A stretch of 36,813 nucleotides of DNA from Acidobacteriota bacterium (GTDB taxonomy: Bacteria > Acidobacteriota > Terriglobia > Acidiferrales > UBA7541): positions 1 through 36,813 of the forward strand of contig QHYJ01000082.1 in the NCBI GenBank assembly GCA_003223255.1, in the 5' to 3' direction. Every line of letters starts with the position of its first letter. The stretch's first letter is position 1. The translations under genes were made by a program, and so were the position numbers. Below the pieces are notes generated by a model. The model was given only the letters and a program-made list of their open reading frames with translations. It was not told where the DNA came from and searched no databases. This document shows positions 1 through 36,813 of this stretch, piece by piece.

Positions 1-2
1 AA

Positions 3-695
3 CGCAAGCAGATTCGCGGTATCGAGCAGCACCTATCGAAAAAGCGGCGGGCCTTAGAAGAACTCCAAGCCAAGCTGCGGCGCTCGCAGAAGCCGGGCGC
101 TAAAGGCAAAGGCTATAGTCGCGAAAGCCTCACCAAGCGAGTGCGCCAGATATGTTCGGGCCAGCACATCTCTAAAATTCTGCGCGTTTCGGTGATCGAA
201 AAACGCCGCAAACTGAAGCTCTTCTACCGGACCGATGCCTCCGCCTTCGCCCAAATCAAGGAACATCAATTGGGGAAACGCATCTTGTTCACCGACCAGA
301 AGAGCTGGAGCAATGAGCAGATTATCCTCGCCTATCGCAGTCAATCGCAGGTCGAGAGTGCGTTTGCGGATATGAAAGATCCTCACTTCCTGAGTTGGGA
401 ACCCATGTTCCACTGGACCGATTCCAAGATCCGGGTCCATGCCTTCTACTGTGTGTTGGCATTAATTTTGGGAAGTCTGCTCCAGCGCCGGGCGGCGCAG
501 AACGGTTTATCCCTAAGCCTGCAGGCGCTATTCAAGGCTCTCAACGGAATCCAAGAAGTGACCAATCTCTTTCCGCCCGCGGGCAAGCCCGGCTCGCCAG
601 GGCGGCCCCACGTGAAGACGACCCTCACGGAAATGGATCCCACGCAGCAGGCGCTTTTTCGCCTCTTCGCCCTCGATCGCTATCGGCAGACCTGA
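3..695 (+). CDS. Transposase, IS4/IS1634 type, C-terminal part only
   Basis: The reading frame is open to the left edge of the window, so the N-terminal part and left end of the element lie outside. The visible 230 residues begin with a basic helical stretch (RKQIRGIEQHLSKKRR). They then carry the C-terminal motif of DDE transposases of the IS4 superfamily, YRSQSQVESAFADMK, which holds the catalytic glutamate followed six residues later by lysine (E-x6-K). A hydrophobic stretch and a short tail follow, as is usual for IS1634-type enzymes. The protein would cut and rejoin the ends of its insertion sequence. The stop is a TGA at 693-695. I could not identify the right terminal inverted repeat downstream, so the element boundary is open. 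Whether the gene is intact depends on sequence outside the window. Confidence 0.8.
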   Translation, partial: RKQIRGIEQHLSKKRRALEELQAKLRRSQKPGAKGKGYSRESLTKRVRQICSGQHISKILRVSVIEKRRKLKLFYRTDASAFAQIKEHQLGKRILFTDQKSWSNEQIILAYRSQSQVESAFADMKDPHFLSWEPMFHWTDSKIRVHAFYCVLALILGSLLQRRAAQNGLSLSLQALFKALNGIQEVTNLFPPAGKPGSPGRPHVKTTLTEMDPTQQALFRLFALDRYRQT

Positions 696-1007
696 TTCGG
701 TCGATTTAGGCTATACAAGCCAAAGCCTCGCAAAACACGCCCTGATGCGGCTTCCGCGCAAATCCCTCACTGTATTTCGTAAACTGGGGTTAGGTCCTGC
801 TTCTGCCATCGCCTAGTTGTCGATGAATGACGTTCCTACCTTTGGTTTGGACACACCCATTGCGGCATATACGAAAATCCGGGGAGGGGGAGGTTAGGAA
901 AGGTCTCCACCAATTCAAACTGACAACTCTCAACTCCAATGGATTCAGGGAGAGACGGAAGTCACGCCACGATTGGTTCGACGAACAGATTTTCCGTATC
1001 GATAAAG
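696..1007. other. Intergenic stretch after the transposase
   Basis: No gene is supported here. It lies between the transposase stop and the stop of the convergent PilZ-TonB gene, and should contain the right end of the insertion sequence. I found no convincing terminal inverted repeat or target-site duplication because the left end is outside the window. The short reading frames here have no recognisable domains. Confidence 0.5.
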
Positions 1008-2939
1008 CTATTGAATTTCCCCGTTGGTCTTGAACTTTACCGTGACGGTCAGGTGCATGGCGGCTGGTCGGCCATCCAGCCGTGCGGGTTCGTACTTCCA
1101 TCGCCGCACTGCATCTTTGGCCGCTTCCCGCAATAGGATGGGACCGGAAATCACTTTGAGGTCCCGCACATTGCCGGACTCGTCGACGAACGCATCGAGA
1201 GTGACATCGCCGGCGGTACGGTTTGCTCGGGCGATCGGGGGATAGATCGGGAGCGTCGCCTTGATCAAGCGTGCCGGTTGAACATCACCGCCCGTAGGTG
1301 GTATCCGCTCCGCCTCGGGCATCGCGGGATTTGGCAGAGTTTCCTTAAGGGGCATGTCCGCCGAAGCCGGCACTTCTCCCGGGAGTGCGGGCGCGACGGG
1401 CGCCGCTGAACTGTCCGAGGAAGCAGTTGTCTCGCTGGCGTGGGGCGGGGCTAGACTGAAATCGTGAGACGATTCCTGCTTTGCCGTTGCGGTGGCCTCT
1501 TCCTGACGTGGTAATTGAGGGGATTGCAGCTGCTTAAAGCTTTCACGAGCTGCCACCTCCGAGGAATTTCCCACAGCGCGGATGGCCGTACTTGTATGGG
1601 CCTCGTTCGAGAACCATAGGACGGACCGCCGGTTATTGGTGTCCAACACTTCCACGAGAAATGGGCTCGTGTTTTCGGCAGCCGTGGGTTCTTGCGCTCG
1701 GCCGGAATCCACTTGCCCCGCTGACGGACGAGACGCATCTCCTGCAACTTCCGCTCCCCCGTTGAACCTGGAAATAAATCCAATAATTCCTGCCACCGCT
1801 CCCACCGTGGCCAGGAAGGAAAGCACCGCGGCGTAACCGACGCGCGCCCTTCGCTGCCTCAGCTCCAACGTCTGTCCGCGCCTTTGCCGCTCTTCGTGCC
1901 CCATCAGGCCCGCTTCAAAACCCTCGAAACCCAGGGACGCCCGCTTCTGCGGCGCGGGGGCGGATCTGGACTGCCAGAACCCTTCGCTTTCGGAAGGCAG
2001 CGGTTCCCGCTCAGGTTCAAAGCCAGATTCGGGCCCTGATTCGAGCCCTGATTCGAGCCCTGATTCGAGCCCTGATTCGGGCCCTGATTCGAGCCTAGGT
2101 TCAGGTTCGGAATCCACAGGCAATTCCGGCTCGGACGCCGGTGGTTCGGGGCTGTGCATGAATACAGACTTATGCCTTCGAGGCAACTCGGGAGCTGGTT
2201 CTTCAGGCGCGTGCCTGTGAGAGGAAAACGACGGGTCGGGTTCCCAGACTACTTCGCTATCGGAAACCTGATTTTCGAGATGGCTTTCAGAAATTTCCGC
2301 AAACTCCCCGAAAGGTGAATGGGCGGAGTGGGCTGCGGGTTCGGGCGGGGAGAAGGTTGTGGGTGCGGGTGCTGCCGTCTCCGGCGCGGGGAAGGGTGCG
2401 GGTGCTTCCTGAGCCGCTTCGTTGGTCCAATCGCCGTGCGCTTCTTGATTCTTCGGCACGACCTCCTGGGAAGGTACCGAGGACATCCAATAGCGAATCT
2501 GGTCCCGGCTCCTCGGAGACAGTTCCAGGAATTGCACCCCTGCAGTTCTCTCAAACTCAAGGGCCCAAACCACGCGGCCGGTCGCCTGGATCGCATCACC
2601 GAAGATCTTCCCATCGTGCGGGAGAGGCATGCAGCCCATGGCCTCGAAGCTGAAGTGCACGGACTCACCGACGGCAGGAGCATGGGCGAACTGAAAGCAC
2701 ATGCCTTTTTCGCTTAGGTCGATGAGCTTGCCCCAATTGTCCCCAAAGAACACCAGCACAGCCCATTGAAGTGGCTCGCGGTTGCAGGAGCGCCGCTCGT
2801 TGGTTCTCCCGTCATGTTTGTGAGCTGCCGCTGAAGTGAACATAAGACTCCCGTCGTGATCGTTCGGCCTTCCAGGGCTGGTTTCTGGAGACTCGTATTG
2901 CTTGGTAATCTGCACGTTCCGGCTAAGGTCTCGCATCAC
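1008..2939 (-). CDS. PilZ domain - membrane segment - TonB C-terminal domain fusion protein
   Basis: A 643-residue protein with three parts. Residues about 48-153 look like a PilZ domain with both c-di-GMP contact motifs visible: RxxxR (R50-S-C-N-R54) and DxSxxG (D74-L-S-E-K-G79). A long proline/glutamate-rich linker follows (about 155-365), including a degenerate ESG[L/P] repeat. A single hydrophobic segment at about 367-391, preceded by arginines (RQRRAR), should put the PilZ part in the cytoplasm and the rest in the periplasm. Residues about 555-638 match the TonB C-terminal domain, with the YPPIAR motif, a G-x-V-x-L-x-A-x-V-D-x-x-G strand and the RRWKYEPA motif. TonB normally carries proton-motive energy to outer-membrane receptors; here it may instead relay a c-di-GMP state. 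The GTG start overlaps the upstream gene's stop (GTGA); an in-frame ATG follows at once (2936), and GGGAG lies upstream. ExbB/ExbD are not in the window. The domain calls are by eye. Confidence 0.85.
   Translation of the reverse strand: MMRDLSRNVQITKQYESPETSPGRPNDHDGSLMFTSAAAHKHDGRTNERRSCNREPLQWAVLVFFGDNWGKLIDLSEKGMCFQFAHAPAVGESVHFSFEAMGCMPLPHDGKIFGDAIQATGRVVWALEFERTAGVQFLELSPRSRDQIRYWMSSVPSQEVVPKNQEAHGDWTNEAAQEAPAPFPAPETAAPAPTTFSPPEPAAHSAHSPFGEFAEISESHLENQVSDSEVVWEPDPSFSSHRHAPEEPAPELPRRHKSVFMHSPEPPASEPELPVDSEPEPRLESGPESGLESGLESGLESGPESGFEPEREPLPSESEGFWQSRSAPAPQKRASLGFEGFEAGLMGHEERQRRGQTLELRQRRARVGYAAVLSFLATVGAVAGIIGFISRFNGGAEVAGDASRPSAGQVDSGRAQEPTAAENTSPFLVEVLDTNNRRSVLWFSNEAHTSTAIRAVGNSSEVAARESFKQLQSPQLPRQEEATATAKQESSHDFSLAPPHASETTASSDSSAAPVAPALPGEVPASADMPLKETLPNPAMPEAERIPPTGGDVQPARLIKATLPIYPPIARANRTAGDVTLDAFVDESGNVRDLKVISGPILLREAAKDAVRRWKYEPARLDGRPAAMHLTVTVKFKTNGEIQ
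2026..2097. repeat. Six 12-bp tandem repeats inside the PilZ-TonB gene
   Basis: The unit GATTCGAGCCCT, with a GATTCGGGCCCT variant, occurs six times head to tail on the plus strand. In the gene (minus strand) it encodes a four-residue repeat, E-S-G-L or E-S-G-P, in the linker between the PilZ domain and the membrane segment. Units of 12 bp keep the frame, so slippage would lengthen or shorten the linker without breaking the protein. Confidence 0.9.
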
Positions 2940-3499
2940 CCTCCCGCTCCCGTTCTGTTCTGCTCTGCTAACTCCGGCCAGACCGCCGGGAGGTCGATCT
3001 GGTTGTGGGTGGCCTCATCGAAAAGGACAAATCCCCGCACACGCGCGAGCCTTTGCTTCACGAATTCTTTGAGCTTTTCCTCATAGCGCGAATCGTCCCG
3101 CACTGGCCAGGCTAGCGTCCCGGGGATTTCAATGGCCAAGCGCGCGTGCTGCCTCGCCGGCAGAAAAACCGGGTAACTCAAGCGGATAGCTTCCTCCTGG
3201 CTGAGGCTTCCGTCCGACTTAAGCCGGCTCATGATCACCACGCCCGAAGTCTCCGCCAGACGGTAATCGGTCTCGGTGAAGTTATTCACATCGTAAGAAA
3301 GGATCAGCGAGGCGTGGGTCTTGTCCACTTCGCGAAGTTGCGTGGCCACATACGCTGCCCTGATCCCTTCGCGACTCCAACCTTTCGCAGACTCTTTCGC
3401 TGGATGTTTTAAGATGGGCGTGGCGAGCGTGAAAATAACGAGCACAAATAGTCCGGCTCCCGCCGAGCCCACAATGGTCAGCCACTCTTTCCTGGACAC
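2936..3499 (-). CDS. Membrane-anchored protein of unknown function
   Basis: I do not recognise the family. The 187-residue product has one N-terminal hydrophobic segment (residues about 8-29, after MSRKEW), then a hydrophilic domain of about 155 residues. This is the pattern of a single-pass inner-membrane protein or an uncleaved signal anchor with a periplasmic domain. Visible stretches include YDVNNFTETDYRL, a beta-rich middle with SYPVFLPARQHARLAIEIP, and a basic helix near the end (EKLKEFVKQRLARVRG). The gene starts with GTG behind a GGGGGA run. Its TGA stop overlaps the start of the PilZ-TonB gene, so the two are almost certainly co-transcribed and translationally coupled. That suggests work on the same envelope process, which is inference from position only. 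Confidence 0.7.
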   Translation of the reverse strand: MSRKEWLTIVGSAGAGLFVLVIFTLATPILKHPAKESAKGWSREGIRAAYVATQLREVDKTHASLILSYDVNNFTETDYRLAETSGVVIMSRLKSDGSLSQEEAIRLSYPVFLPARQHARLAIEIPGTLAWPVRDDSRYEEKLKEFVKQRLARVRGFVLFDEATHNQIDLPAVWPELAEQNRTGAGG

Positions 3500-3614
3500 T
3501 GCTATCCCCCGTCGCTTGCGAACATATCTGCTCGCAATACGATCTCGAAACCTGCTGGCATACCCGGCTGGGGCAGCCCCAACGCTACCGCATCCGGCTC
3601 TAGGGAATGGAAAA

Positions 3615-3672
3615 CCTTAACTGGGATATAGAACTATCCCCGGGATGTAGTTGTATCCCCAACGAGTTAAGG
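3615..3672. promoter_or_regulatory. Nested dyad element: two 19-bp palindromic repeats inside an 8-bp inverted repeat
   Basis: Two adjacent 19-bp units, GGGATATAGAACTATCCCC (3623-3641) and GGGATGTAGTTGTATCCCC (3642-3660), are direct repeats with four differences. Each is itself a dyad (GGGAT/ATCCC arms). The pair is bracketed by CCTTAACT (3615-3622) and AGTTAAGG (3665-3672), which are perfect inverted copies. As RNA this could fold into a three-way junction; as DNA it could be a double operator. It lies about 115 bp upstream of the minus-strand unknown/PilZ-TonB unit, where a promoter region is expected. Confidence 0.7.
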
Positions 3673-3864
3673 TAGGCTGAGACGCTCGCAAAAAGTCTAT
3701 GCCTGAGATTTTGCCCTTGTCAACCAGTAATTGTCTTTCATGGCTCAAATCAGTACTGCCATGGCCACGCGGCTCTTAGACGGAGAGCCCGAACGGAGAA
3801 ACGACACTTCAGATGGTTGTTCACGGCAGGCCCCTTGAGAACTGAAAACTGACAACTCATAACG

Positions 3865-3889
3865 AAAAGGGCGGCTACACGAGCCGCCC
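3865..3889 (-). terminator. Rho-independent terminator of tatA
   Basis: GGGCGGCT (3869-3876) and AGCCGCCC (3882-3889) form an 8-bp stem with a five-base loop. Read on the minus strand it is followed by TTTTCGTT, a short U-run. It sits about 40 bp past the tatA stop. The rest of the gap between the unknown membrane protein and tatA (3500-3926) holds the nested dyad and no gene that I can support. Confidence 0.8.
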
Positions 3890-3926
3890 AATTCAATTCG
3901 CGATGGAATTTTTGCCGTTGTTGGCG

Positions 3927-4148
3927 TTACTTCTTTTCTTCCGAAGACGGTTGCGCGGGCGCGGCAGGCGGTGTTTGCACCTGTGGTGGCGGCGCCGTCG
4001 GCGCGTGGGATGTACCGGACATGCCTTCCTTGAAACTGCGGATGCCCTCGCCGAACCCTTTCATGATTTCTGGGATGCGCTTTCCGCCAAAGAAAATCAG
4101 AATAACCGCAAGAACGATCATCCAATGAAAAATACTGAACTCACCCAT
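3927..4148 (-). CDS. tatA: Sec-independent protein translocase subunit TatA/TatE
   Basis: A 73-residue protein of the normal TatA size. It has a short N-terminal transmembrane helix (about 6-20), the family FGG hinge (FFGGKRIPEIMKGFGEGIRSFKEGM) and an amphipathic helix. The tail is proline-rich and acidic/basic. TatA forms the pore through which folded proteins with twin-arginine signals cross the inner membrane. Two molybdenum subunits elsewhere in this window carry such signals. Start ATG is preceded by GGAGG with five-base spacing. It lies 91 bp downstream of selB on the same strand and ends at its own terminator. No tatB or tatC is in the window, which is common for a dispersed tatA. Confidence 0.93.
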   Translation of the reverse strand: MGEFSIFHWMIVLAVILIFFGGKRIPEIMKGFGEGIRSFKEGMSGTSHAPTAPPPQVQTPPAAPAQPSSEEKK

Positions 4149-4239
4149 GGGGCCTCCACGCGCCCGAACTCGTCAGGGCACGCCATACTAACCCTAGCGC
4201 AGTCTTTGGTGTGCGGCAAGACTGTCCCGCAGCTAGCCC

Positions 4240-6165
4240 CTATAGAATAACACGCTCGTCGCCCATTCGGCGTGTTATCCGCTCGCGATCCAGGTATTCG
4301 AGCAGTGGGATGGCGTACTTCCGGGTAATCCCGGTTAGCTCCTTAAAAGTCGGCACGGAAATGCGTTCGCCTTTGGATTTTTTGTAGCCAGCGAGACGCT
4401 CTTTCAACTGCGCCAGCGCCTGGCGATGAAAAACCAGTTCCGGTGAAACGCGCACGAGATTTTTTTCGCGCAACAAGATTTGCAGCAGCCGCTCCCCGCG
4501 CTTGGCTTCCATCGCCAGTTGGGCCAGCACTTCTTTCACCGACGGAACTGCCAGGCCGGCCGTTGCGAAGGCCGCTTCGATTTGATCTTTGGCCTTGGCT
4601 TCCTGTGGCTGCAGCGTGATTTCCGATCCGGCTTTCTTGACCAATTCGCCGGGCGCATCCAGCTTCTTTTGCGCGATCAGTTCGTCCAGCGCGGCGCGGA
4701 AAGTTTCGGCGCGCACGCGTTTCCCCAGGCTGGCGCGCAGATCTTCGCGCTGCATTCCCGGCAGCAGCGGATTCTCTTTCTGAAATTTCTCGACCTTTTC
4801 CAATATCTTTTTGCGAACTTCTTCGAAAACTCTTCCGGAAACCAGCACGAGCGGTTCCACGGAAACGGATTTGACGCCCCCTGCCTCGGAAAGTTTCTTG
4901 GCCGTGGCCCGGATTTCACGGTCCGTCCACGCAGTGCGCGCGACAATTTCTTCGTAGCTAAGACCAAGAATCGCGCGCTCGGTCATGGCCGCCAGAATTT
5001 CTTCGCCCTTCCCTCTTTCGAGCGTTTCTAGAAACGCCCCTCTTCCCGCGTCGCGCAGCATCGGCCGCCGCGCCAAAGGATCGAGAACCGTTCCCCCGCC
5101 AATCGTCACCACCGGCGAAAACTGCCGGACGATGAAATGGTCCCCAGGCAGCACGAGAACTTCGTCTTGCAATTTCAGATTCGCGAAAGCGTTGCCGCCC
5201 GGTTGCAATTCTTTTTGCCCGTAAAAAAAAACTTCCGCGATGGTTTCCGCCGTTCCCGCGTGAAAGTGCACGCTTGTTCCCTGCTTCAATTTTCTTGCCG
5301 ACCTCAACATCTCCAACCGGATATCGATGCGGCGCGTCTTCCGGAATTTTCCCGGTGTTGCTAGGACCATGCCGCGTCTGAGCGCGGTGTGCTCGATACC
5401 CGCGAGATTCACCGCCGTGCGCTGGCCTGGCCTGGCGCGCTCCACTGCCTTGCCACCCGACTGCACCCCTCTCACGCGCAGGCGCTCTCCTCCCGGAAAC
5501 AACTCCACTTCATCGCCGGCGACGACGCTTCCGGAAATAAGCGTGCCCGTCACCACGGAGCCGAATCCCTTCATCGCAAATGCGCGGTCAATCGGCAAAC
5601 GAAAATAGCGCGACGCATCTCGTGCGGTGGTGCTTGCCGCAGCTTCTCGCAGCGCTTTCTTCAAATCGTCGAGCCCTGCGCGCGTTTTCGCACTCACGGG
5701 AACGATTCGCGCATGCTCTAGAAACGATCCGCGCAAGTACTCTTCGGCCTCCAGCCGCACCAGTTCGAGTGTGTCGCTGTCGACCAGGTCGCTCTTCGTC
5801 AACGCCACCACGCCGCGCTGTACTCCCAGCAATCGGCAAATATCGAAGTGCTCGCGCGTCTGCGGCTTGATGGATTCATCCGCGGCAATCACCAGTAGCA
5901 GCACGTCGATTCCCGCGGCGCCCGCGAGCATGTTGCTGACAAAGCGCTCGTGCCCCGGCACATCCACAAAGCCGAAGCGCACGCCATTCTCCTCGAGGAA
6001 GGCAAAGCCCAAATCGATGGTAATGCCGCGGCGTTTTTCTTCTTCGAGGCGGTCGGGGTGCGTGCCGGTCAGGGCTTCGACTAACGCGGATTTCCCGTGG
6101 TCGATGTGCCCCGCCGTGCCGATGATGACGCTTTTGGCTGCAATGGTTTGCGTCGCGGTAGACAT
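4240..6165 (-). CDS. selB: Selenocysteine-specific translation elongation factor SelB
   Basis: A 641-residue protein, full SelB length. The N-terminal GTPase has G1 GHIDHGKS (19-26), G3 DVPGHE (68-73), G4 TKSD (123-126) and G5 SAK (158-160). EF-Tu-like beta-barrel domains follow, then a C-terminal half of winged-helix repeats ending GITRKYAIPLLEYLDRERITRRMGD, typical of the part that binds the SECIS hairpin in selenoprotein mRNA. SelB delivers Sec-tRNA to in-frame UGA codons. I saw no selA, selD, tRNA-Sec or obvious selenoprotein in the window; these are often unlinked. The start ATG lacks a strong Shine-Dalgarno sequence. tatA follows on the same strand and pyrF is upstream by 69 bp, so a longer transcript is possible. 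Confidence 0.95.
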   Translation of the reverse strand: MSTATQTIAAKSVIIGTAGHIDHGKSALVEALTGTHPDRLEEEKRRGITIDLGFAFLEENGVRFGFVDVPGHERFVSNMLAGAAGIDVLLLVIAADESIKPQTREHFDICRLLGVQRGVVALTKSDLVDSDTLELVRLEAEEYLRGSFLEHARIVPVSAKTRAGLDDLKKALREAAASTTARDASRYFRLPIDRAFAMKGFGSVVTGTLISGSVVAGDEVELFPGGERLRVRGVQSGGKAVERARPGQRTAVNLAGIEHTALRRGMVLATPGKFRKTRRIDIRLEMLRSARKLKQGTSVHFHAGTAETIAEVFFYGQKELQPGGNAFANLKLQDEVLVLPGDHFIVRQFSPVVTIGGGTVLDPLARRPMLRDAGRGAFLETLERGKGEEILAAMTERAILGLSYEEIVARTAWTDREIRATAKKLSEAGGVKSVSVEPLVLVSGRVFEEVRKKILEKVEKFQKENPLLPGMQREDLRASLGKRVRAETFRAALDELIAQKKLDAPGELVKKAGSEITLQPQEAKAKDQIEAAFATAGLAVPSVKEVLAQLAMEAKRGERLLQILLREKNLVRVSPELVFHRQALAQLKERLAGYKKSKGERISVPTFKELTGITRKYAIPLLEYLDRERITRRMGDERVIL

Positions 6166-6234
6166 GGTGGCGGGCGAAAACTCCCGCGCTTTGGATGCTA
6201 CTGGAGGAAAGATTCCGGGGTCAAACGGAGGAAG

Positions 6235-6987
6235 CTATTTTGCGGCGGCGATTTCGTCGACGATGGCTTGCGCAGCGACACGTGGGTCGGCAGCGGCCAA
6301 AATCGGCCGGCCCACCACCAGAAAATCGGCCCCCGCGCGAATCGCTTCCCGTGGCGATGCTTTGCGCGATTGATCATCGGGTGCTTGTTGCACTTCGGAA
6401 TCTTTCGGGCGCACGCCAGGAGTGATGATCAGAAAGCCCTCGCCGCACGCCTTGCGAATGGCTTTGGCTTCCTGAACCGATGCGACCACGCCGTCTACGC
6501 CGGCTTCTTTGGCCAGCAGCGCCAGCTTGACCACGCGCGACTTCGGCGTGCCGCCCACTCCGACTTCCTTCATGGTTTTGTGGTCCATGCTGGTGAGAAT
6601 CGTGACCGCCAGCAAACGCGGCCGGTCCGCGCCCATGGGCACGCCGGCGCTGATGGCCTGCGCCGCCGCCTCCATCATGGCTTTGCCGCCGAGCGCATGG
6701 ACATTCAACAATTGCACGCCGGGCATGCCTGCTGCGGAAAGTACGGCACCCGCAACGGTATTCGGAATGTCATGGTATTTCAGGTCGAGGAACACGCCGG
6801 AGCCGAGTGCGGCGATTTCTTTGACGGCGGCGGGACCGGCGGCGGTAAAAAGCTGATTGCCGATCTTGAACATGCCCACAAGATCGGCAACCTGGGTGGC
6901 AAATTTGGCTGCTGAGGATAACGAATCGAAGTCGAGCGCGACAATCAGGCTGCTGCGGGGATGGGCATCGAAGGTGGTCTGGGTCAT
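6235..6987 (-). CDS. pyrF: Orotidine 5'-phosphate decarboxylase PyrF
   Basis: A 250-residue TIM-barrel enzyme that decarboxylates OMP to UMP, the last step of de novo pyrimidine synthesis. Catalytic and binding residues are visible: D19 in LIVALDF, K41 in MFKIG, and the signature DLKYHDIPNTV (68-78) with the Asp-Lys-Asp array. Near the C-terminus are ITPGVRPKD and the phosphate-binding VVGRPI. The length and order fit the bacterial short form. Its GGAGG ribosome site sits in the loop of a small hairpin just after rlpA, 24 bp from the rlpA stop, so the two are probably one transcript with pyrD upstream. Confidence 0.96.
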   Translation of the reverse strand: MTQTTFDAHPRSSLIVALDFDSLSSAAKFATQVADLVGMFKIGNQLFTAAGPAAVKEIAALGSGVFLDLKYHDIPNTVAGAVLSAAGMPGVQLLNVHALGGKAMMEAAAQAISAGVPMGADRPRLLAVTILTSMDHKTMKEVGVGGTPKSRVVKLALLAKEAGVDGVVASVQEAKAIRKACGEGFLIITPGVRPKDSEVQQAPDDQSRKASPREAIRAGADFLVVGRPILAAADPRVAAQAIVDEIAAAK

Positions 6988-6990
6988 AGG

Positions 6991-7014
6991 TGACCCCGGC
7001 CTCCTTCGGGGTCA
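6991..7014 (-). promoter_or_regulatory. Hairpin displaying the pyrF ribosome-binding site at the rlpA stop
   Basis: TGACCCC (6991-6997) and GGGGTCA (7008-7014) are perfect 7-base inverted copies. The ten-base loop, read on the minus strand, contains the GGAGG ahead of pyrF. The TGA stop of rlpA forms part of the stem, so ribosomes ending on rlpA would open it. This suggests translational coupling. Confidence 0.5.
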
Positions 7015-7437
7015 GTGCCTCTCGGGCAACTCCATCAGCTCGAGCCGGACCTGGCTCACGCCCGCGTGAACCAATTCCAGGTTGCGGGCCACACGATAGG
7101 ATACATCAATTTCGCGCCCTTCTTGATAGGGTCCCCGGTCATTGATACGTACCAATACAAACTTGCCGTTGCGGGGATTCACGACCCGGACCAGAGAGCC
7201 GAAGGGAAGGTTGGGGTGGGCCGCCGTTAAGGCTTCCGTGGAAAAGATCTCGCCATTGGCGGTTTTGCGGCCATTGAAGCCCGGTCCGTACCAGCTGGCG
7301 TTGCCAGACCAAGTCTTAATCGGCTTTACCGGCTGACTAAGGTGCGCCACGAGGGGGGCTTCCATCACCGGAGCGATGAGGAACATGAGAAGCACCCAGC
7401 GGAACGCAGCCCAGAGCATGAAGAGTCGATGTCTCAT
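7012..7437 (-). CDS. rlpA: Septal ring lytic transglycosylase RlpA-type protein
   Basis: A 141-residue exported protein: a basic start (MRHR), a hydrophobic signal (LFMLWAAFRWVLLMFLIAP) and then a double-psi beta-barrel domain. Family motifs are GNASWYGPGFNGRKTANGE, ALTAAHPNLPFGSLVRVVN and VRINDRGPY, the last holding the conserved aspartate, followed by IDVSYRVARNLEL. RlpA enzymes cleave glycan strands stripped of stem peptides, usually at the division septum. The protein is short and lacks a SPOR domain, so it is the minimal barrel form. No lipobox cysteine is seen. It lies between pyrD and pyrF on the same strand with small gaps, an uncommon placement. Confidence 0.88.
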   Translation of the reverse strand: MRHRLFMLWAAFRWVLLMFLIAPVMEAPLVAHLSQPVKPIKTWSGNASWYGPGFNGRKTANGEIFSTEALTAAHPNLPFGSLVRVVNPRNGKFVLVRINDRGPYQEGREIDVSYRVARNLELVHAGVSQVRLELMELPERH

Positions 7438-7494
7438 ATTGTGTGTTTTATGCTACGAAGCTACAAAAAAGTGTAGCAGGAAAACCTCCTTATG

Positions 7495-8460
7495 TCAACT
7501 GTTTTCTGCGAGCGGGCGACCGCGCAAGTTGTTGACATTGAAGATGTTAGCTTCCATAAGCACCTTCGGGAGGGCCTCGACCAGTCTCTCACTGGCCTTC
7601 GGGTCAGCAAAACTGGCCGTCCCCACCTGTACTGCCGAAGCGCCTACGGAGAGGTATTCAAGCACGTCGTCGGCCGTCTCGATCCCACCCAGACCTATAA
7701 TTGGTGACCGAATCGCCTTCCGCGTTTCCCATACCAGCCTCAAAGTGACGGGTTTAATGGCGGGCCCGGAAAGACCCCCTGTTGGCGACCCCAGGCGGGA
7801 CCGCCCGGTGTGGAAATCGAGGGCCATTGCCGGGTAAGTATTTGCCACAGTTAGGGCGTCCGCCCCGGCTTCTTCGGCTGCCCGGGCGATGAGTACAATG
7901 TCTGTGACGAGAGGGGAAAGTTTGACCCAAAGGGGGCGCTTCGAGGCGGCTTTGCGGGCGGCTCCCACCACTTCGGAGACGAGGGAAGGGTCACTGCCGA
8001 ACTGCAAACCTCCTCTTTTGACGTTGGGGCAAGAGATGTTCAGCTCGTAGCCGGCCAGCCCCTCAGCGTTTTCGAGGACCCGAATCACCTCGACGTAGTC
8101 TTCCCGGGTGCAACCGAAGACGTTGGCGAGGACGGCCGTATCGAATTTCCGCAGCACTGGAAGTTTTTCGGCCACAAAGGCGCGAACGCCGACGTTCTGG
8201 AGGCCCACGGCGTTGAGCATGCCGGAGGGGGTGGGGTAAAGGCGGGGCGCGGGCGCGCCTTCGATGGGTTCGCGAGAGAGTCCCTTGGTGACGAAGCCGC
8301 CCAGGCGGTTCAGGTTGACAAGGTGGGCGAATTCGAGGCCGTAACCAAAGGTGCCACTGGCGGCGAGAATAGGATTCCGCAGGCGCAACGCGCCAATCTG
8401 GACACTCAGATCAACCGCGCGGGCGGAAGTCACTTCGTGGAGGATAGCATGAACTCTCAC
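7495..8460 (-). CDS. pyrD: Dihydroorotate dehydrogenase PyrD, class 1 (1B-like)
   Basis: A 321-residue FMN barrel enzyme that oxidises dihydroorotate to orotate. It has the class 1 start IGALRLRNPILAASGTFGYG, the GFVTKG strand, and NAVGLQN. The substrate/FMN loop ELNISCPNVKRGG carries the catalytic cysteine. WVKLSP, SPTGGLSGPAIKP and GLGGIETADDVLEYLSVGASAVQVGTA bind FMN and its phosphate. Absence of an N-terminal membrane helix and the GGLSGPAIKP loop fit class 1B, which normally pairs with an FAD/2Fe-2S subunit PyrK, but no pyrK is in the window. The first in-frame GTG is used; a second GTG nine codons later (before TSARAVDLS) is an equally plausible start. Confidence 0.93.
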   Translation of the reverse strand: MRVHAILHEVTSARAVDLSVQIGALRLRNPILAASGTFGYGLEFAHLVNLNRLGGFVTKGLSREPIEGAPAPRLYPTPSGMLNAVGLQNVGVRAFVAEKLPVLRKFDTAVLANVFGCTREDYVEVIRVLENAEGLAGYELNISCPNVKRGGLQFGSDPSLVSEVVGAARKAASKRPLWVKLSPLVTDIVLIARAAEEAGADALTVANTYPAMALDFHTGRSRLGSPTGGLSGPAIKPVTLRLVWETRKAIRSPIIGLGGIETADDVLEYLSVGASAVQVGTASFADPKASERLVEALPKVLMEANIFNVNNLRGRPLAENS

Positions 8461-8654
8461 TGCTTACGAATTCGAGTGGCGTACCTCTCCTCCACCCAAA
8501 AGGAGATCCAGAGCGCGACACGCAAAACGAAGAGCCAGCGAGATGCGAAGAGATCCAGGCTCGCGCGAAGCCACAGTGAGTGTAAGCGCCAAAGTCAACA
8601 GGCGTGGTTTTCTGCGGATCATAAACTCGCGAAGCCGCAGAATGGCCTATCTTA

Positions 8655-10394
8655 TTACCGCGCGTCTCGCTTGGGCGGGGCGACCGTTCGGTTTGCTAAG
8701 GCTTCTAAGAGGAGGCGTCCGTCGCGGGGAGCGAGGGTAATGCCGCAGAGAGCCGCGAGGGTTGGAGCGATGTCGGCGGGAGTGATGGGCTGAAAATATT
8801 CGCCGGGCTGGATGCCGGAACCCATCAAAATCACGGGCACATGCTGATCGTAACGGTAGGGCGAGTTGTGGCTGGTGCCGGCCGTGCGTGGCTTTTCCAC
8901 CGGCGCGCTATCCAGGAGCCAGTAGGGCTTGGGGACGATAAAAAGGTCGCCGCTGCGTCCGGGAAAATAGCTGAGAGCCAGGGCGCGGAGCACGGGGCTT
9001 TGCGTGGCGGGACGGTCTTTTAGTTCTTCGGCGTGATAGACCGCCGCGACGCCGGATTGCGACAGCGCCGCGTCGATGACCGCTTGCATGGCCGCATGAT
9101 CATGCTGGAGCTTGTCGTAAACGCCAGGGACAAAGTAAATGTCGCTGCCGTTCACGGAGGCGACTGCTGGCTGGGCGTAATTGAGCGGCTCGAGAGCTTT
9201 CTCGATTTTTTTTTGGAGTTCGGGCAGACGCAGCAGGCCTGCATCGGCGCCGGTGGTTTGCATGTCCTCGGGAACGGGAGCGACACCGTGATCGCCGGTT
9301 AACGCCACCACATAGTTTCCGCGGCCGACCTTTTGATCTAAATGCGCGAGGAGGCTACCGACGTCTTTGTCGAGGCGGATAAGAATGTCCTGAATCTCGT
9401 GGCTGCGTGGGCCGAATTCATGGCCAACGTAATCCACGGTGGAATAGCTCACGGCGAGAAAATCGGTTCCCTTGGAACTGCCCAGATGCAAAGCGTCAAC
9501 GGCCTTTTCCGCAAGCTCGGTCAGAGCTGTGTCCGCATAGGGGCTGTTCGCCCACTGGCTATAAAACGTATTGTCCGGATCGCCCGCACCTGCTTTTCCA
9601 CGCAACGGATGCGGAAAAGTTAGATCCCAACCGTCAGGGGGGACGGCGCCGAAGGCTTTCTCGGCGTACCAATAGGAGCTTTTAGGGAGGGATAAAGCCC
9701 AGGTCTTGCCATAGTCGGCTTTCGGGGGATGCTCCTTCATTTGCTCCTCGAGGAAAGGCTGCACGCCGTAGGGAGTGGAAGTAACCCAGGCGCCGCTGTC
9801 AAACCAAGTAGCGGCGTCGGCTTTGTGGCCGGCCATGGTGATGGCCGCGCGTGCTTTGAGGGAGAAGGTCACGATGCGGGTTGCGCCGCCGGTTTGGAAT
9901 TTTAGTTCTTCTGCGAACGAGGGCACAGCCATGCGCCATGCCGTGTCTGCCCCTTTCGGGCTTGTGCCGGCGTAGCCAATGTTCTTCACATCAGGGTCAG
10001 GATCCGACGTGCAGGTCACTAATTTCTTTTCCTTGCGGTCCCACCATCCGTTGGCGATCATGCCATGGGTGGCGGGGAATGCTCCGGTGGAGATGGTGGC
10101 GTGGCCAACGCAAGTTTCGGTATCCGCGTAGGGATAGGCGGCGTCGTGAAACCAGGCGCCTTCATCGACGAGGCGCTTGAGGCCTCCGGTCCACTGGAAG
10201 CGGAACTTGTCGACGTAGTCGGCGCGCATCTGGTCGACGACCAGAAGGACGACGAGTTTAGGTTTCGCTCGCAGCTTGGCAGAACGGGCACCAGGCGGCG
10301 CCTGAGCGCGGACGAACGGCATGAGCGTGCCGACCAGCGCAAGCAAAGCGGCGAGTCGAAAGGGGTGCTTCGAGGAATCTATTGTAGGCGCCAT
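8655..10394 (-). CDS. Exported alkaline phosphatase / nucleotide pyrophosphatase family enzyme (PafA-like)
   Basis: A 579-residue protein of the alkaline phosphatase superfamily. A signal peptide (residues about 10-31, ending VRAQA) directs export. The metal site and nucleophile appear as LLVVDQMRADY, then GHATISTGAFPATHG, where the threonine is the likely nucleophile. Further metal ligands are in YSTVDYVGHEFG and ALTGDHGVAP, and a late histidine is in YRYDQHVPVILMGSGI. The order matches PafA-type phosphatases, which release phosphate from many monoesters including nucleotides. The start ATG at 10394 is chosen because GGAGGT lies ten bases upstream and the signal peptide begins there; the frame stays open further back only as a shadow of pyrR. 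It is divergent from pyrR. Confidence 0.88.
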   Translation of the reverse strand: MAPTIDSSKHPFRLAALLALVGTLMPFVRAQAPPGARSAKLRAKPKLVVLLVVDQMRADYVDKFRFQWTGGLKRLVDEGAWFHDAAYPYADTETCVGHATISTGAFPATHGMIANGWWDRKEKKLVTCTSDPDPDVKNIGYAGTSPKGADTAWRMAVPSFAEELKFQTGGATRIVTFSLKARAAITMAGHKADAATWFDSGAWVTSTPYGVQPFLEEQMKEHPPKADYGKTWALSLPKSSYWYAEKAFGAVPPDGWDLTFPHPLRGKAGAGDPDNTFYSQWANSPYADTALTELAEKAVDALHLGSSKGTDFLAVSYSTVDYVGHEFGPRSHEIQDILIRLDKDVGSLLAHLDQKVGRGNYVVALTGDHGVAPVPEDMQTTGADAGLLRLPELQKKIEKALEPLNYAQPAVASVNGSDIYFVPGVYDKLQHDHAAMQAVIDAALSQSGVAAVYHAEELKDRPATQSPVLRALALSYFPGRSGDLFIVPKPYWLLDSAPVEKPRTAGTSHNSPYRYDQHVPVILMGSGIQPGEYFQPITPADIAPTLAALCGITLAPRDGRLLLEALANRTVAPPKRDAR

Positions 10395-10494
10395 GGACAG
10401 TTCTACCTCCAAAAACAGCGATGCGAAGTCTATCACGCGGGGTTTGCGGCCGTGTTTCCGCGCGGCGGCTACCAATGATACGATTACCCGACCC

Positions 10495-11043
10495 ATGCGC
10501 ATCGTCGAAAAAGCACAATTGATGTCGGCGGCGGAGATCGACCGCACGCTGCAGCGGCTGGCGCACGAGATTGTAGAAAAGAGCGGGGGAACAAAGCACC
10601 TGGCGCTGATCGGCATCGTGCGGCGGGGCGTGCCGCTGGCGCAGCGAATCGCACAGGCGATGCGCGGAATCGATGGCGTGGATGTACCCGTGGGAATCCT
10701 GGACATCACGCTGTACCGTGATGACCTGTCGAAAGTGGCGCCGCAGGCGGTGCTGCGTTCGTCGAACGTTCCGTTTGGCGTCGACAATATGGACCTGGTG
10801 CTGGTGGACGACGTGCTGTACACCGGACGGACGATTCGCGCGGCCATGAATGGAATTTTCGATCTAGGGAGGCCAAAGCGCGTGCGTCTTTGCGTGTTGA
10901 TCGACCGCGGCCACCGCGAAATGCCCATCGAAGCGCAATACACCGGGCGAAACGTGCAGACCAGCGACACGGAAATTATCGAAGTGCGGCTGCGGGAAAT
11001 TGATAAGGAAGAGCGCGTGATGCTGGTCGACCGCCTGGAATAA
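10495..11043 (+). CDS. pyrR: Bifunctional pyr operon regulator / uracil phosphoribosyltransferase PyrR
   Basis: A 182-residue PRTase-fold protein. The PRPP-binding loop VLVDDVLYTGRT (102-113) is complete, and GIVRRGVPLA and DITLYRDDL are family motifs. In Bacillus, PyrR binds pyr mRNA to cause attenuation when UMP is high and also has weak uracil phosphoribosyltransferase activity. Here it starts a plus-strand set with pyrB and pyrC, as in many bacteria. The ATG at 10495 is chosen because family proteins begin just before the MSAAEIDRTLQRLAHEI helix; upstream codons of the open frame overlap the divergent phosphatase gene. No clear Shine-Dalgarno sequence is visible. Whether it controls the opposite-strand pyrF-pyrD arm is unknown. 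Confidence 0.93.
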   Translation: MRIVEKAQLMSAAEIDRTLQRLAHEIVEKSGGTKHLALIGIVRRGVPLAQRIAQAMRGIDGVDVPVGILDITLYRDDLSKVAPQAVLRSSNVPFGVDNMDLVLVDDVLYTGRTIRAAMNGIFDLGRPKRVRLCVLIDRGHREMPIEAQYTGRNVQTSDTEIIEVRLREIDKEERVMLVDRLE

Positions 11044-11315
11044 GTTCTTTTGCTGCTTTTGACAAAAGATCGAGGACCGTCGGAGAAAAGCAGATCCCTG
11101 CCTACGGCAGGCAGGCCTTCGCTCCGGCCATGAGCCGGAGCGCACAACCTTGCGCCGCCGGCCGCGGGAGACCGCGCCCTGAGGGTCGGGATGACCGTTG
11201 GCGGTGGTCGGGCAGAATCCAAGTTCGGGACGCGCTGGCTTCAGGCCGCGAGGCCGCGCTCGGAACGACAAGTTTTGGAATTTTTCCGTACACGGCTAAA
11301 ATCTGAGTCGAGAAA
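11044..11315. repeat. Hairpin-rich gap between pyrR and pyrB, possible interspersed repeat
   Basis: This 272-bp gap has two clean hairpins: CCTGCC-TAC-GGCAGG (11097-11111) and GCTCCGGC-CATGA-GCCGGAGC (11121-11141). GC-rich sequence with near-symmetric runs (GGTCGGGATGACC, AGGCCGCGAGGCC) follows. None of the six frames gives a recognisable protein. It could be a dispersed intergenic repeat or a leader for pyrB. No U-run follows the hairpins, so they are not simple terminators. Confidence 0.45.
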
Positions 11316-12338
11316 TTGACTTACCGCTTTCGCGATCTGCTCGCTCTGGAACCGCTCACGGCGGACGAACTAAGATTTCTTCTCGACCAAAGCAAACCTT
11401 TCCAGGAAATCCAGAAACATCCCTTGAAGAAACTGGCAACCCTGCGCGGCAAAACCGTGGCGCTGGCGTTTTTCGAGAATTCGACACGCACGCGCATCAG
11501 CTTCGGGACGGCCGCGGCGCGGTTGGGCGCGGACACGATGAACCTGCAAGCCGAGGCTTCGAGCATTAAGAAGGGTGAGACGCTGCTGGACACGGCGTTT
11601 AACTTGAACGCCATGAAGCCGGATTGCCTGGTAATGCGGCACTCGGCCTCAGGCGCGGCGGACTATGTAGCACGGCACCTGGACATTCCGGTAGTAAACG
11701 CGGGCGACGGGACGCACGAGCACCCGTCACAGGGATTGCTGGACGCGCTGACGATTCGCGACCGGCTGGGCACTGTCGAAAACCTGAACGTGACGATTCT
11801 CGGCGACATTCGGCACAGCCGCGTGGCGCGCTCCAATATTCACCTGCTCGGGAAATTTGGATGTAGGTTCACGCTGTGCGGACCGTCGATCTGGGTGCCG
11901 CGGGAACTGGAAAGGATTGCCCCGGGCGTGCCGATACGCTGCGTTTACAAGATGGAAGAGGCGCTGGAGAACGCGCACGTGGTTATCATGCTGCGCGTGC
12001 AGACGGAGCGGCTGAACGATCCGCCGCTCTCGGCGAACGATTACATTTTGCTGTATCAACTGAATGCAGAACGGCTGCGGCATGCTCACCGGGATGCGAT
12101 TGTGCTGCATCCCGGACCGATCAACCGCGGGATTGAGATTACGCCGGACGTTGCGGATGGGCCACGGTCCTGCGTGCTCGAGCAGGTAACCAACGGTGTG
12201 GCCGTGCGCATGGCCATTCTGTATCTGCTGATTAGTGGCGCGTCGGAAAGCGGCACACACCCGGCGCTCGAAGCGAAGGCCGCGCCCTCAGAAGCGGCCA
12301 AAGGAAAACCGAAGGAATCTGCCAATGCTGGTGATTAA
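11316..12338 (+). CDS. pyrB: Aspartate carbamoyltransferase catalytic subunit PyrB
   Basis: A 340-residue transcarbamoylase joining carbamoyl phosphate and aspartate. The carbamoyl phosphate site STRTR (56-60) and the SSIKKGET lysine loop (82-89) are present. So are the histidine motif HPSQGLLDAL (136-145), GDIRHSRVARS, LRVQTER and HPGPINRG. The last 30 residues, rich in Ala/Glu/Lys (HPALEAKAAPSEAAKGKPKE), extend beyond the usual end of the fold and run into pyrC with a 14-bp overlap. The start is a TTG with AGAAA ahead of it, a weak site. No regulatory subunit gene pyrI is present. Confidence 0.95.
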   Translation: MTYRFRDLLALEPLTADELRFLLDQSKPFQEIQKHPLKKLATLRGKTVALAFFENSTRTRISFGTAAARLGADTMNLQAEASSIKKGETLLDTAFNLNAMKPDCLVMRHSASGAADYVARHLDIPVVNAGDGTHEHPSQGLLDALTIRDRLGTVENLNVTILGDIRHSRVARSNIHLLGKFGCRFTLCGPSIWVPRELERIAPGVPIRCVYKMEEALENAHVVIMLRVQTERLNDPPLSANDYILLYQLNAERLRHAHRDAIVLHPGPINRGIEITPDVADGPRSCVLEQVTNGVAVRMAILYLLISGASESGTHPALEAKAAPSEAAKGKPKESANAGD

Positions 12339-13602
12339 GAACGGCCGCGTGATCGACCCAGCAACGAATACAGACGCGCCTCGGGACATTCTGATTGACG
12401 GGGACAAAATCGCCGAGGTGGCGCAACCGGGGAGCCTGCACGCAGTTCCTGGAGCCGAAGTGTTCGACGCCGCCGGCCTGATTGTTGCGCCCGGGTTTAT
12501 CGATTTGCACGCGCATCTGCGCGAGCCGGGACAGGAATCATCCGAAACGATTGAAACGGGCACGCGGGCGGCGGCGCGCGGAGGGTTCACCGCGGTTTGC
12601 TGCATGCCGAACACCAGGCCGGTGAATGACAATGCTTCGGTGACGCGGTTTATTCTGGACCGCGCGAAGGCCACCGGAAGCGTGCGCGTGTGGCCGATTG
12701 GCGCGGCGTCGGTCGGAAGCAAGGGTGAGGCGATTTCCGAGATTGCGGGGATGAAAGAGGCGGGCATCGTGGCGGTTTCCGATGACGGGAAGCCCATCGC
12801 CACTGCTAAGCTTGCGCGACAGGTGATGGATTATTGCCGGTCGCTGGATTTGCCGGTGATCGAGCATGCCGAAGACGTTTCGCTGGCGGCTGGTGCGCTG
12901 ATGCGCGAGGGCGTGACCTCGACGCGGCTCGGTCTGCGCGGCATGCCGGCGGCGGCGGAGGCGGTTTGCGTGGCGCGCGACGTGCAATTGGCAAAACTGA
13001 CGGGCGCAAGATTGCACATTGCGCATCTTTCGGCGAAGGATTCGCTCGAGCAGGTGCACTGGGCGAAAGCGCTAGGCTTAGGGGTCACGTGCGAAGTGAC
13101 GCCGCACCACTTCACGCTCATGGATGAGGACGTGACGTACGATTCGCGGTTCAAGATGAATCCGCCGCTGGCGGCGCGCGAAGACCGGAAGGCGCTGCTG
13201 GAAGGGCTGGCGGATGGGACGGTGGACGCGATTGCGACGGATCATGCACCGCATGAACCGGCGCTGAAAGACGTGGAATTCGACCGTGCACCTTTTGGGA
13301 TTTTGGGATTCGAAACGGCGCTAGCGCTGGCGCTGGAGCAGTTGGTTCATAGAGGCCGGGTTTCTCTGACGCGTTTGGTAGAACTATTCACGACGGGACC
13401 GGCGCGCGTACTCCAGGTCGCCCGCAGGATCTGGCCCGGCCAACCGGCTGACCTGACTATCTTTTCGTTTGATTCTCCTTGGACATACAACGTTCAGGAA
13501 TCACCGAGCAAATCCAGGAACTCGCCGTTCGATGGGCGAAAGTTTAAAGGCGGGCCGGTGGCCACGATCGTCGCTGGGCGCGTGATTTATCGAGCTAACT
13601 GA
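12325..13602 (+). CDS. pyrC: Dihydroorotase PyrC (type I, amidohydrolase family)
   Basis: A 425-residue metal hydrolase that cyclises carbamoyl aspartate to dihydroorotate. Metal and substrate motifs are DLHAHLREPG (60-69), GGFTAVCCMPNT, a VSDDG aspartate, IEHAED, HIAHLSAK and TDHAPH (305-310). This is the long type I form (AllB-like), not the short E. coli PyrC type. The ATG at 12325 is chosen over earlier in-frame codons because GAAGGAA lies just upstream and the LVIKNGRVIDP beta strand begins there; it overlaps the end of pyrB by 14 bp, so the two are coupled. In many bacteria such a type I enzyme forms a complex with PyrB. Confidence 0.94.
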   Translation: MLVIKNGRVIDPATNTDAPRDILIDGDKIAEVAQPGSLHAVPGAEVFDAAGLIVAPGFIDLHAHLREPGQESSETIETGTRAAARGGFTAVCCMPNTRPVNDNASVTRFILDRAKATGSVRVWPIGAASVGSKGEAISEIAGMKEAGIVAVSDDGKPIATAKLARQVMDYCRSLDLPVIEHAEDVSLAAGALMREGVTSTRLGLRGMPAAAEAVCVARDVQLAKLTGARLHIAHLSAKDSLEQVHWAKALGLGVTCEVTPHHFTLMDEDVTYDSRFKMNPPLAAREDRKALLEGLADGTVDAIATDHAPHEPALKDVEFDRAPFGILGFETALALALEQLVHRGRVSLTRLVELFTTGPARVLQVARRIWPGQPADLTIFSFDSPWTYNVQESPSKSRNSPFDGRKFKGGPVATIVAGRVIYRAN

Positions 13603-13617
13603 TTTTGAATCGGTTGG

Positions 13618-13800
13618 CAAATCGCCGGCTCCATGCAGTACCGTTTCATGCCAGTAAAGCACACTGAGGATTCCCATCGCAGTCAGGAAGGGAAGCAGCA
13701 AGAGGCCGAGTTTCAGATGGACGCGCTCGGCAATTAAAGCAGTGAACAAAGCCGCAGCAGCGATGAGCCGCGAGGGCCAGAAACACCCAAATACCGGTTC
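13618..13800 (-). pseudogene. Remnant of a polytopic membrane protein, ceramidase-like
   Basis: The minus-strand frame reads two hydrophobic helices without a usable start: PSRLIAAAALFTALIAERV, then KLGLLLLPFLTAMGILSVLY, then WHETVLHGAGDL. The pattern LFTALIAER, followed about twenty residues later by G-I-x-S-V-L-Y-W and then GAGDL, resembles from memory the middle of bacterial alkaline-ceramidase-type membrane proteins. The similarity stops after GDL and before the upstream glutamate. Only about 60 residues remain of an expected 200 or more. An in-frame TTG at 13749 could start an 82-residue peptide, but that would run into the end of pyrC. I treat the rest of the pyrC-thiD gap as empty. Confidence 0.4.
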
Positions 13801-13904
13801 GGGCAGGAAGCAAGCGAGCCTCAGTTCGCGCAGCAGTATAACCGCGCGGCGCCGTAAGCGATTATTCTTCCCTGAGAACCTAGAACGGAACGGAGAACGG
13901 GCGC

Positions 13905-14789
13905 TCAGTGCGTGGCGGGTTCGGCGGCGGGATGCAGCCCGTGCTGGGGCACTTCATGGACGCCGCGAGGCGGAGGCTCGATGCGCTGGCGATAGAAATG
14001 GTCGAGCGGAATGCGCCCTTTGCCGATGGCGTAACCCTTCTCGATGGCTTTCGTGACGTAGGTTTTGGCCAACGCGGCCGCTTCGAACAGCGAACGGCCG
14101 GAAGCGAGTTGCGCTGTGAGCGCGGAAGAAAAGGCGCAGCCGGTGCCATGCGTGTTTTCGACCTTTACCTTGTCGGCCGCGAGGTGAGTCATTTCCCCGC
14201 CTTCGAACAAGATGTCCACAGCGCGGTCCAAATGACCACCTTTCACGATCACGGCATGCGCGCCCATCTCGACAAGCTTGCGCGCGGCGGTTTCCATATC
14301 CGCCTGATCTTTAATGGCCAGTCCGGTCAAAACCTCGGTCTCGGGAATGTTTGGCGTGATGACGCTGGCGCGCTTGAGCAATTCCGTAGAAACGAATTTG
14401 ATTCCTGAGGCATCGAGGAGCTCGGCGCCGGTGGAGGAGTTGATCACCGGATCGAGCACGACGTGGGCAAACTTGTGAGCGTCGAGGAATTCGGCGGTGG
14501 CCGCCGCGTTGGCGCGGTTGCCCAGCATCCCGATTTTGACGGCGGCGATTTCACAATCCTTGGCCAGAGCTTCGAGTTGCGCGCGCAGCTCCGCGCTCGG
14601 CGTGTTGTGGACGGTTTCGACGCCCTGTGTGTTCTGCACCGTGAGTGAGGTGATGGCGGCGATGCCGTAGCAGCCGTGGGCCGCAAAAGTTTTCAAGTCC
14701 GCGGCCGTGCCCGCGCCGCAAGAGGGATCAAATCCCGCGATGGATAAGAGAATCGGCGGAGCGCCGTGGCCGTTGTGCCCGTTGGTCAT
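13905..14789 (-). CDS. thiD: Hydroxymethylpyrimidine / phosphomethylpyrimidine kinase ThiD
   Basis: A 294-residue ribokinase-fold enzyme that phosphorylates HMP and HMP-P for thiamine synthesis. The N-terminal loop SIAGFDPSCGAGTAADLKTF matches the family signature, with cysteine where glycine is more usual. QNTQGV, KIGMLGN, VLDPVINSSTG, ITPNIPE, VKGGH and the anion hole with catalytic aspartate region NTHGTGCAFSSALTAQLA follow. The C-terminal 40 residues (FYRQRIEPPPRGVHEVPQHG) extend past the fold. The start ATG is preceded by an A/G-rich stretch. No TPP riboswitch was recognised upstream and no other thi gene is nearby. Confidence 0.93.
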   Translation of the reverse strand: MTNGHNGHGAPPILLSIAGFDPSCGAGTAADLKTFAAHGCYGIAAITSLTVQNTQGVETVHNTPSAELRAQLEALAKDCEIAAVKIGMLGNRANAAATAEFLDAHKFAHVVLDPVINSSTGAELLDASGIKFVSTELLKRASVITPNIPETEVLTGLAIKDQADMETAARKLVEMGAHAVIVKGGHLDRAVDILFEGGEMTHLAADKVKVENTHGTGCAFSSALTAQLASGRSLFEAAALAKTYVTKAIEKGYAIGKGRIPLDHFYRQRIEPPPRGVHEVPQHGLHPAAEPATH

Positions 14790-15137
14790 GGTTCTTTCTT
14801 CTTTCCCACCTTACTTCTTGGCATCAAGTTGTTTCGGTCAAGTCATCTTCGAGGCCGCTTGACGTCCACCCTTGCTTAGATTCTTTCTTGCGGCGGCACG
14901 GTTTACCCCGTTTCGCAGAAAACGCTCGCTCCAAGCGAAAATTGCCGGCTGCGTCCGTCTCCGCTGAAGAGTTTTTCTCCTGCGGCCTCGGAACACACCG
15001 GCAATTGCGAATGTACGCGCAGATTTTTTCCAGCGCAAGGAAAAAATTGAAGAAAACTACTGCACCATGCAAGAATGCGACCCGCAGAGTTCCCTTCCCG
15101 ATTTGTTTTGTCTTGGATGACGCCGGAGGAATGGGCG
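14790..15137. other. Intergenic stretch upstream of thiD
   Basis: No gene, repeat or structured leader is supported here. I looked on the minus strand for the conserved TPP riboswitch bases (CUGAGA and the downstream pyrophosphate loop) and did not find them. It should hold the thiD promoter and whatever once drove the plus-strand remnant that begins at 15138. Confidence 0.4.
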
Positions 15138-15470
15138 ATGAAACACCTTTTTTGCACTTCGCTTTTGCTCATTGCTGCTGCGGGTGCGACTGCAAAGACC
15201 AAAGCGGACGAGGAAGCCGTACGGAAGCTGCCGCAGGCGTTTTGCGGCGCTTGGGCGAAGCACGATGGCCACGAATTGGCAAAAATCATGGCGGACGACG
15301 TGGACGAAATATGGATGGGACCATGCGCCAGCAACCACGCTACGGCATGATGACTATGGTGGCGGAAAAGCGGGGCGGCACCTGGCCGGTCGTGGTTGCC
15401 CAAAACACGAACGCAGTGCTGGGCATACCGCCAGAACTCCAGGACATTCACACGCCGTCCCCATTCCGGG
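15138..15470 (+). pseudogene. Exported SnoaL-like (DUF4440-type) protein, internally deleted and frameshifted
   Basis: A good start (GGAGGA seven bases before ATG) opens a signal peptide (MKHLFCTSLLLIAAAGATA). The typical first helix of a SnoaL-like fold follows: FCGAWAKHDGHELAKIMADDVD. About ten codons later the sequence continues in another frame with the end of the same fold: DGTMRQQPRYGMMTMVAEKR, then GGTWPVVVAQNTN and GIPPEL. The middle of the domain, by my estimate about fifty codons, is missing at about 15305, and the frame changes there. The gene should therefore be dead. Intact relatives are about 150-170 residues and often of unknown function. It runs toward the end of gdhA on the opposite strand. 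Confidence 0.7.
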
Positions 15471-15510
15471 GACCGGCGAAAAGCCACAATGGGCTGTCCA
15501 AGGCGGTTGC

Positions 15511-16833
15511 TTACGGAAACAGGCCGCGGACGAGAGTGGCTTCGGCAACGCGGCCGACGGCCAGGATCATGGCACCGGCGCGCGGCGGAACGTGGTGCTT
15601 GCGCATGGTCTCCACCATTTCGTGGAACGCGCGGACCATGATCTTTTGCAGGCGCGCGTTGACCTCGTCGGCGTCCCACATCAGGCCTTCCTGGTTCTGC
15701 ACCCACTCGAAGTAGCTGACCGTGACCCCGCCGGCATTCGCGAGAATGTCCGGGAGCACGGTGATACCACGGCGGGCCAGGATTTCGTCAGCATGCGGGG
15801 TCGTGGGGCCGTTGGCGGCTTCGGCGACGATGCGGGCTTTAATGGCCTCGGCATTGTGCAGGGTAATGACGTTTTCGAGCGCCGCGGGAACCAGAATGTC
15901 GCACTTCATGGTCAACAGTTCGTCGTTGCTGATGCGCGAGGCGCCGGGCATGCCAACCACGGTGCCCGCGCGCTCCTTGTAGCGGATGGCTTTGAAGGGA
16001 TCGATGCCGCGGGAGTTGGTGACGCCGCCACGTGTGTCGCTCAGGGCGACGATTTTGGCTTTCTTTTCCGCGAAGAGGCGGGCGGCGGTGGCTCCGGCAT
16101 TGCCAAAGCCTTGAATCGCGACACTGGCCCCGCGCAAAGGAATCTTTTTCACCTTGCACGCTTCTTCGACAACATAGAGGAGGCCGCGTGCCGTGGCTTC
16201 GGCGCGCCCTTCGGAACCGCCGATGGATACCGGCTTGCCGGTCACCACGCCGTGCGCGGCATGCCCGATGGTCATCGCGTAGGTGTCCATGATCCAGGCC
16301 ATGGTCTGCGCGTCGGTGTAAACGTCGGGCGCGGGAATGTCCTGGGCGGGTCCGATGAGCGGAAGAATCTCGCTGGCGTAGCGGCGCGTCATGCGCTCGA
16401 GTTCGCTCTTGGACATGCGCTTGGGGTCGCAGATGACACCGCCTTTGGCACCTCCAAAGGGAACGCTCACCGTGGCGGTCTTCCAGGTCATCCAGGCAGC
16501 CAGCGCCTTCACTTCGTCCAGCGTGACGTTAGGATGATAGCGAATGCCGCCCTTTCCAGGACCGCGAGAAATGTTGTGCTGCACGCGATAGCCGGTGAAA
16601 ACTTTCACTTGGCCGTTGTCCATCTTTGTGGGCAGGGAGACTTCCAGGACGCGCTTCGGGGTGCGCAGGATCTGGCGCAGCCCGGGGTCGAGCTTCAAAA
16701 ACTCCGCCGACATATCGAACTGGATTTGCGCGATGCGGAAGGGATTAAGGTCTTCGCGCGGAGCAATGCGCGGCACCATCGGCGGTGCGCTTATCTGCCT
16801 GCCTGGGATTGTGGGCTTTGCGACCGTGGCCAT
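15511..16833 (-). CDS. gdhA: Glutamate dehydrogenase (Glu/Leu/Phe/Val dehydrogenase family)
   Basis: A 440-residue enzyme for reversible oxidative deamination of glutamate. Substrate-binding and catalytic residues are visible: RGPGKGGIRYH (90-100), K118 in WMTWKTA, PFGGAKGG (125-132) with the catalytic lysine, and the aspartate in DIPAPDV (D170). The dinucleotide fold follows with QGFGNAG (241-247), and EAANGPTTPHAD and LANAGGVTVSYFEWVQN complete the family pattern. Length and motif order match the hexameric short form. NAD versus NADP use cannot be decided by eye. It links carbon and nitrogen metabolism and has no operon partner. Confidence 0.95.
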   Translation of the reverse strand: MATVAKPTIPGRQISAPPMVPRIAPREDLNPFRIAQIQFDMSAEFLKLDPGLRQILRTPKRVLEVSLPTKMDNGQVKVFTGYRVQHNISRGPGKGGIRYHPNVTLDEVKALAAWMTWKTATVSVPFGGAKGGVICDPKRMSKSELERMTRRYASEILPLIGPAQDIPAPDVYTDAQTMAWIMDTYAMTIGHAAHGVVTGKPVSIGGSEGRAEATARGLLYVVEEACKVKKIPLRGASVAIQGFGNAGATAARLFAEKKAKIVALSDTRGGVTNSRGIDPFKAIRYKERAGTVVGMPGASRISNDELLTMKCDILVPAALENVITLHNAEAIKARIVAEAANGPTTPHADEILARRGITVLPDILANAGGVTVSYFEWVQNQEGLMWDADEVNARLQKIMVRAFHEMVETMRKHHVPPRAGAMILAVGRVAEATLVRGLFP

Positions 16834-16931
16834 CGGCGTCGGTCCTTTCGTCTGTTTGAGTTAGGAGCTTGTATGTCCTGCTTGGCCTTGATTCGATCTC
16901 TGATGCTTCACTCCATCCATGGAAAGTATCG

Positions 16932-17258
16932 CTAACCGTGTGCGGCAAACTTTTTGGAACTAACAACATAGGCATCGCGGCAGGCGATGGAGCAGAAATG
17001 TAACAATTCATCGCCCTCGCGCATGGGAATCGAGAGCGTTTCGTCCACATGCATGCCGCAAACCGGGTCGCGCACCAACCGGCGGGCTGCCTTCGAAGTC
17101 TGCGAAGAGCCGGTTCCATTCTCGCCGCGCTGCGATGAAGAAGCAGCATTTTGCAGCAGCGAACCGAAAATGCGGCGAAGCAGCCACACGCTCCACGAGA
17201 CTACGAACAGCCAAAACAGAAACCGAACGATGCGCGCAAGAAACATCATGAGAGCCAA
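16932..17258 (-). CDS. Small membrane protein with a C-terminal YHS/TRASH-like metal-binding domain
   Basis: A 108-residue protein. Residues about 5-27 form a hydrophobic helix with a positively charged end (WLLRRIFG), followed by a polar linker. The C-terminal 45 residues read RDPVCGMHVDETLSIPM, then LLHFCSIACRDAY. This cysteine pattern (C-G-M about 23 residues before F-C-S-x-x-C) is that of YHS and TRASH domains, which bind transition metals. Similar short proteins are found in Pseudomonas and Acidobacteria (PP0621-like). The role is unknown; metal sensing or handling at the membrane is a guess. It is monocistronic between serS and gdhA. Confidence 0.75.
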   Translation of the reverse strand: MALMMFLARIVRFLFWLFVVSWSVWLLRRIFGSLLQNAASSSQRGENGTGSSQTSKAARRLVRDPVCGMHVDETLSIPMREGDELLHFCSIACRDAYVVSSKKFAAHG

Positions 17259-17497
17259 AGACCGCAGTGCAGCGCTGGTACCCCCTAGGTCCCAGTGAGG
17301 TGAGTGTATGTAAGGCGAAAAGCGGTAGTCAAACGAAAAGGCGTAAATTCAAGAGGTTGCAGGGTCTGGAATGGCGGGGTTGGGAAGCGCGCAGAAGGCC
17401 AGGCTGTCTGTAAGTCTTTTGTTCATAGCGGCTTAGCCTGTTCAGCAGGGTCCTGAAGGGATATTGACAGAAAAGCACAGGCACCCCCGGGAGGCGG

Positions 17498-18787
17498 TTA
17501 AAAAGACGCTATTTTAGCCGCGGGAATGCGGTCAATGCCCATGTATGGGCGGAGAACTTCCGGGATCAGGATGGAGCCGTCGGCCTGTTGAAAATTCTCA
17601 ACGATCGCAATCCAAGTGCGGCCCACCGCGAGGCCTGACCCGTTCAGCGTGTGCACGAAGTCGCTCTTGCCGCCACTTTTTGGCTTGAAGCGGATGCCCG
17701 CACGGCGCGCTTGAAAGGCTTCACAGTTTGAGCAGGAAGAAATTTCACGAAATTCGTTACTCGAAGGCAGCCAAACTTCAATGTCGTAGGTTTTCGCAGA
17801 CGCAAAGCCCATGTCGCCGGTGCATAGCAGCACGGTGCGGTGATGCAGGCCAAGTTTCTGGAGAATGGCTTCGGCATTTCGGGTTAGCGCCTCGTGCTCC
17901 TCATAGCTTTTCTCCGGATGGGTGAACTTGAAGAGCTCGACTTTTTGAAATTGATGCTGGCGGAAAATGCCGCGAGTGTCCTTGCCGGCGGCTCCCGCTT
18001 CGGAACGGAAGCAGGCAGTCCAGGCGGTGACGTTAATGGGCAATCTCTCTTCCGGAATGGTTTCGTCGCGATACAGGTTGTGCAGTTCGACTTCGGCTGT
18101 GGGGGTGAGCCAAAAGTCTGTGCCTTCCAGGCGGAAAAGATCGGCGGCAAATTTGGGCAACTGGCCGGCACCGGTGAGCGAGGCGCTATTAACAATGAAA
18201 GGCGGTAGAAATTCCGTGTAGCGGTGTTCGCGCGTGTGCACATCGAGGAAGAAATTGGCCAGGGCGCGCTCGAGGCGGGCGCCGCAGCCTTTGTAGACCG
18301 CGAAACGCGCGCCGGCGATTTTGGCGCCGGCTTCGAGATCGAGGATTCCGGCGCGCTCGCCGACTTCCCAGTGGGGCTTTGGCTGAAAATCGAATTTCGG
18401 TGGCGTGCCCCAACAGCGGACTTCCTTGTTATCCGCGGCACTGGTGCCTACGGGAACGGAAGAGTGTGGCACGTTGGGGATAGTGAGAAGAACTTCGCGT
18501 TGGCGGGCATCGAGCCCGGCGATGCGCTCGTCGGACTGTTTAATGCGTTCCGAAACCTGTTTCATTTCCGCGATCAGCCCGTCCGCGTTCTGTTTTTGCT
18601 TTTTCAGGCGCGCAATTTCGTCGCTGGCCTTGTTGCGTTGAGCTTTCAGTTGCTCGGTAGCGGTGATGAGCTCGCGGCGTTCCTTGTCGAGGGCGCCGAA
18701 TCCGTCTAGATCAAGCGTCATACAACGCTTCTTGGCCATGTCGGCGAAGACGTCGAGGTGGTCCCGGAAGTAGCTGAGGTCGTGCAC
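17498..18787 (-). CDS. serS: Seryl-tRNA synthetase SerS
   Basis: A 429-residue class II synthetase that charges tRNA-Ser (and tRNA-Sec, relevant to the selB nearby). The N-terminal coiled-coil arm (about 30-105, [25 protein letters not shown]) contacts the long variable arm of tRNA-Ser. Class II motif 2 is [23 protein letters not shown], interrupted nowhere, and motif 3 is [18 protein letters not shown] followed by [11 protein letters not shown] chose the GTG at 18787 because family proteins begin at the DLSYFRDHL helix and the length then matches E. coli SerS; a TTG at 18817 would add ten residues. The ribosome site is weak for either start. Confidence 0.93.
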
Positions 18788-18859
18788 GGAGACAAAAGGA
18801 TACCGTAATCCGCGCAAGCCTTGTAGCAGGGTAATTGCTGGAATTTTGCGGCGCCCCGA

Positions 18860-19252
18860 CTACAAAGAGCGGGGCACCTCGCTCATCAGCGCGAGCAGAT
18901 TGTTCTCGCTGTCGCGGAAGAACGTCATCCAGAGGTCGTGGTTTGACATTTGTGCGATCAGGTGCGGCTCGTCCTCGAATTTGGCGCCAGCCTCCTTGAG
19001 GTGCCGGTGCGCGGCGCGAATATCCGGAACCTGGAAATAAAGGATGGAGCTCGGATGGTCAAATTCCGGCTTCTCCGCTTTGTCCAGCATGAGGCGGACA
19101 CCGCCGCAATCGAAGAAGGACAGTTGGCCGGCGCGAAACAGGTGCGGCAATCCCAGCACGTCGCGATAGAATGCCGTGGCGCGATCTACGTCGTGGGCGT
19201 TAATGGCAATCTGCCCGATGCGAGAAAGCGCGGTATTTTCCTGCGGATTCAT
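18860..19252 (-). CDS. VOC-family (glyoxalase/bleomycin resistance fold) protein
   Basis: A 130-residue single-domain vicinal-oxygen-chelate protein. It shows the two beta-alpha-beta-beta-beta halves: IGQIAINAHDVDRATAFYRDVLGLPHLF with GGVRLMLDK, then LYFQVPDIRAAHRHLKEAGAKF with WMTFFRDSENNLLALMSE. The terminal glutamate (LMSE) and the early histidine (NAHD) are likely metal ligands. The substrate cannot be named; relatives include glyoxalases, dioxygenases and antibiotic-binding proteins. It is divergent from a marR gene across 50 bp that contain a palindrome, so it is probably the target of that regulator, which suggests a stress or toxic small molecule. GGAGG lies ten bases before the ATG. 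Confidence 0.88.
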   Translation of the reverse strand: MNPQENTALSRIGQIAINAHDVDRATAFYRDVLGLPHLFRAGQLSFFDCGGVRLMLDKAEKPEFDHPSSILYFQVPDIRAAHRHLKEAGAKFEDEPHLIAQMSNHDLWMTFFRDSENNLLALMSEVPRSL

Positions 19253-19280
19253 GAATGGTTGACCTCCGAGGGCGATTTAA

Positions 19281-19293
19281 TTAGCATAGCTAA
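19281..19293. promoter_or_regulatory. Palindromic operator between the VOC gene and marR
   Basis: TTAGCATAGCTAA is a perfect 5-bp dyad around a three-base centre in the short divergent gap. On the minus strand it overlaps TATGCT, a fair -10 element for the VOC gene. Position and size fit a binding site for the adjacent MarR dimer, which would control both genes. Confidence 0.55.
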
Positions 19294-19302
19294 CTATATT
19301 CC

Positions 19303-19755
19303 ATGACGCTTGTCAAGCGAAAAAGGGAGGCCATCCCGGAACTGTTGGAGACGGCAGACAAGCTGCACTCCGCGGCGATCCACCTTTTGCGGCGGCTGCG
19401 GGTGCGCGACCGCGAGAGCGGGATTGGCCCGGCGCAGCTTTCCGCGTTGTCGGTGCTGGTGTTCGGTGGGCCGAGGTCGCTTGGCGAGCTTGCCGAAGCT
19501 GAGCAAGTACGGCCGCCGACGATGAGCCGCATCGTCTCGGGCTTGGAACGCACAGGCTTGGTGAAGCGCGAGGCCACGGAAGACGGCCGGCGCGTGCGGC
19601 TGGTGGCAACGGCCAAGGGCACAAAGATTCTTTGGGAGGGCCGCAAACGCCGCGTCGAATCTTTAGCGAATGCGCTCGCGTCTCTGGGGGAAGCGGAGAG
19701 AGCTCGGGTGCGCGAGTTGGCGGAATTGCTCCCCGAGATCGTTCGCAAGATTTGA
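19303..19755 (+). CDS. MarR-family transcriptional regulator
   Basis: A 150-residue winged-helix protein of normal MarR length. An N-terminal dimer helix (ADKLHSAAIHLLRRLR) is followed by GPAQLSALSVLVFGGPRSLGELAEAE. The recognition helix region is RPPTMSRIVSGLERTGLVKRE, the wing EDGRRVRLVATAKG, and C-terminal dimer helices close the protein. MarR proteins bind palindromes and release them on contact with small phenolic or oxidising compounds. It faces the VOC gene and probably represses it and itself. No Shine-Dalgarno sequence is visible before the ATG, so translation start is slightly uncertain. Confidence 0.9.
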   Translation: MTLVKRKREAIPELLETADKLHSAAIHLLRRLRVRDRESGIGPAQLSALSVLVFGGPRSLGELAEAEQVRPPTMSRIVSGLERTGLVKREATEDGRRVRLVATAKGTKILWEGRKRRVESLANALASLGEAERARVRELAELLPEIVRKI

Positions 19756-20014
19756 CACCTACCGCCAAGGGCCAGGTACTTCCGTACCGGCAGAGGGTAC
19801 TTGGTTTGTGCGGCAAGGTACCGGAAAGAATGAACCGGGCGGCCTATCGACGAAAGACTCGGTGAAAAGCAAACTGGGAACAGTAATCGGAAGTGGTTTG
19901 GCCCGTTGGAGTCAAGGCTATCCTCCTGGGTGCTGCTTTGCCGCTCGCGAGCGCGGCAGACGGCCGATTAGGGCCGAGCCCCTTTGATTATTGTTACCCT
20001 CCATCCCCACGCCC
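19756..20014 (+). other. Structured non-coding stretch between marR and a strong terminator
   Basis: No protein is supported. Several short stems are visible: GGTAC-TTCC-GTACC (19775-19788), a GCCGC/GCGGC stem around 19940-19960, and CGGCC-GATTAG-GGCCG just after it. The stretch ends in a near-perfect terminator. It may be the 3' untranslated part of marR or an independent small RNA. I compared it by eye with tmRNA, RNase P RNA, SRP RNA and B12, FMN and c-di-GMP riboswitches and found no match. Confidence 0.35.
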
Positions 20015-20050
20015 GAGCGGCCGGTCCCCCCACCGGCCGCTCAATTTTTT
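20015..20050 (+). terminator. Strong rho-independent terminator
   Basis: GAGCGGCCGGT (20015-20025) and ACCGGCCGCTC (20032-20042) form an uninterrupted 11-bp stem with a loop of six C, followed by AATTTTTT. It ends plus-strand transcription coming from marR or from a small RNA in the gap. Confidence 0.92.
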
Positions 20051-20601
20051 GGTTCACCGTTGTCAGTTATAAATTCTAAGCGAAGGCTCGCGAGCCAGGT
20101 TCCACAGCGTGCCCGCTAGGCGTGTAAAAAGGGCTTACGGGGAGGGGGCAGGGGGCATCTTGGAGGACTGAGGCTCGCCAAGAAACCTTCTTTACTGACG
20201 GACTGGGTTTGCCAAAGTGAGGGGACGGGCTCTGGAAAACGAAAAAGGGGGCCGGTGCAAGCCCCCTTCTTCTCAATTGACGCCCCTAAACCGGTAACCG
20301 AGTCGAGGATCGGTTCCGGCCACCCCGGGAAGCCAATCTTGTAAGTTGAGAAGGAGGGAGCAAGTCAGGTGCCAGCCGTTGGATGTTTACACAGACCCCA
20401 GGGAGATGACTGAAAACACAGTCGTTAGGCAAAAAACGTGACAGACGAACACAACTCGCCGCGGGACAGACCTACAAAATCCCACAGAAATCTGCCTCCC
20501 TTCCTACATTCTTTGGGAGCGGACTTCGGGCGACGTTTTGGGTTGCGAGGTTACCTCTAGAAGCAGGGATTAACAATATCGTTATTTCGATCTTGGCTGA
20601 A
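20051..20601. other. Gene-poor stretch downstream of the broken sigma factor
   Basis: No gene is supported in this 550 bp. Visible structure includes a minus-strand terminator at 20242-20266 and a hairpin with CCGG/ACCGA against TCGGT/CCGG arms at 20291-20319. The rest has short open frames without domains. Loss of the second half of the sigma factor gene probably contributed to the emptiness. Confidence 0.4.
20242..20266 (-). terminator. Terminator on the minus strand
   Basis: GGGGGC (20247-20252) and GCCCCC (20261-20266) pair across an eight-base loop. On the minus strand the stem is followed by TTTTTC; on the plus strand by TTCTTCT. It fits the end of the transcript that once carried the ECF sigma factor and could act in both directions. 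Confidence 0.75.
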
Positions 20602-21044
20602 TCATGTCTGCGGACTTCCCGGCTTCCTAGATGAACAGCGTCCTGTTGCGCCCTTCCTGGCGGTGATGGGTTTCGAGGGATCGAGAAGCGAGTTGCGGTG
20701 GCCCAGAAAAGCCCCGCGAAAGGCGGCTTTGCGGCGGTGGGCGCGGAGAATTTTGAAACCGATGGCGTAGAGATAAGTGCGAAAGAGGGCGCGGGGTTCG
20801 TAGCGTGACGCGGCTCGAAGCAAGGCGAAAAACGTTTCTGGGTAAGCTCTTCGGCATTGGCGGGATCTGACACGCGGCGGCAGAAGAAGCCGTAAACCGG
20901 TTGCTTATAACGGTGAAAGAGCTCCGTGAAGGCTTCCGAAGACCGCTGCAAAAATGCGAGCATGAGCCGCTCGTCGCTCAGGCAGGGCCGTTGCGGCTCC
21001 GCTTGTGCGGGTGATGTAGCGGGGTTGATGGGCGCCTCGTTCAT
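20602..21044 (-). pseudogene. ECF-type RNA polymerase sigma factor, frameshifted and missing region 4
   Basis: From the ATG at 21044 the frame reads a short lead and then sigma region 2: LSDERLMLAFLQRSSEAFTE, LFHRYKQPVYGFFCRRVSDP, ANAEELTQ. At about 20838 one base is missing. The expected continuation appears in the next frame: ETFFALLRAASRYEPRALFR, then TYLYAIGFKILRAHRRKAAF. After about 20700 the similarity ends in a low-similarity tail, and the DNA-binding region 4 is absent. Two lesions make a sequencing error an insufficient explanation. No anti-sigma gene is next to it. An ATG at 21102 is an alternative start. Confidence 0.75.
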
Positions 21045-21220
21045 TGGTCTTTGACGAAGGGTCTCCGAGTTTAGAACGAACGCCGACAGTGCGTCTTGCA
21101 TCGTAAGTCGCCTGGGACCTTCACTAACGGTAATGCCGTGAGAGGGCAAAAAGTTCCAGCCAAGATTGCAAAAAAGACAACGCAGAGGCACAGAGGAATC
21201 GCAGAGAAGCAAAGAGTCGG

Positions 21221-22564
21221 TCAGGCGCCGATGGAGGAGCGCAGGGCGTTGGCGAGGGACTGGCAGAAGCGCTGGACGTCGGCTTCGTGTTCGGCCTCGA
21301 CCATGACGCGAGCGAGCTGCTCGGTGCCTGAATAGCGAAGCACAATACGGCCATTTTCACCAAGAGCGGACTGCGCTTCGGCTAGGGCCCGCGAGACTTC
21401 CGGGAGAGAATCCAGGGGCGGTTTCGAACGCACTTTCACGTTGACGATTTGTTGCGGGTAATCCTTCAGGCCTTCCACGAGCGATTCGAGTTTTCCGTGG
21501 ATGGAAACGAGCGAAGCGATCTTCACCGCAGTGAGCAGGCCGTCGCCGGCAGGACTTTCGTCGAGAAAGATGATGTGGCCGGACTGCTCGCCGCCGAGCA
21601 CGTTTCCGCTGCGCAGCATCTCTTCGAGAACGTACCGGTCGCCCACCGCAGCGCGCGCTAGCGTGATTTTTTCCTGAGCGAAGGCGCGCTCCAACCCGAG
21701 ATTGGACATGGAAGTGGCCACGACGCGGTTGCCCTTGAGCTTGTTCTGCGATTTCAGGAAACGCGCAGCGGCAAGAAGCACGCCGTCTCCATTCACGACT
21801 TTTCCGCTTTCACAGACAAAGAGCGCGCGGTCGGCGTCGCCATCGAAAGCCACACCCAGGCGCGCTTTTTCCGCGACGACACGCTTCTGCAGGCCTTCCA
21901 GATGGAGCGAGCCACAATTGGCGTTGATGTTGCGCCCGTCGGGCGCAACATTCATCGCTACGACGTCTGCGCCGAGAGAGCCAAACAGTTCCGGGCCAAG
22001 CTTGTACGCAGCGCCATTGGCGCAGTCGAGAACAATGCGGAAGCCGCGCAGATTCGCCCCAGGAATCAGCTTTTTCCGCAAAAAATCCAGGTATTTGGCG
22101 TCAAGGGATTCATCGGCAGCGAGCTTCAGAGCGTCCTTCGGGGTCCCTTCGCCCCGTCGTCCGAAAATATCGGCTTCGAGCTGCTCCTCGGCGGCATCGG
22201 GAAATTTCATGCCGGCATGCGAGAAAAGCTTCACGCCGTTGTCTTGAAAGGGATTGTGGGAAGCGGAAATCACTACCCCCGCTTGAAAATCGTTCTGACG
22301 CACCAGGCAGGCAACGCCGGGCGTCGTAATCACTCCGGCGAAAGCCACCGATGCACTGGCTTGGGTGAGCCCGGCGGCGAGAATCGATGCGATATGCGAG
22401 CCGGATTCGCGCGTATCCATGCCGATCAGAACGTGGGCTTTACCATGCTCACGCTTCAGGTAAGCACCGACGGAGCGTCCCGTGGCGTAAAGCGTGGGGT
22501 CATCGAGCGGCGGCGCGCCGGGGATGCCACGAATGCCGTCAGTTCCGAAAAGTTCTTTGGCCAC
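21221..22564 (-). CDS. glmM: Phosphoglucosamine mutase GlmM
   Basis: A 447-residue phosphohexomutase that converts glucosamine-6-phosphate to glucosamine-1-phosphate on the way to UDP-GlcNAc for peptidoglycan. The start FGTDGIRG is the family hallmark. The phosphoserine loop is ISASHNPFQDNG with S102 as the active serine. The metal loop is DGDADR (241-246), the sugar loop GGEQSGH, and the phosphate loop RYSGTEQLARVM near the C-terminus. All four domains are present and the length is normal. It is monocistronic and divergent from the AI-2E-type transporter. Confidence 0.96.
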   Translation of the reverse strand: MAKELFGTDGIRGIPGAPPLDDPTLYATGRSVGAYLKREHGKAHVLIGMDTRESGSHIASILAAGLTQASASVAFAGVITTPGVACLVRQNDFQAGVVISASHNPFQDNGVKLFSHAGMKFPDAAEEQLEADIFGRRGEGTPKDALKLAADESLDAKYLDFLRKKLIPGANLRGFRIVLDCANGAAYKLGPELFGSLGADVVAMNVAPDGRNINANCGSLHLEGLQKRVVAEKARLGVAFDGDADRALFVCESGKVVNGDGVLLAAARFLKSQNKLKGNRVVATSMSNLGLERAFAQEKITLARAAVGDRYVLEEMLRSGNVLGGEQSGHIIFLDESPAGDGLLTAVKIASLVSIHGKLESLVEGLKDYPQQIVNVKVRSKPPLDSLPEVSRALAEAQSALGENGRIVLRYSGTEQLARVMVEAEHEADVQRFCQSLANALRSSIGA

Positions 22565-22744
22565 GAAACAGAGACCGTTCCTTCAAGGGTCGCAGCGCCG
22601 GGAAAGGGTTGCAGCAGCGGCGGCCTGGTTGCGTGAGGACGACGTTGAAAGTCTAACATAGGGACTCGGACGTTTTTGCAATCTGCGGCATACACCTTTT
22701 CCTTAAGGAAGGAAGCGCCGCAAGCCGAATTGCAGACGAGGTAT

Positions 22745-22773
22745 GGTACGGTGCATCGAAACAATTCCGTACC
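22745..22773. promoter_or_regulatory. Inverted repeat ahead of the AI-2E-type transporter
   Basis: GGTACGG (22745-22751) and CCGTACC (22767-22773) are perfect inverted copies 15 bases apart, in the divergent glmM-transporter gap and about 54 bp before the transporter start. It may be an operator or an RNA hairpin; there is no U-run. Confidence 0.4.
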
Positions 22774-22826
22774 TCATCCGATGCAATTCTCGAGAATGTG
22801 CTAACTTTGTAGAACCGGAGCCGCTC

Positions 22827-23897
22827 GTGTCCGCCACCCAGACGCCCCCATCGATCGTTCGCCTCACCAGTTCTAGCTTCAGCATGCGGGTCATCGCCGC
22901 CGCGATCATCCTGCTGTTCTTCTATTACGCAGCCGGCGTGGTGATTACGCTGCTGTTTTCGATTCTCCTGGCGTATTTCCTCGATCCCGCCGTGGAGTTT
23001 CTGGAGAAATTCCGGCTGCCGCGGACCCTGGGCGCTTTGGTGATGGTGCTGATTCTCACCGCTGTTCTGGCCGCGGTCGGTTACGGGCTCTGGACTCGCG
23101 TGGCAGATTTTGCGGCCGACTGGCCCAAATACAGCGGTCTTTTGCAGCACGCGACGGCCAATGTCAGGGGCAAGATCATCGGGATTGAGGGCCAAGTTTC
23201 GCAAATTGCGCCAGCAGCGGGAACCGTCCCCGAAACCACTGCTCCTGTGGGGTCGAGCGTGGTGCGTACGCTGATCTTGCGCGGCATCGGTTCCCTGTAT
23301 GCGCTGTTTCTGGAAGTTACGTTCATGCCCTTCCTGGTCTTTTTCATGCTCGCGGAAAAGAGGCAGGTCTGGCACGGCACGCTGCAGCTTTTTCCTGCGT
23401 CACGCCGCACGCCGGTCAAGGAGACGCTGGAAGATGTGCGCGACGTGCTGCGCGATTATCTGGCGGGCATGACCGTGGTCACGTTCCTGGTTATCGCGGC
23501 GAGCAGCTTGTTTTTCTGGGCTCGCGGCATGGAGTTTCCCGTTCTGACGGGAATCGTGTCCGGGCTGCTGAATATGGTGCCGTACATCGGGGCGGTGCTG
23601 GCGTGGCTGCCGCCTTTTGTCATTGCGCTGGCGAAATGGAACACTTTTGGGCAATTCGCCTTTATCGCCGTAGTGCTGATTACGATTCATGTCCTAGCGT
23701 TGAATCTCCTTGCGCCAAAACTGGTGGGACGGCGCGTCCGGCTGAACGCCGTGGCCATTACCATCGCGCTGCTCTTTTGGGGTTGGGTGTGGGGAGGGAT
23801 GGGCCTGGTTCTGGCCATACCCATCACCGCGACACTCCGAGTGATTTGTGATCACACCGAATCGTGGAAACCGATCGGGCGCTGGCTCAGCGACTGA
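22827..23897 (+). CDS. AI-2E / PerM-family inner membrane transporter
   Basis: A 356-residue polytopic membrane protein of the AI-2E transporter (PerM, YdiK/YhhT) family. Hydrophobic segments start at about residues 23, 36 and 64 (VIAAAIILLFFYYAAGVVITLLFSILLAYFL and ALVMVLILTAVLAAVGYGL). A soluble loop then runs to about 155. The conserved C-terminal half follows: MPFLVFFMLAEKRQVWHGTL, LRDYLAGMTVVTFLVI, TGIVSGLLNMVPYIGAVLA, NLLAPKLVGRRVRLN and GMGLVLAIPI. Members export small molecules or ions; the substrate here is unknown. I chose the GTG at 22827 because GGAG lies six bases upstream; the frame is open further back. The nuclease gene follows after 49 bp. Confidence 0.9.
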   Translation: MSATQTPPSIVRLTSSSFSMRVIAAAIILLFFYYAAGVVITLLFSILLAYFLDPAVEFLEKFRLPRTLGALVMVLILTAVLAAVGYGLWTRVADFAADWPKYSGLLQHATANVRGKIIGIEGQVSQIAPAAGTVPETTAPVGSSVVRTLILRGIGSLYALFLEVTFMPFLVFFMLAEKRQVWHGTLQLFPASRRTPVKETLEDVRDVLRDYLAGMTVVTFLVIAASSLFFWARGMEFPVLTGIVSGLLNMVPYIGAVLAWLPPFVIALAKWNTFGQFAFIAVVLITIHVLALNLLAPKLVGRRVRLNAVAITIALLFWGWVWGGMGLVLAIPITATLRVICDHTESWKPIGRWLSD

Positions 23898-23946
23898 AGC
23901 GGCGTTTGCGAGTTTCTTCACCTGTTCCTTCGCAAGGGTTGAACTA

Positions 23947-24918
23947 GTGAACAAAAAACTGTTTGTAGTTGTTGCTGAGGTCGCCGTCGCGTTTTGGCTG
24001 GCGCCTTCCGCGTGTGCTTGGGGCTGCAAAGGACACCAAACCGTCGCGCTCATCGCGGAGAAACATCTCACTCCGGAAGCGCGGCAGTTGGTGGAGAAGC
24101 TGCTCGGCGAAAATCCCATTGATCCCACGCTAAAGCGCTGGTGCGGCAATGCTACTCCGGACCTCATGGTGGATGCTTCGACGTGGCCGGATGACGTGCG
24201 CAACGAGCGGCACAATGGCCCCTGGCATTACATCGACATTCCGCGGGGAACGCACAAAGGCTCGCTGGAGGAGTACTGTGGCCGCGACGGATGTGTGACG
24301 CGAACAATCGATGAACAGCGCGCTATATTGAAAGACCAATCTGCTGATCCAGTGAAACGCGCCGAAGCCATTCGCTATCTCATTCACTTTGCAGGCGACA
24401 TGCACCAGCCGCTGCACCTCATCAACAATGGCGACAATGGCGGAAACTGCGTTCCAGTGAAATATCTTCATCATGAGCCTCTGCCGAATCCACCGCATCC
24501 GGAGCGAGAAGACTACTCGCCGAATCTTCACCAGATTTGGGACACCGAGATCGTCGAGCGCGACATGGAAGGGTCCAATCCCCGCCGCTATGCCGATGAA
24601 CTGGATGAAAAATTCCGCGCGCAGAGCGCATCTTGGGAGGCTGCGGGGATTCACCTAGAGAGTTGGGCTTGGGAAGTCCACGAGCGGGCGGAAACGGAGG
24701 TGTACGACGCTTTTTCGGAGAGAATCGCGGCTGAACCGGATGTGAAACCGAAGAGCTGCTCGGATAACCACCACATCGGGAAACGCCTCTTCGAGAAGCA
24801 TTTGACGGTGGACGAAACTTACCAAAATAGAGCCGCAAAAGCCGTGGAGCTGGGCCTCGCGGAGGGGGGAGTGCGGCTGGCGATGATCCTCAAGGACGCT
24901 GCAAAGACGAATCCTTAG
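23947..24918 (+). CDS. Exported S1/P1-type zinc nuclease
   Basis: A 323-residue secreted nuclease that cuts single-stranded DNA and RNA and removes 3' phosphates. The signal peptide (residues 1-24) ends in ACA, so the mature protein begins at tryptophan (WGCKGHQ), the N-terminal zinc ligand of this family. Other ligands are visible: the aspartate in ASTWPDD, the histidine in GPWHYIDIP, HFAGDMHQPLHLINNGDNGGN, and NLHQIWDTEIV. All three zinc sites therefore look complete. The GTG at 23947 is chosen because it begins the signal peptide; upstream codons of the open frame overlap the transporter gene. It likely scavenges phosphate and nucleosides from outside DNA or RNA, as could the PafA-like enzyme in this window. 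Confidence 0.92.
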   Translation: MNKKLFVVVAEVAVAFWLAPSACAWGCKGHQTVALIAEKHLTPEARQLVEKLLGENPIDPTLKRWCGNATPDLMVDASTWPDDVRNERHNGPWHYIDIPRGTHKGSLEEYCGRDGCVTRTIDEQRAILKDQSADPVKRAEAIRYLIHFAGDMHQPLHLINNGDNGGNCVPVKYLHHEPLPNPPHPEREDYSPNLHQIWDTEIVERDMEGSNPRRYADELDEKFRAQSASWEAAGIHLESWAWEVHERAETEVYDAFSERIAAEPDVKPKSCSDNHHIGKRLFEKHLTVDETYQNRAAKAVELGLAEGGVRLAMILKDAAKTNP

Positions 24919-25174
24919 TCGGGGTTGCCACTAGACAAGCACTACATTCCGGTGGGACAGATGCCAGGGATCATCCTGCTTCTTTTGATTACTTACTGGA
25001 AGCAACCAGAACACCAAGCACTTGCCGTTGGCCATGTGCTTGATAAACTGCGCGATAGTCAGGATGCGAACACGATCGCATCACCAAGTTCCCCTGCGGG
25101 CCCGATCCTCTCGCCAGCAGGAATTGCCCTTCCCCACGAACGCCTTCCCCGTTCTGAAAGAACCACGTCGTTTG

Positions 25175-26401
25175 ATGGCTCCTCGACCGGCCCTTGAGCA
25201 TCTGCTTGCGGCTCTTCTCCAGTCCTCTGAGGAAGCGGTGGTTACCCTCTCGCCTAAGGGGACGATAGAGACCTGGAGTGCTGGAGCAGAACGCCTTTAT
25301 GGGTACGGCGCCGAGGAGATCATCGGCGAATCCGTGGGCCGGGTTCTTCCGGTCTATGAATCGCCGCGCTTGGAATCTCTGCTCTCTCAACGTGGGGACG
25401 AAGGCAGGCTTGTGGAGCTAGGGGAGCGTGTGCACAAGAACGGCTCAAGGATCCTTCTGGCGATACGCCGAAGCGTGATTCGCGGCGACCATGGCGAAGC
25501 GGAAGGAATTCTCGAGATGGCACATGCGCTCGACCCCCATGAAGCATTGTGGTCGTTGGAAGAAGCGCCGCTTCGCCTATTAATGGAGCAGGTGCCAGGG
25601 CTCCTGTGGATCACCGACCAGAATCTGAAAATCTCTTCGCATTGGGGTTCCGGGTTGTCGGCAACCAAGATTCGCCAAGGTTCTCTTGTGGGACAAGACG
25701 TTCGTGAATTCCTGGGAGCGGCCGATCCACACGCGACACCCATTGCTGAGCATCATTCCGCTCTTCGCGGAGTGGTCTCGCATTTTGAGTATGACTGGAA
25801 GAGCAGTGTGCTGGAGATCCGCGTGGGGCCGCTGCGCTCGTCTTCCGGTCAAATTATGGGATGCTTGGGCGTTGCTCTGGACGTCACGGACCGTAAAAAA
25901 ACAGAAGAGCAGGCCCGCTATCAAGCGCGTCATGATGGGTTGACGGGGCTGGCGAATTATCGCGAATTCATGGACCGGCTTGAGCGAGAAGTGCGCCGCG
26001 CGGAACGCAGCCACCGTTCCTTTGCACTCTTGCTTTTGGATCTCGACGAATTGAAGCGCATTAACGATCTGCAAGGGCACCTGGCGGGCAACCGCGCGCT
26101 TCGCCGGCTCGCGGCAGTCATGAATGAACATTGCCGTTCGACGGACCTGGCGGCGCGCTACGGCGGCGACGAATTTGCCGTGATCCTCATCGACTCCGAC
26201 CGCAGAATGGCGGAAAACGTCGCGCAGCGCATCGAACGGCGGTTGCATTCCGAACAAAACAGGCCGCAGCTCAGTGTCAGTATCGGCATTGGCGTTTACC
26301 CGGACGACGGCAGAACGCCGGCCGAAATGATCGAAGCCGCCGATCAGCGCCTTTATCGTCGCAAGAAAGACCCGACGCAACGAGGTGTTTCCGCTCGCTG
26401 A
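25175..26401 (+). CDS. Diguanylate cyclase with two PAS sensor domains
   Basis: A 408-residue soluble signalling protein. The first PAS domain spans about 10-135 (SSEEAVVTLSPKGTIETWSAGAERLYGYGAEE). The second spans about 145-275 (LLMEQVPGLLWITDQNLKIS, ending CLGVALDVTDRKKTEEQ). A GGDEF domain at about 285-400 follows, with DGLTGLANYREF, LLLDLDELKRIND, an intact GGDEF motif (330-334), and an inhibitory RxxD site (321-324) five residues ahead of it. It should make c-di-GMP and be product-inhibited. No membrane segment is seen. The ATG at 25175 is chosen because it precedes the first PAS helix directly; the frame is open to 25022. A possible receptor for its product is the PilZ protein at the other end of the window, which is speculation. 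Confidence 0.92.
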   Translation: MAPRPALEHLLAALLQSSEEAVVTLSPKGTIETWSAGAERLYGYGAEEIIGESVGRVLPVYESPRLESLLSQRGDEGRLVELGERVHKNGSRILLAIRRSVIRGDHGEAEGILEMAHALDPHEALWSLEEAPLRLLMEQVPGLLWITDQNLKISSHWGSGLSATKIRQGSLVGQDVREFLGAADPHATPIAEHHSALRGVVSHFEYDWKSSVLEIRVGPLRSSSGQIMGCLGVALDVTDRKKTEEQARYQARHDGLTGLANYREFMDRLEREVRRAERSHRSFALLLLDLDELKRINDLQGHLAGNRALRRLAAVMNEHCRSTDLAARYGGDEFAVILIDSDRRMAENVAQRIERRLHSEQNRPQLSVSIGIGVYPDDGRTPAEMIEAADQRLYRRKKDPTQRGVSAR

Positions 26402-26446
26402 TGATCTAATCAGGGGATGCAGACTCTAGTTTTGTGCTTGGGCTGA

Positions 26447-26704
26447 TTAGGATTGCCTATAGCTGATAACCAGGTCGGCCCGGGTGACGAACGCCAGCCC
26501 GGTTTCGGCAGGAAACTCGATATCGCCCGTGGCTGCGGCGCCAGCCGTACCGGCGCCTGCGCCCGCGAGTGCGCCAATGGCTGCTCCACCGGCGGCGCCC
26601 CCGCCAATGAATCCGGCATCGCGCTTTCCCTTCCCTTTTCCCTTCTGCCGGCAGAGTTGGTGGCCACAAGGAATGAAATGCTTGGACAGGCTGCGCGTCC
26701 CGCG
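26447..26704 (-). pseudogene. C-terminal remnant of a glycine-zipper protein after panC
   Basis: In the same frame as panC and directly after its TAG stop, 85 codons stay open without a start codon. They read GKGKGKRDAGFIGGGAAGGA, then AIGALAGAGAGTAGAAATG, then DIEFPAETGLAF. The alternating G/A-x3-G pattern is a glycine zipper, followed by the tail common to small acidobacterial envelope proteins of this class. The N-terminal signal peptide and start are absent, so this is a decayed end of a gene. The bases between 26402 and 26446 hold nothing recognisable. Confidence 0.65.
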
Positions 26705-27586
26705 CTAAAGATGAAACGCGAGCTCGTCGGAACCGGGAGATCCCGGTTCGAGGTACAGATTGTCGATCAAGCGTGTTTTGCCGATGAACACCGCGAGGAG
26801 CACGTAGCCGGCCTTGCTGACACGCGCGACCGGCTCGAAGTCCTCGGCGTTCACGATCTCCACATAGTCGACCACCGCGAGCCGTTCGGAAGCGAGTTTG
26901 CGCCGCACACCAGATTGCAGGTGAAGCGCGTCGCGCTCCCCCGCCTCGAGCTCTTTTTTCGCAAGTTCCAGGGATTGGTACAGAACGGTCGCGGCCTTGC
27001 GCTCCTCTGGGTTCAAGTAAAGGTTGCGCGAAGATAGCGCCAGGCCATCCGGCTCGCGGACGATGGGGCAAACGACGATTTCCGAATCGAGATTCAGGTC
27101 ACGCGCCATTTGCGAGATGAGCCGCGCCTGCTGTGCATCCTTTCTCCCGAAATAGGCTCGATGCGGCTGCACGATTTGCAGCAGCTTCATCACCACGGTT
27201 GTGACGCCGCGAAAATGCCCGGGCCGCGACCGTCCTTCGAGCCTTTCGCTGAGTCCTTCCACGTGAACATAGGTTGAAAAGCTCTTCGGATAAACTTCGG
27301 CAGCTTCCGGCGCAAATAAAGCGTCGACGCCTGCTTGTTTCAGCTTTTCGCAGTCGCTCTCGAACGTCCGAGGGTACTTGGCAAAATCTTCGTTGGGGCC
27401 GAATTGTTTTGGATTGACGAAAATGGAAGCGATTACCGGAGAACATTCTCTCTTTGCTCTCACGATCAGCGATGTGTGGCCTGCATGCAGCGCTCCCATC
27501 GTCGGCACCAGGCCGACAATGCGGCCTCCCGCGCGCGCTTGCCGCGCTACCTCCTTCATCCACGCGATCGTTCGGATGGTCTCCAC
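26705..27586 (-). CDS. panC: Pantothenate synthetase PanC
   Basis: A 293-residue enzyme that joins pantoate and beta-alanine with ATP to make pantothenate. The nucleotide-binding motif PTMGALHAGH (28-37), the pantoate loop IFVNPKQFGPNEDFAKYPR, RPGHFRGVTTVVMKL, FGRKDAQQ (146-153) and VREPDGLALSSRN are all present. Length is normal. It lies 18 bp after the DinB-fold gene and downstream of panB on the same strand, so the pantothenate pathway is grouped here. No panD is in the window. Confidence 0.96.
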   Translation of the reverse strand: METIRTIAWMKEVARQARAGGRIVGLVPTMGALHAGHTSLIVRAKRECSPVIASIFVNPKQFGPNEDFAKYPRTFESDCEKLKQAGVDALFAPEAAEVYPKSFSTYVHVEGLSERLEGRSRPGHFRGVTTVVMKLLQIVQPHRAYFGRKDAQQARLISQMARDLNLDSEIVVCPIVREPDGLALSSRNLYLNPEERKAATVLYQSLELAKKELEAGERDALHLQSGVRRKLASERLAVVDYVEIVNAEDFEPVARVSKAGYVLLAVFIGKTRLIDNLYLEPGSPGSDELAFHL

Positions 27587-27604
27587 AAAAAGGGGACTGG
27601 AAAA

Positions 27605-28114
27605 CTATGCGCCTGCCGCTACCGCGCGCTCGCGGTAAAAGTGCATCAGGTCCGTCAAGATGGGCTCCACACCGAGCTGCCGCAAAAGAGTGGTAACCTG
27701 TCCGCGATGGTATGTTCCGTGATTCACCAGGTGCTGCATCGATTGCCATAGCGGATTCTTGTACACGCCGAACTTCAGCGTCTTGTATTCCATCACGCGG
27801 TCGAGGTCCGCCTGCGTCAACCCTCGCACAAAACTCAGCAGCCCCGGTTCAAACTCGGTCCAACGCTCCTGCAGGCTCTTGAGGTCGGGAAATTGTCCTG
27901 TGTCTGGCAAGGAAGACGGCGAACGGCCCTGGAAACGTTCCAGCCAAAGCCATTCCGCTCCGTAAATGTGCGCCAGCGTATCGCGAATTGAGCCGAAGCT
28001 CGAGCCCATCGGTTTTACGAACTGCTCCGGCGCGAGTTTGGAAGCTGCTTGCAACTGCCGATGATTCGCCCAGGCATTATAGTCATACAGCGTGCGCATT
28101 TCTTCCGGTGACAT
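27605..28114 (-). CDS. DinB-family putative metal-dependent protein
   Basis: A 169-residue four-helix-bundle protein of the DinB/YfiT type. The likely metal triad is H49 (DTLAHIYGAEWLW), H132 and H136 (HLVNHGTYHRGQV), the family pattern. DinB-fold enzymes include thiol transferases (bacillithiol, mycothiol) and many of unknown role. The start ATG has GGAGG five bases upstream; the longer open frame upstream is not needed. It sits between panB and panC in a same-strand cluster with small gaps (110 and 18 bp), so it is likely co-expressed with them; a link to pantothenate or CoA is inference from position. Confidence 0.9.
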   Translation of the reverse strand: MSPEEMRTLYDYNAWANHRQLQAASKLAPEQFVKPMGSSFGSIRDTLAHIYGAEWLWLERFQGRSPSSLPDTGQFPDLKSLQERWTEFEPGLLSFVRGLTQADLDRVMEYKTLKFGVYKNPLWQSMQHLVNHGTYHRGQVTTLLRQLGVEPILTDLMHFYRERAVAAGA

Positions 28115-28224
28115 CTGCTCCTCCCTTTGGCTTGCAGCGGAATTGTAGTTGATTAACTTTCCGACGAAAGCGCGGCTTCGCGCTCCCAATGATTTTGGGA
28201 AGCGAGAACCTGTTGGTTTGCTTT

Positions 28225-29127
28225 CTACCAATCGCCGTCGATATTGACCGGAGCTTCTTTCTCTTCCTTCGCCACTTGCGGCGCGTGATAGGACTCTGCA
28301 TCCGAGGGAAATTCGCCGCTCTGCACGTCATCGCAATACTGACGCACCGCGCTCGAGATGATTTCTCCGACGCTGGCATATTGCCGAGCAAATTTCGGCA
28401 ATGGATTGAAGGTCAGCCCCAGAAGGTCATGCAGCACCAGCACTTGCCCATCGCAATCGGGTCCCGCGCCGATCCCGATCGTCGGAATGCGCACTTCCCG
28501 CGTGATCTGCGCCGCCAGTTCGCGCGGCACCGCTTCCAGCACCACCGCAAACGCGCCCGCACCCTCCACGGCGCGCGCATCGCGAACCAACTGCTGCGCC
28601 GCGTCCGGCGTTTTTCCCTGCACGCGGTACCCGCCAAGCGCGTTTACCGACTGCGGCGTCAAGCCCACGTGCCCCATCACCGGAATTTCCGCTTCGGTGA
28701 GCCGAGCGATCAGCTCCAGCCGCCGCTCCCCGCCCTCCACTTTCACCGCCTCCGCTCCGGCTTCTTTCACGAAGCGCACGGCGTTGCGCAGCGACTCGCC
28801 CGTATCGGTGTGATAGCTTCCGAAAGGCATGTCCGCTACCAGCAGCGCGCGCCGCGTGCCGCGCCGCACCGCCCGCGTGTGATGCAACATGTCTTCGAGA
28901 GTCACCGGCAGCGTGCTTTCGTGGCCCAGCACCACCATGCCCAGCGAGTCGCCGACGAGAATCACGTCCACGCCGGCTTCATCGACCAGCCGCGCGGTCG
29001 GGTAGTCGTAGGCCGTCAGGCAAGTGATCTTAATTGTTTTGGAAAGGAAGCCCGCCGCCTGATTCTTGCGCTGCAGGATCCCAGGGACGGTGATTTTGCC
29101 GTTCCCGGGATTAGGAACAACACTCAT
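28225..29127 (-). CDS. panB: 3-methyl-2-oxobutanoate hydroxymethyltransferase PanB
   Basis: A 300-residue TIM-barrel enzyme that makes ketopantoate from ketoisovalerate and methylene-tetrahydrofolate. Motifs seen are ITCLTAYDYPTARLVDEAG, VDVILVGDSLGMVVLGHEST (metal ligand D60), LLVADMPFGSY (D99), VKVEGG (129-133), IPVMGHVGLTPQSVNALGGY, a likely catalytic glutamate in VLEAVP, and IPTIGIGAGPDCDGQVLVLHDLLG. The start ATG at 29127 is chosen because GGAGG lies five bases upstream; the frame stays open past it but would overlap the divergent gene. It is followed by the DinB-fold gene and panC on the same strand. Confidence 0.96.
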   Translation of the reverse strand: MSVVPNPGNGKITVPGILQRKNQAAGFLSKTIKITCLTAYDYPTARLVDEAGVDVILVGDSLGMVVLGHESTLPVTLEDMLHHTRAVRRGTRRALLVADMPFGSYHTDTGESLRNAVRFVKEAGAEAVKVEGGERRLELIARLTEAEIPVMGHVGLTPQSVNALGGYRVQGKTPDAAQQLVRDARAVEGAGAFAVVLEAVPRELAAQITREVRIPTIGIGAGPDCDGQVLVLHDLLGLTFNPLPKFARQYASVGEIISSAVRQYCDDVQSGEFPSDAESYHAPQVAKEEKEAPVNIDGDW

Positions 29128-29321
29128 TTTGGCCTCCGGTGCCGCTCCCTGACTGCAGGATGCGGCCCTGTACCCTCTGACTTGGCAAGAATAACAAAGG
29201 TTCGATGCGCCGCGCCAGAAATTTCGATAGCTGCTTGCGGTGTCTTTTGGAAATGAAGCGGCCGCCCAATAGCACGGCCGTTCGAGGTGTAAGATACGGG
29301 GAATCGGGGAGCCGATTATGC

Positions 29322-29370
29322 TTGACAAGGCCATGTACTTTGCAATATAAAGTACTCTATGGAGGCGCCC
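29322..29370 (+). promoter_or_regulatory. Promoter with palindromic operator and ribosome site for the small membrane protein gene
   Basis: TTGACA (29322-29327) and TATAAA (29346-29351) form a sigma-70-type promoter with 18-base spacing. Perfect inverted arms GTACTTT and AAAGTAC, seven bases apart (29335-29355), cover the -10 element, as expected for a repressor site. GGAGG (29361-29365) stands five bases before the ATG at 29371, so the leader is very short. Confidence 0.7.
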
Positions 29371-29772
29371 ATGCCGCATCCCGCTAGCCCTTCTAAGCTT
29401 TTGGCCGTCGCCATCTCGGAATGGCTGCTCGTTTTGCCTTCGGCTCTGCTTCTTGCAACCGCTGCCTTGCGACTGATGCAGCCGCGCCAATACGAGCCCG
29501 CTCGAACGAGTTGGGTCATCTTTGAGTGGGCCACCACGCACATCTCGCATGCTGGCGCGGGCCTGCTGTTTATCGGCTTGCCGGCCCTCGCGGTTGTGGT
29601 TGGCGGCCTTGTGCTGTGGATGCTGTGGCGCGGAAATGAAACTCTGCGCCAGGACCTCGCGGCGGCACTAGCAAGCCTTGGACGGCATCTGGCTATCGCC
29701 GTTCTGGCTACAGGGACGTTACTTGCCGGCGCGATTCTCGCCGCTGTTCTTCTTCACATCATCACTGACTAA
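29371..29772 (+). CDS. Small polytopic membrane protein of unknown function
   Basis: I do not recognise the family. The 133-residue product has three hydrophobic segments: about 9-33 (LAVAISEWLLVLPSALLLAT), 57-80 (GLLFIGLPALAVVVGGLVLWML) and 100-128 (HLAIAVLATGTLLAGAILAAVLL). A polar loop (MQPRQYEPARTSWVIFEWATTHISH) and a short basic/acidic loop separate them. I use the second ATG, 29371, because GGAGG is placed correctly for it; the first ATG (29359) lies within the ribosome site. The gene is alone and has a strong-looking, probably repressed promoter, which suggests a conditional role. The convergent glycosyltransferase gene ends 53 bp away. Confidence 0.8.
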   Translation: MPHPASPSKLLAVAISEWLLVLPSALLLATAALRLMQPRQYEPARTSWVIFEWATTHISHAGAGLLFIGLPALAVVVGGLVLWMLWRGNETLRQDLAAALASLGRHLAIAVLATGTLLAGAILAAVLLHIITD

Positions 29773-29825
29773 TCTGCATTTGGAAATCTTAGCGCGGTAG
29801 TTGCACTTGGAATTCTTGGCGTGAC

Positions 29826-30944
29826 TTAGGTCTTTTGGGGCGTTTGGGAGCGGCCTTTCCATTGGCCGCCGCGGCCAAGCCAGTAGCGCACGGCGGAAAC
29901 GCAGGTCGCGTAGGCGTAGAAGGTAGCGGCAAGGGTTAACGTCAGCGCCCAGAAAAATCTCAGATTGTAGAATCGCACCGTCACGCCATAAGAAACCGCC
30001 ATCAAGCAAATCGCCGTCGCCGCCAGAAACCAGCCGGGACCTTCGCCTTCGAAGAAAGAAATCAACGGTAATATGTAAGTCGCGAACAGAGCGATCAAGG
30101 TTGCGATCAAAAGGAAAAAAGAGTAGCGGAGCTCGGTGAAGGCCGTGCGCGCAATCATGTCGCGAATTTCCGCGAAGCTGCCGCTACCGCGCAGGCTCAT
30201 ACTGGACCGAGTTACGCCCAGCCAGATCTTCCTGCCCTTTCTTTTCACTGCACGCGCAAGGGCACAATCGTCAATGACTTCACTCCCAAGCGCTTCCATG
30301 CCACCAATCCGCTCCAGCGCCGTGCGCCGCAACAAAATGCAGCCGCCCGCCGCACCGGCGGTGTACGCCTTGGGATCGGCAACCCAATTGGGCGGATAGA
30401 GCATCAAGAAAAAATAAAGAAATGGCGGAATCAGCAGCCGTTCCGGAAATGTTTTCGCTTCCAGCAGCGCCATCAGTGACGCCATATCGAGCGAGTGCTT
30501 CTCCGCACGGAACTCCGCATCTGCAAACCAGAAATAGTCCGCTGCTCTTCCCCTGGCGGCCGCAATTCCTTCGTTCATGGCCCAGACTTTTCCGGCCCAA
30601 CCGGGCGGGAGCTTTTCGGGCAGCTGGACTGTGACGCGGCCACCGGCGCTTGAGTCTTGCGCAGCTTTCCGCGCAAGGTCCGCGGTGCCATCACAGCTCT
30701 GATCGTCCACGACCACGATGGAAAATTCGCCGGGATAATCCTGGTGCACCAGGGAAGTAACAGAACGCGCAATGGTTTCCGCTTCGTTGCGCGCGGGAAC
30801 GATCGCAACGACGCTTGGCCACCGAGGGAGAGGCTCTGGCTCGATGGTGTCTTCGCGGAGTTGCCAGAAACTTCCGCGGGCGAAAAAAAGATACAGCCAG
30901 ATGGCCAGCGGAATCGTGGGGATGAGTGTTGATGTCAGAGGCAC
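29826..30944 (-). CDS. Family 2 glycosyltransferase, HpnB-like (hopanoid-associated)
   Basis: A 372-residue membrane-bound glycosyltransferase. Order: an N-terminal hydrophobic helix; the GT-A start VVAIVPARNEAETIARSVTSL; VVVDDQSCDGTADLA; PPGWAGKVWAMNEGIAAA; the acidic motif WFADAEF; then ERLLIPPFLYFFLMLYPPNWV, GGCILLRRTALERIGG, EVIDDCALARAVKRKGRKIWLG and, finally, three C-terminal membrane helices. The pattern GGCILLRR with VIDDCALAR is typical of HpnB proteins of hopanoid clusters, although the sugar and acceptor are not certain. After FADAEF the loop to SLDMASLM is only about seven residues, shorter than I expect, so an in-frame deletion is possible. No squalene-hopene cyclase is in the window. 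Confidence 0.85.
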   Translation of the reverse strand: MPLTSTLIPTIPLAIWLYLFFARGSFWQLREDTIEPEPLPRWPSVVAIVPARNEAETIARSVTSLVHQDYPGEFSIVVVDDQSCDGTADLARKAAQDSSAGGRVTVQLPEKLPPGWAGKVWAMNEGIAAARGRAADYFWFADAEFRAEKHSLDMASLMALLEAKTFPERLLIPPFLYFFLMLYPPNWVADPKAYTAGAAGGCILLRRTALERIGGMEALGSEVIDDCALARAVKRKGRKIWLGVTRSSMSLRGSGSFAEIRDMIARTAFTELRYSFFLLIATLIALFATYILPLISFFEGEGPGWFLAATAICLMAVSYGVTVRFYNLRFFWALTLTLAATFYAYATCVSAVRYWLGRGGQWKGRSQTPQKT

Positions 30945-30975
30945 GCTCTATTGTGCAACAAGGCGGCGAAGAGAG

Positions 30976-33123
30976 CTATGCCAGATCTTCGGCGCGGATC
31001 GGCAGCCGGCGGATGGGCTTGCCGGTAACGGCAAGAATGGCATTGCACAGGGCAGGCGCAATCGGCGGAGTGCCAGGCTCGCCGCAACCACCGGGCGCTT
31101 CGTTGCTCGGCACGATGTGCACTTCGACCTTGGGCATCTCGTTCATGCGCAGCAAGTCGTAGTCATTGAAATTGCCTTGCTCGACGCGCCCTTGGGCAAT
31201 GGTGATCTGGCCTTTGAGGGCCGCCGTGAGACCGTAGACGATACCCCCTTCCATTTGCGCGGCGATGATGTCTGGATTGACATGGCGGCCGCAGTCCACG
31301 GCGCAGACCACGCGGCGGACTTTGACTTCGCCGGACTGGCGATCGACGCTGACCTCCGCCACCTCGGCAACAAAACTGCCGAAGGATTCAACGACGGCGA
31401 TCCCGCGTGTTAGTCCTGCCGGCAGCGGCTTGCCCCAGCCTGCCTTTTCTGCCGCCAATTCCAGCACGCCGCGATGCCGCGGCGCTTTTTCGAGCAGCTT
31501 GCGGCGAAATGCAAACGAATCCTTGCCGCCGGCTCGCGCCAGTTCTTCGACGAAACACTCTGTGATGTAGCCGTTCTGTGAATTCCCGACCGAACGCCAG
31601 AAGCCCACAGGCACACCGGCCTCGGTCAAGACATAATCGCAGAAGAAATTCGGAATGGCGTACTTGCTCTCCACGATTCCTTCGACGGAGCTGTTGTCCA
31701 GCCCATTCTTCACCGAGCCCGGAAAAAAGCGCGACATGATGGACGGCCCAACGATGCGGCACTTCCACGCCACGGGCCAGCCGTCCGCGTCAAGGCCGCC
31801 GGTCAGTTTCGTATAAGTCGCGGGCCGGTAAAAATCGTGCTGCATATCGTCTTCGCGGGACCACGTCACCTGAGCCGGCGCGCTGATGGCCTTCGAAATC
31901 TCCACAGCTTCCCTAGCGAAATCTTGTTCGGCGCGGCGGCCAAATCCGCCGCCGAGATAGGTGGTATGAATACGCACCTGTTCGGGTTTCAGTCCGGTGA
32001 GTTTCGCCCCGGTATTCTGATTGAAGGTCTGGAATTGCGTCGGGGCGTAGATGTCGCAGCCATCCGCGCGGACGTCGGCAGCGCAATTCATCGGCTCCAT
32101 GGTCGCGTGGGCCAGAAAGGGAACTTCGTAGACGGCTTCGACTTTTTTCGCAGCACCCGCGAGGGCCGAGTCCACATCTCCGTCTTTGCGCGCGATCGCC
32201 CCCGCTTTTTCCGCGTTTTCCAGATAGAGCTTGCGAATGGCTTCGCTCGAATTCGTTGCATTCGAACCTTCGTCCCATTCGATTTGCAGCGCGCGGCGGC
32301 CTTCCATCGCCGACCAAGTATTGTCGGCGACTACAGCCACGCCGGAAGAAATCTGCAGCACTTGCTTTACGCCCCGAATCGCTTTCGCTTTGGTCGGGTC
32401 GAAGCTTTTAACCTTGCCGCCAAACACCGGGCAGCGTGCCACCACAGCGTGCTGCATTTTGGAGAGCCGCACATCGATCCCGAACCCGGCTTTTCCATTG
32501 ATTTTCGCCCGCGTATCAAGGCGCTTCACCGGCTTGCCGATGTAGTTGTAATTCTTCGGGTCTTTCAACGTGGGATTCGCCGGAACCGGAAGCTTGGCCG
32601 CGGCTTCCGCCAGCGTGCCGTATCGCAAACGCTTGCTGGTTGCTTTGTGAACCACGGCGCCATTTTCCGCGTGACACGCCGATGGTTCGACGTTCCACTG
32701 CTTGGCGGCAGCAGCAATGAGCATTTCGCGCGCTGCCGCGCCCGCCTTCGTAAGCGGTCCCCACGAAGACCGCACGCTGGTGCTGCCGCCCGTGCCTTGC
32801 GCGCCAAAAAGCGGGTTGAAATACTGAGGGGCCGCCGGAGCAAACTCGAACTTCACCTTTGTCCAATCGAGTTCCAGCTCTTCGGCCAGCAGCATGGCCA
32901 GCGAAGTCACCACGCCCTGGCCCATTTCCGATTTGTCGATCACAAGTGTGACGGAGTCATCCGGGGCGATGCGCACCCAGGCGTTTAGCGCGGCGGGTTC
33001 CGCGGGCGGAGGGGCGAGCGCCTCGAATTTCCCGGGCAGATAGCATCCGATGATGAGCGCGCCGCCGCCCGCGGCACTCTTTTTCAAAAAGTCGCGGCGC
33101 GGCAGCGTTGTAGCAGGGGACAT
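30976..33123 (-). CDS. Xanthine dehydrogenase-family molybdopterin-binding subunit (IorB-like), copy 1
   Basis: A 715-residue large subunit of a molybdenum hydroxylase. It begins with a twin-arginine signal (PRRDFLKKSAAGGGALIIGCYLPG). Then come WVRIAPDDSVTLVIDKSEMGQGV, a GTGGSTSVRSSW loop, FLAHATMEPMNCAADV, TTYLGGGFGRRAEQDF, WSREDDMQHDFYRPATYTK and CAVDCGRHVNPD. Near the end GGCGEPGTPPIAPA carries the catalytic glutamate of this family. Isoquinoline oxidoreductase and related aldehyde or alcohol oxidases use this two-module single-chain form and need a separate 2Fe-2S subunit. The ATG at 33123 has GGAGG five bases before it. The substrate cannot be named. It follows a paralogue by 79 bp and is probably co-transcribed with it. 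Confidence 0.92.
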   Translation of the reverse strand: MSPATTLPRRDFLKKSAAGGGALIIGCYLPGKFEALAPPPAEPAALNAWVRIAPDDSVTLVIDKSEMGQGVVTSLAMLLAEELELDWTKVKFEFAPAAPQYFNPLFGAQGTGGSTSVRSSWGPLTKAGAAAREMLIAAAAKQWNVEPSACHAENGAVVHKATSKRLRYGTLAEAAAKLPVPANPTLKDPKNYNYIGKPVKRLDTRAKINGKAGFGIDVRLSKMQHAVVARCPVFGGKVKSFDPTKAKAIRGVKQVLQISSGVAVVADNTWSAMEGRRALQIEWDEGSNATNSSEAIRKLYLENAEKAGAIARKDGDVDSALAGAAKKVEAVYEVPFLAHATMEPMNCAADVRADGCDIYAPTQFQTFNQNTGAKLTGLKPEQVRIHTTYLGGGFGRRAEQDFAREAVEISKAISAPAQVTWSREDDMQHDFYRPATYTKLTGGLDADGWPVAWKCRIVGPSIMSRFFPGSVKNGLDNSSVEGIVESKYAIPNFFCDYVLTEAGVPVGFWRSVGNSQNGYITECFVEELARAGGKDSFAFRRKLLEKAPRHRGVLELAAEKAGWGKPLPAGLTRGIAVVESFGSFVAEVAEVSVDRQSGEVKVRRVVCAVDCGRHVNPDIIAAQMEGGIVYGLTAALKGQITIAQGRVEQGNFNDYDLLRMNEMPKVEVHIVPSNEAPGGCGEPGTPPIAPALCNAILAVTGKPIRRLPIRAEDLA

Positions 33124-33202
33124 AGAAGCCTCCGTGTCGAAGCAGGTGGCATTGTCCGACAGGCCGGCCTTCGGAATCAAACGAGGCGCGGGTTCAGCTC
33201 AA

Positions 33203-35425
33203 TCAAGCCAGATCTTCGTTGCGAATCGGCAGGCGACGCAGGCGCTTGCCCGTGGCCTTGAAAATAGCATTGCAAATCGCCGGCGCAATCACCGGAACGG
33301 TTGGCTCGCCAATCCCCGTCGGCGCTTCCGTGCTGGGCACGATGTAAACCTCAATGGGCGGAGCCTCGTTCATGCGGATCATCGCGTAGTCATTGAAATT
33401 GGCCTGCATGACGCGGCCGCGATCCACAGTGATGGCATCCTTTACGGTTGCGGTGAGCGCATAAATGGCAGCGCTCTCTACTTGGGCGCGCACGCCGTTG
33501 GGATTAACGGCGCGGCCGCAATCCACCGCGCAAACAATGCGGTTCACCTTGAACACTGAGTTCGCAGCGGAAACTTCTGCGACCGCAGCAACATAACTAT
33601 AAAAAGAGTAAAAACCGGCGATGCCTCGGCCCTGCCCTTTCCGAAGCGGCTTGTCCCAGCCGGCTTTTTCAGCGGCCAGCTGCAACACGCCTTTCAGCCG
33701 AGCGGTGTCCAGCGGATGATAGTTCTCTCGACCTTCTCCAAATTGGGGAATCTTCCGCGAATCGCCGATGAGCTTCAGCCGAAACTCCAGTGCCTCCTGT
33801 CCTGCAGCATGCGCCAACTCGTCCACAAAGCTTTCCATGACGAAGCCGCTGCTGGAGTGTTCGACCGAACGCCACCACGCGCGAGGTGCGCTGGAATGAG
33901 CGAGGGTGTACTCAACGCGGACGTTGGGCGTGGCGTAGGGAATAGTGGCTCCCGTGCCGAATTCGCCCATCCCCGGATCATCCGCGCCCTTCTGGCTCCA
34001 CTTTGCCGCGATGGAAGTGGAAGTCTGGAAATGCTTCCAAGCGGCGAGCTTGCCTTGGCTATCGAGGGCACCCTGCAACTTGTGGTACGACGCCGGGCGA
34101 TAGAAATCGTGTTGCATATCATCTTCGCGGGTCCACAGGACCATGACCGGTTTGCCGGAAATCTTGGCAACTTGCGCCGCTTCCATCACAAAATCGGCCT
34201 GATAACGCCGGCCAAAGCCACCGCCCATCAGCGTGGTATGCACCGTGACTTTTTCCGGTGGAAGCTTGGCGGCTTCCGCAATCACCGCTTGCGCCCACTG
34301 CGGCCCCTGCGAGGGCACCCAAGCTTCCGCGCTATCCGGCCGGATGTGCACGGTGCAATTCATCGGCTCCATGCAGACATGCGCGGCGAAAGGCAATTCG
34401 TAGACGGCTTCCAATTTCCTTGCGGAAGCCGAAAGCGCGGCGTCGGCGTCGCCGTCGTTGCGAAGAATGTTTTTTCCCGGGGTGGAGGCCTTGTCCAGAA
34501 ATTGCTTGTTCAGTTCCTCGGAGGATTCGTTGGCGGCCGCGCCCTCCTCCCACTTCACTGCGAGGGCTTTGCGGCCTTGAATCGCGGCCCAGGAATTGTC
34601 GGCAAGAATCGCTACGCCGCCGGTGGTAGAAGCACCGCGGCCGCTGGTCTTGATCTCGAAAACATCGCGCACGCCCGGCACAGCTTTGGCCTTAGAGGCA
34701 TCAAAGGAGGCCACCTTGCCTTCGAACACCGGGCACCGTTCGATCACCGCATAGAGCATGCCGGGCACGCGCGAGTCGATGCCAAATTTGGCGGAGCCAT
34801 TGGACTTTGCGGCAGTATCGAGCCGATGCATGTCGCGGCCGATGATCGTGAAGTCGTCGGAATTCTTCAACGGAACTTTGTTCAGATTGGGAATCGGAAG
34901 ATTGGAGGCATCGACGACAAGTTCACCGAAGCGGAACGAACGCTCGGGATGACCATGAACAACGAAGCCATTTTTTGCCTTGCAAGTTTCTGTGCCGACT
35001 TCCCATCTTTTTGCAGCAGCTGCGATCAGCATTTCCCGCGCGGCGGCGCCGGCTTGGCGCAAAGGCAGCCAGGAACCGGCAATGCTTCCGCTCCCGCCGG
35101 TTCCGAGATCATAAATCTTGGGATTCGTGGGCGCCTGCTCCACGTGCACTTTCTTCCAATCGACGCACAGCTCTTCCGCCAGAACCATCGGCAGAGAGGT
35201 GTAAACGCCCTGACCCATCTCCGATTTTCCAAGGACCAGCGTGACGCGGTCGTCGGGCGTGATGCGCACCCAGGCGTCGAAGGGATTGGGAGTCTTCTCT
35301 TCCTGATCCTTGGCCTGATCGCCGAACGTACGGGGAGTCAGGCGGAATCCGATCATAAGAGCAGCACCGCCTGCGGCGCTGGTCTTCAGGAAATCACGCC
35401 GGTTCACAACCGAAGCATTAGACAT
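33203..35425 (-). CDS. Xanthine dehydrogenase-family molybdopterin-binding subunit (IorB-like), copy 2
   Basis: A 740-residue paralogue of the downstream gene, with the same architecture: twin-arginine signal (NRRDFLKTSAAGGAALMIGFRL, residues 8-29), VTLVLGKSEMGQGVYTSLPMV, GTGGSGSIAGSW, MEPMNCTVHI, TLMGGGFGRRYQADF, WTREDDMQHDFYRPASYHK, CAVDCGRAVNPNGV and the catalytic-glutamate loop TGIGEPTVPVIAPA. Both copies end in nearly the same residues (LRRLPIRNEDLA here, IRRLPIRAEDLA in copy 1). Differences in the substrate-facing loops suggest distinct substrates. It lies 42 bp after the 2Fe-2S subunit gene. A GAGGTG ribosome site precedes the ATG. Confidence 0.93.
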   Translation of the reverse strand: MSNASVVNRRDFLKTSAAGGAALMIGFRLTPRTFGDQAKDQEEKTPNPFDAWVRITPDDRVTLVLGKSEMGQGVYTSLPMVLAEELCVDWKKVHVEQAPTNPKIYDLGTGGSGSIAGSWLPLRQAGAAAREMLIAAAAKRWEVGTETCKAKNGFVVHGHPERSFRFGELVVDASNLPIPNLNKVPLKNSDDFTIIGRDMHRLDTAAKSNGSAKFGIDSRVPGMLYAVIERCPVFEGKVASFDASKAKAVPGVRDVFEIKTSGRGASTTGGVAILADNSWAAIQGRKALAVKWEEGAAANESSEELNKQFLDKASTPGKNILRNDGDADAALSASARKLEAVYELPFAAHVCMEPMNCTVHIRPDSAEAWVPSQGPQWAQAVIAEAAKLPPEKVTVHTTLMGGGFGRRYQADFVMEAAQVAKISGKPVMVLWTREDDMQHDFYRPASYHKLQGALDSQGKLAAWKHFQTSTSIAAKWSQKGADDPGMGEFGTGATIPYATPNVRVEYTLAHSSAPRAWWRSVEHSSSGFVMESFVDELAHAAGQEALEFRLKLIGDSRKIPQFGEGRENYHPLDTARLKGVLQLAAEKAGWDKPLRKGQGRGIAGFYSFYSYVAAVAEVSAANSVFKVNRIVCAVDCGRAVNPNGVRAQVESAAIYALTATVKDAITVDRGRVMQANFNDYAMIRMNEAPPIEVYIVPSTEAPTGIGEPTVPVIAPAICNAIFKATGKRLRRLPIRNEDLA

Positions 35426-35467
35426 GGGACACCTCGGGACGGATTGCGAGAGAGCGGTCGAGAAAAA

Positions 35468-35944
35468 TTACCCCGCGGAATGCGCTTTACCCGCCATGGA
35501 CGCGGCGCGGTGAATGGCTTTGCGGATGCGCTGATACGTGCCACAACGGCAGATGTTGCCGCTCATGGCATCGTCGATGTCGGCGTCGGTGGGGTTGGGC
35601 TTCTTTGCAAGCAAGGCTACCGCGGACATGATTTGCCCCGATTGGCAGTAGCCACACTGCGGAACATCTTCCTCCATCCAGGCTTTCTGCACCGGATGGC
35701 TGCCATCCGCGGAAAGCCCTTCAATGGTGGTGACTTTCTTTCCCGCCACGCTGGAGATCGGCGTGATGCAGGAACGCGTGGCTTCGCCATTGATGTGCAC
35801 TGTGCAGGCGCCGCAAAGCGCCATGCCGCAGCCAAACTTCGTGCCGGTCATGTTTAGCGTGTCGCGAAGCACCCAGAGCAGAGGCATGTCCGGACTGACT
35901 TCTACAGACTGGGCTGTACCGTTTAGCGTGAAACTGATAGCCAT
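35468..35944 (-). CDS. [2Fe-2S] ferredoxin subunit of molybdenum hydroxylase (IorA-like)
   Basis: A 158-residue small subunit with two 2Fe-2S clusters. The plant-ferredoxin-type cluster uses C39, C44, C47 ([16 protein letters not shown]) and C59; the second uses C97, C100 ([10 protein letters not shown]), C132 and C134 ([11 protein letters not shown]). It passes electrons from the molybdenum centre of the large subunit to an external acceptor. It has no signal peptide; in such enzymes it is exported bound to the Tat-tagged large subunit. The start ATG has AGGAGG six bases upstream; the longer open frame is a shadow. It leads the cluster of two large subunits. No FAD subunit is present, as in IorAB-type enzymes. 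Confidence 0.95.
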
Positions 35945-36027
35945 GCGGAACCTCCTGGAGCAGGTGGATATCCTACACCAACTCAAGCCTCGAGCGGAAA
36001 TGAGCGACATGCGGGTAACTGGCGGGC

Positions 36028-36600
36028 TCATTTGCCAGTGGCCAATCGCTCCTTCGCCCAATTCAAAATGATGGCGACCACTTCGCCGTGAAACTTCTTC
36101 TCTACGTTGAATCCATGGGTCATGCCCTCGACTTCCACGTAGTGAGCCTTCCCGGGATGCACGCGATTCACGATTTCTTTGCCGTCTGCGCGGCTCATGA
36201 TCGTGTCCTTGGAGCCGCGGATGACCAGCACAGGCGCATCCACGTCTTGCCAAACTTGTCCTAAATTCAACTCTTGCAGTTGTTGATAAAACGCAGCGGG
36301 GCGGCCGTACTGGCCGTCGGGCGCGTGGTACCAAAGATTCTTCCCCTGCGGATGTTGGGTGAGGATGTGTCCGGGCGTTTGTCCCTGAATCAAGTAGAGA
36401 TCGTAAAACTGCGCGAACGCTTTTATGGCGTCATTCACCTCAGCGGCAGACTTGCCCTCGGTCGTCAGGCGAACGCGCTCGTTTTCGAGCATGTGTTCGT
36501 ACCAGGTGCGTGCCCAGGAGCCGGCGGCAATGACAACGTTACACAGCCAATCATGACCACGACCTGGCAAGCACGAGCAACCTCCGCCCGAGGCAGACAC
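36028..36600 (-). pseudogene. Alpha/beta hydrolase, N-terminal half missing
   Basis: The frame reads the C-terminal half of an alpha/beta hydrolase of the peptidase-S9/esterase type: AAGSWARTWYEHMLENERVR, a helical lid, [20 protein letters not shown], then [20 protein letters not shown] with the acid residue and [10 protein letters not shown] with the catalytic histidine. The first about 20 residues of the open frame (MSASGGGCSCLPGRGHDWL) look unrelated, and the nucleophile-elbow half is absent. The break is near 36545. The piece is therefore probably non-functional, although a start at 36600 is technically possible. It lies 83 bp upstream of the 2Fe-2S subunit gene on the same strand. Confidence 0.65.
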
Positions 36601-36641
36601 GTGCTAGGTCAGACGTTGGCGTTGTTGAGATGTGAGCAGGC

Positions 36642-36813
36642 TTAATTTCCCGCGACCGCCGCAGGTTTGGGCGGGGCTTTAGGAGCTTGCGGCGCCAGCG
36701 GCGGTTCGGGCTCGACTCCTCGCCATCCCACGGGCCGCCCACGCACGGCTTCTTTCACTGACCGGAACAGCACTACGTACATCAACTGGCGGTAATAAAA
36801 GCGCTGCAGCAGA
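36642..36813 (-). CDS. C-terminal end of a membrane glycosyltransferase (family 2 type), partial
   Basis: The minus-strand frame is open to the right edge and ends in TAA at 36642-36644, giving 56 visible residues. They read LLQRFYYRQLMYVVLFRSVK, then EAVRGRPVGWRGVEPEPP and an alanine/proline tail. The motif Y-R-Q-L-M-Y followed by G-R-x-V-G-W after a hydrophobic stretch is typical of the last helix of processive family 2 glycosyltransferases in related bacteria. The catalytic part lies outside the window, so the call rests on a short tail only. Confidence 0.55.
   Translation of the reverse strand, partial: LLQRFYYRQLMYVVLFRSVKEAVRGRPVGWRGVEPEPPLAPQAPKAPPKPAAVAGN

Follow-up and report, generated by a model that had tools for sequence, protein, structure and literature searches.

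A PilZ domain joined through a membrane helix to a TonB C-terminal domain in Acidobacteriota: a conserved fusion with a constant partner gene and a possible c-di-GMP-gated envelope link

In the window, as we call the whole stretch of 36,813 nucleotides analysed here, one frame of the minus strand appears to place a c-di-GMP receptor and a TonB domain at the two ends of a single polypeptide, and the question is whether such a protein is real and what it might do across the membrane. The familiar role of a TonB domain is as the distal end of a motor driven by ions, and the known targets of c-di-GMP are cytoplasmic: enzymes, motors and transcription. Through a conserved protein that combines the two, the messenger would gain a direct path, mechanical or positional, to the outer membrane.

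The longest open reading frame of the gene (1008-2939, minus strand) begins at a GTG and has 643 codons. The ATG at 2843, residue 33 of that frame, is the likelier start because it is preceded by GGGAG and because all five orthologs open with the same type of sequence, MFTS/MYTS/MFSS...ERRSC; the fusion protein (1008..2843, minus) therefore probably has 611 aa and not 643, and the residue numbers of an earlier note on this DNA drop by 32. That note had read a PilZ domain and a TonB domain in one chain, and in a profile search both halves passed the Pfam cut-offs: PilZ (PF07238; 2487..2798, minus; residues 48-151 in the 643-aa numbering) with 41 bits against 22.5 (E 2.6e-10), and the periplasmic TonB_C (PF03544; 1029..1250, minus; residues 564-637) with 56 bits against 24.6 (E 5.8e-15). 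The TonB domain also matched TIGR01352 (42.4 against a cut-off of 27.1), and a phmmer search of the fusion against the PDB returned TonB chains only, the best being TonB2 (2k9k, E 1.8e-7). As the genome is a 428-contig draft, two genes could have been joined through an error of assembly or annotation; however, when the same domain order was sought elsewhere, several independent genomes had it in a single open frame, among them a contig from another collection. Because of this recurrence an artefact or chimera is ruled out, its probability being practically nil, and the fusion protein is real, conserved and linked to a partner.

The alignment of orthologs comprised five sequences of the long type A described below, namely the window's own and those of G025, G018, G012 and G019. 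Constraint is found in the PilZ domain (pairwise identity 71%), a periplasmic hairpin (75%) and TonB_C (75%), and little of it in the linkers. The disordered, acidic and Pro-rich cytoplasmic linker (1926..2480, minus) has 33% identity, many indels and a length differing by about 100 residues among the five; the repeats which had been noticed in it are indeed there, as a 12-bp unit in 5.8 copies at 2026-2095, and since the other orthologs lack them they look like linker filling. The single transmembrane helix (1767..1838, minus; identity 50%), previously put at about residues 367-391, lies at about 368-391 by hydropathy (2.31) and at 368-392 in an AlphaFold model of the fusion that is itself poor (two-row alignment, mean pLDDT 37). 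In 5/5 orthologs there are 5-7 K+R on the cytoplasmic side of the helix against 2-3 on the other side. This excess on the PilZ side is what would be expected of a chain with its N-terminus inside, and it bears out the topology proposed in the earlier note, with PilZ in the cytoplasm and TonB in the periplasm. Past the helix come the 21-residue segment PFLVEVLDTNNRRSVLWF (1602..1664, minus), predicted by the AlphaFold model to fold as a beta-hairpin with strands at 427-432 and 438-443, and a second linker of 38% identity; the hairpin segment is found again in the short type B fusions and in those of a second genus, g231.

We then considered whether the PilZ domain is suited to bind c-di-GMP. 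Both motifs are present as they had been read, R50-SCN-R54 and D74-L-S-E-K-G79. As in the PilZ effectors YcgR and MotL, RxxxR and DxSxxG form the presumed c-di-GMP switch, although, unlike those effectors, this PilZ is joined through a membrane helix to a periplasmic TonB domain. Across the 10 type A and B homologs aligned, RxxxR is invariant, D/NxSxxG is kept in 8 and the other two have DLNExG. GGDEF matches number 16 in the genome, one of them inside the window, and PilZ matches 49, so that c-di-GMP is very probably made and its signalling is to be expected. The GGDEF match of the window belongs to a PAS-GGDEF protein (25022-26401, plus; GGDEF 140 bits), a likely diguanylate cyclase encoded about 22 kb from the fusion gene. 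The PilZ of the fusion is thus a likely c-di-GMP receptor, judging from its motifs. It could otherwise be a docking or localisation module that binds no c-di-GMP, with the fusion acting as a constitutive scaffold together with its partner. Relatives across the family that keep the architecture with a degenerate, motif-less PilZ-like domain would suit this idea, as would the two DLNExG sequences; yet RxxxR does not vary, and all five type A orthologs keep DLSE(K/R)G despite linkers at 33% identity, so we regard a non-binding PilZ as doubtful. Binding may nevertheless not be universal in the family. The published motif, RxxxRhxh/DhSxxG as quoted in PMC8322970, is matched apart from its first hydrophobic position, where a Glu (residue 55) follows the second arginine; among the homologs aligned none has a clear hydrophobic there, two have DLNExG, and one g231 fusion has DIGEGG.

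The next point is whether the periplasmic end could be energised as in the Ton system. The fusion resembles the TonB of TonB-ExbB-ExbD in its C-terminal domain and in the order of helix, linker and TonB_C, but its helix is internal (at about residue 336 of 611), preceded by about 335 cytoplasmic residues with the PilZ domain, and two defining features of Ton-system TonB fail: the docking motif for ExbB and a place beside ExbBD. E. coli TonB touches ExbB through Ser16 and His20, of which the second is essential (PMC12215075). The fusion helix GYAAVLSFLATVGAVAGIIGFISRF has no Ser-x3-His and no His at all, and in none of the 22 PilZ or PilZ-like TonB proteins listed does the motif stand at the cytoplasmic helix end, the sole match to the pattern being SFLQH at the periplasmic end in L092. 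The TonB beside the ExbBD of contig C276, by comparison, has SLLFH in its helix, and SVLGH or SLTAH is found in further TonB proteins of this genome. Genome-wide there are two ExbB and four ExbD matches, all on contigs C141 and C276, and both ExbB loci have their own adjoining TonB gene. The fusion gene is on contig C361, and none of the three PilZ-TonB fusions of the genome shares a contig with ExbB or ExbD. The window's contig has no MotA/ExbB or ExbD match, with only 1 kb downstream of the fusion before the contig ends. The missing motif and the distant ExbB loci make classical energisation by ExbBD unlikely, and so the earlier idea that a second-messenger receptor stands here in place of ExbBD gains support, of an indirect kind, from the helix without Ser-x3-His and from a gene that is near neither ExbB locus.

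The closest analogue of the fusion is GltG (PglI, MXAN_4867), of the Agl-Glt gliding machine of Myxococcus xanthus, a 640-aa protein in which a single helix separates a cytoplasmic FHA domain from a C-terminal TonB domain, and which interacts with the motor protein AglR (PMC3169522). Both proteins have a cytoplasmic signalling domain, a single helix and a periplasmic part that ends in TonB_C, and they are about equal in length. Unlike GltG, the fusion has PilZ for FHA (there is no FHA match in Pfam), its contig shows no motor gene of the ExbB/AglR type, and it is linked to an unrelated partner. GltJ, another candidate precedent, is confirmed by the literature as far as 'TonBC motifs' only, and GltG is cited in its place. 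The likeness of GltG raises a second alternative, in which ExbBD or a related motor energises the fusion and c-di-GMP serves as its clutch, on the model of the GltG/AglRQS machine. Besides the shared layout and the contact of GltG with AglR (PMC3169522), this reading can draw on c-di-GMP-binding proteins that serve, in other systems, as brakes or clutches of the flagellar motor (PMC8203827). Against it, the docking motif is lacking at the cytoplasmic helix end of every homolog listed, and the few ExbB and ExbD matches of the genome lie apart from its three fusions. We therefore consider a motor-driven force transducer unlikely, while a non-canonical helix of this kind could use a divergent motor.

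The strongest functional clue found is a gene which the earlier note did not see. Directly upstream of the fusion, with a stop codon that overlaps the GTG of the long fusion frame, lies a gene for a partner of 187 aa (2936..3499, minus), with an N-terminal membrane helix and a conserved domain that is presumably periplasmic. The partner has no family match in Pfam, NCBIfam or PDB, and its AlphaFold model has a mean pLDDT of 42. The genus has 15 strong copies of the partner, which adjoin exactly its 15 fusions, and vice versa, always directly upstream. The pair is also present in genus g231, at two loci (L202 and L196, the L196 fusion being split by an apparent frameshift), and its genomic surroundings vary: type A pairs of several genomes lie at the SelB locus, several of type B by a sortilin/BNR protein, and others elsewhere. 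Apart from the type A and B fusions, the partner matches of the genus are the C-terminus of one protein (L181), a solitary gene (L174) and a marginal fragment (L175). The first of these (L181:1498-3435, minus) carries a GAF domain, a helix, Sel1 repeats and the partner domain in one protein, from which it follows that the partner domain is a movable module. The constant pairing suggests that a cytoplasmic signal may control contacts at the outer membrane, and being strict and with a single partner gene it makes the idea testable with two genes. The flow of the signal might also be the opposite one, with the TonB domain, the hairpin and the partner sensing the state of the envelope or outer membrane and PilZ serving as output or integrator. 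A partner domain at the end of a GAF-TM-Sel1 protein, and PilZ-TM-Sel1 proteins in the same family, recall signalling receptors and fit such a sensor; but the cytoplasmic side has no enzymatic or DNA-binding output and long disordered linkers are poor signal relays, so that we find an outside-in sensor quite improbable.

The remaining neighbours of the pair point to no function. Type A orthologs have a MacB/FtsX permease downstream of the fusion gene, type B fusions have sortilin/BNR and PIG-L proteins nearby, and the window's copy has SelB and pyrimidine genes upstream. The window's SelB, a selenocysteine-specific elongation factor (4240-6165, minus), adjoins the pyrimidine genes, and no tRNA gene was found in the window. 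No gene for a TonB-dependent receptor, a pilus or a secretion system is among the neighbours examined, and no gene for an outer-membrane target was seen linked to the fusion. The earlier note had proposed that c-di-GMP is coupled to outer-membrane transport or to an envelope machine; a coupling of c-di-GMP to the envelope stands as the best reading, while transport, with no receptor, pilus or secretion neighbours, is without genomic support.

With a helix that lacks the docking motif for ExbB, a regulated tether or scaffold is the most likely role for the fusion, rather than an import motor energised by ExbBD. It would span the inner membrane once, as a bitopic protein, and relay a signal from the cytoplasm to the outer envelope. 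c-di-GMP would bind PilZ in the cytoplasm and alter the clustering or the cytoplasmic contacts of the fusion, and these changes would decide whether or where a tether forms. The helix and the linkers would bring the TonB domain to a target, an outer-membrane or periplasmic protein, which it would grip by strand addition, as other TonB domains grip their partners; the partner protein probably assists the periplasmic half. What the sequences show is the order of the domains, the topology signals, the constraint, the linkage to the partner and the absence of the ExbB motif; the ligand, the target, the contact with the partner, the direction of signalling and the mechanism itself are inferred. The core of this proposal, an inner-membrane tether or scaffold that c-di-GMP controls and that uses its TonB domain to hold such a protein, seems to us to fall a little short of an even chance. 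The fuller version, in which partner and PilZ-TM-TonB form a two-gene module that links inner and outer membranes under c-di-GMP without an ExbBD motor, with direct, post-translational control of tethering, and is one of several parallel PilZ-across-membrane designs in the family, is possible but decidedly tentative.

Such designs recur beyond the window, and here the earlier note, right about the fusion, had missed a wider family. A profile of the PilZ subtype detected 15 genes in 10/36 genomes of the genus, and every match whose frame could be read whole carries TonB_C; at E 1e-10, with 11 candidates scored per genome, no other genome in a 396-genome sample of the phylum was matched. The fusions are of two kinds, the long type A (about 600-700 aa, including the window's) and the short type B (about 500 aa). 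A family-wide search at a looser cut-off brought in further PilZ-TM-TonB proteins of other genera (L195, L197, L201, L202), some of them with two PilZ domains (L092, L201, L203, L205). PilZ, a helix and a C-terminal Sel1-like repeat, the repeats being weak and below the Pfam cut-off, are combined in L206:2305-3987 (minus), L208:1842-3269 (minus) and L210:3671-4924 (minus), one of which is from the window's own genome. The recurrence of PilZ-TonB, PilZ-PilZ-TonB and PilZ-Sel1 suggests a general strategy within a soil lineage that has been little studied.

More widespread than the true PilZ fusions are proteins with a degenerate PilZ-like domain, a helix and TonB_C (for example L111:6394-8694, plus, and L094:729-3443, plus), which occur in most genomes of the genus and in many of the family. 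Their N-domain has no c-di-GMP motifs and no Pfam name, and a domain tree places their TonB domain next to those of types A and B (support about 0.8). Direct profile-profile comparison of this N-domain with PilZ is weak (probability 9-13%), and an intermediate protein, L016, matches both profiles; the kinship to PilZ, resting on intermediate sequences, is suggestive. The parts of the fusion are of known kinds, and their combination appears new to the open-access literature searched, in which no account of a PilZ-TonB fusion was found; an earlier description elsewhere is possible. Another cytoplasmic signalling domain is joined to TonB in the same genome, where L097:5445-7343 (plus) has a Ser/Thr protein kinase domain, a helix and TonB_C. 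Elsewhere in the window, a frame at the contig edge (3-692, plus) looks by eye like a partial transposase, with no Pfam match at E 1e-5, and two molybdopterin-binding dehydrogenase subunits, one with a Tat signal, stand in a row with a 2Fe-2S subunit at 30976-36334 (minus).
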